Assembly: GCF_000384375.1 (NCBI RefSeq) | Contig: NZ_ARVX01000001.1 | Span: 1,116,001-1,180,000, forward strand | DNA: 64,000 nucleotides | Direction of reading: 5' to 3' | From: Methylotenera versatilis 79 | GTDB lineage: Bacteria; Pseudomonadota; Gammaproteobacteria; Burkholderiales; Methylophilaceae | Part shown: in pieces, positions 1 through 64,000 of the stretch | Numbering within the stretch: the first letter of the stretch is position 1 | How the letters are laid out: every line of letters begins with the position of its first letter | Translations under genes and position numbers: made by a program | Notes under the pieces: model-generated | The model's database searches: none | Seen by the model: the letters and a program-made list of their open reading frames with translations, nothing else | What the model was told of the DNA's origin: nothing

Positions 1-265
1 CAGAAACTGATAGGTAGTTTGGTAATAAACCTGTTGTAATGTTGTTTGTACGTGATTCGCCGTTAGCATTACCGCCGCCTAAATTTACTGCGCCGCCACC
101 AAGAGCAATATCATCACCACTTGTACGTGTAGTTGTGTAGTAAGCGTTTACAACACCACCGATGTCCAATGTCCAATCGCCAGCTGGAATGATAATACCA
201 GCGTTAGCGCTTGATGCTGCAGCTAATAAAGCTGATGCAACTGCTAAACTTAATTTTGTTTTCAT
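1..265 (-). CDS. Outer-membrane porin, N-terminal part (cut by window edge)
   Basis: The reading frame is open from the ATG at 265 to the window edge, giving 88 visible residues. Residues 1-22 form a typical Sec signal peptide: a Lys-rich start, an Ala/Leu core and an Ala-Asn-Ala cleavage site. The mature start (GDWTLDIGGVVNAYYT) and the following Gly/Asn/Thr-rich stretch resemble the first beta strand and loop of Gram-negative general porins. A good Shine-Dalgarno (GGAG) lies about 6 bases before the ATG. The role would be passive diffusion of small solutes across the outer membrane. The C-terminal strands are outside the window, so the exact porin family cannot be fixed. Confidence 0.7.
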   Translation of the reverse strand, partial: MKTKLSLAVASALLAAASSANAGIIIPAGDWTLDIGGVVNAYYTTTRTSGDDIALGGGAVNLGGGNANGESRTNNITTGLLPNYLSVS

Positions 266-623
266 ATGAATCTCCAAAAATTGTTTCTTAAAGTTATTGC
301 CAATTTGACCTCATTTTTGATTGTTGTTTTGTTACCAAAACTATTACAAAAATGAGAAATTTCTCCAACGCTCTCAATAAAACAAGTTACATTCATTTAC
401 TAAGAAGGTGTAGCTAGTATGCCAAAGATGCTGTTTTGGGGGCAAGGTTTATGTCGCTTTTTGAGCTAGTTATCTGCGGATGTTGTTTTAATACAACACT
501 ATTTAGAGTGCTTAATACAAAGCAATCGCTTAGTGCCTGATTATTAAGACTTGTTATTAAATATGGTGATGACTTAATGCTTAATTTAAAGCAATTTTTT
601 GATGGAAATGGTTGTAATGGAAA
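266..623. other. Intergenic region between dgt and the porin gene
   Basis: These 358 bases hold no convincing gene. They must contain the promoter and leader of the porin (minus strand) and the 3' end of the dgt transcript. A dyad, GTTTTGTTACCAAAAC at 326-341, lies 61 bases upstream of the porin ATG and could be an operator or a leader hairpin. A weak GCTT/AAGC dyad near 580-593 downstream of dgt lacks a good T run. I see no confident -35/-10 pair. Confidence 0.5.
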
Positions 624-1748
624 TTACAAATATTCTTCTACTGTAAATAACCTGCGGTGTTCGCGAATGGCGAAGCGGTCTGTCATGCCAGCAATGTAAT
701 CCGCTACAGCACGCGCTTTATCTGATTGGGCGTGTGCTTGGTGTTCTGACGGCATTAAGGTCGTATCGTTGAAAAAAACCTCAAATAATTCGCGGATGAT
801 GCGCATGGCTTTGGCGCTCATGCGGTTAACCTTGTAGTGATGATATAAATTTTTACGTAAAAATTGTTTTAGCGCATGATTTTTTTTCGTCATGTCTGGA
901 CTAAAACTAATCAAGTAGGGCGCTTGGCGAATATCTTGAATATTTTTCGGTGCGAGTTGTGCAATGTTCTGCGTGCTGGTGTGACATAAATCGACAACCA
1001 AAATGTTAATCATGCGGCGAACAGTTTCGTGTATTAGTCGCCTATCTTCAAGTTTAGGATATTTAGTTTTGACTATTTCAAGCTGTGAATTAAACAACTC
1101 TACTTCTTGCAGTTGCTCAATGGTGATTAAGCCTGAGCGCAAGCCATCGTCGATATCGTGATTATTGTAGGCAATTTCATCTGCAAAATTGGTTAATTGT
1201 GCTTCTAAACTAGGGTTGGTTTTGTCAAGAAAGCGTTGACCAACATCGCCCAATTGTTTGGCATTTTTAATTGAGCAATGTTTTAAAATGCCTTCACGCA
1301 GTTCAAATGTTAAATTGAGGCCATCAAATTCGGCGTAACGTTGTTCTAATTTATCCACCACGCGTAATGATTGCAAATTGTGCTCAAAGCCGCCGTAATC
1401 GCGCATGCAATCATTTAGCGCATCTTGGCCAGCGTGACCAAAAGGCGTGTGGCCTAAGTCATGCGCAAGTGCAATCGCTTCAGTTAAGTCTTCATGCAAG
1501 TGAAGAGTGCGTGCAATACCGCGGGCAATCTGTGCGACTTCTAAGCTATGTGTTAAGCGGGTACGAAATAAATCGCCTTCATGGTTCACAAAAACTTGTG
1601 TTTTATATTCTAAACGGCGAAAAGCGGTAGAGTGAATAATCCGATCGCGATCGCGTTGAAAAGCGTTACGTAGAGGCGAAGGTGGTTCTTCAAAACGTCT
1701 GCCAAGCGTGATTTCAGGATTTGCTGCGTAAGCGGCGAGCGTATTCAT
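624..1748 (-). CDS. dgt: dGTP triphosphohydrolase family protein (HD-domain dNTPase)
   Basis: This HD-superfamily phosphohydrolase removes triphosphate from dGTP or related dNTPs and so tunes the nucleotide pool. The metal-binding pattern is visible: His in RLTHSLEV (about residue 67), the His-Asp pair in [13 protein letters not shown] (96-97), and a later Asp in [12 protein letters not shown]. At about 374 residues it matches the shorter dGTPase-like subfamily, not the 505-residue E. coli enzyme. I chose the ATG at 1748. A TTG at 1754 overlapping the aroB stop would add two residues, and neither start has a strong ribosome site. It is the last gene of the pil-aroK-aroB block, as in many betaproteobacteria, and probably relies on translational coupling to aroB. 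Confidence 0.92.
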
Positions 1749-1750
1749 GT

Positions 1751-2827
1751 TCAAGTTAATGCTAGCGTTTGGTTTAATTTATCCGTATCGTAATCACTGG
1801 TAATCACGGCTTTACCGATGCCTTGTTGCAATACCAATCTTATCTTTCCATCGGCTACTTTTTTATCGTTTGCCATTAAATCTAAATATCTGTCTGCTCC
1901 CAATTTAGGCGCTTGCAATGGCAAATTTGATGCATTTAATAGGTTAAGTATGCGTGTAAATTCATCGGTTTTTAACCAGCCCATTCGCTGTGATAAATCT
2001 GCCGCCATGATTGTGCCTGCGGCCACTGCCTCACCATGCAACCAAACGCCATAGCCCATCGCATTTTCAATGGCATGGCCAAATGTGTGGCCGAGATTAA
2101 GCAATGCACGCTCGCCCGTTTCATGTTCATCTATCGCAACAACTTCGGCTTTATTTTCGCAAGAGCGATAAATAGCGTAGCTGATTGCGGCTTCATCTAA
2201 TGACATTAATTTGCTGATATTGACTTCTAACCAGTCAAAAAAATCCGTGTCGCGAATCAAGCCGTATTTAATCACTTCGGCTAAACCGGCCGATAACTCA
2301 CGTGGCGATAAAGTTTTAAGCGTATCAATATCGGCCAATACCAATTTAGGCTGATAAAACGCGCCAATCATATTTTTGCCCAGTGGATGATTGATGCCAG
2401 TTTTACCACCAACGCTGGAATCGACCTGTGAAAGCAATGTGGTGGGAATCTGAATAAATGGCACACCACGCAAATAGGTGGCTGCTGCATAACCCGTTAA
2501 ATCGCCAATTACACCGCCGCCTAAGGCAATAAGTGTTGTGCTACGCTCACATCGATTTTTAAGTAAGGCGTCATAAATAAGGTTAAGCGTATCTGCATTT
2601 TTATACGCTTCGCCATCTGGCAAAATAATCTCAATCACTGTCACGCCCGCATCGCGCAGCGTTTTACTTAATTTTGCTAAATACAATGGTGCGACAGTGG
2701 TATTGGTAACAATCGCTACATTTTTGCGCTTAAGGTGCGGCAAGATTAAATCAGCTTGATTCAGCAGATTACTGCCAATATGAATGGGATAAGAGCGGCT
2801 GTCGAGTGCTACTTGTAAAGTTTGCAT
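1751..2827 (-). CDS. aroB: 3-dehydroquinate synthase
   Basis: This is the second shikimate-pathway enzyme. It converts DAHP to 3-dehydroquinate using NAD+ and a divalent metal in the cytoplasm. The 358-residue length is normal. Visible family signatures are the NAD-binding region [19 protein letters not shown], the [19 protein letters not shown] block, and metal ligands in the [20 protein letters not shown] and LHGEAVAAG motifs. It lies 40 bases downstream of aroK and runs directly into dgt. The aroK-aroB pairing next to pilQ is a standard proteobacterial arrangement. Confidence 0.98.
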
Positions 2828-2867
2828 GGTGTAATAATTGGCGTTATGATCGTGAGGTTAAATTAAA

Positions 2868-3395
2868 TTATTCATTCAGTTTTAAATTAAGTGCAGATTC
2901 TAATTTGGCAATAATGCTACTGACAGGTTGATTGCCAGTATCAATAATATGCGTTGCTACTTCGGTATACAAAGGATTACGCTCTGCATATAGCTGCTCT
3001 AATTTAGCGCGAATATCCACATTTTGTAAAAGTGGCCTATGCTTGTCGTTACGTGTTCTGTGCCACAACTCGTTCACATTAGCGCGCAAATAAATAACTG
3101 TACCGTGATTTTTTAACAGTTCGCGATTTTCTGCCGCAATCACGGCGCCACCACCTGTTGCCATCACAATATTATTTAATTCCACGAGTTCTTGAATGAC
3201 TGTTGTTTCGCGCTTGCGAAATCCTGATTCGCCTTCTAAATCGAAAATGACCGGGATTTTTACGCCAGTACGTTTCTCGATTTCTACATCAGTATCGTAA
3301 AAATGCTTGTTTAGGTGCTTGGCTAAAATTTTACCAATCGTGGTCTTTCCAGCACCCATCAAGCCAATAAAGAAAATGTTGTTCACTTCTATCAC
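2868..3395 (-). CDS. aroK: Shikimate kinase
   Basis: This enzyme phosphorylates shikimate to shikimate-3-phosphate with ATP. The 175-residue P-loop kinase has Walker A GLMGAGKTT at about residues 11-19, the shikimate-binding DTDVEIEKRTG segment, the FRKRE motif, the GGG turn in MATGGGAV, and the lid region RNDKHRPLL. The start used is GTG at 3395; an internal GTG nine bases later would also keep the P-loop. It follows pilQ after a 112-base gap that contains a strong hairpin terminator, so aroK is partly uncoupled from the pilus operon and may have its own promoter in that gap. Confidence 0.96.
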   Translation of the reverse strand: MIEVNNIFFIGLMGAGKTTIGKILAKHLNKHFYDTDVEIEKRTGVKIPVIFDLEGESGFRKRETTVIQELVELNNIVMATGGGAVIAAENRELLKNHGTVIYLRANVNELWHRTRNDKHRPLLQNVDIRAKLEQLYAERNPLYTEVATHIIDTGNQPVSSIIAKLESALNLKLNE

Positions 3396-3422
3396 AATAT
3401 TTTGCCGCTAAATTCTCTAAGC

Positions 3423-3455
3423 AAAAATGCCTATCAAGTTAATGATAGGCATTTT
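3423..3455 (-). terminator. Rho-independent terminator after pilQ
   Basis: A 13-base perfect stem (AAAATGCCTATCA / TGATAGGCATTTT) with a 6-base loop ends in a T run on the minus strand. It sits about 50 bases downstream of the pilQ stop and just upstream of aroK. It should stop or attenuate pilus-operon transcription before the shikimate genes. Confidence 0.8.
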
Positions 3456-3507
3456 AAGGTAAAGCGAACGTTCTGTCAGTTAAGTCTTAGTCTTGCATCT
3501 TAAAGTT

Positions 3508-5685
3508 TTATCTTAAGCCCAAACTTTCATCCATAATTTTGGGCGTAATAAAGATTAATAATTCACTCTTGTCATCTTGTCTTGTACGGCGCTTGAACAC
3601 ATTGCCAATAATTGGAATGTCACCGAAAAATGGTACTTTGTCCACTTGATTACTTTGAGTTTGTTCAAATATACCGCCTAATACAGCAGTTTCTCCGTTA
3701 GATACTAACACTTGTGTTTTCACGTTTTGAGTATTAATCGCTGGAACGCCAGCAACTACGTCACCAGGTGAGTCTTTTCGCACTTCAAGATCCATAATGA
3801 TTTTGTCATCTGGTGTAATTTGTGGTGTTACTTCTAAACTAAGCTCTGCTTTTTTAAAGGCAATATTAGCTGCGCCGCTGCTAGACGCTTGCAAATATGG
3901 AATTTCAACACCGGATGCGATTTTTGCTGTTTGTTGATTAGCAGTAGTAACGCGTGGGCTTGAAACAATTTTTCCTCTTCTGTCACTTTCAAGTGCAGAA
4001 AGCTCTAAGTTTAACAATAAGCCAGCTGGTAATCTGAATAAACTAAATGCAATGCTACCGAAAGCATTTTGTACAGGTAGATTTGAATTTAAACCTCCTG
4101 TGCCAGCGGCTTGTATTATTGTTACACCATCGGGACCAGTTATTGGAACTGCGCTTGTAGTATTTAAGCTGCCACCTATAGCTAAGCTGTTTCTACCAGG
4201 TGTGGTCGCAGATTGCACGCCGAATCTAGCACCTAGGCTTTTACTAAAAGTATCTTCCGCTAACACAAGACGTGATTCAATCGTGACTTGTCTAACCGAT
4301 ACATCGATTTTATTAATGATGGACTGAATTTCTTCTAATTTTTTGGCAGTATCTTGTATGAACAGCGTATTGGTACGCGGGTCATAATTAACATTGCCAC
4401 GTTTAGATAAAATGCGATTTTGACCAGCTGCTGCGCCTGCGCTAGAGCCGCCAGAAGTATTGCTACCATCCAAGATTTTAGTAAATTCTGAAGCTTTCTG
4501 ATACTTAAGTGTAAAGGCTTCTGTACGCAATGGCTCCAAGTCTTCAATGGCTTGACTTGCTTCTAGTTGGGCTTTGTCTTTTGCGGTCACTTCTTCTGCA
4601 GGTGCAACCATAATCACGTTGCCTGTTTTACGCATCGTTAAGCCTTTATTTTTCATGATGATATCCATGGCTTGATCCCATGGTACATCTTTCAATCTCA
4701 GGGTTAGATTGCCCGTTACTGTATCACTAGTAATGATATTTAAACCAGTAAAGTCAGCAATCACTTGTAATACTGAGCGTACTTCAATGTTTTGAAAATT
4801 CAATGATAGCTTTTCACCTGCGTAACCAGGCTTGGTGCCGCGCACCAATTTATCAGGATCTTCAACCACTTGACGTACGTCGATAATAAATTTCTTATCT
4901 GCTTGATAAGCCGATTGCTCCCAATTACCTTTCGGCTCAATAGAAATGCGGCCATTTTTACCCTGTTTCATTGTATCGATATACAAAACAGGCGTATTAA
5001 AGTTAATCACATTTAACCGACGTTGTAAGTCAGTAGGTACATCTGTATTGATAAAATCAACAAAAATTAACTTACCTTTTTGTTTGATGTTAATACCAGA
5101 ATTGGTATCAGATAAATCAACAATAATACGACCTTCACCATTTTTGCCGCGGGCAAAATCTACATTGGTAATCGCGTGTTCTTGATTAGTAGCACGAGCT
5201 TCAGCAAAACGTGTTTCCGTTGCTGTGTTGCTCACGCTTGCTTCATTTCCTTGCAGAGTAATGATGACATCTTTGCCGTTAATAACCGTGTTATAACCGA
5301 CGTTTTTCGTTAAATTTAATACGACACGTGTGCGATCTTTGGCTTGTGCAAATGAAACGCTTTTTAACGCACCTTGATCGCTAACAATATTATTCTTATT
5401 TAAACCATTGGCTGTTTTAGGAAAATCTAATGCGATGCGGGCTGGATTATTTAAAGTAAAACCAGCGGGTGGATTTGCAAGTGGTGATTTCATTTGCAGA
5501 CGAATGCTCACGCGACCACCTGATAATGCGGAAAAATCGATATTTTCAATTTTATTATTGTATAAATTTTCATCGTTAGTTGCTGCCAATGCGCTATTCA
5601 TAAAAGCTAGCCCGGAGCTTGTAGCTAACAGCAGTAATACTGCAATAATTTTCTTTATCGTTTTAAACATGATCATCCCTGTCAT
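3508..5685 (-). CDS. pilQ: Type IV pilus secretin
   Basis: PilQ forms the outer-membrane pore through which the pilus is extruded. The 725-residue precursor has a signal peptide (to about residue 34) and two AMIN-like beta domains that bind peptidoglycan (about 45-140 and 170-270). It then has a secretin/TonB short N-terminal domain (about 290-370), a NolW-like region, and the C-terminal secretin barrel with VEIPYLQASSSG and the end motif ELLIFITPKI. Its ATG at 5685 abuts the pilP stop. In-frame ATGs at 5676 and 5670 are alternatives, and an AGGGA six bases before the ATG at 5670 makes that start plausible. It is the last gene of pilMNOPQ. Confidence 0.97.
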   Translation of the reverse strand: MTGMIMFKTIKKIIAVLLLLATSSGLAFMNSALAATNDENLYNNKIENIDFSALSGGRVSIRLQMKSPLANPPAGFTLNNPARIALDFPKTANGLNKNNIVSDQGALKSVSFAQAKDRTRVVLNLTKNVGYNTVINGKDVIITLQGNEASVSNTATETRFAEARATNQEHAITNVDFARGKNGEGRIIVDLSDTNSGINIKQKGKLIFVDFINTDVPTDLQRRLNVINFNTPVLYIDTMKQGKNGRISIEPKGNWEQSAYQADKKFIIDVRQVVEDPDKLVRGTKPGYAGEKLSLNFQNIEVRSVLQVIADFTGLNIITSDTVTGNLTLRLKDVPWDQAMDIIMKNKGLTMRKTGNVIMVAPAEEVTAKDKAQLEASQAIEDLEPLRTEAFTLKYQKASEFTKILDGSNTSGGSSAGAAAGQNRILSKRGNVNYDPRTNTLFIQDTAKKLEEIQSIINKIDVSVRQVTIESRLVLAEDTFSKSLGARFGVQSATTPGRNSLAIGGSLNTTSAVPITGPDGVTIIQAAGTGGLNSNLPVQNAFGSIAFSLFRLPAGLLLNLELSALESDRRGKIVSSPRVTTANQQTAKIASGVEIPYLQASSSGAANIAFKKAELSLEVTPQITPDDKIIMDLEVRKDSPGDVVAGVPAINTQNVKTQVLVSNGETAVLGGIFEQTQSNQVDKVPFFGDIPIIGNVFKRRTRQDDKSELLIFITPKIMDESLGLR

Positions 5686-6240
5686 TTATTCTTGTAAATT
5701 AATACTTGCTGTACGTTCTGTCCAATCGCCGGTTAGGTCATCTTGCACAATTTCTTTTAATGCTATGTCGCTTTCGTTAATCGCAGTTACCAAGCCGTAG
5801 TTAGGGCCTAAGTAGTTACCTACTTTAACTTGTTGCACCGTATTGTCTGGCGTCTTGATAAGCGCATAAGTCAGTTTGTTTTTACTCATTGAGCCAACAT
5901 ATTTCAAACTTTCCAAAGGATAAGCTTCCAGTGCTTCTTTAGGACGATTGGTATTCGGCTGCAAACCACCGTTTTTATTGGCGGCTTTACGCGGTCTAAA
6001 TGGGTCAGCCAAAGTGCCATCAGCGTTATATTGAAGTGGAGAATAAGGCAAAACCTCTGGTAAAGGTTGCACAGTCTTACTCATGTCGGTTGCGGCACTT
6101 AACATAAATTTATCTAAATCATCCCCATCGCCACCACTACAAGCAATCAGCGTTAAAGTTAACGCCGAAATAGACAGTAGTTTTAATATAGGGCTTTTTA
6201 ATAAGGCACTAGATTTTAATGAAATACTAAAGCGGCTCAT
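5686..6240 (-). CDS. pilP: Type IV pilus inner-membrane lipoprotein PilP
   Basis: PilP is the periplasmic lipoprotein linking the PilMNO inner-membrane platform to the PilQ secretin. The N-terminus has a signal sequence ending in a lipobox (LIAC, Cys at about residue 34), followed by a Gly/Asp-rich linker. The C-terminal half carries the compact beta domain typical of PilP (YVGSMSKNKLTYALI, VGNYLGPNYGLV). The length of 184 residues is normal. Its ATG directly follows the pilO stop and its stop directly precedes pilQ, so all three genes are translated as one unit. Confidence 0.96.
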   Translation of the reverse strand: MSRFSISLKSSALLKSPILKLLSISALTLTLIACSGGDGDDLDKFMLSAATDMSKTVQPLPEVLPYSPLQYNADGTLADPFRPRKAANKNGGLQPNTNRPKEALEAYPLESLKYVGSMSKNKLTYALIKTPDNTVQQVKVGNYLGPNYGLVTAINESDIALKEIVQDDLTGDWTERTASINLQE

Positions 6241-6873
6241 TTATTTGACTTCCTTTTTTTCAGAGGCTTTTTTAGCGGCGAGTTCTGAAGAATCTAAATA
6301 ACGATAAGTTTTAGCAATAGCCTCAAGAATCAACATACCATCTTTACTATCTTTATTCAGTGGGGCAATTGTCATATCGTTTAATGTCACAATTCTGGAT
6401 AGCTTTGAAATATCGGTAGCAAACGCACCTACATCGTGATAACTGCCTTTGATTTTAATTTGAATCGGCATTTCTGCATAAAAATCTGCAATGGTTTCTT
6501 GTCCTGGTTTAAATAACTCAAACTCAAGATTGCGCCCAAGTCCAGCTTGATTAATATCAGTTAACAAACCATCCATCTGCGATTTATCTGGTAACTGTTT
6601 AAGAAGCGCACCAAAGGTTTTTTCAATATCGACCATTTGTTGCTTGTACGCATCAATTTTGATGGCCTGACCTTTTTTAGTAACAAATACTTGGCGTAAT
6701 TCCTGCTCTTTAGCTTGTGCTTGATCGAACTCATCAATCTGAGGGCTCCACAAAAACCAGTAACCCAAACCAATTAGCACTATGAATAGAAACCCCAGCA
6801 ATACCAATTTAACTGGCATTGGTAAGCTACCAGCATTTTTAAAATCAATATTATTAAAATCATCTAATTTCAT
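6241..6873 (-). CDS. pilO: Type IV pilus assembly protein PilO
   Basis: PilO is a bitopic inner-membrane protein that pairs with PilN and binds PilP in the pilus alignment subcomplex. The sequence shows a short cytoplasmic start, one transmembrane helix at about residues 22-44, a charged coiled-coil segment (about 50-110) and a ferredoxin-like C-terminal domain ending in a Lys/Glu-rich tail. The length of 210 residues fits the family. It lies 19 bases after pilN and immediately before pilP. Confidence 0.95.
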   Translation of the reverse strand: MKLDDFNNIDFKNAGSLPMPVKLVLLGFLFIVLIGLGYWFLWSPQIDEFDQAQAKEQELRQVFVTKKGQAIKIDAYKQQMVDIEKTFGALLKQLPDKSQMDGLLTDINQAGLGRNLEFELFKPGQETIADFYAEMPIQIKIKGSYHDVGAFATDISKLSRIVTLNDMTIAPLNKDSKDGMLILEAIAKTYRYLDSSELAAKKASEKKEVK

Positions 6874-6892
6874 GTGTTAAGTCTTCCATTTA

Positions 6893-7477
6893 TCAAGTAC
6901 CTTTGACTTTATTTTTATTAGGTGCTTCTTCAGCTTTTTGAACCTTCAAAGAGACGTTTAGCGTAAATTCATTTTGCTTGATGCCATTTAACGTCATGGC
7001 TTTAATCTCTACTAAATTAGGCGATTCCATCCAATTAGATACGCTTAGATTGCGCACTAAAGTTGCCACGCGTGCATTGGTGTCAGCGACGCCTTCTAAG
7101 GTAATTAAATTGCCTTGCTGCTTGATACTTTTTAAATACAAGCCTTCTGGCAATTGACGTGACAGTTCATCTAAAATTACAACGGATTGGCTACGGTTGG
7201 TCTGCAGATTTTCAACGATTTGTTTACGTTCCAATACGTTACTGATTTGGTCTTTTAAATCTTTAATATCGGCAATTTCTTTGTCTAATTGATTGATGGC
7301 TACTTCTAATCGACCGTTACGCTCAATTTGAGAGTCTTTTTTTGCACTCAGATATGTCCAACCCATAAAGACAACGGCACCAGCTGCTACCGCAGCCATT
7401 AATGCCATTAAGCCAAATTGGCGCTGGCGTTCTGCGCGTTTTAATTGACGGTGAGGTAATAAGTTAATGCGCATCAT
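6893..7477 (-). CDS. pilN: Type IV pilus assembly protein PilN
   Basis: PilN begins with the conserved RINLLPHR motif (residues 3-10), the short cytoplasmic tail that docks in the groove of PilM. A transmembrane helix follows at about residues 24-45, then a coiled coil and a periplasmic ferredoxin-like fold that dimerises with PilO. The protein has 194 residues, with a basic Lys/Asn tail. The ATG at 7477 lies one base after the pilM stop, so translation is coupled. Confidence 0.95.
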   Translation of the reverse strand: MMRINLLPHRQLKRAERQRQFGLMALMAAVAAGAVVFMGWTYLSAKKDSQIERNGRLEVAINQLDKEIADIKDLKDQISNVLERKQIVENLQTNRSQSVVILDELSRQLPEGLYLKSIKQQGNLITLEGVADTNARVATLVRNLSVSNWMESPNLVEIKAMTLNGIKQNEFTLNVSLKVQKAEEAPNKNKVKGT

Positions 7478-7478
7478 A

Positions 7479-8549
7479 TTAATTCACCCCGCGCATGGCT
7501 AAACCACAGGCAATTAATAACGCAGGCGCGTCAATCGTTGCTTGTTGCTGCTTAACTTTAGTGGCAAGTGACATAGATTGAAACGGATTGGCGATAATGG
7601 TATTCACTTGGGTGCGGTCTTGTACCATCGCATCTATCGCTGGAATTGCCGCACAGCCACCCGCTAGCACCAGATGGTCCACACGGTTATATTGAGTTGA
7701 GCTAGTGAAAAACTGTAACGCCCTTGCTACTTCGGTAGAAAGTGATTGCATAAATGGTTGCAACACTTCGTTTTCGTAACTTTCTGGCAAGCCACCTTTA
7801 CGTTTCGCGATTTCGGCTTCTTCTACAGATAATCCAAAGCGGCGTTGAATCTCTTGTGTGAGTTGTGTGCCGCCAAAAGCTTGTTCACGCACATAGATGG
7901 ACACATTGTCATGCAACACATTGATGTGCATGATGCCGGCACCAATATCCACAATCATCACGGTTTGGTCTTTGCCTTTATTCGGTATTTGGTTAGCAAC
8001 TAAACTGTAAGCAGCCTCAGTTGCGTAAGTGTCCACATCCATTACCGTGACTCTTAAGCCAGCATCTTCTGCAGCGGCTACTCGATCTTCAATCTTTTCT
8101 TTTCTGGCAGCGGCGATTAATACTTCAACTTCGTCCGGGCTATTTGCGGCTGCGCCGATGATTTGAAAGTCAATATTGACTTCTTCTAACGGGAATGGAA
8201 TGTACTGATTGGCTTCGGCTTCCACTTGCACTTCCATGTCTTCTTCGCGTAGATCCGCAGACATCATGACTTTTTTAGTGATTACGGCAGCTGAAGGTAG
8301 GGCAAGTGCGGCACGTTTTTCGCGTGAGCCTAAAAGTTTCCAAGCTAATTTGACGGCGTCAGAAACTTGCTCCAAACCGGAAATATTGCCATCCACAATG
8401 GCATCTTTAGGAATGGCAGCAATTGAGTAGGCTTCCAAGCGATAAGAGTCCTTACCAGTGGAAGACAGTTCGACCATTTTGACAGCCGAAGTGCTAATGT
8501 CTACACCTATGAGTGGAGGAGTACTTTCATTGAAAAAATCGAATTTCAA
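7479..8549 (-). CDS. pilM: Type IV pilus actin-like ATPase PilM
   Basis: PilM is the cytoplasmic actin/FtsA-like member of the pilus alignment complex. It binds ATP and the PilN N-terminus. The phosphate-1 motif (LIGVDISTSAVKMVEL, about residues 13-28), the phosphate-2 region (MIVDIGAGIMHINV) and the adenosine motif (LVLAGGCAAIPAI) are all visible, and 356 residues is normal. The start appears to be TTG at 8549, giving the usual MKFDFF opening; no ATG lies nearby in frame. It heads the operon and is divergent from the PBP1A gene, as in many proteobacteria. Confidence 0.95.
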   Translation of the reverse strand: MKFDFFNESTPPLIGVDISTSAVKMVELSSTGKDSYRLEAYSIAAIPKDAIVDGNISGLEQVSDAVKLAWKLLGSREKRAALALPSAAVITKKVMMSADLREEDMEVQVEAEANQYIPFPLEEVNIDFQIIGAAANSPDEVEVLIAAARKEKIEDRVAAAEDAGLRVTVMDVDTYATEAAYSLVANQIPNKGKDQTVMIVDIGAGIMHINVLHDNVSIYVREQAFGGTQLTQEIQRRFGLSVEEAEIAKRKGGLPESYENEVLQPFMQSLSTEVARALQFFTSSTQYNRVDHLVLAGGCAAIPAIDAMVQDRTQVNTIIANPFQSMSLATKVKQQQATIDAPALLIACGLAMRGVN

Positions 8550-8718
8550 ATTAGAATTCTCTTTCTATATTCATAGGTTACGCACAATAGTGATAATTTA
8601 CATTAAATCCTAGCAACAAGTTTACGCCCTGTAAAGCAAATTTTAATTTTAAATTTATTCTGAGCCTACAATTGTGAAGGCTTGTGCCATTTATGATACA
8701 AGTCTAATCGTCGGAAAA

Positions 8719-8742
8719 TTTAAGTATTATTCAATACTTAAA
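8719..8742. repeat. Inverted repeat (possible operator) between pilM and mrcA
   Basis: The sequence is TTTAAGTATT, a 4-base spacer, then AATACTTAAA (arms of about 10 bases). It is not followed by a clear T run on either strand, so it looks more like a protein-binding dyad or leader hairpin than a terminator. Confidence 0.4.
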
Positions 8743-8774
8743 GAATCAAAGCGATGAAAATTGACACGTTAGTT

Positions 8775-8802
8775 TTGGTTAATGTCTATTAGCTTATATA
8801 CT
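8775..8802 (+). promoter_or_regulatory. Putative sigma-70 promoter of mrcA
   Basis: A TTGGTT -35-like hexamer (8775-8780) is followed after 16 bases by TATACT (8797-8802), about 48 bases upstream of the mrcA ATG. A consensus TTGACA also occurs at 8761-8766, but its best -10 (TCTATT, 18-base spacing) is poorer. Either pair could serve. Confidence 0.4.
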
Positions 8803-8850
8803 GTTAGCTGTAATTTAATTGGTAATGATTCGATTCGTTAAAATATATTT

Positions 8851-11451
8851 ATGGCTCTAAACGACATGGCTCCAAAGAAATGGTGGCACTTTTTAATATT
8901 GTTTATCGTGGTTGGTGGGTTAACAATATCAGCAATGGCGGCGCTTGCTATCACACTTATTTATCCAACTTTGCCCTCATTAGAAACGTTAACCGATTAC
9001 CGTCCTAAACTGCCGTTACGCGTTTATACCGCCGATGGTTTTTTAATCAGTGAGTTTGGTGAAGAACGACGCGCATTTGTGAGTATTGATAAAATACCGC
9101 AAAATTTAAAAAATGCGGTGTTGGCGATTGAGGACAGGCGATTTTATCAACATGGCGGCGTTGATACCAAAGGCGTGTTACGCGCTATCAAAAACAACCT
9201 CACTGGCATCAGCCACGAAGGTGCAAGCACCATCACCATGCAAGTTGCTAAAAACTTCTTTACCGCGCCAGGTAAAGGACGCACGATGATCATCAAAATT
9301 AAAGAAGCACTTTTGGCGTTAAAAATTGAAAAAACCTTATCTAAAGACCAAATTTTTGAGCTTTATTTAAATCAAATCTATTTGGGTCAACGTTCATATG
9401 GTTTCGCAGCCGCGTCCCAAGTGTATTTTGGTAAATCCTTATCCAAGTTAACTCTGGCTGAATCCGCGATACTTGCTGGCTTGCCAAAAGCCCCATCTGG
9501 CTATAATCCATTTATTCATCCCCAACGCGCTATTGCCAGGCAACAGGATGTATTACGTGATATGCATCTCACGGGCATGATTGATGATGCTGAGTTTAAT
9601 GAGGCGATGGAGCAAAAGTTAACCTTTAAAACCTCTAAACAAGCACGTGATGTTGAGGCGGATTATGTAGCAGAAATTGTGCGGCAGAGTTTGTTTGCGC
9701 GTTATCAAGATGATATTTACAGCAGTGGTATGAAAGTGTACACCACCATCAAAAAAGAGAATCAAGAGGCGGCCAATAACGCAGTTTTGCAGGGCGTTTT
9801 AGAGTATCAGCGTCGACATGGATACCAAAAACCTGAAAAAAATATTAATCTAGATAAGCTGAAATCGACCGATTTGACTGAAGGTTTGCAAATCGCATTA
9901 GAGGATTTTGAAGAATTCAAAGGTTTTGTGCCTGCGGTTGTGACTGATGTTTCACCAAAACTGGTCAAAGTGTTTAGTAAAAGAGGCGATAGCCTTGAAA
10001 TTAGTGGTGATGGTTTAAGTTTATTGCAAAAAAACTTGGCTGATAAAGATGTTAGCAAGCACAAAATTAAACCTGGGTCAGTTGTGCGCGTGATTAAAAG
10101 CCAAGATAGTTGGCATATTGTGCAGTTGCCAGAAGTGGAGGCCGCTTTAATTGCACTTAATCCAGAAGACGGTGCGGTTAACGCTTTAATAGGCGGTTTC
10201 GATTTTAATAAGAATAAATTCAACCATGTGACACAAGCATGGCGCCAACCGGGTTCTAGCTTTAAGCCATTTGTTTATTCGGCTGCGCTAGAAAAAGGCT
10301 TTACGCCAGCCACTATTGTGGAAGATACGCCACTATTGATGTCGGCCAATGAAGTTGGCGGTAGCAAAGCGTGGGAGCCGAAAAACTTTGATAATGTTTA
10401 TGCTGGGCCAATGCGTTTGCGTGCGGCGCTGACCAAATCTAAGAACATGGTTTCGATTCGTGTATTGCAATCCATTGGGCCACGTTACGCACAAGATTAC
10501 ATTACAAAATTTGGATTTTCGCGTAAAGATCATCCTGCCTATTTGACGATGGCATTAGGTGCTGGTGCAACAACACCTTGGGGCATGGCGGATGGCTATG
10601 CCGTATTTGCCAACGGTGGTTACCGTATTAAGCCGCATTTGATTAGCAAAATTACAGATAGCAATGGCAAGGTAATTGAAGAAATCAAATATCCGCGGGC
10701 TAATCAAGATGCGCCAAGAGTGATTGACAGTCGCAATGCATTTTTGATGACATCTATGATGCACGATGTGGTGCAAAGAGGCACAGCCACAAGAGCCAAG
10801 CAGCTTGGGCGTCAAGATTTAGCAGGTAAAACTGGTACAACCAATAATCAAGTAGATGCCTGGTTTGCAGGCTATAACCCTGAGCAAGTTGCCATCGTGT
10901 GGATTGGGTACGATAAACCGCGTACGCTTGGCCGCGATGAAACGGGTGGTAAAGCGGCTTTGCCTATTTGGATTCGTTATATGGCAACCGCTTTAAAAGG
11001 CGTGCCTGATAATCCATACAAAGTGCCTGATGGCGTAATGGTTGTGCGGGTAGATGCAGCAACAGGCGTGCTGGTTGATCAAGATGATGAGGGAATCGAT
11101 GAATATTTTTATCAAGAAAATCCACCGCCTTCTGTAGAGGAAATCCTGCCGCCGATGCAAGAGCCAACAGAATCAGATTTTCCTGATAGCTTGATTCAAA
11201 ATCCCATGCAGCCACAAGCTGTGCCTATTACGCCACATGCAGAAGAGCCACAAGACGGTTTTTCTGGTGCAAGTACCAATCGGCAAATTAATCCTGTTCA
11301 AACGAATACGGTTTCAACAAATGCTAACTCGGCCAATAGCAACCCAGCAGTTAATTCAAAATCCGTTCCAAAACTGGCTCCTAAGCCTACAAGAAAATCA
11401 CCTAGTAGCACCGATTCTGCCGCCAATATTTTAAATCCATCTGGTTTTTAA
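8851..11451 (+). CDS. mrcA: Penicillin-binding protein 1A (bifunctional transglycosylase/transpeptidase)
   Basis: This class A PBP polymerises glycan strands and cross-links peptides on the periplasmic face of the inner membrane. A single membrane anchor lies at about residues 14-38. The GT51 domain shows EDRRFYQHGGVD (catalytic Glu94) and the STITMQVAKNFF and KIKEALLALKIE motifs. The transpeptidase has SxxK with Ser469 (PGSSFKPF), SxN at 530-532 (SKN) and KTGT at 660-663. An OB-like insert (about 310-430) and a Pro/Asn/Ser-rich disordered tail (about 745-866) are present. It is divergent from pilM, a classic neighbourhood. The gene is also called ponA. Confidence 0.97.
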   Translation: MALNDMAPKKWWHFLILFIVVGGLTISAMAALAITLIYPTLPSLETLTDYRPKLPLRVYTADGFLISEFGEERRAFVSIDKIPQNLKNAVLAIEDRRFYQHGGVDTKGVLRAIKNNLTGISHEGASTITMQVAKNFFTAPGKGRTMIIKIKEALLALKIEKTLSKDQIFELYLNQIYLGQRSYGFAAASQVYFGKSLSKLTLAESAILAGLPKAPSGYNPFIHPQRAIARQQDVLRDMHLTGMIDDAEFNEAMEQKLTFKTSKQARDVEADYVAEIVRQSLFARYQDDIYSSGMKVYTTIKKENQEAANNAVLQGVLEYQRRHGYQKPEKNINLDKLKSTDLTEGLQIALEDFEEFKGFVPAVVTDVSPKLVKVFSKRGDSLEISGDGLSLLQKNLADKDVSKHKIKPGSVVRVIKSQDSWHIVQLPEVEAALIALNPEDGAVNALIGGFDFNKNKFNHVTQAWRQPGSSFKPFVYSAALEKGFTPATIVEDTPLLMSANEVGGSKAWEPKNFDNVYAGPMRLRAALTKSKNMVSIRVLQSIGPRYAQDYITKFGFSRKDHPAYLTMALGAGATTPWGMADGYAVFANGGYRIKPHLISKITDSNGKVIEEIKYPRANQDAPRVIDSRNAFLMTSMMHDVVQRGTATRAKQLGRQDLAGKTGTTNNQVDAWFAGYNPEQVAIVWIGYDKPRTLGRDETGGKAALPIWIRYMATALKGVPDNPYKVPDGVMVVRVDAATGVLVDQDDEGIDEYFYQENPPPSVEEILPPMQEPTESDFPDSLIQNPMQPQAVPITPHAEEPQDGFSGASTNRQINPVQTNTVSTNANSANSNPAVNSKSVPKLAPKPTRKSPSSTDSAANILNPSGF

Positions 11452-11491
11452 ACCGGCATTTTTTAATGTAATTTTCTGGTTAACATCCATT

Positions 11492-12112
11492 ATGGCACGC
11501 GAAAATTTAGATCATATGCGACAACTTATTGCGCAATCAGCCGCACGCATGATGGCGGAAGACGGCATCTCTGACTTTGCTTATGCCAAGAAAAAAGCGG
11601 GCAAGCAAGTCGGTGCAACGGAAAACAGCGTATTGCCATCCAATGCCGAAATTGAAGAAGAACTTAAGCTTTATAACGCACTTTTTTTGAGCGACGAGCA
11701 ACCAGAAAATCTGCGCAATCTGCGCAAAAATGCGTTGTTTACTATGCAAATGTTAGAAAAATTTAATCCGCACTTAACAGGAAGTGTGTTGGATGGAACA
11801 GCTGGTGCAGGCTCAGAAACCCATATTCATTTGTTTGCAGATAGCTTAAAAGAATTGGAAATGTTCTTACTTAATCTAGATATTCCATTCGAAACCAATG
11901 AAAAATCATATCGCATCATGAACGATGGTAAACGCGATAAAAAAGGTGATAATCGCAAGAAAGTACCGCTTTTTACGTTAGAGATGGATACTGGCTTAAT
12001 TAAGTTAAGCGTGTTTGAAGTAGATGATATGCGCGTCTCGACTAAGCGTGCGGCGGATGGAGCTAATGCGGAACGTGCGGATATTGAAAGTGTTAAAAGC
12101 TTATTAAGTTAG
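11492..12112 (+). CDS. Nucleotidyltransferase-like conserved protein with HxH in place of DxD
   Basis: I recognise no characterised homologue. The 206-residue protein is soluble and charged, with a helical N-terminus. At about residues 96-118 it carries LTGSVLDGTAGAG followed by ETHIHLFAD. This mirrors the nucleotidyltransferase signature (GS, Gly-rich turn, then SDIDLLVD), but the two metal-binding Asp are replaced by His (HIH). It is therefore probably a degenerate polymerase-beta-fold protein, perhaps binding a ligand or another metal. The C-terminus has mixed beta strands (PLFTLEMDTGLIKLSVFEVDDMR) and an Ala/Asp-rich tail. It starts 40 bases after mrcA in the same direction and may be co-transcribed. 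It overlaps the convergent gene by 4 bases. The fold assignment is my inference. Confidence 0.7.
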   Translation: MARENLDHMRQLIAQSAARMMAEDGISDFAYAKKKAGKQVGATENSVLPSNAEIEEELKLYNALFLSDEQPENLRNLRKNALFTMQMLEKFNPHLTGSVLDGTAGAGSETHIHLFADSLKELEMFLLNLDIPFETNEKSYRIMNDGKRDKKGDNRKKVPLFTLEMDTGLIKLSVFEVDDMRVSTKRAADGANAERADIESVKSLLS

Positions 12113-12507
12113 ATGTAAATTGCCAGTTCAATATCTTTTTGTGCAGCGTACATATTGTCTAAAGTACCTTGAATCATTTTTGTAATCTCTTGTATATTTA
12201 AATACTCTTCTAGCCCGGTAATGCTATTTTCTGAAATGAGGGAATAATTTTGCCCATTGAATTCATGCTTATAAAGAATTGCTTCTTTTACAGCAATGTC
12301 AGAATGAGCGTGTATCTGATTACGCGCATTAAAAATTCTATTGTGGAGTTCTAAATAAATTTGTGGAATATATCTTTTATCCAATGTATTTCGTTTTTTA
12401 ACTATATCGATAGAGTTTGTATATGGTTTGCAGTATTCAATCAGCGCAAAACGAAATGCTGCACCAGAAAGCTTATTGTTATGCTCTTCACTTATTTTTT
12501 TAAGCAA
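12109..12507 (-). CDS. Small HEPN-like hypothetical protein, 5' end possibly damaged
   Basis: This is a predicted all-helical 132-residue protein of unknown function. At about residues 61-67 it has RNQIHAH, which fits the Rx4-6H motif with a polar residue after Arg that marks HEPN RNases; this is suggestive only. The open frame uses TTG at 12507 without a ribosome site. Coding-like sequence (DWEEEYYIYFVEC and on) continues upstream in frame to a TAA near 12580 with no start codon. An ATG at 12575 is out of frame by what would be a single missing base. The gene may therefore be frameshifted at its start. It lies between the convergent nucleotidyltransferase-like gene and hemB. Confidence 0.5.
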   Translation of the reverse strand: MLKKISEEHNNKLSGAAFRFALIEYCKPYTNSIDIVKKRNTLDKRYIPQIYLELHNRIFNARNQIHAHSDIAVKEAILYKHEFNGQNYSLISENSITGLEEYLNIQEITKMIQGTLDNMYAAQKDIELAIYI

Positions 12508-12588
12508 AATCCATGAGCTGTTTAAAGAATTAATACATTCTACAAAGTAAATATAATATTCTTCTTCCCAGTCATTTTATGCTTCAGT

Positions 12589-13623
<1,035 letters not shown>

Positions 13624-13629
13624 TTAAGT

Positions 13630-14418
13630 TTAAGCAAATACTTTGGCTAATTCAGCGCCCGGGTCATCTTGGCGCATAAACGCTTCGCCAACCAGAAAAG
13701 TATGCACGTTATTTTTGCGCATCAGTGCAACATCATCAGTGGTAAATATGCCTGATTCAGTCACAACTATTTTATCCTTTGGAATGCGTGCTAATAATTC
13801 CAGCGTTGTATTTAAAGTCACATCAAATGTACGCAGATTGCGGTTGTTAATGCCCAATAAAGGTGTGTTTAATTGCAGCGCCAAATCCAGCTCTTCGCCA
13901 TTGTGCACTTCTACTAAAACCGCCATGTCCAAGCTGTGCGCTACTTGTTCCAACTCGCGCATTTTTGCTAAATCAATCGCTGCAGCAATCAGCAAAATGC
14001 AATCCGCACCCATTGCACGTGCTTCATACACTTGATACACATCAATCATAAAATCTTTACGCAACACGGGTAGGCTACAAGCAGCACGCGCTTGCTTTAA
14101 ATATTCAGCCGAACCTTGAAAATAGTCCACATCAGTGAGTACTGACAAACACGCTGCGCCGCCTTGCTCATAGCTTTTGGCGATTTCTGCTGGTCTAAAG
14201 TCTGCGCGAATCACGCCTTTTGATGGGCTGGCTTTTTTGATTTCGGCAATGACGGCAGATTGATTGTTGGCGATTTTTGCACGAATGCTTCCAATAAAAT
14301 CACGCGTAGGAGAGGCGTTCAATGCTTCCTTTTGCATAGTTTCGATTGGATTTAATTTGCTTGCCGCCGCAACTTCAGTGACTTTGGTAGCGATAATTTT
14401 ATTGAGGATATCTGACAT
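13630..14418 (-). CDS. trpC: Indole-3-glycerol-phosphate synthase
   Basis: TrpC decarboxylates and cyclises CdRP to indole-3-glycerol phosphate. The 262-residue (beta/alpha)8 barrel shows the conserved [67 protein letters not shown] and VTESGI motifs. It is monofunctional, not fused to TrpF as in E. coli. It is the distal trp gene of the cluster, 40 bases after the DUF3465 gene. Confidence 0.98.
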
Positions 14419-14458
14419 ATTTATTGCGTCTTTTTGAGTGTTAAGTTTGAGTATTCAG

Positions 14459-14932
14459 TTATTGATAAGTTTGGCCGTTATGCTGCAACCAGCCCGCGGC
14501 ATGTCTGCCTTGTGGATCGTGATGCGTCCAGTGCAGCACGCCGCCTTTTTTATTCCATTCGTATTCACCGCTAAAACTGACTATATCGCCAGCTTGTAAA
14601 TTTTCGACACGTTTTGCTAAATCAATATTATGTGCCACCAATAAACTGATGCCATTATCTAACTTTAGAATAAAGCGCTGATGACGCGGCGGATTGGTAT
14701 CATCGTCTAATACTTTAATCACTTTGCCACTGGCTTCAACTTGTAGATTGCTGGCGTGATTTTCAAAGGCTTTGCGGATAATTTGTTCACCGCCACTGTC
14801 ACCGCTTTGCTGTAAATGCTGGCTAACAGCGCTAGTTGTCCGTTCATTCGCAACACCATCATGACCAATATAACCAAAGTGGTGAGCGGTGAAGCCTACT
14901 GCGATGGCGATAATCAGCAGAAGCCGCATCAT
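14459..14932 (-). CDS. DUF3465 family exported protein
   Basis: This is a 157-residue protein with an N-terminal signal/anchor segment (about residues 1-17). The rest is a small OB-like beta domain: a run with RHQRFILKLDNG, HNIDLAKRV and GDIVSFSGEYEW, ending in the highly conserved LHWTHHDPQGRHAAGW. This pattern is diagnostic of DUF3465, whose function is unknown. Its ATG overlaps the trpD stop (ATGA), so it is translationally coupled to trpD and sits inside the trp cluster before trpC. No role in tryptophan metabolism is evident; the protein should be periplasmic or membrane-anchored. Confidence 0.85.
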   Translation of the reverse strand: MMRLLLIIAIAVGFTAHHFGYIGHDGVANERTTSAVSQHLQQSGDSGGEQIIRKAFENHASNLQVEASGKVIKVLDDDTNPPRHQRFILKLDNGISLLVAHNIDLAKRVENLQAGDIVSFSGEYEWNKKGGVLHWTHHDPQGRHAAGWLQHNGQTYQ

Positions 14933-15957
14933 AGACGGTTACTTAACACTTTTAATTGCTCAAGTTTTTTCAGCGCAGCGCCTGAATCGATAGACTGCGC
15001 GGCTAACACAATACCTTCTTGATGGCTGGCCGCGATACCCGCCACATAAATCGCTGCCCCAGCATTTAGCAATACAATATCCCGCGCCGCGCCAGTTTTG
15101 CCACTTAACACATCTAACACCATCACTTTTGATTCATCCGCATTGTCGACACTGATGGTTGCATGCTCATGCAATCGCAAACCAAATTGCGTCGGATTAA
15201 TGGTGTATTCGCGTACTTGGCCGTCTTTTAATTCAGCCACATAAGTGTCACCACTAAACGATATTTCATCCATTTCATCCGCGCTGTGTACGATCATCAC
15301 GTGTTCGCTACCTAGCTTGTGCAACGCGTGCGCGAGTAAAGGAACAAGATCACGATGGAATACGCCCATCACTTGGCGTTTAGCACCTGCTGGGTTTGTC
15401 AGCGGGCCAAGCAAATTGAATAATGTGCGCACGCCTAACTCTTTTCTAACAGGTCCAGCATGTTTCATCGCTGAATGATGGTTGGGCGCGAACATAAAGC
15501 CTATGCCAACTTCATTGACGCAACGCGCCACTTGTTCGGCTTGCAGTTGAATATTAACGCCTAATGCTTCCAGCACATCTGCGCTACCCGATTTAGAAGA
15601 CGCTGCACGGTTGCCGTGTTTGGCAATTCTCGCTTGTGCGCCCGCCGCCACAAATGCGGAGCAAGTCGACACGTTAAAGGCTTTATTGGCGGCGCCACCG
15701 GTGCCACAGGTATCAACCAAATTGGCACTATCTTGCACGTTAACTTTAGATACAAGCTCACGCATTACTTGTGCGGCGGCGGCAATTTCATCTACCGTTT
15801 CTACTTTTACACGCAAGCCAATCAATAAACCAGCAATCTGCGCTGGCGTAAAATCGCCTTTCATCACTTGGCGCATCAGCGATAGCATTTCCTCATGCGT
15901 TAGATTCTCACGTTGAATCAACTTCTGCAACGCAGCCTTAATCGTCATGTCCATCAT
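14929..15957 (-). CDS. trpD: Anthranilate phosphoribosyltransferase
   Basis: TrpD transfers the phosphoribosyl group of PRPP to anthranilate. The 342-residue protein has the helical N-terminal dimerisation domain and the PRPP-binding DTCGTGGAANKAFNVST loop (about residues 83-99). It also has KHGNRAASSKSGSADVLEALG and the RTLFNLLGPLTNPA motif. The ATG overlaps the trpG stop by one base, and its own stop overlaps the next gene, so trpG, trpD and DUF3465 form a tight translational unit. Confidence 0.98.
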   Translation of the reverse strand: MMDMTIKAALQKLIQRENLTHEEMLSLMRQVMKGDFTPAQIAGLLIGLRVKVETVDEIAAAAQVMRELVSKVNVQDSANLVDTCGTGGAANKAFNVSTCSAFVAAGAQARIAKHGNRAASSKSGSADVLEALGVNIQLQAEQVARCVNEVGIGFMFAPNHHSAMKHAGPVRKELGVRTLFNLLGPLTNPAGAKRQVMGVFHRDLVPLLAHALHKLGSEHVMIVHSADEMDEISFSGDTYVAELKDGQVREYTINPTQFGLRLHEHATISVDNADESKVMVLDVLSGKTGAARDIVLLNAGAAIYVAGIAASHQEGIVLAAQSIDSGAALKKLEQLKVLSNRL

Positions 15958-16520
15958 TAGGCTTTCAGAAAGTTATTCAATAAATCATGGCCATGTTCGG
16001 TCAATATCGATTCTGGATGAAATTGCACACCTTCAACCTGCAGGGTTTTGTGGCGCACGCCCATAATCTCTCCATCTTCCGTCCAAGCGGTAATCTCTAA
16101 ACAGTCTGGCAAGGTTTCACGCTCAATCACTAATGAGTGGTAACGCGTTGCGGTGTAAGGGTTTGGCAAATCTTTGAATACGCCGATATTATTGTGATGA
16201 ATCAGCGATGTTTTGCCGTGCATCAATTGTTTAGCATGAATAATATTGCCACCAAATGCCTGGCCGATACTTTGATGACCTAAACAAACGCCCAGTAATG
16301 GAATCTTGCCAGCAAATTCGTTAATCAGTGGCACGCTAATGCCTGCCTCGTTCGGCGTACAAGGGCCAGGTGAAATGACGATTTTTTCAGGGTTTAATTC
16401 AGCGATTTTGGCTAAATCAATTTCATCGTTACGATACACTTGCACGTCTTGCCCCAGCTCGCCCAAATACTGCACAAGGTTATAGGTAAAAGAATCGTAG
16501 TTATCAATCATGAGTAACAT
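15957..16520 (-). CDS. trpG: Anthranilate synthase component II (glutamine amidotransferase)
   Basis: TrpG supplies ammonia from glutamine to TrpE; in some bacteria the same subunit also serves aminodeoxychorismate synthase. The class I glutaminase triad is visible: Cys in [17 protein letters not shown] (about residue 79), and His/Glu in [13 protein letters not shown] (about 168-170). The oxyanion PGPCTP loop is present, and 187 residues is normal. It is separated from trpE by the large GGDEF-EAL gene but lies directly upstream of trpD. Confidence 0.97.
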
Positions 16521-16601
16521 ATTTGCGCTTTAATTGCCTTAAATAATGGTGATAAAAACTGCATTAAAAATAGTGTTAAGTATTTTGCTTATTAATCAAA
16601 A

Positions 16602-19178
16602 CTAACCAGCTTCAACCATTTTCTCAAAATCTGCCAATTGAATCGGCTTGCTAAAGTAATAGCCTTGAAAGAAATGGCAACCGAATTTTTTCAATATTTC
16701 AAACTGTTCTAATTGCTCAACGCCTTCTGCTACGATATTGCAGTGAATGGTTTTGCCAATCGCCAATATCATTTGAACAATCGCCGCATCGTTAGAATCA
16801 GTCAATACATCGCCAACAAATGACTGGTCGATTTTAATTTGCGTCACTGGCAATTTTTTAAGATAAACCAGTGAAGAATGCCCCATACCAAAATCGTCTA
16901 AAGCAATTCTGACGCCAATAGTTTTTAAAATATTGATCTTATTAATCACGTCATCAATATTATCAATGACGGCAGTTTCGGTTAATTCAAGCTTTAGTAG
17001 ATCAGGAGTAGCACCTGTGTTGGCGATGATATCGTGCAACTCTTCAATAAAGTTAATGTATAAAAACTGTTTCGCACTAATGTTAACCGAAAGTCTGATT
17101 TTACTTAATTTAGGCGAGTTTTCCCATTTTTTAAGTTGCTCACACGTTTGCTGAATCACCCAATAACCGATCTTGATGATTTGATTATTTTTTTCAGCGA
17201 TTGGAATAAACTCTGTCGGACTGATATTGCCAAGCGTTGGATGTTTCCATCTCAGTAAAACTTCGGCAGAAATTACCTGTTGATTGACATCAACGATGCT
17301 TTGATAGTGCAGGTAAAAGGCATTTTCTTTCAATGCTTCTTGTAATGCAGATTCAATCGCGAAGCTTCTTTCCAGATTATCCTGGGTAATTTGATCATAG
17401 ATGCGATAGGTATTGCGACCAGCCGCTTTAGCCTGATACATCGATGTATCGGCGTGCCTTAAATGGTCTTCAAAGCTAAGTTCGTCACTATTAAACAGCG
17501 TTAAACCTAAGCTGGCCGTGGTATTAAACTCAAACAATTCAAGCGGATAGCTTTTATTCAGTTCAAGCAAAAGTTTTTGTGCAACTTCTGTTACTTGCTG
17601 GTATGCCGTGCTTTCATTAGCGTCCAAGTTTTCAATGATGATGATAAATTCATCGCCACTTAAACGCGCGACTGTATCGCCTTCTCTAATGGTTTGTTGA
17701 ATGCGATGCGCAACCTCAATCAATAAATGGTCACCAACATCATGTCCTTTTGTATCGTTCAGTAACTTGAAGTGGTCTAAATCAATAAAAATAAGTGCGC
17801 AATAACTCTTAGCGCGTTTGCTGGTAACAACCGCACGTTGAAAGCGATCTAGCAATAAACGCCTATTTGGCAAGCCAGTTAACATATCGTAATAGGCAAA
17901 TTTTTCAATCTCTAATAGCGCTTTTTTTTGCAACGATATATCGCGTATAAACCCTGTTACTATAGTTTGGCCATTATTTTTTAAAGAGGTTAATGTCAGT
18001 TCTACAGGAAATTCCGTGCCATCTGCGCGCATTGCGTTCAGCTCGACACGCCTATCAAAAATATGCTTTTTGCCAGTTAACACAAATTGTTTATGCTTTT
18101 CGTTATGTGCTTGACGTAATGCAGGTGGAATCATGACTTCTGCCAGCGATTTGCCGATTACTTCATGTTTCGTATAGCCAAAAATACGCTCTGCCGCAGG
18201 GTTGAATTCGATTAGCGCGCCGCTTTCATCGATAGTGACAATGCCATCTAAAGCTCCATTAATTACAGCGCGCAGCTGTGTGTCATTATTCCGCAACGCA
18301 TTTTCCGCTAAATTTCGTTCTGATTGCAATACGGAGATCAGCAACATCATCACCACTAAAGTGATCATGAATATCCATAGCGAGAATAAGCCTTGATCTA
18401 TATAAACGCTGTAAAAAGAGCCGTGACCTTGCGAAGTGAACCACACCGCTACACTGGATAGGATAATCACAACAAACGAGCCGCCAACGATACCAAAATT
18501 CATGGATGCCCATATAAGAACAGGCATGATTAAAAACAATGACAGCATGAATTTTCTATTTAGGCTCGGCACCAATGCGGCTAGCATAAATTCGCACAGT
18601 GCAAATATCATTAACCAAGCAACAAATTGATAAGACTGTTTTGTATTAATCCGCAAGCTGGCCTTATGAATGTTCAATATGAGTGGCAGGGCAAGTAGCG
18701 CACCCACCGTGTCACCTATCCACCAAACAGACCATGTGCTTTGTAAATTATCTGCCGAAATTAATCCGCTGTTGTATAAAGAAAATGTCCCGCCTGTAGC
18801 GGATATCAACATGCCAAATGCGGAGGCGGCAATAATGAGAGCAATGTCTCTCTGCCTGGTTAAGCTACGATTGAACTGAAATTGATTGAGTAACGCCGCC
18901 GTCACGAATGGCGCAAGTGTATTGGTACAGGCGATGGCGAGTGATGAGATGAACGGTACACCGAGGGATAGTTCTATAAAAGTGGCAGCGCTAAAAATAG
19001 CCGGCAAGCTGAGATTGCCCCAGCGCATGATTGCCCCAACAGCAATGCCTGTTGGCAGCCACATCAAGGTAACGATTGACGCTTTGTATGGCACCATCAG
19101 CCCGAGCTTAGCCGTTACAACGTAGGCTAACGCTACCAGCACAAATTTAGCGATCACTGAATGGATGTTTGTGAACAT
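16602..19178 (-). CDS. MASE1-PAS-GGDEF-EAL membrane protein (c-di-GMP turnover)
   Basis: This is a dual-domain c-di-GMP enzyme of 858 residues. Residues 1-285 form an eight-or-so-helix MASE1 sensor. A PAS domain follows (about 297-415), then GGDEF (about 425-590) with active motif SGDEF at 507-511, and EAL (about 610-855). The inhibitory I-site REGD lies five residues before SGDEF. The EAL motif reads EVL at 639-641, with NISAKQF, ELTET, DDFGMG at 761 and AEGVE all kept, so both activities are possible. The gene lies between trpE and trpG in the same direction, 37 bases after trpE, and may be co-transcribed. The signal sensed is unknown. Confidence 0.93.
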   Translation of the reverse strand: MFTNIHSVIAKFVLVALAYVVTAKLGLMVPYKASIVTLMWLPTGIAVGAIMRWGNLSLPAIFSAATFIELSLGVPFISSLAIACTNTLAPFVTAALLNQFQFNRSLTRQRDIALIIAASAFGMLISATGGTFSLYNSGLISADNLQSTWSVWWIGDTVGALLALPLILNIHKASLRINTKQSYQFVAWLMIFALCEFMLAALVPSLNRKFMLSLFLIMPVLIWASMNFGIVGGSFVVIILSSVAVWFTSQGHGSFYSVYIDQGLFSLWIFMITLVVMMLLISVLQSERNLAENALRNNDTQLRAVINGALDGIVTIDESGALIEFNPAAERIFGYTKHEVIGKSLAEVMIPPALRQAHNEKHKQFVLTGKKHIFDRRVELNAMRADGTEFPVELTLTSLKNNGQTIVTGFIRDISLQKKALLEIEKFAYYDMLTGLPNRRLLLDRFQRAVVTSKRAKSYCALIFIDLDHFKLLNDTKGHDVGDHLLIEVAHRIQQTIREGDTVARLSGDEFIIIIENLDANESTAYQQVTEVAQKLLLELNKSYPLELFEFNTTASLGLTLFNSDELSFEDHLRHADTSMYQAKAAGRNTYRIYDQITQDNLERSFAIESALQEALKENAFYLHYQSIVDVNQQVISAEVLLRWKHPTLGNISPTEFIPIAEKNNQIIKIGYWVIQQTCEQLKKWENSPKLSKIRLSVNISAKQFLYINFIEELHDIIANTGATPDLLKLELTETAVIDNIDDVINKINILKTIGVRIALDDFGMGHSSLVYLKKLPVTQIKIDQSFVGDVLTDSNDAAIVQMILAIGKTIHCNIVAEGVEQLEQFEILKKFGCHFFQGYYFSKPIQLADFEKMVEAG

Positions 19179-19214
19179 ACTTATACCTTGACGTTCATTC
19201 TACTCCAACACGCT

Positions 19215-20708
19215 TTAATTAAGGTCGAGTCCTGCTTGTACCAATTCTGCCGCACGTAACACAGCCCGTGCTTTATTTTGTGTTTCAATCCACTCACTTT
19301 GTGGTACAGAATCTGCCACGATACCAGCACCTGCTTGTACATAAAGTCTGTTATTTTTAATCACGCCAGTTCTAATGCCAATGGCCACATCCATATCGCC
19401 ATTAAAGCCCAAATAGCCCACCGCGCCAGCATAGATGCCACGTTTGCTTGGCTCTAATTCATCAATGATTTCCATTGCACGTACTTTAGGCGCACCAGAA
19501 ACCGTGCCTGCTGGAAACGTGGCTTTAATTACATCAATCGCATCCATGCCTGATTTTAGCTGGCCTTCGACGTTACTCACAATATGCATCACGTGTGAAT
19601 AGCGCTCAATCATCATATTTTCCGTGACTCTAACTGAGCCAGTCGTTGCAACTCTGCCGACATCATTGCGGCCTAAATCCATTAACTGCACATGCTCAGC
19701 GCGTTCTTTTGGGTCGGCTAATAATTCGACTGATAAAGCCAAATCTTGCTCACGCGTTGCGCCTCGTGGACGTGTGCCAGCAATAGGGCGCGACGTGACG
19801 AGATTGTTATCCAAACGCACCAAAATCTCTGGCGATGCACCAACCACATGATGATCGCCCATATCGTAATAAAACATATAAGGTGATGGGTTTAAGCTAC
19901 GCAATGCGCGATAAAGTGACAGTGGCGATGCAGTGAATTCTTGTGACATGCGCTGGCTTAACACCACTTGCATAATGTCGCCATCCACGATGTAATCCTG
20001 AGCTTTTTTAACCGCGGCTTTAAAGTTTTCTTCACCAAATTCAGATGTAGCGACCGTTTTTGGGCTGGGCGTAGCGGCGGGAATATCCGCTGTTTTGCGT
20101 AGCATCTGTATCAATTCGCTCAGGCGACTGCGCGCTTTTTCGTAGACATTCGTATCTGCTGGGTCTGCGTAGACAATAAAATAAAGCTTGCCACTTAAGT
20201 TATCCACGACCGCGATTTCTTCAGAAACCATCAGCAGCACATCAGGCGTACCAATCGCATCTGGCTTAACCGTATTCGCTAAACGTTTTTCAATATAGCG
20301 AATGGTTTCATAACCGAAATAACCGGCTAAACCGCCTGTAAATCGGGGCAATCCTGCATAAGGTGGCGTTTTAAATCGTGATTGAAAAGACTTTACAAAA
20401 TCTAGCGGATTAATATTTTCATGCGTTTCTATAACCGCATTATTTTCAATTACCTGCACGTCAAAGCCACGCGCTTCGATGCGAATTTTAGCGGGCAATC
20501 CAATAATGGAATAGCGACCAAAGCGTTCACCGCCTTGTACACTTTCTAATAGATAAGAAAACGGTTGGTTGGCTAATTTGAGATAAAGTGAAAGTGGTGT
20601 ATCAAGATCCGCAAATGTCTCTAGAACAAGTGGAATGCGGTTATAACCTTGCGCAGCAAGGGCGTTAAATTCGGCTTGGTTAATCGTTGTTACTGCAGGC
20701 GTAATCAT
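19215..20708 (-). CDS. trpE: Anthranilate synthase component I
   Basis: TrpE makes anthranilate from chorismate with ammonia from TrpG. The 497-residue chorismate-binding fold has the N-terminal tryptophan-sensing region, including [18 protein letters not shown] (the LLES motif bound by feedback-inhibiting Trp). The catalytic half has [42 protein letters not shown] and [19 protein letters not shown]. It is the first trp gene of the cluster; no leader peptide with Trp codons was seen upstream, so classic attenuation is not supported here. Confidence 0.98.
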
Positions 20709-20814
20709 ATGTCTTCCTCATCATTTTCTATTGGTTTTTAGCGTTAAGTATATGCGTAACGCAATGTCGTTATGTGGCGAATGGTGGCGGAAGCTCGGTT
20801 TTAATCTCGCGTTT

Positions 20815-20850
20815 CGCCAATCTATTCGCTTCGCCAATAAAGGCGCCAAT
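20815..20850. repeat. Three direct ATTGGCG repeats upstream of trpE
   Basis: CGCCAAT on the plus strand (ATTGGCG on the trpE strand) occurs at 20815-20821, 20832-20838 and 20844-20850, spaced 17 and 12 bases apart. They lie about 110-140 bases upstream of the trpE start, in the trpE-gph gap. They could be regulator binding sites or chance in a short GC-richer patch. Confidence 0.3.
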
Positions 20851-20883
20851 AGTCAAAATGATTGTTTAAAAAAGTCATATAAA

Positions 20884-21585
20884 TTAATGCGTTAAAATTG
20901 TGGTTAACTCGTTTAAATCGTTAATAATTGCATCTACCGTATTTGCATCAATCGGTTTGCCCTGATTATAGCCGTACGGCACGGTAATAATCCCACAACC
21001 TGCCGCACGCGCAGCGGCAATATCTGTGTTTGAATCGCCTACTAATATCGCTTGCGATTTCAATACACCTAATTTTGCACAAATATACTGTAATTGCATA
21101 GGGTCTGGCTTCTTTTTTGGCAAACTATCGCCAGAAACCACCAGTTCAAAAAAATCCAATAATCCACTGCTTTGCAATAAAGGCAACGTGAATTTTTCTG
21201 GCTTATTGGTCACGCAAGCCATTTTAAAACCTTCATCCTTAACCGCTTGCAAATTGGCCATTACATTTTTATAAGGCAAGCTTTCGCTGACATTGTTAGC
21301 ATAATGCGCAAAATAAGCCATTTGCGCTTGCTCAAATAATCTTGCATCTGGCTCACTGTCTAAATCGCCACTTAGACAACGTTTAATCAACGCTGTCGTA
21401 CCGTCACCAATATAACCAGTAATTTGGCTATCCGGCAGTTTGTTTAAACCCAAATCAGCCAATGTTAAATTCATGGCTTCTGCAATCTGTGGTGCGGTAT
21501 CGATTAGCGTCCCGTCAAGGTCAAACATTACTAGTTTGACCTTAAATTTTTTGACAGAGATTTTTTTACTAGCTGTTTTTTGCAA
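20884..21585 (-). CDS. gph: Phosphoglycolate phosphatase (HAD family)
   Basis: This HAD-superfamily hydrolase dephosphorylates 2-phosphoglycolate. Motif I is VMFDLDGTLIDT (about residues 19-30), motif II lies in CVTNKP, motif III in KKKPDP, and motif IV is LVGDSNTDIAAARAAG. The 233-residue length includes an N-terminal Lys-rich extension from a TTG start. A later start, such as ATG at residue 20, would give a protein beginning MFDLDGTL. It lies 21 bases after rpe; the rpe-gph-trpE order is common in betaproteobacteria. Confidence 0.9.
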   Translation of the reverse strand: MQKTASKKISVKKFKVKLVMFDLDGTLIDTAPQIAEAMNLTLADLGLNKLPDSQITGYIGDGTTALIKRCLSGDLDSEPDARLFEQAQMAYFAHYANNVSESLPYKNVMANLQAVKDEGFKMACVTNKPEKFTLPLLQSSGLLDFFELVVSGDSLPKKKPDPMQLQYICAKLGVLKSQAILVGDSNTDIAAARAAGCGIITVPYGYNQGKPIDANTVDAIINDLNELTTILTH

Positions 21586-21606
21586 ATCCTGAAACTCTAC
21601 AATTAA

Positions 21607-22314
21607 TTAAACCGTCGCTAAAGCCGCGCGCATTTCGCCTACGATAGTGTTGTAACGATTTTTGTCGGAATCTAATGGTTTGCTGAAAATAGCAGAACCA
21701 GCAACAAACGTATCAGCGCCTGCGCGTGCGATTTCTGCGATATTTTGAGCGTTAACTCCACCATCCACTTCTAGCCAGATTTCACGACCTGATTGCGCCG
21801 TGTAAGCATCTAATTTTGCGCGCGCTAAACGTAATTTATTTAACGTTTCTGGAATGAATTTTTGACCGCCAAAACCAGGGTTAACTGACATTAACAAAAC
21901 CATATCGACTTTATCTAGCACATGGTCTAAATAATCCAGCGGTGTTGCTGGATTAAATACCAAACCAGCCTTACAGCCTAAATCGCGAATCATCGCTAGT
22001 GAGCGGTCGATATGTTTAGACGCTTCTGGGTGAAAGGTAATGATATTCGCGCCTGCTTTTGCAAAATCAGGAATGATGCGATCCACTGGCTCAACCATTA
22101 AATGCACGTCAATCACACCGCCAACGCGCGCGGCTGTTTCACGAATCGCTTCGCAAACCAACGGCCCAATCGTTAAATTTGGCACGTAGTGATTATCCAT
22201 TACATCAAAATGCACAAAGTCTGTGCCGGATGTAATCACATCGTCAATTTCTTGACCAAGCTTGGCAAAGTTAGCGGATAAAATACTTGGGGCGATTCTA
22301 AAAGTTTTACTCAT
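21607..22314 (-). CDS. rpe: Ribulose-phosphate 3-epimerase
   Basis: Rpe interconverts ribulose-5-phosphate and xylulose-5-phosphate. In a methylotroph it also feeds the ribulose monophosphate cycle. The 235-residue TIM barrel carries [12 protein letters not shown], the metal ligands in [13 protein letters not shown] and VDVHLMVEP (written here as IDVHLMVEP), [13 protein letters not shown] and [11 protein letters not shown] at 22314 starts the usual [12 protein letters not shown]. It is the first gene of rpe-gph-trpE and is divergent from hemA. Confidence 0.97.
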
Positions 22315-22544
22315 GGCTATAATTTCCTAACAAGTCATCTAAATTAATGGCTAAAGCGTTATTTTAACGCCATTTTGTACTTTTAAGAAATGCGCAATTT
22401 TTAAGATAACTTGCTTAACGTAAGCTGATACTTCAAAATTATGGACGGTAATTTCACCAACTCTTAAATTCAGTAATAGAATTGGCTTTGCTTAAATGTT
22501 CGTTAATCTTACTAATATGTTGAATGAGTTGGTAAAATAGCAAT

Positions 22545-23789
22545 ATGCAGCTTTATACAATTGGTGTTAACCACACCACTGCCCCAATTTCTATTCGTGA
22601 ACATGTCGCGTTTAATCCGGATATTTTGCGCCATGCGCTTAGCGATTTAACCGCGCAGAACGTGACTGAAGCGGCGATTTTGTCTACTTGTAATCGCACA
22701 GAAATCTATGTGCAAACCAACACGCCCGAACCAATCGTCAATTGGTTAGCCAATTATCACCGGTTAGATTTCAATAATGTTCAGCCTTATACCTACACCC
22801 TAAGTAATCAGGAAGCGGTAAAACATGCATTTCGCGTAGCGTCTGGTTTAGATAGCATGGTGTTGGGTGAGCCACAAATTTTGGGGCAATTTAAGCAATC
22901 GGTTAAAATCGCGCAAGATGCGGGAACATTGGGAACGCTTTTACATAAATTGTTCCAACGCACGTTTGAAGTCGCTAAAGAAGTACGCACCAATACGGAT
23001 ATCGGTGGCAGTTCCATTTCAATGGCAGCAGCAGCGATTAAATTAGCGCAGCGCATTTTTGGCGATATTAGCCAGCAGAAAATATTATTTATCGGCGCGG
23101 GCGAGATGATTGAGTTGTGCGCAGACCATTTTGCTGCGCAAAAACCAAAGTCTATGACTATTGCGAATCGCACGATTGAGCGTGGTTTGCAATTGGCGAA
23201 TAAAATCGGCGGTCATGCGATTCTGTTAAATGATTTGCCAGAACGTTTTTCCGAATTTGATATTGTGATTACCAGCACCGCCAGTCAATTGCCGATTGTC
23301 GGTTTGGGCATGGTAGAGCGCGCGATTAAAACACGCCGTCATCGCCCTATATTTATGGTGGATTTAGCCGTTCCACGTGATATTGAGCCAGAAGTCGCAC
23401 AATTAGACGATGTGTTTTTATACACGGTGGATGATCTGGCACAAGTGGTTGCGGATGGTATGGAAAACCGTCAGGAAGCAGCGATTAATGCGGAAATGAT
23501 TGTGGCAGCGCGCGTTGAAGGCTTTATGCAATGGTTTAAAAAACGTGATGCGATTCCCACCATTAAAGCTTTGCGCGACCAAGCCGAAGCAGTGCGCAAA
23601 AATGAGTTTGAAAAAGCACTTAAGCTGATTCAAAAGGGCGAAAATCCAGCTATCGTTTTAGAGGCGTTAAGCAATGCTTTAACCAATAAATTTTTACACG
23701 CGCCTAGCCACCTGCTTAATCAAACCCACGGCGATGAACACGCAAGAATAGAACAGATTGTCCGCCAGCTTTACCAAATTAAACATTAA
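22545..23789 (+). CDS. hemA: Glutamyl-tRNA reductase
   Basis: HemA reduces glutamyl-tRNA to glutamate-1-semialdehyde with NADPH, the committed step of C5-pathway tetrapyrrole synthesis. The catalytic cysteine is Cys49 in [27 protein letters not shown], the Rossmann segment [17 protein letters not shown], and the helical dimerisation tail are all present in 414 residues. It is divergent from rpe by 230 bases and is followed after 12 bases by prfA, the standard hemA-prfA pair. Confidence 0.98.
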
Positions 23790-23801
23790 AAGAAGCACTG
23801 A

Positions 23802-24884
23802 ATGAAACCCAGCATGATTAGAAAGCTCGCGACTTTAAGCGAGCGTTTAGAAGAGATTAATCGTCTAATGAGTAGCGAAGGCGTAACCAATAATATGGAT
23901 GCGTACAGAAAGCTCACGCAAGAACATGCGGAAATTACGCCGATTGTTGAGCAATATCATACGTTTGAGCAGGCAGAAGCAGATATTGCTGAAGCGCAAA
24001 AAATGTTAAGCGACCCAGACATGAAAGAATTTGCTCAGGAAGAGATTGATGCAGGCAAAGTGACGCTGGAGTCAGTTGAATTGGAATTGCAAAAACTGTT
24101 GCTGCCAAAAGACCCCAATGACGACAAGAATATATTCTTAGAAATACGTGCAGGCACAGGCGGCGATGAATCCGGCTTGTTTGCTGGTGATTTGTATCGC
24201 ATGTATTCACGATACGCAGAACGGCAAAAATGGCGCGTTGAGATCATGTCTGCCAATGAAGGTGAAATGGGCGGCTACAAAGAAATCATCGCCAAAATCG
24301 AAGGTTACGGTGCGTATTCTAAACTCAAGTTTGAGTCTGGCGGCCACCGTGTGCAACGTGTGCCAGATACTGAAACGCAAGGCCGCATTCATACGTCTGC
24401 TTGTACGGTGGCTGTGCTGCCAGAAGCTGACGAAATTAATGACGTGGTGATTAATCCTGCGGATATTCGCATTGATACTTACAGAGCTTCAGGCGCGGGC
24501 GGGCAACATATTAATAAAACCGATTCTGCCGTGCGCATCACGCACAATCCAACTGGTATTGTAGTGGAATGCCAAGAAGGCCGAAGCCAACATGCCAATA
24601 AAGCACAAGCCATGGCCGTACTTGCGGCACGCATTAAATCTAAACAAGTGGATGCACAAAATAGTGCAATCGCCAGTGAGCGTAAAAGCTTAATTGGCTC
24701 TGGTGATAGAAGTGAGCGCATTCGCACCTACAACTACCCGCAAGGCCGCATCACTGATCATCGCATCAACTTAACCTTGTATAAAATTGACGCGATTACC
24801 GAAGGTGATATGGATGAACTAATTGGCGCATTGTCTGCGGAACATCAGGCTGATTTATTGGCGAGTTTGGGTGATGACAATTGA
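23802..24884 (+). CDS. prfA: Peptide chain release factor 1
   Basis: RF1 terminates translation at UAA and UAG. The 360-residue protein has the coiled N-terminal domain, the codon-recognition domain and the catalytic GGQ loop ([18 protein letters not shown], about residues 225-242). ARAGTGGDE-like motif [13 protein letters not shown] and [13 protein letters not shown] are conserved. In many genomes the next gene is prmC (hemK); here a NERD-domain gene overlaps its stop by four bases instead. Confidence 0.98.
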
Positions 24885-25783
24885 TTTCAATGCAGCTTCA
24901 AGCGGTCTTGATAATTCTAATCATCGCGCTTGGGCCATTGTTTATTACTGTTTATGGAGTGGTTTTTTATAAAAAAAGATTGCAGTCGAAACGTAGAAAC
25001 CCAATCAATAACAATTTATTACGTAGTCCGGGTGAGTCTTTAAGGCATAGGATAGAAGATGTAAATTTAGATATTTCAACATACTTATCTCTAGTGACCA
25101 TACTTCCGTTGATGCTTTATGCACTTTACATTAGCTTTAGCTCTCTTAAAAATCTTTCATTATTTGCTAATGTTTTTTATTTTGTAATTTCGTTATTTTC
25201 AATCGTTTTTATTATTTATAAACTCATCAAATTAGTCACCATAAAAGCAAAGTTGTCATTAGGATACGATGCAGAATTGGCAGTAGGTCAAGAATTAAAT
25301 AGTATGATGCGGGATGGCTATTGGGTATTTCATGATGTGCCCGCTGAAAATTACAATATTGATCATGTATTAGTTGGAGTAGCAGGCGTGTTTGCCATAG
25401 AAACTAAAGGTAGATCAAAACTCAAGCAAAAAGATGGTAAAGCTGATCATCGCGTAATATATGACGGATATAAATTGGACTTTCCGGGATGGTCAGAAAC
25501 TAAACCTTTAGACCAAGCAAGTCGTCAAGCAAAGTCCCTGCAAACTTGGTTAAGTAGTGCTGTAGGTGAGGATGTACAAGTGAAGCCTGTACTCGTTTTG
25601 CCAGGTTGGTTTATTGAAAGAAGCTCTGGCGCAGGAATGATTGTATTAAATGGTAAAAATCCAAATAGTGTTTTAGGTAGAGTCTATGGAAATCCTTTGG
25701 ACGATAAGTTAATTAAGCGAATAGCTCATCAACTTGACCAACGTTGCAGAACAGTTAAAACACAAGCGCTTCAATCTACGTAA
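24881..25783 (+). CDS. Membrane-anchored NERD-domain (nuclease-related) protein
   Basis: This 300-residue protein has hydrophobic segments at about residues 5-30 and 68-120. A NERD domain follows (about 128-240). Its restriction-endonuclease-like core is visible: [12 protein letters not shown] (Glu132), [10 protein letters not shown] (Asp161) and FAIETKGR (Glu174, Lys176), a D-ExK arrangement. NERD proteins are thought to process nucleic acids, but no activity is established for this type. The TTG at 24881 overlaps the prfA stop and is preceded by GGTGAT; an ATG nine bases later is the alternative. It is more AT-rich than prfA and sits where prmC often does, suggesting acquisition. Confidence 0.85.
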
Positions 25784-25816
25784 TTAAGCAGTGTTATAGA
25801 TGTTCTGCAACTAAAC

Positions 25817-27205
25817 TTACTCTTTAATATCCAATTCCTGAATCTTCCGCGTCAACGTATTTCTGCCCATTCCTAACTGATTAGCCGCCTCAATACGACG
25901 ACCATCCGTATGTTGCAGTGCCTTAACAATCATCACGCGTTCAAAATCCTTGGTGCGTGCTTCTAATACATTTTGTTCGCCACGGTTCAATGCGTCAGAA
26001 ACTTCTTGCGCTAAAGCTTCTTGCCACGAACTCGCGCTGATAGTTTTGCTGGTGTCTTCTTTTAACTCTGGCGGTAAATCCACCACATCCACGCTTTGGC
26101 CAGGCGCCATGACGGTTAACCAATGGCAAACGTTTTCCAATTGACGCACGTTACCGCTCCAATTTACTGCGGTTAAATAGCGCAGTGCAGCGGCGGAAAG
26201 TTGTTTGGGTTCTACACCTAATTGAATGGCGCTTTGCGCTAAAAAGTGTTTGGTTAAATGCGGTATGTCTTCACGGCGTTCGCGCAATGGCGGCAAGCGT
26301 AAACGAATCACATTTAAGCGGTGAAATAAATCTTCGCGGAACAAGCCTAATTTAACGCGCTCTTCTAAATCTTGGTGGGTTGCGGCAATGACGCGCACAT
26401 TGACTTTGATCGGTTGGTGACCACCTACTCGGTAAAATTGCCCGTCACTTAACACGCGCAATAGGCGAGTTTGTAAATCGGCTGGCATATCGCCGATTTC
26501 ATCTAGAAACAAAGTCCCGTTATCTGCTTGTTCAAAACGTCCACGTCGTGCGGCAGCCGCGCCTGTAAATGCGCCACGTTCGTGGCCAAATAATTCAGAC
26601 TCTAATAAATCTTTTGGTATCGCTGCCGTATTAATCGCGATAAATGGTTTTTCTGCTCGTGGGCTGTGTTTGTGCAAAGCGCTGGCAACTAACTCTTTAC
26701 CACTGCCCGATTCGCCGTTAATTAGCACAGTCGCGTGCGAGCGACTTAACCTGCCAATTGCGCGAAAAACTTCTTGCATGGCGGGCGCTTGGCCGATGAT
26801 TTCAGGTGTTTCTTCTAAAGCAACTGCTTCAACCGCTTGGCGCATACTTTCTTCAACCGCGCGTTTAATCACGTCAATGGCTTGGTCGACATCGAAAGGC
26901 TTAGCTAAATATTCAAATGCGCCACCTTGGAAAGCGGCAACTGCGCTCTCTAAATCAGAATAAGCGGTCATGATGATGACTGGAATTTCAGGGTAACGCT
27001 GTTTAATTTCACTTAAAAAATCTAAGCCAGAACCGTTTGGCATGCGAATATCACTGACCACAACTTGTGGTTGTTCGCGGTTGAGTGCATTAAGCGCTTC
27101 GGCGACAGAAGAAAAAGTTCTGAACTCTAAATCCGTACGTGCTAACGCTTTTTCGAACACCCAGCGTATCGATTTATCATCGTCTAAAATCCAAATTGGT
27201 TTCAT
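25817..27205 (-). CDS. glnG: Nitrogen regulation response regulator NtrC
   Basis: NtrC is the sigma-54 activator of nitrogen-starvation genes. A receiver domain (residues 1-120) has the phospho-acceptor Asp52 (VVVSDIRMP) and Lys102. The AAA+ domain has Walker A GESGSGKE at 164-171, the sigma-54-contacting GAFTGA at 211-216, Walker B TLFLDEIG, and an arginine finger region. A Fis-type helix-turn-helix ends the 462-residue protein (RRIEAANQLGMGRNTLTRK). It lies downstream of ntrB with a 112-base gap and convergent to the NERD gene. Confidence 0.98.
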   Translation of the reverse strand: MKPIWILDDDKSIRWVFEKALARTDLEFRTFSSVAEALNALNREQPQVVVSDIRMPNGSGLDFLSEIKQRYPEIPVIIMTAYSDLESAVAAFQGGAFEYLAKPFDVDQAIDVIKRAVEESMRQAVEAVALEETPEIIGQAPAMQEVFRAIGRLSRSHATVLINGESGSGKELVASALHKHSPRAEKPFIAINTAAIPKDLLESELFGHERGAFTGAAAARRGRFEQADNGTLFLDEIGDMPADLQTRLLRVLSDGQFYRVGGHQPIKVNVRVIAATHQDLEERVKLGLFREDLFHRLNVIRLRLPPLRERREDIPHLTKHFLAQSAIQLGVEPKQLSAAALRYLTAVNWSGNVRQLENVCHWLTVMAPGQSVDVVDLPPELKEDTSKTISASSWQEALAQEVSDALNRGEQNVLEARTKDFERVMIVKALQHTDGRRIEAANQLGMGRNTLTRKIQELDIKE

Positions 27206-27317
27206 ATTTTTCTCATTAAATTGGTTAACTTTTTCAGTTAACTTTATTGCATTAACAACTTAATCACACCAATTTATTTCTATCAATTGTATGGATTAAG
27301 CTTTTTTTAATCATCTA

Positions 27318-28412
27318 TTACTGCAAGATATTCGCAGATTTAATGGACGTTGATTCAACTGGTAACAATATCGTAAAACAGGTTTTACCTGGTTGGCTTT
27401 CACAATCAATCATACCGTGATGTTGCGTGACAAAAGTTTGCGCTAAGGCAAGCCCCAAGCCGCTTCCACCTTCGCGTCCAGTTACTAGCGGATAAAAAAT
27501 CTTATCTTTAATATCGGCTGGAATACCCGGTCCATTATCAATAATTTGTAACTTAATAGCGACACGATAACGTTTTTTAGCTAACGTCACTTGGCGTTCT
27601 GCACGCGTTTTAAATATAATTTCAGCATTCACCGCGCCATTGGATTGCATGGCTTGTACCGCATTTCGCGCAATATTTAATACTGTTTGGATTAGCTTTT
27701 CGCGATCGCCGATTAAATCGGGCAAGCTAGTATCGTAATCGCGCCGCACTTTGATGTTATTAGGTGATTCTGCCAACAATAAACTACGTACGCGTTCTAG
27801 CACTTCATGGATATTGGTTGGCTCATATTTCGGCACGCGATGTGGCACCAGCAATCTATCCATCAAGCTTTGTAATCTGTCTGCTTCTTTAATGATGACT
27901 TGCGTATATTCGCGCAAACTGGGGTTAGGCAATTCATGTTCTAACAGTTGTGCAGCGCCACGCAGGCCACCGAGCGGGTTACGAATCTCATGCGCTAAAT
28001 TGCGCAATAATTCAGAGTTGGCTTGTTGCTGAATCAGCATGCGTTCTTCACGTGCGATGCGTAATTGCTGATCCATTTGTTGAAATTCTAGTAACAAAGT
28101 TGCCTTACTCATTTCAACTGGCGTCACTGTGCAAGTGACGGCAAACGATTGCTGGCGCACGGTTGTGATAGCGAATTCATGCTCACGAAATGGGCTGTCA
28201 TTCCTAACTGCGTTATCAATGGCGAGTTGCAAAATCTCGCAGTTTAAAAACACTTCTGAAATATGGCTACCTGATATTTGCGTTGCGCTTAAGGCAAATA
28301 AAATTTCAGTACTGGGGTTTGCATAAACTACTTGATGTGATTGATTCAGCAATATCACCGCAGTAGCGAGATGCTCTAAACCTGAAAATCCTGAGGGAAT
28401 GTTTTGAACCAT
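27318..28412 (-). CDS. glnL: Nitrogen regulation sensor kinase NtrB
   Basis: NtrB phosphorylates or dephosphorylates NtrC according to PII status. It is soluble, with a PAS domain (about residues 10-110). The phospho-acceptor His141 lies in LAHEIRNPLGG, and the HATPase domain has N-box NIARNAVQA, G1 DNGPGIP and G2 GGSGLGLALAQ. The length of 364 residues is normal. It sits 91 bases after the DUF4124 gene in the block glnA-DUF4124-ntrB-ntrC. Confidence 0.97.
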   Translation of the reverse strand: MVQNIPSGFSGLEHLATAVILLNQSHQVVYANPSTEILFALSATQISGSHISEVFLNCEILQLAIDNAVRNDSPFREHEFAITTVRQQSFAVTCTVTPVEMSKATLLLEFQQMDQQLRIAREERMLIQQQANSELLRNLAHEIRNPLGGLRGAAQLLEHELPNPSLREYTQVIIKEADRLQSLMDRLLVPHRVPKYEPTNIHEVLERVRSLLLAESPNNIKVRRDYDTSLPDLIGDREKLIQTVLNIARNAVQAMQSNGAVNAEIIFKTRAERQVTLAKKRYRVAIKLQIIDNGPGIPADIKDKIFYPLVTGREGGSGLGLALAQTFVTQHHGMIDCESQPGKTCFTILLPVESTSIKSANILQ

Positions 28413-28503
28413 GACTTAAATACTACAGCAATTAAATAATTGCTTGTATATAAGCAAGAGCTAAGCCAGCTTTATGCGTTGCACAAAAGATTAATTAACG
28501 ACA

Positions 28504-29019
28504 TTAATTTGCGCTAATTTCTTTGTTAAGTAACTCGATATTACGCTGATGTACATCGATGTCGGCTTGTAGGCTTTTCATTTTTTCATCAAACTTTGCA
28601 ACATTACGGAAAGTTTTTCCATTGGCGCCTTTGTAAACTTCGGGCTTAGATTCACCTTCGATATAGGCTTGTTTCGCTTGTGCTAGTGCTTGTTTTTCAG
28701 CTTCCAGTTCCGATTGTAAAATGTCTTTGCGCTTACTGTCGCGCTGATTTTGTGTACCTGCATCTACTTTAGGAAAGCTTGCTGGTGTCGCTGTTTTGGC
28801 TTGCGGGGAGCGTGTTGCTTCACGTGTGGAAGCGCTGTTGTCACCGCCAAAATTGGTATCTGCAGGTTCTAAATTTAACTTTTTAGCGCCTTTGAGTTTG
28901 ACGTTTGAATAGGTGACGCGTCCTTCAGAATCCACTTGTTTATAAATTTCTGCATTCGCTAAAACCGGTGCGATTAGCGCGATGATAATCAAGCTTAAAA
29001 ATGATAATTGTTTATTCAT
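28504..29019 (-). CDS. DUF4124 domain-containing exported protein
   Basis: A Sec signal peptide (about residues 1-23, ending ANA) precedes a short DUF4124 module (EIYKQVDSEGRVTYSNV, about 24-50), a small beta motif of unknown function common in betaproteobacterial periplasmic proteins. A Ser/Thr/Ala-rich linker follows, then a charged coiled coil (about 95-170) ending in NKEISAN. The length is 171 residues. It lies between glnA and ntrB in the same direction, a recurrent position in this group. Its role in nitrogen control, if any, is unknown. Confidence 0.85.
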   Translation of the reverse strand: MNKQLSFLSLIIIALIAPVLANAEIYKQVDSEGRVTYSNVKLKGAKKLNLEPADTNFGGDNSASTREATRSPQAKTATPASFPKVDAGTQNQRDSKRKDILQSELEAEKQALAQAKQAYIEGESKPEVYKGANGKTFRNVAKFDEKMKSLQADIDVHQRNIELLNKEISAN

Positions 29020-29111
29020 AGCAATAGTTTAGATGAGACTGTTACTGTTAGCAACGAAGTCTTGATGATTATGGTTGACTGTACTTTTTTGTTGAATTTT
29101 TTTGCAAAAAT

Positions 29112-29141
29112 AATAAAGGGCAACCTAAGTTGCCCTTTATT
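29112..29141 (-). terminator. Rho-independent terminator after glnA
   Basis: A 13-base perfect stem (AATAAAGGGCAAC / GTTGCCCTTTATT) with loop CTAA is followed on the minus strand by a T-rich tract. It lies 78 bases past the glnA stop and should separate glnA from DUF4124-ntrB-ntrC. Confidence 0.85.
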
Positions 29142-29218
29142 AAACCGTGCTTTACTCGACTGCACTTAGTTAGTGCATGCCCAATTAGCGCATGCTAAAA
29201 ACTAGCACACATACTTGA

Positions 29219-30628
29219 TTAACAGCTGTAGTACAAACCAAACTCGACTGGATGTGGTGTTTGACGTAACTTAGTGACTTCTTCCATTTTTAATGCAATG
29301 TAAGCATCAATCCAATCTTCAGAGAATACACCGCCGCGTGTTAAGAACTCACGGTCTTTATCCAAGTATTCTAACGCTTGCTCAAGTGATGAACAAACTG
29401 TTGGGATTAGTGCATCTTCTTCTGGTGGAAGATGGTACAAGTCTTTAGTTGCTGGCTCGCCTGGGTGAATCTTGTTTTGCACGCCATCTAAACCAGCCAT
29501 TAACAATGCAGAGAATGCCAAGTATGGGTTAGCGATTGGGTCGGGGAAACGCGCTTCAACACGGCGTGCTTTATCAGAATGCACAAATGGAATACGAATC
29601 GCAGCAGAACGGTTTTTAGCAGAGTAAGCTAATTTTACTGGCGCTTCGTAATGTGGCACTAAGCGTTTGTAAGAGTTGGTGCCTGGGTTAGTAATCGCGT
29701 TTAATGCGCGCGCATGTTTGATAATGCCGCCAATATAGTACAAAGCAAAGTCACTTAAACCTGCATAGCCGTCGCCTGCGAACAGGTTTTTGCCATCTTT
29801 CCATACAGATTGGTGTACGTGCATACCGCTACCATTGTCGCCAAACATTGGTTTCGGCATAAATGTGGCTGTTTTTCCGTAGGCATGTGCTGTATTTAGC
29901 ACCACGTATTTTAGGATTTGAGTCCAGTCAGCACGTTGTGTCAATGTCGCGAATTTAGTACCGATCTCACATTGGCCAGCAGTTGCTACTTCATGGTGAT
30001 GCACTTCAACAGGCACGCCCATCGCTTCTAAAGTTAAGCACATTGCAGAACGTACATCTTGCAATGAATCGACTGGTGGAACTGGGAAGTAACCGCCTTT
30101 AACCGCTGGACGGTGGCCAGTGTTGCCGCCTTCAAATTTTTCGCTAGATGACCATGCGGCCTCTTCTGAATTGATTTTTACTGAGCTACCGTGCATATCG
30201 ACTGACCAATTGATAGAGTCAAAAATGAAGAATTCTGGCTCAGGACCAAAGTAAGCAGTATCGCCTAAACCGCTTGATTTTAAATAAGCTTCAGCGCGTT
30301 TTGCTAGTGAGCGTGGATCACGGTCATAACCTTTACCGTCAGTTGGATCAACAACGTCGCAAGTTAAAATCAATGTTGGTTCGTCCATGAATGGATCGAT
30401 ATTTGCCGTTGATGCATCAGGCATTAATTGCATGTCAGAAGCTTGAATACCTTTCCAACCCGCGATTGAAGAACCGTCAAATGCATGACCTTCGGTAAAT
30501 TTTGATTCATCGAAAGCTGAAACAGGCACTGTAACGTGTTGTTCTTTACCGCGAGTATCGGTAAAACGAAAATCGACAAATTTGATGTCGTTTTCTTTTA
30601 CCATTTTCATTACATTTGCAACTGACAT
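29219..30628 (-). CDS. glnA: Glutamine synthetase, type I
   Basis: GlnA makes glutamine from glutamate, ammonia and ATP as a dodecamer. The 469-residue protein has the Asp50-latch region (FDGSSIAGW), metal ligands in [11 protein letters not shown] and [15 protein letters not shown], the [10 protein letters not shown] motif, and [11 protein letters not shown]. The adenylylation site is Tyr398 in [10 protein letters not shown], so activity should be controlled by GlnE. Transcription is predicted from the sigma-54 promoter at 30768-30783 with two upstream NtrC-type sites, giving a 5' leader of about 130 bases. Confidence 0.99.
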
Positions 30629-30767
30629 TGCTCTCTCCTAAGTTTTAATACAGACATAAAGTTTAATAACAGATATAAATAATGTGTAACGAGTGGTGAT
30701 TAATTGCGTAAATTGTATGATGCAAAATGCTTAACTATTTTCGCATTAACTTTTAACGAGTTATTTT

Positions 30768-30783
30768 AGCAGGAAGTGTGCCA
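30768..30783 (-). promoter_or_regulatory. Sigma-54 (RpoN) promoter of glnA
   Basis: On the minus strand the sequence is TGGCACACTTCCTGCT, matching TGGCAC-N5-TTGCW with exact GG-N10-GC spacing. The predicted start of transcription is near 30757, about 129 bases before the glnA ATG. Confidence 0.85.
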
Positions 30784-30843
30784 GCAAAAAATAGCAATAA
30801 ATGGCTTTATGGCATTCACTTAGCAAATAAACCCAAAACCACA

Positions 30844-30860
30844 TGCACAAATAGCGCGCA
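30844..30860. promoter_or_regulatory. NtrC-like binding site, glnA-proximal
   Basis: TGCACAAATAGCGCGCA matches the outer arms of the NtrC dyad (TGCAC-N7-GTGCA) with one arm mismatch. Its centre is about 95 bases upstream of the predicted glnA start, 30 bases (about three turns) from the second site. Confidence 0.6.
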
Positions 30861-30873
30861 TTTAAACTAAAAC

Positions 30874-30890
30874 CGCACTATTTTGGTGCA
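30874..30890. promoter_or_regulatory. NtrC binding site, glnA-distal
   Basis: CGCACTATTTTGGTGCA is almost identical to the enteric glnA NtrC enhancer consensus (GCAC and GGTGC arms). It is centred about 125 bases upstream of the predicted glnA start. It could also affect the divergent rhodanese gene. Confidence 0.8.
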
Positions 30891-30925
30891 ATGCACTTCG
30901 CACAGAATTGCTCGGTTTTTCGCGC

Positions 30926-30931
30926 TATAAT
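30926..30931 (+). promoter_or_regulatory. -10 box of the rhodanese gene
   Basis: A consensus TATAAT lies about 47 bases upstream of the chosen ATG. The region 16-18 bases ahead has no good -35 hexamer, so the promoter may be weak or activator-dependent. Confidence 0.45.
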
Positions 30932-30977
30932 TTATTGCAATATGGATTATTAAAATGAATGAATGTTAGGGATCGTT

Positions 30978-31424
30978 ATGCAAAGTATTGAGGAAGTTTT
31001 AAATCAAGCAAAAAAACGCGCAGTTGAAAAAAAATTGCCCTATGCAGGTGAGTTAACCCCACAAGAAGCTTATATTTTATTGCAACAAGATAATGCAATA
31101 TTAGTAGATGTGCGTACGCAAGCTGAGTTGGATTTAGTAGGTCGAGTGCCCGATGCAACGCACATTGAATGGGCGTTTTATCCGGGCATGATTGCAAACG
31201 CAGAGTTTGGTGCGCAGTTGCAAGCGAAAGTTGCGCCTAATAAAACCATTATATTTATGTGCCGTACTGGCGGCAGAAGCCATAATGCAGCCGTATTAGC
31301 GCAACAATTAGGCTATAGTCACGCATTCAATATGGCGGAAGGCTTTGAGGGTGAAGCTAACGCACAAAAACAGCGCACTTTGATTAACGGTTGGAAACAG
31401 GCAAATTTGCCTTGGAATAACTAG
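30978..31424 (+). CDS. Rhodanese-like domain protein
   Basis: This is a single-domain sulfurtransferase-type protein of about 148 residues. The rhodanese fold shows the substrate-side VDVRTQAELDLVG motif and the active loop MCRTGGRSHNAA, with catalytic Cys (about residue 96) and a downstream GFEGEAN. It is cytoplasmic, with no signal peptide. I chose ATG at 30978, preceded by AGGGAT; an ATG 15 bases upstream lacks a ribosome site. It is divergent from glnA and may transfer sulfane sulfur, but the physiological partner is unknown. Confidence 0.9.
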   Translation: MQSIEEVLNQAKKRAVEKKLPYAGELTPQEAYILLQQDNAILVDVRTQAELDLVGRVPDATHIEWAFYPGMIANAEFGAQLQAKVAPNKTIIFMCRTGGRSHNAAVLAQQLGYSHAFNMAEGFEGEANAQKQRTLINGWKQANLPWNN

Positions 31425-31485
31425 ACGGTTTTTAATCATTCATCATCAATTCAATTGAATAATTACAAAAAGATTAACTTAAAGT

Positions 31486-32325
31486 ATGAGTGATAAATAC
31501 GCTGAGCCTGCGCAAGGTATTGAACGTTATGCGGTCGTGGGCAACCCGATTGAGCATAGTAAATCACCGCTTATTCATACGGCATTTGCAAAGCAAACAG
31601 ACCAAAATATCAGCTATGAACGCATTTTTGCGCCGCTGGATGGTTTTGAATCAACGATCAAGGATTTGATTGCGCGAGGTTTTAAAGGCGCGAATGTGAC
31701 TGTGCCATTTAAGTTTGAAGCGTTTAATCTTTGCGACAATTTAACGGTACGTGCTCAAGCTGCTGGCGCAGTGAATACCTTAACCTTTAAAAAAGGTCAA
31801 TTATCTGGAGATAATACCGATGGCGCAGGTTTGGTGCGTGATATCACGCATCATTTAAGGCATGTTTTACATAATAAGCGCGTATTGTTGTTGGGAGCAG
31901 GCGGCGCTGCGGAAGGTGTGTTACAACCTTTGCTAGATTGCGAACTGAATCACTTAGTGATTGCGAATCGTACTATTGAGAAAGCACAGCATATGCGGAA
32001 TAAGCAGGTTCGACACTTGGAACAATTAACGACCAGTACATTCGCCAGTTTAAAACCCCCTTTCGATATTATTATTAATGCTACTTCAACTGGGTTAACC
32101 GACACAGTGCTTCCTATTTCCAATACTATTTTCGCTAAAGATTGCTTGGCTTACGACATGATGTATGGTCGCGAAACACCGTTTATGGCGCAAGCACGCG
32201 CGAATGGTGCACAAGTGGCGGATGGTTTGGGCATGTTGGTTGAGCAAGCCGCAGAAGCATTTTTCATTTGGCGTGACGTAAGGCCAGACACTAAGCCGGT
32301 TATTGAGATGATGAGAGTCTTGTAA
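31486..32325 (+). CDS. aroE: Shikimate dehydrogenase
   Basis: AroE reduces 3-dehydroshikimate to shikimate with NADPH. The 279-residue protein has the substrate motif VGNPIEHSKSPLIH (about residues 17-30), the catalytic Lys in GANVTVPFKFEAF, NTDGAGLVRD, and the Rossmann loop LLGAGGAAEGVLQPL. NADP-specific NRTIEKA follows strand 2. Its stop is directly followed by the GTG of mtgA, a common betaproteobacterial pair. Confidence 0.97.
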   Translation: MSDKYAEPAQGIERYAVVGNPIEHSKSPLIHTAFAKQTDQNISYERIFAPLDGFESTIKDLIARGFKGANVTVPFKFEAFNLCDNLTVRAQAAGAVNTLTFKKGQLSGDNTDGAGLVRDITHHLRHVLHNKRVLLLGAGGAAEGVLQPLLDCELNHLVIANRTIEKAQHMRNKQVRHLEQLTTSTFASLKPPFDIIINATSTGLTDTVLPISNTIFAKDCLAYDMMYGRETPFMAQARANGAQVADGLGMLVEQAAEAFFIWRDVRPDTKPVIEMMRVL

Positions 32326-33060
32326 GTGCTGCGCTGGTTGTTTAACAGTAAAAAAAATGCTCGCCCATTGGGTTTTGGTGGCATTTTAAAACGACTCATA
32401 TTTTTATTTTTTGCATGGCTGGTTTTATATCAATTGTGGATTTTTTTGCACATCTGCTGGTGGATTAAGTTTAATCCAACCTCGACTGCGTTTATGCAAG
32501 ACCGGCTGGAAATTATTCAACAAACCAAACCAGATGCCACACTTCAACACAAATGGGTTGATTACGCCAAAATTTCCAATCATCTTAAACGTGCTGTGAT
32601 TGCCAGTGAAGATGCTAAATTCACTAATCATGAAGGATTCGATTGGGAAGGCATTGAAAAAGCTTACGAAAAAAATCTGAAAAAAGGCAAAATTGTTGGT
32701 GGTGGCTCAACCATTAGTCAACAGTTGGCAAAAAACTTATTTTTATCCAGCGGACGAACGCCTTGGCGCAAAGCGGAAGAAGCGGTCATCACTTTAATGC
32801 TAGAAAAAATGCTCACCAAACGCCGCATTTTAGAAATCTATCTAAATGTGATTGAATGGGGAAATGGCGTTTTTGGTGCAGAAGCTGCCGCTAAACATTA
32901 CTTTAAAACCAGTGCAAGTGGCTTAGGCCAAACCCAATCTGCCAAATTAGCCGCGATGATTCCCAATCCACGTTTTTATGACGACCATCGTAGTACGCGC
33001 TATTTAAACCGCCGCACGGCAACAATACAAGCAAGGATGCGTTTTGTAGAAGTGCCTTAA
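32326..33060 (+). CDS. mtgA: Monofunctional biosynthetic peptidoglycan transglycosylase
   Basis: MtgA polymerises lipid II into glycan strands without a transpeptidase domain. It has one membrane anchor (about residues 22-46) and a GT51 domain. Visible motifs are SEDAKFTNHEGFDWEG (catalytic Glu), GGSTISQQLAKNLFLS, RKAEEAVITLMLEKMLTKRRILEIYLNVIEWGNGVFG and AAKHYF. The start is GTG at 32326, immediately after the aroE stop. The length of 244 residues is typical. Confidence 0.97.
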   Translation: MLRWLFNSKKNARPLGFGGILKRLIFLFFAWLVLYQLWIFLHICWWIKFNPTSTAFMQDRLEIIQQTKPDATLQHKWVDYAKISNHLKRAVIASEDAKFTNHEGFDWEGIEKAYEKNLKKGKIVGGGSTISQQLAKNLFLSSGRTPWRKAEEAVITLMLEKMLTKRRILEIYLNVIEWGNGVFGAEAAAKHYFKTSASGLGQTQSAKLAAMIPNPRFYDDHRSTRYLNRRTATIQARMRFVEVP

Positions 33061-33170
33061 CTATCAAAATCAATCAATACTAAAATATAATGATTACCAA
33101 AATAGGCTTAAATTTTAAAATATCTATATTTAGAGACATCAATTAATAATGCAAAAACTCAAGTGTTCTA

Positions 33171-34520
33171 ATGACTGATAAAAAGAAGAGATTTGTTAAG
33201 GCCGGTTTTTGGGTCATGTTGATATTTGGACTAAGTCAATTACTCCGATTAGGTTCTAATTTAATTATTACTCGATTGCTTGCGCCTGAAATGTTTGGCG
33301 TAATGGCGGTGGTATATGTAGTCACCATGGGCATCAGCATGTTTTCAGATTTGGGATTGTGGGCTTTTATTGTTCGCCACAAAGATCCAACTAACAAACA
33401 TATGTTGAATGTGGTTTGGACGCTACAAGTTGTTAGAGGTTGGTTAACGTTTGCGGTAATTACCCTATTTGCAATTGGCCTGATGATCGGTGAGCGGTAT
33501 TGGCCTAATTTATTTAGTGGTGTATATGCAGACCCTCGTTTACCACTACTGATATTAGTGACTGGTGTCACTTCTATTATTGGTGCCTATAAAACCATGG
33601 CATCTGCAGTCATGAGTCGTGAAATGCAAGTTGGCAAGCTTGAAGGTATTGATTTTATCTCTCAAGTGCTAGGTGCCGTTTTTATGGTGGCTTGGGTGCT
33701 TATTTATCCGTCTATATGGGCACTAGCTTTTTCAGGCATTGTGTCAACATTAATGGGTACTTTACTCAGCTACTACGCCTTTCCATACCGACATCAGCTG
33801 GTATGGGATAAAGCTATCGTGAAAGAAGTCTTTCATTTTGGTCGATGGATTGTTATTTCATCCATGCTGACCTATTTGTTTTTACAAGGCGATAAAATAT
33901 TTTTGGCAGGCACGGTTACAGCGACAGATTTGGGTATTTATAGCATTGCGTTGATGTTAGCTAGCGTGCCAACCTCTATCACACACTCTCTCGCTGCTAA
34001 AATCATCTTTCCATTTTTGTCTTCTGTAGTGCATGAAGACAGGACTTTATTAAAAGAACGCTATTACAAGATTCGTATTTATCTAGATGGTGCTACCTTT
34101 TTGTGTGTTGGGCTATTAATCGCACTGGCACCATTTATTATCCAAGCCCTATATGATCCACGTTATGCAGAAGCGGGTTGGATGCTACAAATATTGGCAT
34201 TTTCTGTAGTTGGATATTCGCTATCATCTGTATCAGTAGAGTGCCTATCTGCGCTATCTATCACCAAGGTCAATATGTGGGTCATGATGGTACGAACTGC
34301 TGGTTTGTTCATCGGACTACCATTATTTTTTAAATTATTTGGTATGTATGGCGCTATTTGGGTGATTACTTTAAATCCGCTATTGGCTTTACCTATTATT
34401 TATTGGACACTTGCAAAAAATAACGTTTTTTCTTTAATAAAAGAATTAAGGATGTTAGCTGTGATTCCACTAGGTTACTATTTGGGTGAGGCTGTGCTTG
34501 CTTTGCTCCATTTGAATTAG
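33171..34520 (+). CDS. Oligosaccharide flippase family protein (Wzx-like)
   Basis: This is a polytopic inner-membrane protein of 449 residues with about 12-14 helices and a MATE/Wzx-like pattern (RLGSNLIITRLLAPEMFGVMAVV near the N-terminus). It would translocate lipid-linked glycan repeat units from the cytoplasm to the periplasm. It is followed by a polymerase/ligase-like gene and a glycosyltransferase, so it probably belongs to a surface-polysaccharide pathway. The spacer from mtgA (110 bases) is very AT-rich and the trio differs in base use from its neighbours. The substrate cannot be read from sequence. Confidence 0.88.
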   Translation: MTDKKKRFVKAGFWVMLIFGLSQLLRLGSNLIITRLLAPEMFGVMAVVYVVTMGISMFSDLGLWAFIVRHKDPTNKHMLNVVWTLQVVRGWLTFAVITLFAIGLMIGERYWPNLFSGVYADPRLPLLILVTGVTSIIGAYKTMASAVMSREMQVGKLEGIDFISQVLGAVFMVAWVLIYPSIWALAFSGIVSTLMGTLLSYYAFPYRHQLVWDKAIVKEVFHFGRWIVISSMLTYLFLQGDKIFLAGTVTATDLGIYSIALMLASVPTSITHSLAAKIIFPFLSSVVHEDRTLLKERYYKIRIYLDGATFLCVGLLIALAPFIIQALYDPRYAEAGWMLQILAFSVVGYSLSSVSVECLSALSITKVNMWVMMVRTAGLFIGLPLFFKLFGMYGAIWVITLNPLLALPIIYWTLAKNNVFSLIKELRMLAVIPLGYYLGEAVLALLHLN

Positions 34521-34585
34521 TGCCTAATAATGCATCATTCATAGATAGTGTAAATATTGATATTATTTTACGTTAAGGTTTATTT

Positions 34586-35962
34586 GTGCCCAATATTTTT
34601 GCTAACTTAGTCTTTTACAGCTGGCCTTTAGTCGTCATATGGATGGTTTCTCGCTACAAGCCTAAGCGGGCTATTTTTATAGCCACCACTTTAGCCTTGC
34701 TTTTGTTACCAAATGCTTTTTCATTCGATTTGCCGCTAGTTCCGCCAATTGATAGAAGTAGTCTTACGTCATTAACGTTGGCGGTTATTTTGTTTTTCAC
34801 TGGCAAGCGATTCAAGCTTTTCCCACCAGGGATGCCAACTAAAATCATTATTGGATACTTGGCGGTAATAGTGATATCAGCGACCTTAAATTCTGATCCC
34901 ATTTTTTATGGTAGCCTTTATTTGCCAGGGTTAACCTATTACGATGCGCTGTCTGAAATAATAAGAACCCTATTAGCTTTCATGCCTTTTTTTCTGGGCA
35001 GAGCTTTTTTAAATGACGTCAAAGATAACGAATGGATATTTAAGTTACTCGTCATCTTTGCTCTATTTTATTCAATACCTATGCTGGGCGAGATGAGATT
35101 ATCGCCAAATTTCCAACTTTGGATATATGGCTACTCTGCAATAGATTTTCTTCAGCAAATGAGAGGTGAAGGATACCGACCAACAGTATTTTTTGGGCAT
35201 GGATTAGGACTGGCTTTTTGGATAGCGACCGCTATCATTGCCGCATTAGCTTTACGAAAAAATAAAGTGCGCATTGCCATTTTTCCCGCATCTCAAGTCA
35301 TTATTTATTTAATGATTATTTTAATATTGAGCAAAACCTGGTCCGCTTTATTTTATGCATTATTGGCGATGTTTTTAATATTTAATTTTCTTCCGCGCAA
35401 ACAAATTAAGTGGTCTTTAATCTTGGTCGCCATTGTGATGATTTATCCTATAACAAAAACCTTTGAAATTTTCCCAGACCGAGCCATTGTTGAGAATATT
35501 CAGCAATACAGTGCTGAACGTGCACAATCTTTAGATTTTCGATTTCAAAATGAAAATATTTTATTAGAACGCGCGTTACAAAAACCATTTTTTGGCTGGA
35601 GCGGATGGGGTCGTGCGCGTGTTTACAACAAATATGGCCGTGACATTAGTGTAACCGATGGAAAATGGGTTATTGAACTTGGCAACAATGGTGCAGTGGG
35701 TTTTATTTTTAGCTACGCACTATTTTTCATAACGCTACTTTATGCGCTAAGAAATATAGACAATATTAATAATCCTAAAGATAAGGTTTATTTTGCAAGC
35801 TTAGCGATTATATTGGCGATTTGCGTGATTGACTCTGTACCAAATGCTGGTATGACGACAATGCATTTGCTCTTGGCAGGCGCTTTATTGGGTCAGGCAG
35901 AATCTTTAAAAAAACAAACCTATATGAATGGGAATACTAATGCGAAATCAAAATACCGATAA
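34586..35962 (+). CDS. O-antigen polymerase/ligase-like membrane protein
   Basis: This 458-residue polytopic protein has about 11-12 membrane helices. A large periplasmic loop sits between about residues 290 and 375, containing RAQSLDFRFQNENILLERAL, PFFGWSGWGR and DGKWVIELGNNGAVGF. These are the hallmarks of the O-antigen ligase / Wzy family. It would join or transfer undecaprenyl-linked glycans. The start is GTG at 34586 with AAGG upstream. Its 3' end overlaps the next gene. Ligase (WaaL-like) and polymerase (Wzy) cannot be separated by sequence alone. Confidence 0.85.
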   Translation: MPNIFANLVFYSWPLVVIWMVSRYKPKRAIFIATTLALLLLPNAFSFDLPLVPPIDRSSLTSLTLAVILFFTGKRFKLFPPGMPTKIIIGYLAVIVISATLNSDPIFYGSLYLPGLTYYDALSEIIRTLLAFMPFFLGRAFLNDVKDNEWIFKLLVIFALFYSIPMLGEMRLSPNFQLWIYGYSAIDFLQQMRGEGYRPTVFFGHGLGLAFWIATAIIAALALRKNKVRIAIFPASQVIIYLMIILILSKTWSALFYALLAMFLIFNFLPRKQIKWSLILVAIVMIYPITKTFEIFPDRAIVENIQQYSAERAQSLDFRFQNENILLERALQKPFFGWSGWGRARVYNKYGRDISVTDGKWVIELGNNGAVGFIFSYALFFITLLYALRNIDNINNPKDKVYFASLAIILAICVIDSVPNAGMTTMHLLLAGALLGQAESLKKQTYMNGNTNAKSKYR

Positions 35963-37217
35963 AAAAACCCCTCTAAAAATAGCTTGTATAACACCCGGTT
36001 GGCCGTTATCTAAATTTCATAATGGAATTGTGACTTATGTACATAATATTTTGTATGGGTTTGACAATACAGTAAAGCCCATTATTTTAGCGTCCCCTCT
36101 TATAGGGGCAGAGATAGAAGATAAATTAATTAATTTATCAAAATTTTTAAATAAAAAAAACGTTTTACAAAAAATAGCAGATAAATTTTTGAATCAGTTG
36201 ACATTCTCTTATGCAAGATCAATCCAATATCGACGATCTGTGTATGTTAATGCTAAAAAAATTAGTATGGCACTAAAAAGAATATCTTATCCTTTAGATA
36301 TTCTTGAGATGGAAGAGTCATTTGGGACAGTTAGTTTTTTGCTGAAATTGACAAAAGTCCCAATCGTCACGCGATTACACGGACCATGGTTTTTAATGGG
36401 GCCAATCTTGCAAGATCAAGATCGATGGGATTTTAAGTTAAGGGTTTTTTACGAAGGGCAGGCAATAAAAAATGCGCATGGTATAACCTCACCAAGCCTA
36501 GATGTTTTAAAAAAAACCAGACAATACTATGGCTTGGATTTGCCAAATGCCAAAGTGATTCCAAATCCGGTTCTTGAGGTGGGTATTAATAAACAGTGGC
36601 AATATAGCAAAAATAAAAAGCCATACATTTTATTTGTTGGAAGATTTGACTCTATTAAAGGCGGTGATTTGATATTGGAAGCATTTAGCCTGATTGCGCA
36701 AAAAATTAGTGAAATTGAGCTTATTTTTGTGGGGCCAGACAGGGGGGTAATTGTTGAAGGTGAGGGGATTGATTTTAATCAGTATACTGAGCGCTTTATT
36801 CCAGAAAATAGCATAAAAAACCGTATTCAGTATTTAGGACATTGCGACCATGATCGTATTTCAGATTTGCGAAAAAATGCACTTGTAACAGTGGTTTGTT
36901 CTAGATATGAAAACTTCCCGCTCTCATTATTAGAATCTCTAGCCGCTGGTTGTCCAACTGTGGCAACTGCGGTTGGTGGTATGAAAGAGATTATTATTGA
37001 TGATTTCAATGGATTATTAGCTGAATCAGAATCACCAGAAAGCATTGCAGAAAAAGTGTTAATGTTGATTAGCGATCCTGAAAAGATGCAACGTCTATCT
37101 AAAAATGCAATTGAAGATTGCAAAAAGAGATTTTCACCTGAAGTTGTAGCGGCACAAACGGTTGAATATTATCAATCAGTTTTAGCGAGAGTGTCCGATA
37201 AATCTGCAAAAAATTAA
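35940..37217 (+). CDS. Glycosyltransferase family 4 protein
   Basis: This GT-B-fold glycosyltransferase of about 425 residues should be cytoplasmic or peripheral. The N-terminal acceptor domain has a Gly-containing opening (CITPGWPLSKFHNGIVTYV). The C-terminal donor domain has LFVGRFDSIKGGDLILEAF and the EX7E motif ENFPLSLLE, followed by AAGCPTVATAVGG. ATG at 35940, with GGGA six bases ahead, is preferred; an ATG at 35928 would add four residues. Either way it overlaps the polymerase gene, implying coupling. Donor and acceptor sugars are unknown. Confidence 0.9.
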   Translation: MRNQNTDKKTPLKIACITPGWPLSKFHNGIVTYVHNILYGFDNTVKPIILASPLIGAEIEDKLINLSKFLNKKNVLQKIADKFLNQLTFSYARSIQYRRSVYVNAKKISMALKRISYPLDILEMEESFGTVSFLLKLTKVPIVTRLHGPWFLMGPILQDQDRWDFKLRVFYEGQAIKNAHGITSPSLDVLKKTRQYYGLDLPNAKVIPNPVLEVGINKQWQYSKNKKPYILFVGRFDSIKGGDLILEAFSLIAQKISEIELIFVGPDRGVIVEGEGIDFNQYTERFIPENSIKNRIQYLGHCDHDRISDLRKNALVTVVCSRYENFPLSLLESLAAGCPTVATAVGGMKEIIIDDFNGLLAESESPESIAEKVLMLISDPEKMQRLSKNAIEDCKKRFSPEVVAAQTVEYYQSVLARVSDKSAKN

Positions 37218-37234
37218 GCAAATTTTAATACTTA

Positions 37235-37268
37235 AAATACTGTTAAGTTTTATAACTTAACAGTATTT
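37235..37268. terminator. Bidirectional hairpin between glycosyltransferase and uvrA
   Basis: A perfect 15-base stem (AAATACTGTTAAGTT / AACTTAACAGTATTT) with loop TTAT lies between two convergent genes. The AT-rich flanks allow termination from both sides, though the T tracts are short. Confidence 0.65.
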
Positions 37269-37279
37269 AATAGCCAAAT

Positions 37280-40093
37280 TTAAAGCATCATTTTCAAATA
37301 TTTACCAGTGTAGCTTTCTTTGTTCTCAGCTAAGGTTTCTGGCGTGCCGACACCGACTACCACGCCACCGCCATCGCCACCTTCTGGGCCCATATCGATT
37401 AGCCAATCGGCGGTTTTAATCACATCTAAGTTGTGTTCAATAATAACAATTGTGTTGCCAGCATCACGTAAGCGGTGAATCACATCTAACAATAATTGAA
37501 TGTCTGCAAAATGTAATCCTGTAGTAGGTTCATCCAAGATATACAACGTGCGACCTGTATCGCGTTTGCTCAATTCAAGTGAGAGCTTCACCCGTTGTGC
37601 TTCACCGCCACTTAACGTTGTTGCTGACTGACCTAGTGTGATATAGCCTAAACCCACATCCAGCAAGGTTTTGAGTTTGCGTGAAATAACTGGTTGCGCT
37701 TGGAAAAAATCATGCGCTTGTTCAACGGTCATTTCCAGCACTTCGCGGATATTTTTGCCTTTAAAATTAATCTCAAGCGTTTCGCGGTTATAGCGCTGGC
37801 CTTTACATACATCACATGGCACATACACGTCAGGCAAAAAGTGCATTTCCACACGAATCACACCATCGCCTTGGCAAGCTTCGCAACGGCCGCCTTTTAC
37901 ATTAAAAGAATATCTACCTGGCCCATAACCACGCGCGCGGCTTTCTGGCACACCTGCAAATAAATCGCGAATCGGCGTAAATAAACCGGTATAAGTTGCA
38001 GGGTTAGAGCGCGGCGTGCGACCAATTGGGCTTTGATCGACATCAACCACTTTATCAAAAAACGCCAAACCATCGATTTCACCAAACGCTGCTGGTTCGG
38101 TATTACTGCCGTATAAATGTTGCGCAACCACGCGATAAAGCGTGTCATTGATCAGTGTGGATTTACCTGAGCCAGATACGCCTGTCACGCAAGTGAGTAA
38201 ACCTACAGGAATCTCTACCGACACATCGCGCAAATTATTACCCGTTGCGTTTGAAAGTTTTAACCAGCGTGAAGGATTAGGTTTTGTGCGCGCTTTTTTG
38301 TATTCGATTTGTTTTTTGCCACTTAAATACTGACCAGTTAACGACTTTGGATTAGCCAAAATTTCAGCTGGCGTGCCTTCTGCGACAATCTGGCCGCCAT
38401 GTTCACCAGCGCCTGGGCCAATATCGACTACATAATCGGCCGCTAAAATCGCATCATGGTCGTGTTCCACCACAATCACGCTGTTACCGATATCGCGCAG
38501 GCGCATTAACGTTTCCAACAATCTATCGTTATCGCGCTGATGCAAACCGATACTAGGCTCATCTAATACATACATCACACCTGTTAAGCCACTACCTATT
38601 TGGCTGGCTAAGCGAATACGTTGTGCTTCGCCGCCTGATAATGTTTCGGCAGAGCGCGAAAGCGACAAATACTCCAGCCCAACATTGGTTAAGAATTTCA
38701 GTCGATTACCAATTTCCTTCACGATTTTATCGGCAATCGCCAGTTTTGCACCTTCTAACTGCAGCGATTCAAAAAAGTGAAGTGCGACTTTTAGTGGCAC
38801 TTCGCAGACTTGATGGATATTCTGCCCGCCCACTTTTACATGGCGCGCTTCACGGCGTAAGCGTGTGCCGCTACATTCTGGGCAGGCTTGATTATTCAAA
38901 TATTTAGATAACTCTTCGCGCACCGCAGTCGATTCGCTTTCACGATAGCGGCGTTGCAGGTTGTTTAAAATACCTTCAAATGTGTGCGTTTTGCCAAAAA
39001 AAGTGCCACGCTCATTTAAATATTTGAACGCAATTACTTCGCGCCCAGAACCGTTTAACAATACATCTTGAATCGTTTCAGACAGCTCTTCAAACGCCGT
39101 TTCTAAATCGAAGCTGTAGTGCGCTGCCAAGCTTTGTAACATTTGAAAATAAAACTGGTTGCGTTTATCCCAGCCTTTAATTGCGCCACTTGCGAGTGAA
39201 AGCGTAGGAAATGCCACCACGCGTTTAGGATCAAAAAAGCTGATATTGCCCAAGCCATCGCACTTGGGGCAGGCGCCCATTGGGTTGTTAAATGAGAATA
39301 GGCGTGGTTCTAATTCGGCTAGTGAGTAATCACACACAGGACATGAAAATTTGGCTGAAAACAAATGTTCTTTATCAGTATCCATTTCAACTGCAATGGC
39401 TTTACCTTCCGCCAAGCGCAAAGCGGTTTCGAATGATTCGGCGATACGCTGTTTTAAATCGGCCTTTACCTTAATGCGGTCAATCACCACATCCACAGAG
39501 TGCTTCACCGTTTTAGTTAATTTCGGCAACTCATCCATTTCATAAATCTTGCCGTCTACGCGCAAACGCACAAAACCTTGTGCTTTTAATTGATCAAACA
39601 AATCTACTTGCTCGCCTTTGCGATTTGAAACCACAGGCGCCAATATCATCAGCTTGGTTTCTTCTGGTAGTTGTAAAACGCTGTCTACCATTTGCGAAAC
39701 AGTTTGCGCTTCTAATTTGATATGGTGATCAGGACATTCTGGGTCGCCAGCACGTGCATATAGAAGGCGCAGATAGTCGTGAATCTCAGTCACTGTGCCG
39801 ACAGTTGAACGCGGATTATGCGAAGTAGATTTTTGCTCAATCGAAATCGCAGGCGATAAGCCTTCAATCAAATCGACATCGGGTTTATCCATGCGCGCCA
39901 AAAACTGGCGAGCGTACGCAGATAGTGATTCAACATAGCGCCGCTGACCTTCTGCATACAATGTATCAAACGCCAAACTGGATTTACCTGAGCCAGAAAG
40001 CCCAGTAATCACTACCAATTTGTTGCGTGGAATATCCAGCGAAACGTTTTTGAGATTGTGGGTGCGCGCACCACGGATTTTGATATATTCCAT
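37280..40093 (-). CDS. uvrA: Excinuclease ABC subunit A
   Basis: UvrA finds DNA lesions for nucleotide excision repair. The 937-residue protein has two ABC ATPase modules: Walker [21 protein letters not shown] near residue 30 and [16 protein letters not shown] near 640, each with an LSGGEAQR signature. It also has two zinc modules: CPVC...CPKC near 255-280 and CEAC...CDVC near 735-765. The Gly-rich C-terminus ends shortly after the second ATPase. It is convergent with the polysaccharide trio and divergent from the MFS gene. Confidence 0.99.
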
Positions 40094-40181
40094 CTAGCTT
40101 TATCGAAAATTAAGGCAACCTGTTAATATACGCAATTATTGTGTTTTCAGCTAAATTATTCTGTACTAAAAATAGGGTTTC

Positions 40182-41576
40182 ATGCAATTTTCCGACAAAA
40201 TGACGCGAACTGAATTGCGTTCTACCATCAGCTTGGCCTCAATTTATGGTTTGCGCATGTTGGGTATGTTTTTAATTTTACCCATTTTTGCGGTGTATGC
40301 AGAAACATTAAAAGGCGGTAGCAATCATACGCTGATTGGCTTGGCGCTTGGCGCATATGGCTTAACACAAGTTTTACTGCAATTGCCTTTTGGCATCGCA
40401 TCCGATAAATATGGCCGTAAAAAACTCATTTATATCGGCTTGATTCTATTTATTATCGGCAGTGTAATTGCCGCATTGGCGACCGATATTTATATGGTAA
40501 TTTTTGGTCGTGCGATTCAAGGTGCTGGCGCGGTTTCTGCGGTCGTCACCGCATTAGTCGCCGATTTAACGCGTGAAGAGCATCGCACTAAAGCCATGGC
40601 GATGATTGGCGGTACCATTGGTATCACATTTGCGCTATCGCTTGTTGCTGGCCCTTTGCTCAACCAATGGATTGGCGTTTCAGGCATTTTTTGGATGACG
40701 GCTGTATTATCTTTTTGCGCTATTTTAGTGGTTAAGTATTACGTGCCAGATCCAGTCGCCAGCCATTTTCATTCAGATGCGCAAACCGCACCCAGCAAAA
40801 TGAAAGCAGTGTTAAAAGATAAACAATTATTGCGTTTAAATTTTGGTACTTTTTCATTGCATGCCGCGCAAATGGCCATGTTTATCGTGGTGCCATTTGC
40901 GTTAACTGAAACCAGCGGTATGAATGTCAATGCACATTGGAAAATCTATTTGCCTGTATTAGCCGTTTCTTTTGTATTGATGCTGCCAGCCATTATCATT
41001 GGCGAAAAACGCGCAAAATTAAAACTGGTGTTTATCGGCGCGGTGGCGTTGATGTTAGTGGCGCAATTAATGTTTGCTAACACTATCCATCATTTTTGGG
41101 GTGTGGTGGTTTCGTTGCTGATTTACTTTACTGCCTTTAATATATTAGAAGCGTCTTTGCCGTCATTGATCTCGAAAATGGCGCCTGCTGCATCCAAAGG
41201 TACGGCAATGGGTATTCATAGCACAGCGCAATCATTTGGCGTGTTTTTGGGCGCAGTTGTTGGCGGTTATTTATCGCATCGTTTCGATTATTCTGCCGTA
41301 TTTATTTTTTGCTCAGTGCTAATTGGCATTTGGTTAGTGTTAACTTTTGGTATGATAACGCCACCCGCTGTGCGTACAAAAATGTATCATTTAAACGCAT
41401 TTGATGAGTTGCAAGCACTTTCCTTAGCCAACAAAGTCGCGCAGATGGATGGTGTGTACGAAGCAGTCGCAATCGCCCAAGAGAATATGTTGATTGTCAA
41501 AGTAAACAATCAGCAAGGTGTTGAGCGCCAAACGTTAATAGAGCAGAATATTTTAAAATTGATAGGGAGCAGATAA
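40182..41576 (+). CDS. MFS transporter with C-terminal YAM-like domain (YajR type)
   Basis: This is a 12-helix major facilitator of 464 residues. MFS motif A appears as [16 protein letters not shown] (about residues 82-97), with a [22 protein letters not shown] segment after helix 4. After the last helix a soluble tail of about 60 residues ([19 protein letters not shown]... MLIVKVNN) resembles the YAM domain of YajR. It is probably a drug/proton antiporter; the substrate is unknown. The uvrA-MFS-ssb order is conserved in betaproteobacteria, and its stop overlaps the ssb ATG by one base. Confidence 0.92.
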
Positions 41577-42082
41577 TGGCATCAGTCAACAAAGTGATTT
41601 TAGTGGGTAATTTAGGCCGTGATCCAGAAGTGCGCTACATGCCGAACGGCGAAGCGGTGGCAAACTTTAGTATCGCCACAACCGAAAACTGGAAAGATAA
41701 ATCCGGCGTTAAGCAGGAAAAAACCGAATGGCATAATATTGTGATGTATCGCAAATTAGCTGAAATCGCAGGCGAATACCTGAAAAAAGGCCGCCCGGTA
41801 TATGTGGAAGGCCGTTTGCAAACGCGCAAATGGGAAAAAGACGGCGTAACCCGTTACAGTACTGAAATCATTGCAGATAGCATGCAGATGCTAGGTGGCA
41901 GAGATGGCGGCGGTAATGCGAGTTATGATGGAATGGATCAAGGTGGCGGCCAAGATGAGTTTAACCAAGCGCCAGCACGTTCTTCTGCACCAGCCAAACC
42001 TTCAGCGCCAGCAAATAAACCTGCCGCATCACAAAGTGGCAGCGGAAATTTTGACGATTTTGAGGACGATATTCCGTTCTAG
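41576..42082 (+). CDS. ssb: Single-stranded DNA-binding protein
   Basis: SSB coats single-stranded DNA during replication and repair. The OB fold spans residues 1-112 ([28 protein letters not shown]-like [26 protein letters not shown]). A Gly/Gln/Pro/Ala-rich linker follows, ending in the conserved acidic tip DDFEDDIPF that recruits partner proteins. The length of 168 residues is normal. It overlaps the MFS stop (TAATG) and is followed by a terminator. Confidence 0.98.
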
Positions 42083-42405
42083 GACCTACCTATATTCGTA
42101 GTGTAAATAAAAAGACTCCGTAATTGGGGTCTTTTTTATTTTAAACATGAGGTTATAAAATAATTGCTTATATTAATTTTTTAAAAGATTGAATGAGAAA
42201 GAAATGCTAGTATCTTCACAGTTTTAATGCCTCTGCAATTTGCGCTCTAAATTTTCTTGGTATGGCGATGATAAAAACAATTGAGTAACTGATATGGATT
42301 GTTTTGAGCGTTAAAACAGTCCATTAAATATTTGTCGTTAAACTATTGATGCACATCAGTTATAATTTTGTTTTAAGTAAACATTCATTATATTAAGCCA
42401 AAATC
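42083..42405. other. Intergenic region ssb / fmdB
   Basis: These 323 bases contain the ssb terminator at the left and a TATAAT -10 box at 42361-42366 (weak -35 TTAAAC, 17-base spacing) for the fmdB-DUF502-aspS operon at the right. The middle (about 42145-42330) shows no gene or repeat that I can support. Confidence 0.55.
42105..42141 (+). terminator. Rho-independent terminator after ssb
   Basis: AAAGACTCC and GGGGTCTTT form a 9-base stem with one G-T pair and a 6-base loop, followed by a run of T. A-tracts upstream extend the pairing. It lies about 30 bases past the ssb stop. Confidence 0.85.
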
Positions 42406-42681
42406 ATGCCGATTTATGATTTCCAATGTACCAGTTGTGGTCACAAACTAGAGTTGTTGCGCAAAATAAGCGATCCAAGCACCGCAACATGCCCTAATTG
42501 CAATCAAGAAACCTTTAACAAAATGCTTTCTGCGCCTAGTTTCCAACTCAGCGGCAGTGGCTGGTATGCGACTGATTTTAAAGATAAAAAAGTAAGTAAG
42601 CCGTCTTCAAGTGAATCCGCAGAGTCCACCACAAAATCAGATGCGCCCGCTGCCTGCAAAACGGGTTGTGCCTGTCATTAA
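42406..42681 (+). CDS. FmdB-family zinc-ribbon regulatory protein
   Basis: This is a 91-residue protein. The N-terminal FmdB zinc ribbon has two CxxC knuckles (CTSCGH at about 8-13 and CPNCNQ at about 31-36). A Ser/Lys-rich linker follows, ending in a cysteine cluster (ACKTGCACH). FmdB-type proteins were linked to formamidase/amidase regulation in Methylophilus, but most members, including this conserved neighbour of aspS, have no proven role. It begins the fmdB-DUF502-aspS operon typical of betaproteobacteria. Confidence 0.93.
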   Translation: MPIYDFQCTSCGHKLELLRKISDPSTATCPNCNQETFNKMLSAPSFQLSGSGWYATDFKDKKVSKPSSSESAESTTKSDAPAACKTGCACH

Positions 42682-42722
42682 AAGCATTTGTCACTCAACC
42701 GCTCTCATCTATCTGAATTAAC

Positions 42723-43337
42723 ATGAAAAAATATTTTATTACTGGCTTGCTGGTGTTGGTGCCGCTGTTAATTACCCTTTGGGTAGTCAGCACGCTCATT
42801 CAAACCATGGATCAAAGCTTGCTGTTACTACCAATGGCTTGGCAACCTAAAAATGTGTTTGGCTTTAACGTGCCAGGTTTGGGTGCAATACTCACTTTGG
42901 TGATTATTTTCGTCACAGGCCTTATTGCTACTAATATTTTTGGTCAACAATTAATTGCCATGTGGGAGAATTTACTTTCTCGCGTGCCATTTGTAAAAAG
43001 TATTTATTCCAGCGTTAAACAGGTTTCGGACACGCTTTTTTCAGGTTCTGGACATGCGTTTCGCAAGGCATTGCTGATTCAATATCCACGCCAAGGCAGT
43101 TGGACGATTGCATTTTTAACTGGTATACCAGGCGGCGATGTGAGTAATCACTTAATCGGCGATTATGTGAGTGTTTATGTGCCGACCACGCCTAATCCCA
43201 CTTCTGGCTTTTTTCTCATGTTGGCAAGAGAAGATGTGATTGAGCTGGATATGAGCGTGGACGAGGCTTTAAAGTACATTATCAGCATGGGCACCGTCAC
43301 ACCAAGAGACCGCAAAATACGCGAATTACCGCTTTAA
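42723..43337 (+). CDS. DUF502 family membrane protein
   Basis: This 204-residue protein has two membrane helices (about residues 4-28 and 53-78) and a soluble C-terminal domain with LIQYPRQGSWTIAFLTG, VYVPTTPNPTSGFFLM and ISMGTV motifs, diagnostic of DUF502. The function is unknown; it may act in the envelope. It lies 41 bases after the fmdB-type gene and 51 bases before aspS, so co-transcription is likely. Confidence 0.93.
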   Translation: MKKYFITGLLVLVPLLITLWVVSTLIQTMDQSLLLLPMAWQPKNVFGFNVPGLGAILTLVIIFVTGLIATNIFGQQLIAMWENLLSRVPFVKSIYSSVKQVSDTLFSGSGHAFRKALLIQYPRQGSWTIAFLTGIPGGDVSNHLIGDYVSVYVPTTPNPTSGFFLMLAREDVIELDMSVDEALKYIISMGTVTPRDRKIRELPL

Positions 43338-43388
43338 TTTTTATTCAATCAACAGACTTAACACTATTTTTTAACGAAATTTATTTTT

Positions 43389-45179
43389 ATGACTATGCGT
43401 ACACATTATTGCGGCCACTTAAACCGCTCCCACATTGGCCAAACTGTTAGTTTATGCGGCTGGGCGCATCGCCGCCGCGATCATGGTGGCGTGATTTTCA
43501 TTGATTTGCGCGACCGCGAAGGTATGGCGCAAATTGTAGTTAATCCAGATACCGTTGAAGCATTTAAAGTTGCTGAATCTGTGCGTAGCGAATATGTATT
43601 AAAAATCACATGCGTAGTACGCGCACGCCCAGAAGGCGCAGTGAACGCTAACTTATCTACTGGCGAAGTGGAGATGATTGCCACTGAGATCGAGATTTTA
43701 AACGCATCGTTAACGCCGCCATTTATGTTAGATGACGAAAACCTAACTGAGACAGTAAGACTTGAGCATCGCTACATCGATTTACGCCGCCCAGCGATGC
43801 AAAAAAACATGATGTTGCGTTATCGCGTGGCTAAAACCTTGCGTGATTATTTAGATGTCAATGGTTTTATTGAGGTGGAAACACCGATGTTAACGCGTAG
43901 CACTCCAGAAGGCGCGCGCGATTATTTGGTGCCAAGCCGCGTGCATGCGGGCCAGTTTTTTGCGTTGCCGCAATCACCGCAACTATTCAAACAATTGTTG
44001 ATGGTGTCAGGTTTCGACCGTTATTTCCAAATCACTAAATGCTTCCGCGATGAAGATTTACGTGCTGATCGTCAGCCAGAATTCACGCAGGTGGATATTG
44101 AAACGTCATTTTTGAGTGAAAACGAGATTATGGACATTGTCGAAGAAATGATTCGACAAATGCTTAAATCAGTACAAAACGTAGATTTACCAGCTAAATT
44201 CCCACGTATGCCATTCAGTGAAGCAATGAATCGATATGGTTCAGACAAGCCTGACATGCGCGTAACGTTAGAAATCACTGAGCTTTCAGATGTGATGAAA
44301 GACGTCGATTTTAAAGTGTTCGCAGGCGCTGCCAATATGGCAGGCGGGCGTGTGGCTGCCTTGCGTGTGCCAAACGGCGCTGCAATTGCGCGTAGCGAAA
44401 TTGATGCATATACCGAATTCGTCAAAATCTACGGCGCAAAAGGTTTGGCTTATATCAAAATTAATGATGTGACTAAATTGAATGAAGAAGGTCTGCAAAG
44501 CCCAATCGTTAAAAACATTCACGCTACAGCATTACAAGCAATCATTGACCGTACTGGCGCGCAAAATGGCGACATCGTTTTCTTTGGTGCAGATAAAACT
44601 AAAGTGGTTAACGAAGCACTTGGCGCATTACGCCTAAAAGTCGGTCACGATAAAGGCCATGTAGATGGTCGTGCATGGGCGCCATTGTGGGTGGTTGATT
44701 TCCCAATGTTTGAACACGATGAAGAAAATGACCGCTGGGCTGCGTTACATCATCCGTTCACCGCACCAAAAGATGGTCACGAAGATTTGTTAACTTCTAA
44801 CCCAGGTGCTGCGCTTTCAAAAGCTTACGACATGGTGCTAAACGGCTGGGAAGTTGGCGGCGGTTCAGTGCGTATCCATAAACAAGATGTGCAATCTAAA
44901 GTATTCGATGCACTAAAAATCAGCAAAGAAGAAGCGCAAGAGAAATTCGGCTTCTTGTTAGATGCCCTGCAATATGGCGCGCCTCCGCACGGTGGTCTAG
45001 CATTCGGTTTAGACCGTTTGGTGACATTAATGGCTGGCGCAGAATCCATCCGTGACGTAATTGCTTTCCCAAAAACCCAACGCGCGCAATGCTTGATGAC
45101 TAATGCGCCGAATGATGTAGATGAGAAACAGTTGAGAGAGTTGCATATTCGCGTGCGGTCACAAAACCCAGCGGCATAA
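43389..45179 (+). CDS. aspS: Aspartyl-tRNA synthetase
   Basis: This class II synthetase charges tRNA-Asp. The 596-residue bacterial-type protein has an N-terminal OB anticodon-binding domain (about 1-105) and motif 1 around [22 protein letters not shown]. Motif 2 is [18 protein letters not shown], the bacterial GAD insertion lies at about 290-420, and motif 3 is [15 protein letters not shown]. Whether it also charges tRNA-Asn cannot be judged from this window. It is the last gene of its operon. Confidence 0.99.
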
Positions 45180-45354
45180 AATGCACTCACTTCGCGATAC
45201 CATTGTTACATCCGCTTGCCGTACTAATCGTACTGTTTACGCGAATGTGCCTAGTTCTCGCATCGTGAATTACATTTTTAGTTATGCAAACTCAGCAGGT
45301 TTATGAATAACGTACCGATGATGAGTTACGATTTTATTTGAGAGCGTGAATATT

Positions 45355-45747
45355 ATGCCAGCTACCGAAATTAACCATATCAACCTCCGCGCCAATCGCG
45401 ACATGATGCATGTGTTGCGCGATTTTTATTGCGATATTGTCGGCTTAACAGTTGGGCCGCGCACGGCGACGACCAGTTATGGCTTTTGGCTTTATATTGG
45501 CGATAACGATGTGGTGCATATTGCCGAATATAACAAGGGTGTCGGCGCACCAGATTTGCATGTGAATGGTACTTATGATCACGTATCGTTTACTTTCACC
45601 GATATGCCTGCGATGGAAGCACATTTGCAGGCGCACCAAATCGCTTACACCACGCGTACCTTAATGAATGGCGTTAAGCAGATTAATTTTAAAGATCCTG
45701 CGGGCAATGGAATCGAGCTGAATTTTGAAGAATTCCGCAACGTTTAG
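45355..45747 (+). CDS. VOC family protein (glyoxalase/dioxygenase fold)
   Basis: This is a roughly 130-residue single VOC-fold protein with metal-ligand positions in INHINLRA (His), YDHVSFTF (His) and GNGIELNFEE (Glu). It resembles small glyoxalase or extradiol-dioxygenase-like enzymes, but the substrate is unknown. ATG at 45355 is preferred over GTG at 45346, because GAGAG lies about 10 bases ahead of the ATG but abuts the GTG. No close operon partners: it is 175 bases after aspS and 184 before the next start. Confidence 0.85.
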   Translation: MPATEINHINLRANRDMMHVLRDFYCDIVGLTVGPRTATTSYGFWLYIGDNDVVHIAEYNKGVGAPDLHVNGTYDHVSFTFTDMPAMEAHLQAHQIAYTTRTLMNGVKQINFKDPAGNGIELNFEEFRNV

Positions 45748-45931
45748 ATAGTTAAAAATTCGCAGATTTGGCGTGTGTGATACGAGTCACATACAAATGA
45801 TTGATTAAAACTAAAATGGTCGCCAGTAGTCAAATTTCTAATTGGATATGTACTGGATAAAGTTGATTCAGCGGATTAATATTCATTAGGTTTAACATTG
45901 ATGTGTGCCGATGAAGTGGGTGGAGAAAATC

Positions 45932-46735
45932 ATGAAAGCAAAACAATATCTATTCTGTACGTTGCTAGCCGCCAGCATTTTTGTTGGGGCTAGCCAGAGT
46001 GCGATTGCAGAACCAAATGCGCAATTATGGCCTGTAATGAAAGAGGCTTTTTTTGAAAAGCGCCCTATGACAGAGGTCACATTTATGAAGATCGATGCAC
46101 CGCGTCGCGCCGAAAGTGGTGCGCAAGTGCCAGTCACTTATACAATTGATAATGCCGCCGCTAATGGTGTGGTGATCAAAAAACTCTATGCTTTTGTGGA
46201 TGCAAATCCGATTCCTTTAACCGCTACTTATCACTTAACCGATGCATTGGGTGACTTTCATTTATCGACACGGATTCGTTTTGAAACAGATGCTTATGTG
46301 CGTTTAGTCGGCGAAACAGCAGATGGTAAATTATACTTAGCCTCGCGCGAGATTCGTGCAGCTGGCGGTTGTGGTGGTACGGTGGAAAACGATGAAGCGG
46401 CAACACGTGCGGCAGCAGGCCGTATCAAAATGAATGTAGAAGTGCCAGCAAAATTTGGGGTTGCAACGCCTGCCACATTTAATATTAAACACGTGATGCG
46501 CACCGGCCTGCAACGCGATTTAGTTTCGCAAGGTTTTGTACCTGCTTTTTACATTAAGAAAACAGAGTTTACTTACAATGGTAAACCTGTGATGACGGTT
46601 GATGTAGGCGTGGGAACGGCGGAAGACCCTTATTTCAAATTTAATTTTGTGCCAAAAGAAGCGGGTAAATTAGAAGTAGTAGCAACTGATAATGAGGGAA
46701 AAAGCTTTACACATTCGGTTGATGTGAAAAGTTAA
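45932..46735 (+). CDS. Quinoprotein-dehydrogenase-associated SoxYZ-like carrier
   Basis: This is an exported 267-residue protein. The signal peptide covers about residues 1-26 (ends AIA). A SoxY-like half (27-150) ends in the carrier motif AGGCGGT with Cys147; a SoxZ-like half (165-267) follows. In thiosulfate oxidation SoxY and SoxZ are separate proteins and the Cys arm carries sulfur. This fused form instead lies near PQQ-dependent methanol/alcohol dehydrogenases in methylotrophs, and its exact role is unsettled. ATG at 45932 has GTGGAG ahead; a GTG at 45905 would add nine residues before the signal peptide. A strong terminator follows. Confidence 0.88.
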   Translation: MKAKQYLFCTLLAASIFVGASQSAIAEPNAQLWPVMKEAFFEKRPMTEVTFMKIDAPRRAESGAQVPVTYTIDNAAANGVVIKKLYAFVDANPIPLTATYHLTDALGDFHLSTRIRFETDAYVRLVGETADGKLYLASREIRAAGGCGGTVENDEAATRAAAGRIKMNVEVPAKFGVATPATFNIKHVMRTGLQRDLVSQGFVPAFYIKKTEFTYNGKPVMTVDVGVGTAEDPYFKFNFVPKEAGKLEVVATDNEGKSFTHSVDVKS

Positions 46736-46764
46736 CCATTAAAATAGGGTAAAAAATCTTATTT

Positions 46765-46792
46765 AAAAGGCTTCTTTTTAGAAGCCTTTTTT
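46765..46792 (+). terminator. Rho-independent terminator after the SoxYZ-like gene
   Basis: A 10-base stem (AAAAGGCTTC / GAAGCCTTTT) with a T-rich 6-base loop and following T run lies 30 bases past the stop codon. Confidence 0.88.
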
Positions 46793-46876
46793 ATTGCTAA
46801 AAATGATAAATGTCATGTGTGGTAATAACTGGCGGTGCTAAAATTGGCACAGTAATAGGAAAATTAAGGAGCAAAC

Positions 46877-47296
46877 ATGAAAAGCTATCGAAAAGAACTT
46901 TGGTTTAATCCGCCCACACGTGTGGCGTTTATTCGCATTACGGAGCAGATTAATGAATGTTTGCGCGAAAGTGGCGTACGCGAAGGCTTGGTTTTAGTGA
47001 ATGCCATGCATATTACTGCCAGCGTGTTTATTAATGATGATGAACGTGGATTGCATCATGATTACACGCAATGGCTAGAGCGACTTGCGCCGCACGAGCC
47101 AGTCAGCAGTTATCGACATAATGATACTGGCGAAGATAATGCCGATGCACATATGAAGCGCCAGATTATGGGGCGCGAAGTGGTGGTGGCGATTACAGAA
47201 GGCCATTTGGATTTTGGGCCTTGGGAACAGATATTCTATGGTGAGTTTGATGGCAGGCGCAAAAAACGCGTGCTGGTTAAAATCATTGGTGAGTAA
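46877..47296 (+). CDS. YjbQ / UPF0047 family protein
   Basis: This small 139-residue beta-rich protein of the YjbQ family is known for weak thiamin-phosphate-synthase activity in some members; the true role is unclear. Conserved motifs are [34 protein letters not shown] (metal/phosphate-binding His and Asp residues) and [28 protein letters not shown] at 46877 has AAGGAG nine bases ahead. It stands alone between two terminators. Confidence 0.92.
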
Positions 47297-47374
47297 CGCA
47301 GAAAATAATACCAAATAATGTAAATCAAAAAGTTGAGCTAAATATTTGGTTAAGTGACATAAATAACGAGCAAT

Positions 47375-47402
47375 AAAAAATGGAGCAATTGCTCCATTTT
47401 TT
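47375..47402. terminator. Bidirectional terminator between yjbQ-type gene and pqqA
   Basis: A near-perfect palindrome, AAAATGGAGC paired with GCTCCATTTT around AATT, is flanked by A and T runs on both sides. It can therefore terminate the plus-strand gene and the convergent pqqA transcript, whose stop is 17 bases away. Confidence 0.85.
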
Positions 47403-47418
47403 AATAATGAATTAAGGC

Positions 47419-47490
47419 TTATTTATTCATTACGTACATTGTAACTTCAAAGCCAAAACGCATTTCTGTCGCTGCTGGAGTTGTCCACAT
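47419..47490 (-). CDS. pqqA: Coenzyme PQQ precursor peptide PqqA (orphan, 23 aa)
   Basis: This 23-residue reading frame starts at ATG 47490 with AAAAGGAT eight bases ahead. It begins MWTTPAATEMRFGFEVTMY and ends VMNK, closely matching PqqA (MWT-P, then the RxGFEVTMY core). The Glu and Tyr of EVTMY (residues 15 and 19) are the ones PqqE and later enzymes cross-link to build pyrroloquinoline quinone. It is far too short for usual gene-calling cutoffs. No pqqB, C, D or E gene lies nearby, so it is a stand-alone copy. It is followed by a bidirectional terminator. It lies about 700 bases from the quinoprotein-associated SoxYZ carrier, fitting a PQQ-using methylotroph. Confidence 0.93.
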   Translation of the reverse strand: MWTTPAATEMRFGFEVTMYVMNK

Positions 47491-47683
47491 GATAAATATC
47501 CTTTTCATAAAATAATTAAAAATTCAGTATCACAACAAACAATCAAATTAATTTCTTTATTCGTTGCTTGTTTGTATGACTGCATTGTGCGCCTACAGTT
47601 TGCTTAAAGTGCTGCGTTTTGGCATGAATGCCGTATACGTATTTTCATGAGCTTGACATCATTAATCTGTGTTAAAAACTCAA
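47491..47683. promoter_or_regulatory. Upstream region of pqqA
   Basis: This 193-base spacer lies between pqqA and the CBS gene, both on the minus strand. The pqqA promoter should lie here, but I see only a weak TTGTTG -35-like element near 47546-47551 and no good -10. A TTGACA on the plus strand near 47653 has no clear partner. Confidence 0.3.
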
Positions 47684-48115
47684 TCAGCCGCGTATATATT
47701 GCTCTAACTCTTTAATTAAGCGTTGTTGATAGGCGATTGTCTCTTTAACCAAATCGCCCAGCGACAGCATGCCGAGTAACATTTTATCGTGCATCACAGG
47801 TAAGTGGCGGATGCGCTTTTCACTCATCATACTTAACATTGACTCTACTAAATCGTTGGGTTCGCCAGTAATCACCTTTTTCGTCATCACTTCATCTACT
47901 TGTGTGGTTTTGGATGATCGCCCTTTTAAAATGACTTCGCGCGCGTAATCACGTTCTGAAAAAATACCGACCAGTCGGCTATCTTGCATCACGGCTAAAG
48001 CGCCGATTTTATATTCAGCTAAAATTACCAACGCATCAAAGACAGGGCGATTTGGCGCGATGCTAATGATCTCTTTATGTTTTTTATCATTTAATACTTG
48101 TTGTAAAGTTTTCAT
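47684..48115 (-). CDS. CBS-domain pair protein
   Basis: This is a 143-residue protein made of two CBS modules (about residues 10-65 and 76-130) with GALAVMQDSRLVGIFSERDYAREV and IRHLPVMHDKMLLGMLSLGDLVKE signatures. Such stand-alone pairs bind adenine nucleotides and act as energy or redox sensors; the target is unknown. It is divergent from the MarR gene, and the MarR operator lies about 98 bases upstream of its ATG, so it may be a target. Confidence 0.9.
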   Translation of the reverse strand: MKTLQQVLNDKKHKEIISIAPNRPVFDALVILAEYKIGALAVMQDSRLVGIFSERDYAREVILKGRSSKTTQVDEVMTKKVITGEPNDLVESMLSMMSEKRIRHLPVMHDKMLLGMLSLGDLVKETIAYQQRLIKELEQYIRG

Positions 48116-48207
48116 GTTCTTCTCCTGCTTGGTAGCAACTTAAATATACTCCTATAAATAATTTAGCCAATATCTAAGCAAAAAATAAACCCATGACAAT
48201 AAAACAG

Positions 48208-48235
48208 TTGACATAGTTAGCCAGCTAACTATAAT
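48208..48235 (+). promoter_or_regulatory. marR promoter with nested operator palindrome
   Basis: TTGACA (48208-48213), 16 bases and TATAAT (48230-48235) form a near-consensus sigma-70 promoter. The spacer is almost wholly occupied by the perfect dyad ATAGTTAGC-CA-GCTAACTAT (48213-48232), which overlaps both hexamers. A MarR-type dimer bound here would block RNA polymerase, indicating autorepression. Confidence 0.8.
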
Positions 48236-48252
48236 GATACTAACTATTTTTA

Positions 48253-48270
48253 AGTTAAATCTATTTAACT
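48253..48270. promoter_or_regulatory. Second palindrome directly before the marR start
   Basis: AGTTAAAT-CT-ATTTAACT is an 18-base perfect dyad ending at the base before the ATG. It shares the AGTTA/TAACT half-site with the operator in the promoter, with centres 39 bases apart, so it is a candidate second MarR site. Confidence 0.6.
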
Positions 48271-48774
48271 ATGCTGCAATTAAGAGATCTTCCAAGCCCA
48301 GAAATATTAGGTAAATTCGCCGAACGTTATCCCGACGCGGATGTGACGGCGATTTCTGGTTTTTTGTATTTGCTGCGTGTGGCGACTGATTTATCGTTGG
48401 CGTTAGATACCTGCTTGAGCAAACACGATTTATTGCAAGGCCGTTGGTGGGTGCTGATTTTACTAATGCGCGAAGAGTCCGTGACATCAACGCCATCAAT
48501 ATTGGCGGAAAAGGTGGGCGTAACACGTGCCACGATGACGGGTCTGTTGGATGGGCTGGAGCAAAATGGTTTAGTGACTAGAGTGTTTGCCAAAGAAGAT
48601 AGACGCAGTGTGAATATACAGTTAACCAGTGCAGGACAAGCTAAATTGGATGTGGTGATGCCAGATTATTATCGCCGCTTAAAGCAGTGCATGCAGGCTT
48701 TGGATGAAGAAAAGCGTATACAGCTTCAGCAATTATTAGGCTTAATCAATATGGGCATTCCAGCGCTTATTTAA
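48271..48774 (+). CDS. MarR family transcriptional regulator
   Basis: This is a 167-residue winged-helix repressor-type protein. Helical dimer arms flank the DNA-binding domain (about residues 55-135), with recognition helix LAEKVGVTRATMTGLLDGLEQ and wing VFAKEDRRSVNIQLT. Members respond to phenolics, oxidants or drugs. It is preceded by two palindromes consistent with autoregulation. It is divergent from the CBS gene and upstream, in the same direction, of an NTF2-like gene and a DMT exporter, which may be part of its regulon. The SD is weak. Confidence 0.92.
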   Translation: MLQLRDLPSPEILGKFAERYPDADVTAISGFLYLLRVATDLSLALDTCLSKHDLLQGRWWVLILLMREESVTSTPSILAEKVGVTRATMTGLLDGLEQNGLVTRVFAKEDRRSVNIQLTSAGQAKLDVVMPDYYRRLKQCMQALDEEKRIQLQQLLGLINMGIPALI

Positions 48775-48888
48775 TCTGGTTTTCAGCATTAAATACGCAT
48801 TTAATCAGTAGATACTTTTAATAAGTAATACTTTAGTAAGTAAGTTAACCTTAATTTTTAATCAATTTTTTTAAAGAGAGCAACCATC

Positions 48889-49266
48889 ATGAGTAATATT
48901 CAAACAGAAATAACCGCAATCAATGCAAAGTTTGACCAAGCGTTAAATAGCAAAAACGCAGCAGATATCGGCAAACTATATGACGCCAATGCAACCATCA
49001 TGCCTGCACCAGCTGGCGCGCCAGTGACTGGTACAGAAGCAATTCAAGCTTTTTTTGCTGGATTGATTGAAGCCGGTGTTATTGACCACAAACTAACGTT
49101 AACTGAAGCTGTGGAAGATGGTAATTTAGCTTATCAGCGTGGCAATTGGGCTGGTGCGATGATTGATGCAGAAGGTGTGCGCCAAACTTTCGGTGGCAAT
49201 GTACATCTTGTTTATCGCAAACAAGCTGACGGCGGTTGGAAAGCCGTAACACATATTTGGAATTAA
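48889..49266 (+). CDS. SnoaL/DUF4440-like (NTF2 fold) protein
   Basis: This is a 125-residue soluble cone-shaped NTF2-like protein (FDQALNSKNAADIGKLYDANATIMPAP, then GTEAIQAFFAGLI, and a C-terminal GGWKAVTHIWN strand). The family includes SgcJ/EcaC-type proteins without known catalysis. ATG at 48889 has AGAGAG about nine bases ahead. It lies 114 bases after the MarR gene and 48 bases before the DMT gene. Function not recognised. Confidence 0.85.
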   Translation: MSNIQTEITAINAKFDQALNSKNAADIGKLYDANATIMPAPAGAPVTGTEAIQAFFAGLIEAGVIDHKLTLTEAVEDGNLAYQRGNWAGAMIDAEGVRQTFGGNVHLVYRKQADGGWKAVTHIWN

Positions 49267-49314
49267 CTTGAATCAACAACTTCGCTTAAAATACGCTAAT
49301 TAAAGACAATATTC

Positions 49315-50232
49315 ATGCAAAATAGCACAAAAGTGACCATACGCGCATTTGCCGCATTGTTGGTATTAACCATTATTTGGGGTTATAACTGGGTGGTGAT
49401 GAAAAGCGCGCTGCAATATGCTGGGCCTTTTCAATTCGCGGCATTGCGTACTTTTTTTGGCGCTTTAGTTTTGTTTGTAGTGATGTATTTCACTAAAAGG
49501 CCAATGGTATTAAAAGAGTTTCCAACCATGTTAGTACTCGGCTTATTACAAACAGTCGGTTTTACAGGCTTGCTGGTATGGGCCTTGGTTGAAGGCGGCG
49601 CGGGCAAAACGGCTGTGTTAACTTATACCATGCCTTTTTGGGTCATGTTATTTGCTTGGCCAATGTTGGGCGAAAAAGTACAAGGCTGGCAGTGGTTGGC
49701 AGTAGTTTCTGCCATATTTGGCATGGTGCTTATTTTTGATCCGCTACACATTAAAGCCGATGGTTTCAGCATGTTTTTAGCGCTGTGCTCAGGCGTTTCA
49801 TGGGCGTTATCCGCGATCATTTCTAAAAAATTGCATCAGCGCAGCCCGGATCTGGATTTACTTAACCTATCTGCTTGGCCAATGTTATTAGGTTCAGTGC
49901 CAATGGTGGCCATTGCGTTTCTAGTACCCGCGGCGCCCATTCAATGGACGGGTTACTTTATTGGGTCAGTATTATTTAATGTGTTTTTAAGCGGTGCATT
50001 GGCTTGGTTGCTATGGCTATATGCGCTACAACGCCTGCCGGCAGGCGTTGCCAGTATGGCGTCTATGTTAGCGCCGGTGATTGGCGTCGTCGCCGCATGG
50101 ATACAGTTAAATGAAGTGCCGAATACTTTTGAGCTTATTGGTATGTTGTTGATTGCATTGGCATTAGTGCAGATTTCAATCATCACAATGCGTGAACGTC
50201 AGCCTGTAGATTGTGCACAAGGCCAAGAGTAA
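49315..50232 (+). CDS. EamA family (DMT superfamily) transporter
   Basis: This is a 305-residue inner-membrane exporter with ten predicted helices in two EamA repeats (IIWGYNWVVMKSAL near the start, GVSWALSAIISKKL in the middle). It probably exports amino acids or other metabolites, perhaps a compound sensed by the upstream MarR regulator; this link is inference. The cytoplasmic tail is short and charged. It is followed by the unrelated yebC-ruvCA operon after 144 bases. Confidence 0.92.
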   Translation: MQNSTKVTIRAFAALLVLTIIWGYNWVVMKSALQYAGPFQFAALRTFFGALVLFVVMYFTKRPMVLKEFPTMLVLGLLQTVGFTGLLVWALVEGGAGKTAVLTYTMPFWVMLFAWPMLGEKVQGWQWLAVVSAIFGMVLIFDPLHIKADGFSMFLALCSGVSWALSAIISKKLHQRSPDLDLLNLSAWPMLLGSVPMVAIAFLVPAAPIQWTGYFIGSVLFNVFLSGALAWLLWLYALQRLPAGVASMASMLAPVIGVVAAWIQLNEVPNTFELIGMLLIALALVQISIITMRERQPVDCAQGQE

Positions 50233-50376
50233 ATCTGTCGCTGATAAGCGTTAATAAAAGATGTGAATAAAGCAGCAAAAGACTAAAGCAATGGCAGCCG
50301 TTAACTAGCTGTAAGCCTATGATAAAATGCCTTGAACTATTAAAAATTTCGATGAAAAAAATCTCAAGGAAACAGT

Positions 50377-51102
50377 ATGGCAGGTCATAGTAAATGGGCA
50401 AATATTCAACATCGTAAAGGTCGCCAAGACGCCAAACGCGGTAAAATCTTCACCAAAATCATTAAAGAAATCACCGTTGCAGCCCGATTAAGTGGCGGAG
50501 ATGTCACCATGAACCCACGATTGCGCGCCGCAGTTGCTGAAGCAAAAGAAGAAAACATGCCTGCCGACAATATTATGCGTGCCATTAAAAAAGGCACGGG
50601 TGAGCTTGAGGGCGTAAATTACGAAGAAATTCGCTACGAAGGTTACGGCATCAATGGCGCCGCGATTATTATTGATTGCTTAACCGATAATAAACAGCGC
50701 GCAGTAGCAGATGTGCGCCATGCCTTGACTAAATTCGGTGGAAATCTGGGCACAGATGGCTCAGTTGCTTTTATGTTTAAACATTGCGGTAGCTTGGTAT
50801 TTGAGCCAGGAATAAGTGAAGATAAAGTGATGGAAGCCGCACTGGAGGCTGGCGCGGAAGATGTCGTGACGGATGAAGATGGCAGTATAGAAGTGATTAC
50901 GGCAGCCAACGATTTTATAACTGTAAAAGAAGCGTTAGAAGTGGCAGGTTTAAAGCCAGTGCTAAGTGAAGTAACCATGAAGCCGCTAAACGAAGTTGAA
51001 TTTGCAGGCGATGATGCGATAAAAATGCAAAAAATCTTGGACGCATTAGAAGATTTAGATGATGTACAAGATGTTTACACTACCGCTTTAATTGAAGAAT
51101 AG
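50377..51102 (+). CDS. yebC: YebC/PmpR-family regulatory protein
   Basis: This 241-residue protein starts with the diagnostic [18 protein letters not shown]. Newer work on the family links members to ribosome rescue at stalling motifs as well as to transcription control. [21 protein letters not shown] and [25 protein letters not shown] are conserved. AAGGAAACAGT precedes the ATG. It is the first gene of the yebC-ruvC-ruvA unit, and its TAG overlaps the ruvC GTG by one base. Confidence 0.96.
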
Positions 51103-51662
51103 TGATTACTCGCATACTTGGAATTGACCCAGGCTTGCGCAACACTGGCTTTGGTGTGATTGAAAAAGTGGGTGAGAAAATCACTTATATTGCCAGCGGT
51201 ACTATTAAAACTGCCAGCGGCAAAAAAAATAAAGTTGAAGGCGAAGACGATAGAGAAGAATTGCCAGCACGGTTAAAAATTATTTTGGATGGACTGTTTG
51301 AGGTGATTGATACTTATCAACCTAACCAAGTGGCGATTGAAAAAGTGTTTGTTAACGTGAATCCGCAATCCACTTTGCTGCTTGGACAAGCGCGTGGTGC
51401 CGCAATCAGTGCGGCGGTCATTCGCAATTTAATCGTCGCGGAATATACTGCGTTGCAAGTCAAGCAAGCAGTTGTGGGCAATGGCCACGCGCAAAAAGAA
51501 CAAGTGCAGGAAATGGTCAAACGCTTACTCAATCTGCCCGCGGTACCCAAGCCAGATTCTGCTGATGCGCTTGCTTGTGCGATATGCCATGCACATGGCG
51601 GGCAAGGGTTAGGAAAGTTGGCGACGGCAGGGTTTCGAGTCAAAAACGGTCGGCTTGTTTGA
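51102..51662 (+). CDS. ruvC: Holliday junction resolvase RuvC
   Basis: RuvC cuts Holliday junctions moved by RuvAB. The RNase H-like fold has catalytic acids in [13 protein letters not shown] (Asp9), [13 protein letters not shown] (Glu) and [16 protein letters not shown] (two Asp). The 186-residue length includes a slightly longer loop ([17 protein letters not shown]) near residues 42-58. GTG at 51102 overlaps the yebC stop. It is followed after 89 bases by ruvA. Confidence 0.97.
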
Positions 51663-51751
51663 AAACATTCTATCGTCACGATACGGCGTTGTAGTTTCGA
51701 TTAGCTATAATGATTTCAAGCGGTTTACACACATTTATTTAAAGCAGAATT

Positions 51752-52336
51752 ATGATTGCACGATTAAACGGTATTTTGATTGAAAAAACGCCACCGCAAG
51801 TGGTGATTGACTGTGCAGGTGTAGGTTATGAGGTGGAAGTGCCGATGAGCACTTTTTACAATCTGCCTGAAATCGGCGCAAAGGTGCAATTATTGACTTA
51901 TATGGTGGTGCGTGAAGATGCGCAATTGCTGTATGGTTTTGGCTCAGAACAAGAAAAAAGCACATTTAAACAACTGCTTAAAGTAAATGGTATTGGCGCA
52001 AAATCGGCTTTATCTATTTTAAGCGGCGTTAGTATTGAAGATTTAATCAACGCGGTTAATCTGCAGGAAGTCGCCATGTTGACGCGCATTCCTGGCATCG
52101 GCAAAAAAACGGCAGAACGGTTATTGCTTGAACTAAAAGATAAGTTTTCAATAAACGGCGTGAGTAGCGTTGGTATTGCGCAGCCCAAATCAGCGGCTAG
52201 CGATATACTCAATGCCTTATTGGCGCTGGGTTACAACGATAGGGAAGCATCAGCGACGATTAAATTATTGCCTAAAGATCTGTCGGTTTCGGAGGGCATT
52301 CGTCAATCGTTGAAATTCTTATCTAAATCGAGTTAA
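51752..52336 (+). CDS. ruvA: Holliday junction branch migration protein RuvA
   Basis: RuvA tetramers bind the junction and load RuvB. Domain I is an OB fold (residues 1-63, [28 protein letters not shown]-type start). Domain II has two helix-hairpin-helix motifs ([15 protein letters not shown] and [19 protein letters not shown]). Domain III (about 148-194) contacts RuvB. The length of 194 residues is normal. Unusually, ruvB is 6.5 kb further on, after four unrelated genes. A strong terminator follows. Confidence 0.97.
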
Positions 52337-52396
52337 CTACACATGTGTGAATGACTGATTAAAGTGATTTAATTCATCCATTTAATGAAATTTTTT

Positions 52397-52430
52397 AAAA
52401 AAGCCCTCACTGAAAAGTGAGGGCTTTTTT
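52397..52430 (+). terminator. Rho-independent terminator after ruvA
   Basis: A perfect 15-base stem (AAAAAAGCCCTCACT / AGTGAGGGCTTTTTT) closes a GAAA tetraloop. It lies 60 bases past the ruvA stop and should end the yebC-ruvCA transcript, separating it from ruvB. Confidence 0.95.
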
Positions 52431-52570
52431 AATATGGTTTGGCACTACTGGCTTTTACGCATCAAAAAGGTACAATTCGGCAATATTAAAGGCGTTATTT
52501 ACTTTGTAACTTAAAGTCTTTTCAAAAATGAAATCTTCGCTAATTAAAATTAAGTAAATAAGGTGAATTG

Positions 52571-53416
52571 ATGAAATACGGTTTTATTGCACTATTGTTG
52601 CTAATGTTAATGGCTTGCAATCAGCAAGATTCTGCTCCTGCTGTGCCAATGGCGAAAATGGCTGCCGATTCAATCGGAGGCGCTCAACAACGATTAACAG
52701 AACCAAGATTAACAGGGCAAGGTTTGGCTGAAACACAGTCGGCCACCAAAAAATATATCGCTTTACGTCATCATCTGCAAATTGAAACTGCGCCTGAAAA
52801 AATGCAGGCTAGTTTTGATGCTGCAATCAAACATTGCGAAGCATTAAATTGCCAAATGCTGAGTGCAAATTACAATCGCCAAACACCTTACAGCCCGCCA
52901 TCTGCTTCATTAAGTCTGCGAGTGCCGCCTAAAAATGTCAGCGTATTTTTGGCTGGATTATCAAAAAATGGCGAAGTGATGCAACACAGCCGTGACAGCG
53001 AAGATAAAACCAATCAAGTAATCGATGCAGATGCGCGGATTAAAAATCTAACCGATTTAAGGGATAGATTGCGTTTGATGTTGGGCGATAAAACGGCAAA
53101 ATTCAAAGATATTATCGATGTAGAACGCGAATTGGCCAACACGCAAAGTCAGCTAGATAGCATCGCCAGTATCCGCAAAGTGCTGGCATTAGAAACAGAT
53201 TTGGTTGCGGTGAATATCGATTTTTCTGCTAGCCAAGGCATCACAGAACAAGGATTTTTTGCACCAGTGGCACGCGCATTAAAAAATGCTGGCCAAGTGA
53301 TGATGGAAAGTTTTGGTGCAGTGATTACTTTTGTTGTAGGTGTGATTCCATGGTTATTGATTGGAATTCCATTGATTTGGCTGGCGCGTAAATATTGGGT
53401 CAAGCTTAAAGGGTGA
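52571..53416 (+). CDS. DUF4349 lipoprotein
   Basis: This is a 281-residue exported protein. The signal sequence ends in lipobox LMAC (Cys about residue 16), followed by a mature domain of the DUF4349 type: an antiparallel beta/alpha unit (ALRHHLQIETAPEKMQASFDAAIKHCE, SLRVPPKNVSVFLAGLSKNGEV) and a long coiled coil (about 140-190). A C-terminal membrane helix (about 252-275) and basic tail end the protein. The function is unknown. ATG at 52571 follows AGGTGA; the TTG one codon earlier is less likely. It is a single gene with its own transcription, lying after the ruvA terminator. Confidence 0.85.
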   Translation: MKYGFIALLLLMLMACNQQDSAPAVPMAKMAADSIGGAQQRLTEPRLTGQGLAETQSATKKYIALRHHLQIETAPEKMQASFDAAIKHCEALNCQMLSANYNRQTPYSPPSASLSLRVPPKNVSVFLAGLSKNGEVMQHSRDSEDKTNQVIDADARIKNLTDLRDRLRLMLGDKTAKFKDIIDVERELANTQSQLDSIASIRKVLALETDLVAVNIDFSASQGITEQGFFAPVARALKNAGQVMMESFGAVITFVVGVIPWLLIGIPLIWLARKYWVKLKG

Positions 53417-53652
53417 TAAAAATAGCCCAGTTAAAAATGGCCCAATAAATAGTGTTAACTACGGTTAACTTCTGCAAAAAAACAATAATTGAATCACTTT
53501 AACGCATAAAAAATGTGATGGTCATTGTTAGATGAAAATGCCGCATTACAGAGCATTCGGCAATATCGTGTTGAATCACAGGATATTCAATATAAATTGT
53601 TAAACCATAAAGTCCCTCATAACAGGGCTAGATTAACGCTGGCGTATTCATC

Positions 53653-55725
53653 ATGAAAAACTACTTAAATCAATTATTGTTTCTGGCAGTCATCATCGCT
53701 TGTGAGCCATTGGCATTTGCAGAAGAGTCATCAGCGGACATGTTGTCTGAGGATGATTACATGGGCGAAGTGCCAAAAGTGCTGACGGTATCTCGATTGG
53801 CTCAAGCAGCAGCAGACGTGCCTTCTGCGGTAACAGTGATTAGTCGCGAAACCATTCGTGCTAGTGGAATCGTGGATTTGCCAGAAATATTTCGTCTAGT
53901 GCCTGGCATGTACGTGGGCACAAATGCTGGCTATGTTTATAACACCAATCATGCTGTTAGCTATCACGGCATCAGCAATGCTTATCCGGGCACAATGCAA
54001 GTGATGATTAACGGTCGCTCTGTCTATAGCCCACTATTTGGTGGTGTTAACTGGAGTGAATTGCCAATTGCGCTAGTTGATATTGAGCGTATTGAAGTCA
54101 CACGCGGCCCGAATGCCGCCAGTTATGGTGCAAATTCTTATTTTGGCGTGATTAATATCATCACACAAACACCCTCTGAAACCCCTAGAAACACGATTGT
54201 TGCAACGCACGGCAGTGGACGTAACGAAGCATTTTATCGGCATGCAGGAAAAGTGGATGATTTTGGTTATCGAATAACAACTGGTTATCGACAAGATGAC
54301 GGTTTAGATAACCGCAACGATTTTAAACGCACGCGATTTATGAGCGCCCAAGCGGAGTATCGGCTTGATTCAAATGATAACCTAGAGTTTGAGTTTGGTA
54401 TCACCGAAGGCGCGCGTGGCGAAGGTAATATTAACGAAGATAACCTTGTTTTTTTGCCACGCACCAAGCAAATTAACAACCATTTTGGGTTAATTCGTTG
54501 GCGACATAATATTTCGGAAACCAGTGATTTAACGCTACAAGCCTATCACAGCTATGATCGTTCGGATGATACAGCTACTACTGTTAATTTAAGACCTTTG
54601 ATTGCAGCGGTCCCTAGCCCACAAGCGCCAATAATTGCAGCTGCACTTGTTAATGGCAATGTATTCATCAACAACGAAGTCGTGCAAAAACGTACTGATA
54701 TTGAGGCACAGCATACTTTCGCACTTGCTGATAATGCGCGTGCTGTGTGGGGCGCCAGTATACGGCGCGACTCGACATACGCACCATTTTACTTGGCAAC
54801 TAAAGATACTGATTATTTTGATTTGATGCGTTTATTTGGCCATGTTGAGTTGCGCCCGCACGAAAAGCTCACCATCAATGCTGGTGCCATGCTGGAACAT
54901 AACGATTTCTCAGGTACCGATATTTCACCTAGAGCGAGCATTAACTTTAAGCCAGATGCTAATCATAGTTTTAGACTCGGTGTTTCTAGTGCGCTACGTA
55001 CGCCCAATTATGTGGAGGAGAGGTTCCAAGATAGATTGGTCATACCAACCACGTTAGCAAGTACTCAAGCGCTCATTTTTCAATATAGAGCCAATAAGGG
55101 CGACGTAGAACCAGAACAAATTGTCTCCACTGAATTGGGTTATATTGGAGAAGTTGGCCGTTTGCATTTAGATGTGCGGTTATTCAGTGATCGTATTAAT
55201 CATGTGATAAGAGATGTTGACCGGACCGATTTTACCGCGCCTGCAAATACTTTATTACTGAATCCAATTTTGGATGCAGACATTACGACTAATAGCAACC
55301 AAGGTGGTGCGAGAATTGAAGGTATTGAGTATCAGGCGAATTGGCCATTAACGCGCGATACCCGATTATTGTTTAATCATGCTTATGTGTATATTCGTGA
55401 GACACAAGATGGATTAAAGCGTAATTATACAAAGTCAATGCCACGCAACACGATTAGCACGCTTATTACTCATCGCTTTAATCCTCAGTGGGACGGCAGT
55501 TTTGCCTATTATCAAACAAGCGCAACTACCCTTTTGGGGGATGGCGATCCAGTCGATTTAATCAGAAAATGTGATGTTAGACTGGCGCGAAAGTTTGATT
55601 ATGGGCGCCGCAACGGCGAAATCGCGTTTGTTATTGAAAATCTGTTTAATGATCATTACCAAGAGTTTGCTGATTACAACACCCTTAAGCGACGAGCGCG
55701 CGTGAATGTCAGGCTTGATTTTTAA
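53653..55725 (+). CDS. TonB-dependent outer-membrane receptor
   Basis: This 690-residue protein has a signal peptide (about 1-23). A possible TonB-interacting segment near residues 38-46 is followed by the plug domain (about 55-175: DVPSAVTVISRETIRASGI, MQVMINGRSVYSPLFGGVNW, VDIERIEVTRGPNAASYGANSYFGVINIIT) and a 22-strand-type barrel ending in a Phe-terminated strand (ARVNVRLDF). It would import or sense a ligand of unknown identity, using proton-motive energy. It is followed after 13 bases by a periplasmic binding protein and then a c-di-GMP enzyme, so it may act in signalling as well as uptake. Confidence 0.93.
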   Translation: MKNYLNQLLFLAVIIACEPLAFAEESSADMLSEDDYMGEVPKVLTVSRLAQAAADVPSAVTVISRETIRASGIVDLPEIFRLVPGMYVGTNAGYVYNTNHAVSYHGISNAYPGTMQVMINGRSVYSPLFGGVNWSELPIALVDIERIEVTRGPNAASYGANSYFGVINIITQTPSETPRNTIVATHGSGRNEAFYRHAGKVDDFGYRITTGYRQDDGLDNRNDFKRTRFMSAQAEYRLDSNDNLEFEFGITEGARGEGNINEDNLVFLPRTKQINNHFGLIRWRHNISETSDLTLQAYHSYDRSDDTATTVNLRPLIAAVPSPQAPIIAAALVNGNVFINNEVVQKRTDIEAQHTFALADNARAVWGASIRRDSTYAPFYLATKDTDYFDLMRLFGHVELRPHEKLTINAGAMLEHNDFSGTDISPRASINFKPDANHSFRLGVSSALRTPNYVEERFQDRLVIPTTLASTQALIFQYRANKGDVEPEQIVSTELGYIGEVGRLHLDVRLFSDRINHVIRDVDRTDFTAPANTLLLNPILDADITTNSNQGGARIEGIEYQANWPLTRDTRLLFNHAYVYIRETQDGLKRNYTKSMPRNTISTLITHRFNPQWDGSFAYYQTSATTLLGDGDPVDLIRKCDVRLARKFDYGRRNGEIAFVIENLFNDHYQEFADYNTLKRRARVNVRLDF

Positions 55726-55738
55726 TGCATTTTAAATA

Positions 55739-56737
55739 TTGGGCTTGCAAACTAAAGTGATTAATTTGTTTATTTTTAGAATTAAAAAAAGGATTCTGTA
55801 TAAAAAATTAACACTTGTCATGTTAATGCTTGGTTTTTTTGTACCTACTATTTCATGGGCTTATACAGGTGTCACCATTATATTAAGCGCGCCCACTGCA
55901 ACAAACCTAGAGTTTGTAGAGCATTTTAAAGATGAGTTGATCAGTTCTAAAAACACGGCACTGCATGTGAAAATAATTGATTTACAGGAAGTGAATAAAT
56001 TAGTAGTCGCCGAAAATAGTGAGCTAGTAATTGCATTAGGTGTAAATGCACTAGAGGCTGCCAGTAAATTGAAACACACTACGCCAGTAATCGGTGTATT
56101 TACGCCTTTACCAGCATTTAATACTTTGCTTGCTTCTAGCCGGCGCGATCTAGGGAATTTTAGTGCAATCGTGCTGGATCAGCCTTATATGCGGCAAATG
56201 ATGCTCATTAAGTCGGTGATGCCGAATATCAAAAATTTAGGTGTTTTGCTGGGTAAAAACTCATCTCAATATAGTGAGTTAATTAAAGACGCAGGGGAAA
56301 AAACCGCTATTAATATCACTGAGGAAAGCGTTGCGCAAGAATCTGACTTAATCCCTAAATTGAAAAAAATATTAGATAACAACGATGCGCTAATCGCGAT
56401 CCCGGATCCACTTGTGTATAGCCGTGAAACCGCGCAGCCTATCCTACTGACGACATACCGACATCTCAAGCCAGTATTTGGTTATTCTCGGTCTTACGTA
56501 CAAGCTGGTGCGTTGGCTGCAGTGTATAGCACGACTAAACAATTGGCTAAGCAAGCCACAGAAATAGCGGTGAAATCGCAAGCGGCACCAGGTATTTTGC
56601 CACCACCACAAACGCCGCGCTATTTTTCAGTTGCGGTGAATTATCAAGTCGCGCGCTCACTAAATATAGTGGTGGAAGACAAAGACAAATTGCAGAAAAA
56701 AATAGCTGATATCGAGCTGGCACAGTATGAAAAATGA
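55739..56737 (+). CDS. ABC-type periplasmic substrate-binding protein (PF04392-like)
   Basis: This exported protein of up to 332 residues has a hydrophobic signal segment at about residues 24-41 (ends SWA). A two-lobed periplasmic binding fold of the ABC_sub_bind type follows (VIALGVNALEAASKLKHTTPVIGVFTPLP, NIKNLGVLLGKNSSQY, ALIAIPDPLVYS). No ABC permease or ATPase gene is adjacent, so it may present a ligand to the downstream sensor instead. The start is uncertain: TTG at 55739 is the longest frame, while GTG 55757 and TTG 55766 are shorter options. Its stop overlaps the next gene by 11 bases. Confidence 0.85.
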   Translation: MGLQTKVINLFIFRIKKRILYKKLTLVMLMLGFFVPTISWAYTGVTIILSAPTATNLEFVEHFKDELISSKNTALHVKIIDLQEVNKLVVAENSELVIALGVNALEAASKLKHTTPVIGVFTPLPAFNTLLASSRRDLGNFSAIVLDQPYMRQMMLIKSVMPNIKNLGVLLGKNSSQYSELIKDAGEKTAINITEESVAQESDLIPKLKKILDNNDALIAIPDPLVYSRETAQPILLTTYRHLKPVFGYSRSYVQAGALAAVYSTTKQLAKQATEIAVKSQAAPGILPPPQTPRYFSVAVNYQVARSLNIVVEDKDKLQKKIADIELAQYEK

Positions 56738-58868
56738 CAGTAGTCGATTAGGCTTTAAAAATTTAGGCATCAAATCCAGAGTTATTTTGCTGGGTACCAT
56801 CCCTGCTATGCTGTTCGCGATTATTTTGGCTGGTTATGCAATTTCTAATGTATTCGGTGTATTAAATCAATCGCTGAGTGACCGTGGCCGCATCATCGCA
56901 TCGCAATTGGCGCCCGCGGCAGAATATGGCGTCTTGTCAGGTAATCGCCAAATTTTGCAAAAACTGGTAGAGCAGGCGCTTTCAAGTGAGCAAGAAGTGA
57001 GAACAGTATTAATTGTTGATAATAAAGGCCGAGTATTAGCGCTCAGTGGCCGCCCATTATCGCAAGAGTTGGTTAATCATATCGATAAAGAAAACCTGAA
57101 AGAACTTAAGCAGAAAAACGGCATTATTTTTACCTCGCCAATTTATCGCAGCTTAGTGGAAATCGAAGATTTTTCTAGCGTATTTGATACTGAAGACAAT
57201 GTAAAAACTGCAGATAGTCAGTTAGAGATTGGTCATGTCTATGTGAATTTAAGTAATCAGACTTTACAAAACTTAAAGCTAGATTTAATTACTAAAATCT
57301 TGTTAATCGGTTTATTCGGGCTGGCAATCAGTGCATTAATTGCCTGGCGAATCGGGCGCAATATTACTAAGCCTATTCAAGAAATTGCGAGTGCTGTTAA
57401 CAAAGTCAGCGAAGGTGTCTTTGCGCAAACCATCACTGAAAACTCTAGCGGAGAGTTAAAAACGCTGCAAAAAGGCTTTAACTCAATGTCTACAAGTCTT
57501 AAGCACGCTTATGACAGCATGCAGGACAAAATTAATGATGCAACTAGCATGTTGCGCCATCAAGCGCAGCATGATGATTTAACTGGTTTAGTTAATCGGC
57601 GCGAGTTTGAAGTTAGATTAGAGCGTTGTCTAAAAAGTGTGCATGAAGTCAATGCGCAGCATGTGTTCTGTTATATGGATTTAGATCAATTTAAGTTGGT
57701 GAATGATACCTGCGGTCATGCAGCGGGCGATGAATTGCTCAGGCAAGTGAGTGTGCTTTTAGCCAATAGAATGCGTGATAGAGATACTTTGGCGCGCTTG
57801 GGTGGTGATGAATTTGGCCTGTTGCTTGAAAACTGTAGCTTGTCAGATGCGAGTCAAATTACCAATACTTTGTTGAAAATCGTGCACGACTTTCGATTTA
57901 TGCACGATGATAAAATCTTTAATATCGGCGTCAGTATTGGTATGGTCGTCATCAATGCGAGCTTTGAAAGCGTGAGTGAGATTGTTCATGCGGCTGATTC
58001 TGCCTGTTATTCCGCTAAAAAAGCGGGCCGCAATCAAAGCTTTTTATTTAGCGCGGGCGATATTGAAGTCAAACAAAGGCGCAGCCAGGTAGAGGCCATT
58101 GCAGATATAACTGATGAAATTGATGATGAGCAATTTACCTTATATTGCCAGCCAATCGTGCCGCTTTCATCTAACGTACCTGCGCAGCATCACTATGAAA
58201 TACTGATCAGAAAAGTAAGCGCAGATGGCACAATCATATTGCCAACCTCGTTTATTGCTTCTGCCGAGCGTTATCATTTAATGCCTAATATCGATCGTTG
58301 GGTTATTAAAAATACGTTTGCGGCTTATCGCGATATGTTGGATAAAAGTAATGAAAAATGTAATTATGTGTTTTCAATTAATCTATCGGGCACGTCTTTA
58401 GGTGACAAGAGTTTGCTGGGTTTTATTCGCGAACAGCTGGTAGTTTACGCTATACCGCCAAGCGCTATTTGTTTTGAAATCACTGAAACTTCTGCGATTG
58501 TGAACCTTAAAAACACCATTCAACTATTTGGCGCATTAAGAAATTTAGGCTGCAGTTTTGCTCTGGATGATTTCGGTAGCGGTATGTCGTCATTCACCTA
58601 TTTGAAAAATTTTGAAGTTGATTATTTGAAAATTGATGGAGCTTTCGTTAAAGAAATGCACATCAATAAAATTGATCACGCCATGGTGCGCTCAATCCAT
58701 AGCGTGGCTGAAGCGATGAACATTAAAACCGTGGCTGAGTTTGTTGAAAATGAACATATTTTAAGGGAATTAAAAACCATCGGCGTGCATTATGGGCAAG
58801 GCATGCATCTCGGTTCACCAGTCGCCATTAAAAAATTAATTGAGAATTTTTCGCAATTATACTCATAA
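56727..58868 (+). CDS. HAMP-GGDEF-EAL c-di-GMP enzyme
   Basis: This 713-residue membrane protein is a likely receptor for the periplasmic signal. Two transmembrane helices (about 20-42 and 188-208) enclose a periplasmic sensor of about 145 residues. HAMP follows (about 210-262), then GGDEF (about 280-440) with intact GGDEF at 359-363 and I-site RDRD at 350-353. The EAL domain (about 455-710) starts EIL at 491 and keeps Asn552, Glu584, Asp614/Asp615 and Lys635, so hydrolysis is possible. The ATG lies inside the preceding gene (11-base overlap), implying coupled translation with the binding protein. Confidence 0.93.
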   Translation: MKNDSSRLGFKNLGIKSRVILLGTIPAMLFAIILAGYAISNVFGVLNQSLSDRGRIIASQLAPAAEYGVLSGNRQILQKLVEQALSSEQEVRTVLIVDNKGRVLALSGRPLSQELVNHIDKENLKELKQKNGIIFTSPIYRSLVEIEDFSSVFDTEDNVKTADSQLEIGHVYVNLSNQTLQNLKLDLITKILLIGLFGLAISALIAWRIGRNITKPIQEIASAVNKVSEGVFAQTITENSSGELKTLQKGFNSMSTSLKHAYDSMQDKINDATSMLRHQAQHDDLTGLVNRREFEVRLERCLKSVHEVNAQHVFCYMDLDQFKLVNDTCGHAAGDELLRQVSVLLANRMRDRDTLARLGGDEFGLLLENCSLSDASQITNTLLKIVHDFRFMHDDKIFNIGVSIGMVVINASFESVSEIVHAADSACYSAKKAGRNQSFLFSAGDIEVKQRRSQVEAIADITDEIDDEQFTLYCQPIVPLSSNVPAQHHYEILIRKVSADGTIILPTSFIASAERYHLMPNIDRWVIKNTFAAYRDMLDKSNEKCNYVFSINLSGTSLGDKSLLGFIREQLVVYAIPPSAICFEITETSAIVNLKNTIQLFGALRNLGCSFALDDFGSGMSSFTYLKNFEVDYLKIDGAFVKEMHINKIDHAMVRSIHSVAEAMNIKTVAEFVENEHILRELKTIGVHYGQGMHLGSPVAIKKLIENFSQLYS

Positions 58869-58914
58869 TAGGCTGTTGTAATATTTGTAGCTTTAAATCT
58901 CATGATTGAAACCG

Positions 58915-59952
58915 ATGATTGAAACTGATCGCCTGATCGCCCCCGCAGCCGCCAGCCCGCAAGAAGAGGCGATTGAACGCGCCCTTCGTCCTAAAGTGTT
59001 GGATGAATATGTTGGCCAAGAAAAAGCGCGCGCGCAGTTAGAGATATTTATAAACGCCGCCCGTGGCCGTAGCGAAGCGCTGGACCACGTGCTGTTGTTC
59101 GGCCCGCCAGGTTTAGGAAAAACCACGTTGGCGCACATTATTGCGCGTGAAATGGGTGTTAACTTACGCCAAACATCAGGCCCGGTGTTAGAGCGCGCAG
59201 GCGATTTAGCTGCGCTGCTCACTAATTTAGAACCGAATGATATTTTATTTATTGATGAAATTCATCGGTTAAGTCCAGTAGTAGAAGAGATTTTATATCC
59301 CGCGATGGAAGATTATCGGCTGGATATTATGATTGGTGAAGGCCCAGCTGCGCGTTCGGTGAGGCTCGATTTGCCGCCATTTACGCTAGTGGGTGCAACT
59401 ACTCGCGCAGGTATGCTGACTAATCCGCTAAGAGATCGCTTTGGTATCGTGTCGCGTTTGGAGTTTTATACATCAGAAGAGTTGGGTCGTATCGTGCACC
59501 GTAGTGCAGGTTTGCTAGAAGTACAAATTACCGCGACTGGCGCATTTGAAGTGGCCAAACGTTCGCGTGGTACGCCGCGTATTGCCAATCGGTTATTACG
59601 CCGTGTGCGCGATTATGCACAAGTAAAAGCAGATGGCATTGTCAGCTCTGAAGTGGCCGATGCTGCATTGAAAATGCTAGATGTAGATAGTTTGGGTTTT
59701 GATGTGATGGATAGAAAACTATTACAAGCCGTGCTAGAAAAGTTTGGTGGCGGACCCGTTGGTTTAGATAATCTAGCCGCGGCGATTGGTGAAGAGCGCG
59801 ACACAATTGAAGATGTATTGGAGCCTTATTTGATCCAGCAAGGTTATTTGATGCGCACGCCGCGCGGCCGTATGGCGACCAGTTTAACGTATCAACATTT
59901 TGGTTTGGATGTGCCGAAATCATTGGCGACAGGTGAAGCGTGGCAGCAGTAA
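58915..59952 (+). CDS. ruvB: Holliday junction branch migration helicase RuvB
   Basis: RuvB is the AAA+ motor of branch migration. The 345-residue protein has [19 protein letters not shown], Walker [17 protein letters not shown] (about residues 58-73), Walker [13 protein letters not shown], sensor [19 protein letters not shown] and a winged-helix C-terminus ([18 protein letters not shown]). ATG at 58915 gives the usual MIETDRLI. The start region is a 13-base imperfect tandem duplication with an out-of-frame ATG at 58902. It overlaps ybgC by 13 bases and begins the ruvB-ybgC-tolQRAB run. Confidence 0.98.
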
Positions 59953-60401
59953 AATCTGAATCAACAAACCAGCTGGAAATCGATAGCCAGTCTAAAACAA
60001 AGTGCCAGTTTGATTGGCAAGTACGTGTGTATTACGAAGATACCGATAGCGGCGGCGTGGTTTATCATAGCAATTATTTAAAATACATGGAGCGTGCTCG
60101 CACTGAATGGTTGCGCCATTTAGGCTTTGAACAAACTGATTTAAAAGACACGCTAAACGCACTTTTTGTCGTGCATAGTATGCAAATACAGTTTAAAAAA
60201 CCTGCAAAATTTAACGATTTGTTGACGGTGACAAGCGAATTCACCACAATAGGCTTTGGTAGTATCGTCTTTTTACAAAAAATCACTTTAAATACACAAA
60301 CACTAATCGAAGCAAGCGTAAAAATTGCTTGTGTTGATGCATTAACCTTTAAACCCAGCGAAATTCCACATCAACTTAAACAAAAGCTGCAGCAGTTATA
60401 A
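59940..60401 (+). CDS. ybgC: YbgC-type acyl-CoA thioesterase (Tol-Pal associated)
   Basis: This hot-dog-fold thioesterase of 153 residues has the catalytic motif [30 protein letters not shown] (given here as the [16 protein letters not shown] core, about residues 32-47). It is cytoplasmic and is the usual first gene of tol-pal operons, where it is linked to phospholipid metabolism. An N-terminal extension of about 24 residues is Ser/Gln/Lys-rich. GTG at 59940 lies inside ruvB, so translation is probably coupled. Confidence 0.94.
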
Positions 60402-60443
60402 CGCGGTGAATATTAAACACAGTAGCGATCAAATGGAGCAAGT

Positions 60444-61118
60444 ATGAGCGTAGCAAATGATATGTCTTTATTAACCTTAATTACAGGGGCAAGTTTGCCT
60501 GTGCAATTGGTGATGGTGATATTGCTGATTACTTCATTGTTTTCATGGTGGTATATTTTTATTAAAGTAGCCACGATTAAACGCGCTGAAAAGGAATCAG
60601 AAGAGTTTGAGAGTAAATTTTGGTCTGGCGGCGATTTAAATAAACTGTACGAAAGCGTGACAGCGGTTCGCCGTAAACCGCAAGGTATGGCCAGTATTTT
60701 TGAAGCTGGCTTTAAAGAATTTATTCGTCACAAACAACAGGGAAAAATGGAAGTGTCTGACGTGATGGAAGGTTCGCGCCGCGCGATGCGTGCCGCTTAT
60801 AACCGCGAACTAGATGATTTAGACGCACATTTGCCTTTTCTGGCATCAGTTGGTTCAGTCAGCCCCTATATCGGCCTATTTGGCACGGTTTGGGGCATTA
60901 TGAATTCGTTTAGAGGATTATCTAGCGTTGCACAAGCGACACTGAGCCAAGTTGCGCCTGGCATTGCAGAAGCCTTAATTGCTACGGCTATTGGTTTATT
61001 TGCAGCGATTCCAGCCGTTATTGCGTACAACCGTTTTGCTTCCAGCGTAGACAGATTGTCAGTACGTTATGAAAGCTTTATGGAAGAATTTACCAATATT
61101 TTGCAACGTAAATCTTAA
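60444..61118 (+). CDS. tolQ: Tol-Pal system protein TolQ
   Basis: TolQ is the MotA/ExbB-type proton-channel subunit that powers TolA. The 224-residue protein has three membrane helices (about 15-38, 133-155 and 168-190). The conserved LPFLASVGSVSPYIGLFGTVWGIMNSF and LSQVAPGIAEALIATAIGLFAAIPAVIAYN segments are present. GGAGCAAGT precedes the ATG. It lies 42 bases after ybgC and 15 before tolR. Confidence 0.97.
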   Translation: MSVANDMSLLTLITGASLPVQLVMVILLITSLFSWWYIFIKVATIKRAEKESEEFESKFWSGGDLNKLYESVTAVRRKPQGMASIFEAGFKEFIRHKQQGKMEVSDVMEGSRRAMRAAYNRELDDLDAHLPFLASVGSVSPYIGLFGTVWGIMNSFRGLSSVAQATLSQVAPGIAEALIATAIGLFAAIPAVIAYNRFASSVDRLSVRYESFMEEFTNILQRKS

Positions 61119-61133
61119 CGTTAGGAGATTAAA

Positions 61134-61523
61134 ATGCGCACTCGTAAACGCCGCATGATGAATCAGATTAACGTTGTGCCTTATATTGACGTTACTTTGG
61201 TACTGCTTGTCATCTTTATGGTGACTGCGCCGATGACTAACCCTGGTGTGGTTGATTTGCCCAAAGTAGGCCAAGCTTTAAAACAAACAGGCGCGCCGAT
61301 TGTTGTCACCATTAAAAAAGATGGCATGGCTGAGATCAACGGTAAAAAATTGCAACGTGATGAGCTGTTGTATGAAATTAAACAGCAGCTTGAAAGCAAG
61401 GAGCGCCCAGTAGTGGTGGCAGCTGACGAAAAAACCCAGTATGGCAAAGTGATTGAAGTGATGGATTTATTGAAGCAAGCTAAAGTCGATAAAGTAGGTT
61501 TGCTATTCAAGCCTGCGCCTTAA
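61134..61523 (+). CDS. tolR: Tol-Pal system protein TolR
   Basis: TolR is the ExbD-type partner of TolQ. The 129-residue protein has a short basic start, one membrane helix (about 14-36) with the proton-pathway Asp in VVPYIDVTLVLLVIFM (about residue 19), and a periplasmic domain (EINGKKLQRDEL, VVVAADEKTQYGKVIEVMDLLKQA) that binds peptidoglycan. TTAGGAG precedes the ATG. It lies between tolQ and tolA in the standard order. Confidence 0.97.
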   Translation: MRTRKRRMMNQINVVPYIDVTLVLLVIFMVTAPMTNPGVVDLPKVGQALKQTGAPIVVTIKKDGMAEINGKKLQRDELLYEIKQQLESKERPVVVAADEKTQYGKVIEVMDLLKQAKVDKVGLLFKPAP

Positions 61524-61618
61524 ATAATTTAGCCATACAATTCAACCATAAATGATTCGCACAAACAGTTAATGCACATATTTAAATCAAAAGTAGTTAA
61601 GTCAAAAGTAAGCCCCAA

Positions 61619-62473
61619 ATGTTAAGGCCTCGCGAAAATACCGACTCATGGAAAGCAGGCGCGCTGGCGATTGCAGTGCATGTATTCTTGCTGGGCGCTA
61701 TGCTGGTTTCATTTAACTGGAAAGCAGCGCATCCTGTGATGAGTGTGACGGAAGTTGAGTTGTGGGATAAATTGCCCAGCGCTAAACCTGTTATCCAAGA
61801 ACAGCCAAAGCCTGAACCTAAGCCTATTGTTGAAGAAAAACCAGAGATTAAACCTGAGCCGAAGCCAGAACCAAAACCAGTCGTAGAAGAAAAACCTAAG
61901 CCAGAAGAGCCAAAAGTAGATATTGAGCTTGAGAAAAAAAAGGAAGAGCTCAAGCAAAAAGAGATTGAACAAAAACAAAAAGCTTTAGATGAAAAACGCA
62001 AAAAAGACGTGCTGGAAAAAATTCAAGAAGATGCGCGAAAAGATGAGTTGCGTGAGAAAAAAGCGTTAGAGAAAAAAGCCACAGAAAAACAGCAAGATGC
62101 ACTGAAAAAAATGCAGCAAGACATGCTGTCTGAAGAACATGCAACAGAAAATAAACAAGCAAACGCTGCAAGTGCTGCTGCCAATGCTAGCGTTATTGGC
62201 GAATATACGGATAAGATCAAATCTAAAATTCGCGGTAATGTAAACAAAACACTGTGTGGCGATGGTAATCCAGAGTTGAGATTTACTATCGGCTTACTGC
62301 CAACAGGTGAATTAAGTGGCACACCTAGATTAACAAAATCCAGTGGAAACAGTGCTTGTGATGATGCAGTAGAGCGTGCTATAGCTGCATCTCAGCCATT
62401 GCCATTGCCTTCCGACCCAGCGATTTATGCAAAATTTAGAAACCTGAATTTAACGTTTAAACCGAATGAATAG
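61619..62473 (+). CDS. tolA: Tol-Pal system protein TolA
   Basis: TolA spans the periplasm, linking TolQR to Pal and TolB. The 284-residue protein has one N-terminal membrane helix (about 13-33), then a Pro/Lys/Glu-rich stiff rod (about 56-99, KPEPKP-type repeats), a charged alpha-helical coiled coil (about 102-190), and a compact C-terminal TolA/TonB-like domain (about 195-284) with two cysteines that could form a disulfide. It is shorter than E. coli TolA (421). It lies 95 bases after tolR. Confidence 0.94.
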   Translation: MLRPRENTDSWKAGALAIAVHVFLLGAMLVSFNWKAAHPVMSVTEVELWDKLPSAKPVIQEQPKPEPKPIVEEKPEIKPEPKPEPKPVVEEKPKPEEPKVDIELEKKKEELKQKEIEQKQKALDEKRKKDVLEKIQEDARKDELREKKALEKKATEKQQDALKKMQQDMLSEEHATENKQANAASAAANASVIGEYTDKIKSKIRGNVNKTLCGDGNPELRFTIGLLPTGELSGTPRLTKSSGNSACDDAVERAIAASQPLPLPSDPAIYAKFRNLNLTFKPNE

Positions 62474-62647
62474 TTAGGTAGGCCAGTTTTTATTGCTATA
62501 TTTTGTTTTTCTTAATGATGTAAATAAAGCGTAAAAGATGTAATAAAGTGTAAATGCGGTGGTATCAAGCCTAGTTTACAGTAGAATTTAATGGAACTTT
62601 TTAAAAAACTTAATTACAAATAGTTTAAATCACAACTGATAGTCAAG

Positions 62648-63919
62648 ATGAATCTATTAAAAACAATCGCTTTCCTCACCAGTTTTTTTATTGCTATTAG
62701 CGCACAAGCCGAATTAGATATTGAAATCAGCGGTGGCGGTGCACAGCAAATTCCTATCGCAATAGCGCCTTTTGGCGATGTTGCGAATACCAAAGATAAC
62801 ATTGCCAATATTGTTGCGGCTGATTTAAAGCGTAGCGGTTTGTTTCGCGTATTAGAAACGCGCGGTATGGCAAACCTACCCACCACTCCAGCACAAGTTA
62901 AATATGCTGAATGGGCTGCTTTACAAGCGCAGGCATTAACTGTTGGGCATGTGGAAAGTATTGCTGGCGGCAAATTAAAAGTCAGCTTTCAATTGTTGGA
63001 CGTATTAAAGCAATCACAATTGGCTGGTATGGATTATCAGATTTCTCCCAACCAAGTAAGAATGACTGCACATAAAATTGCAGATGTTATCTATCAAAAA
63101 TTAACCGGTGAATCAGGTATATTTGCTAGTCGTATTGCTTACATCACGAAAAAAGGTAAGCGCTACGTATTGCAAGTAGCCGATGCCGATGGCTTTAATC
63201 CGCAAACTGTCGTGTCATCGAACGAGCCGATAATCTCACCTGCTTGGTCGCCTGATGGTTCAAAGTTGGCTTATGTTTCATTTGAAAAGAAAAAGCCAAT
63301 TGTTTATGTACAGTCATTAAGTAGCGGCAGCCGCCAAGTGTTGGCAAATTTTAAAGGTAATAACAGCGCACCAGCTTGGTCACCAGATGGCAATAAGTTA
63401 GCGATTGTTTTAACTTATGGCGCAAATTCGCAGGTGTACACAATTAACGTCGGCGGTGGCGGATTAAAACAAATCACTAAAAGCAATGCCATTGATACAG
63501 AACCAGTATTCTCACCAGATGGCAATTGGATCTACTTTAGTTCAGATCGTGGTGGAAAACCGCAAATCTACAAAGTGAGTGCAGATGGCGGCAATCCAAC
63601 ACGCGTAACGTTTGAAGGTGGTTTTAATGTATCGCCTAAATTTTCACCGGATGGAAAGTCTTTGGCTTATATTCGTAACGATGGTGGCAAATTTAAAGTC
63701 GCCTTGCAAGATTTAGCCTCAGGCCAAGTGCAACTATTAAGTGATGGTAGTCAAGATGAGTCGCCTAGTTTTGCACCAAATGGACGTGTGATTTTATATG
63801 CGACCAAAGTTGGTGGGCGTGGCGCATTAGCTGCAGTTTCGTCAGATGGTAAAGTGCGTCAACGCTTAAATGATGCAACTGGTGATGTGCGAGAACCAGC
63901 TTGGGGACCACTAAATTAA
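62648..63919 (+). CDS. tolB: Tol-Pal system beta-propeller protein TolB
   Basis: TolB is a periplasmic protein that binds Pal and modulates its peptidoglycan contact. The 423-residue precursor has a signal peptide (about 1-21, ending AQA), then the N-terminal TolB domain and a C-terminal six-bladed propeller with repeated SPDG motifs (SPAWSPDGSKLAYVS, APAWSPDGNKLAIVL, EPVFSPDGNWIYFSS, SPKFSPDGKSLAYIR). It ends 81 bases before the window edge, where pal is expected next. Confidence 0.97.
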   Translation: MNLLKTIAFLTSFFIAISAQAELDIEISGGGAQQIPIAIAPFGDVANTKDNIANIVAADLKRSGLFRVLETRGMANLPTTPAQVKYAEWAALQAQALTVGHVESIAGGKLKVSFQLLDVLKQSQLAGMDYQISPNQVRMTAHKIADVIYQKLTGESGIFASRIAYITKKGKRYVLQVADADGFNPQTVVSSNEPIISPAWSPDGSKLAYVSFEKKKPIVYVQSLSSGSRQVLANFKGNNSAPAWSPDGNKLAIVLTYGANSQVYTINVGGGGLKQITKSNAIDTEPVFSPDGNWIYFSSDRGGKPQIYKVSADGGNPTRVTFEGGFNVSPKFSPDGKSLAYIRNDGGKFKVALQDLASGQVQLLSDGSQDESPSFAPNGRVILYATKVGGRGALAAVSSDGKVRQRLNDATGDVREPAWGPLN

Positions 63920-64000
63920 TCTATATGCATGATTAATGCCTATTTTTTAACGATTTGTAATAAACTTAATCTTAGTTAACTTTATTTTAGACTCTAAATC
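63920..64000. other. Downstream of tolB to window edge
   Basis: These 81 AT-rich bases contain no gene start. By tol operon convention pal should begin just beyond the window. Confidence 0.4.

Follow-up and report, generated by a model that had tools for sequence, protein, structure and literature searches.

The 23-codon gene at positions 47419-47490 of the window, meaning the whole 64,000-nucleotide stretch of the Methylotenera versatilis 79 genome under analysis, is in our reading a complete extra pqqA unit that is controlled by the same putative activator as the pqqABCDE operon and raises the supply of the PqqA precursor, an interpretation to which we assign a probability of about 0.78. 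Taken as a single gene it is an expected find, and extra pqqA genes are a known kind of thing since multi-copy pqqA has been published for the Methylophilaceae and for another methylotroph (available parts of PMC4109929 and PMC9851590). The part worth following is the site shared between the copies together with its spread to phages, which opens a testable control circuit for the supply of PQQ, the cofactor of methanol oxidation. A short site conserved at almost all pqqA genes examined in the family provides direct bait for a regulator and would explain the dispersed copies as a matter of dose, and a 72-base gene for a cofactor precursor occurs in methylophages, where the annotations examined have passed over it.

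A pqqA unit between a CBS-domain gene and yjbQ

The gene lies on the minus strand, reading from 47490 to 47419 as 23 codons plus stop, exactly the coordinates, strand and length given in the initial annotation, and encodes the peptide MWTTPAATEMRFGFEVTMYVMNK. Its assignment as a genuine pqqA is borne out by matches above cut-off to TIGR02107 (NCBIfam PqqA, equivalog; 38.8 bits, E 5.6e-10, cut-off 20) and PF08042 (Pfam PqqA; 38.1 bits, cut-off 21.1) and by an intact Glu-x-x-x-Tyr pair, E15-V-T-M-Y19. That the Glu and Tyr of PqqA become the PQQ skeleton is established and is also stated in the accessible portion of PMC12997753. A ribosome-binding site and a terminator had been claimed as well, and both were seen, the latter as a terminator-like structure: AAAAGGA (47499..47505, minus strand) is located 8 nt 5' of the ATG, and a hairpin of 13 pairs followed by a T run (47374..47403, minus strand; fold -16.4 kcal/mol, z -5.9) lies 3' of the gene. 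A simple consensus terminator scan did not list this hairpin; by eye, similar hairpin-and-T sequences follow most of the pqqA copies displayed. Since it is palindromic, the hairpin may also serve the convergent yjbQ gene. A further in-frame ATG occurs upstream at 47508, for which inspection by eye revealed no counterpart in the orthologues of three relatives (G007, G011, G014).

Upstream of the gene, a putative 5' untranslated leader (47491..47577, minus strand), its start placed at a CA ~7 nt after the -10 element, is preceded by the -10-like hexamer CACAAT (47584..47589, minus strand), a poor match to TATAAT that lies within GCGCACAATG and marks the presumed promoter. Farther upstream, a 17-bp inverted repeat, CTCATGAAAATACGTAT (47635..47651, minus strand), aligned with its orthologues and proposed as a regulator site, begins 161 nt before the ATG and has an intact left half and a degenerate right half. 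The unit is bounded by a CBS-domain protein gene (47684..48115, minus strand; profile search and synteny) and by yjbQ (46877..47296, plus strand; TIGR00149 and synteny), the two edges of a site that is empty in relatives. The 387-bp gap between them would thus hold a regulator site, a promoter, a leader, the 23-codon gene and a terminator. Being detached and equipped with a promoter-like region and a terminator-like hairpin of its own, the gene can supply more precursor with no increase in enzymes.

Beyond yjbQ, at 45932..46735 on the plus strand, lies a gene for a quinoprotein dehydrogenase-associated SoxYZ-like carrier (TIGR04557, 230.9 bits) that ends 684 nt from pqqA, in agreement with the distance of about 0.7 kb reported in the initial annotation. 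The functional link that had been drawn from this proximity is not supported. At a threshold of at least 75% identity, SoxYZ is found in 14 of 15 genomes of the genus (G013 is without it) and therefore does not track pqqA: it holds the same place in genomes with and without the gene, and six of the 14 have the CBS gene next to yjbQ with no pqqA. We accordingly reject a SoxYZ partnership and judge the carrier to be outside the system.

Three precursor genes and one set of partner genes

The genome is complete and comprises one contig of 2,604,277 bases. A search of all of it for further pqqA genes and for pqqBCDE, which the initial annotation had proposed, yielded two more pqqA and, counted by PqqE, one pqqBCDE. 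The three copies, all with the identical 23-aa peptide, are the present gene (copy 1, C1:1163422-1163490), one beside mltA-apaG-thiG (copy 2, C1:1017243) and one that heads pqqABCDE and is followed by pqqB, pqqC, pqqD and pqqE (copy 3, C1:2345625). PqqB, PqqC, PqqD and PqqE each score above at least one NCBIfam cut-off, one PqqE-type SPASM match was found, and the pqqBCDE set sits 1.18 Mb from the 47419-47490 gene. The designation of this gene as an orphan is thus correct locally and incorrect for the genome, where three copies rule out a lone orphan. Nor is detachment from pqqBCDE unusual, as had been supposed: according to the available text of PMC4109929, Methylophilaceae carry 3-12 pqqA with one pqqBCDE, and a table in it lists three copies for Methylotenera mobilis JLW8. 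The present genome resembles that description in family, in having several pqqA with a single set of the other genes (three pqqA, one SPASM/PqqE match) and in its copy number of three. Copy numbers come from the consulted part of that paper; the present analysis contributes the locus classes, the empty sites, the promoter layout held in common and the agreement of peptides within genomes described below.

The extra PqqA precursor would feed the PqqB-E proteins, whose genes lie 1.18 Mb away, and PqqD and PqqE would presumably process all three copies alike, given that the peptide is identical to that of the operon copy. The 47419-47490 gene shares with the operon pqqA (TIGR02107/PF08042) not only this peptide but also the inverted repeat and the -10 spacing; it differs in lacking a pqqB behind it and in its degenerate right repeat half. 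At the operon, a hairpin-like sequence precedes pqqB, as judged by eye.

The locus in relatives

PqqA matches are present in 37 of 37 family genomes searched (G000-G036), with at least two matches in 35; elsewhere in the order, 5 of 24 genomes of other families had at least one match. Many of the copies fall into five locus classes: the pqqABCDE operon (A), mltA-apaG-thiG (B), accC-prmA-[pqqA]-oxyR (C), a place near an SDR and a MORN-repeat gene (D) and, for the present gene, CBS-[pqqA]-yjbQ-SoxYZ (E). Classes were assigned by hand, a few class B members on one shared neighbour only, and several of the flanking-gene names are our reading of their sequences. Classes A, B, C and E each occur in more than one genus, and further copies outside the five classes stand alone. 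The class C locus, an orphan pqqA between a prmA cluster and oxyR with katA or katG, recurs in many relatives and in other genera; the present genome has no pqqA at that place.

Alignment of the class E locus across the Methylophilaceae, another check proposed at the outset, located a pqqA in the same place in G007, G011, G014 and, in another genus, G023, each with the same peptide as in the present genome (G000), as well as a diverged copy in G012. In six further genomes of the genus (G001, G002, G004, G005, G008, G009), the CBS gene and yjbQ are adjacent, 23-217 bp apart, with no pqqA; these sites have no repeat either, the best scores being -6.0 to 2.9 bits. No pqqA was seen at the corresponding place in G003 and G010 (a stretch without the CBS gene) or in G006 (where the contig ends). 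With six genus genomes that have the flanks and no pqqA, and a diverged copy in G012, the class E locus is dispensable. As to a possible donor of the inserted unit, leader similarity is highest to class A (mean 0.456 versus 0.374-0.392 for the others), all of these values being too low to point to a donor.

An inverted repeat shared by pqqA promoters

Within-class alignments show, for each of the five locus classes, a 17-bp inverted repeat, CTMATGAWWWTCATKAG, centred ~55 bp before a -10-like box. For scoring we used a symmetric 17-bp matrix that was recomputed for each genome with that genome excluded; it was seeded from the same data and retained same-genus relatives. Compared with 1053 windows drawn at random from these loci, 126 of 129 upstream regions exceeded the 95% level and 120 the 99% level, nine copies falling below the latter. 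Against 1290 resampled upstream sequences, 124 and 123 of the 129 exceeded the respective levels. In the present genome the 47419-47490 gene has the weakest repeat (13.1 bits, above the 99% control level of 11.3, with the genome itself left out of the matrix), the other two copies scoring 16.8 and 25.1 bits. As a slightly higher match of 13.9 bits occurs ~0.3 kb beyond the point where the match to one PQQ dehydrogenase gene ends, a score of 13.1 bits is unremarkable on its own, and the case for this repeat rests on its position and conservation.

When sought 30-54 nt after the repeat, a -10-like hexamer was found at 44-45 nt in 111 of 123 promoters; when sought over 5-54 nt, 80 of 123 had it there, and in shuffled sequence no single place held it in more than 7 of 123. 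With the 123 promoters anchored on the repeat, a further block, TTT(A/C)A, appears 22-27 nt after it. At the 47419-47490 gene, CACAAT starts 45 nt after the repeat, which is the family spacing. We further built a promoter model, R1, from 62 of the 123 promoters, including that of the 47419-47490 gene, with the other two of this genome represented only through their orthologues. Run over the genome, with 150 of 1305 first-look candidates scored, R1 returned at E < 0.01 only the three pqqA promoters (1.2e-10, 2.8e-7 and 4.6e-5); among the same 150, the next matches were the reverse strand of copy 2 (E 0.018) and one at 0.22. A two-mismatch pattern search of the genome gave nine places versus five for a reversed control and recovered one of the three pqqA sites; of the remaining eight, two are intergenic, one of them 262 nt before a 238-aa frame, and six overlap coding frames. 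No description of the repeat was found among the open-licence PMC papers listed, and the shared repeat and promoter layout at pqqA genes is new as far as these papers show.

Two extensions of this picture were tried and rejected. A regulon that includes the PQQ dehydrogenases (three genes above the TIGR03075 cut-off and a fourth, full-length one below it) did not hold, the best repeat scores in four stretches of 4.6-4.7 kb being 13.9, 9.1, 6.6 and 1.7 bits and R1 listing none of them. A leader hairpin common to all copies was too weak when compared with Markov-resampled controls (mean z -1.17, 56% below -1, n=121).

The same repeat and promoter spacing at all three copies suggest shared control. 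In the mechanism that we propose, a dimeric activator would bind the inverted repeat at about -66 and switch on all copies together, so that copy number would set the precursor dose. The initial annotation had suggested that a separate pqqA lets the cell dose precursor independently of the enzymes. That a detached unit can add precursor without enzymes stands; "independently" does not agree with a repeat and spacing that are the same as at the other two copies, and we regard independent dosing as unlikely and as less likely than a unit under a shared activator. Ge et al. (2015, cited in PMC9851590) reportedly observed that multiple pqqA genes respond differently. The corresponding rival reading is a condition-specific copy, regulated unlike that of the operon and serving a particular dehydrogenase or growth state. 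Such a role would suit a separate unit whose leader is unlike those of the other classes and whose right half-site is degenerate, and published copies with different expression exist, namely the five pqqA of another methylotroph that are expressed very differently (PMC9851590, in the part consulted). We nonetheless consider it improbable, given that repeat, spacing and -10 element are the same as at the operon copy, that the peptide is identical, that the neighbouring SoxYZ gene is present without pqqA in other genomes, and that the four full-length PQQ dehydrogenase matches are all distant, the closest being ~138 kb away. Our preferred reading of the pqqA copies is a single co-regulated set that raises the precursor, and not one that includes an independently regulated orphan.

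Peptide conservation and selection

Peptides and promoters were compared in a sample of 129 pqqA copies from 32 of the 37 family genomes (G019, G021, G026, G032 and G036 were left out), to which several genomes contributed part of their copies, e.g., G012 six of nine plus one diverged copy. The collecting pattern required MW...E-x-T-x-Y, so that these positions are conserved by construction, and two diverged copies fall outside it; one duplicate entry was removed. The conservation of Glu15 and Tyr19 in relatives, named initially as a test of the gene, was found in 130 of 131 family copies, 129 of which had been collected by a pattern requiring both residues. Only six of the 23 peptide positions (3, 4, 6, 7, 21 and 23) vary among the 129 copies although codons differ at many, a pattern beyond what a chance frame would show. 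The diverged class E orthologue of G012, MRATLAVTEMRFGFEVTIYVMNK, has an altered N-terminus (MRATLAV...) and keeps both Glu and Tyr, with a weak repeat of 9.3 bits. The other diverged copy, at a contig end of G014, has Tyr19 replaced by Cys and, if read correctly, could not give PQQ since this core residue is changed.

For classes A, B and C, pairs of copies within the same genome (49 pairs) show 5.49 synonymous and 0.22 non-synonymous codon differences, compared with 5.83 and 2.48 for copies at the same locus across genera (531 pairs). None of 1000 within-class shuffles reached 0.22 non-synonymous differences, a result that is inflated because relatedness among 15 same-genus genomes was ignored. 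Peptides are identical in 18 of 23 genomes holding at least two of these classes. With non-synonymous differences lower within genomes, peptide variants track the genome more closely than they track the locus. Such agreement would be expected both from adaptation of the copies together to PqqD/PqqE and from infrequent gene conversion with synonymous change afterwards.

These comparisons also bear on the notion that the 47419-47490 gene is a relic, a lineage-specific duplicate under loss that contributes nothing. The diverged orthologue in G012, the Tyr19-to-Cys copy elsewhere in G014, the empty sites in six relatives and the degenerate right half-site are what one might expect of such a gene. 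We hold it to be very improbable in light of the five class E copies from two genera (G000, G007, G011, G014 and G023), which encode an identical peptide, differ on average by 4.1 synonymous and 0 non-synonymous codons, and keep the ribosome site, promoter layout and hairpin.

The repeat in other methylotrophs and in phages

In other families of the order the repeat was present at 9 of 10 pqqA copies from five genomes, the exception being the copy of G039. A pattern scan of named genomes gave at least 119 stretches, with record titles for 80 of them. On genome contigs, 102 of 122 copies exceeded the 99% level of same-contig windows, among the matches listed. Copies of the EYSD/AYQD type, which where titled stem mostly from Methylophaga, and otherwise from Methylophagaceae, other Gammaproteobacteria and unplaced records, have a repeat with G/C at the symmetric positions 5/13 in 27 of 28 cases, giving the Methylophaga form CTMAGGA...TCCTKAG; the hexamer follows at 43-44 nt in 19 of 27. 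In Methylophilaceae, these positions are T/A in 78 of 123 promoters, T/C in 26, G/A in 18 and T/G in one. The repeat is not a general feature of pqqA, since six copies are without it: two from Methylomonas and one each from Methylococcus, Methylibium, Burkholderia and an unplaced member of the Burkholderiales.

A pattern for MRFGFEVTMY matched at least 120 contigs that are viral according to the IMG/VR classification; it requires exact codons for this segment, so that diverged PqqA are missed in both the viral and the named-genome scans. A start could be read for at least 119 of the viral pqqA, whose 119 neighbourhoods include 112 distinct ones. For copies with enough upstream DNA, and among the matches listed, 86 of 114 exceeded the 95% level and 60 of 114 the 99% level of same-contig windows, and 32 of 114 were above the host-derived 99% level. 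Among the matches listed, the -10-like hexamer lies at the host distance of 43-45 nt in 18 of 85 viral promoters and at 20-22 nt, ~23 nt or roughly two helical turns closer, in 39 of 85.

These spacings help to judge whether the repeat is a regulator site at all or another DNA or RNA element, such as a structural promoter element. Its AT-rich, palindromic sequence would be compatible with such an element, and the binding protein is so far only postulated. We consider this quite unlikely in view of the preferred distances between repeat and -10-like box, the two phage spacings that differ by roughly two helical turns, and the symmetric, two-sided base change between the Methylophaga-type and Methylophilaceae forms, as the half-sites of a dimer would show. 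Phages with pqqA behind the same repeat would tap the same switch as their hosts. Extending the regulator-site reading, we see a slightly better than even chance that beta- and gammaproteobacterial methylotrophs share a switch dedicated, in this genome at least, to pqqA only, in which a dimeric activator acts on CTMATGAWWWTCATKAG, copy number sets the precursor, and the pqqA genes of methylophages, missed in annotation, draw on the switch during infection.

Among annotated phage records, 12 match PqqA, ten covering at least 80% and two, from Acinetobacter phages, being partial. In seven of seven methylophage records examined, intact PqqA genes are not annotated as such: those of P19250A, MEP301, Venkman, MEP401 and MEP402 have no feature at pqqA, and in Melnitz and ctXG6705 a hypothetical protein is annotated there on the other strand. 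The upstream repeat is the best site of the whole stretch in five of the seven, MEP401 and MEP402 being without it. The Melnitz paper (PMC9004378) mentions PQQ in its main text only as a medium component, and "pqq" does not occur in PMC10580990, on phages of the OM43 strain FZCC0133, the stated host of MEP401 and MEP402. Virus-borne pqqA is reported for Lake Baikal virus VP_266 in the available part of PMC7678222, and pqqA is named among virus-encoded genes from reservoir sediments in that of PMC13188868. These cases resemble ours, as far as both excerpts go, in a PqqA away from the pqq operon; the 47419-47490 gene differs in being a host locus.

Leads to a regulator

A NarL-type response regulator and histidine kinase pair at ~1.627 Mb, ~1.8 kb away from the PQQ dehydrogenase gene with the best score, is a candidate, by position only, for the regulator of the pqqA site. 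Among known systems, the available part of PMC12997753 describes AgmR (PedR1, ErbR), which is of the LuxR type and activates the ped cluster and the pqq operon in Pseudomonas. Compared by this description and not by site or homologue, AgmR is similar in activating PQQ synthesis genes; it also activates dehydrogenase genes, which the pqqA site here apparently does not. The ACTU motif of CrbR, a LuxR-family response regulator, is likewise a 17-bp imperfect inverted repeat and is found upstream of co-regulated genes (PMC5715377, accessible text), but differs as described there from the pqqA repeat in sequence, position (-52 to -36) and genes, and may serve only as a lead to the type of regulator. 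One further repeat-like site in this genome, CTAATGAATTTACTTAG (G000:C1:2582797-2582813), lies 168 nt before a gene for a pentapeptide-repeat protein; the ped cluster also contains a pentapeptide protein, PedD (PMC12997753, same portion).
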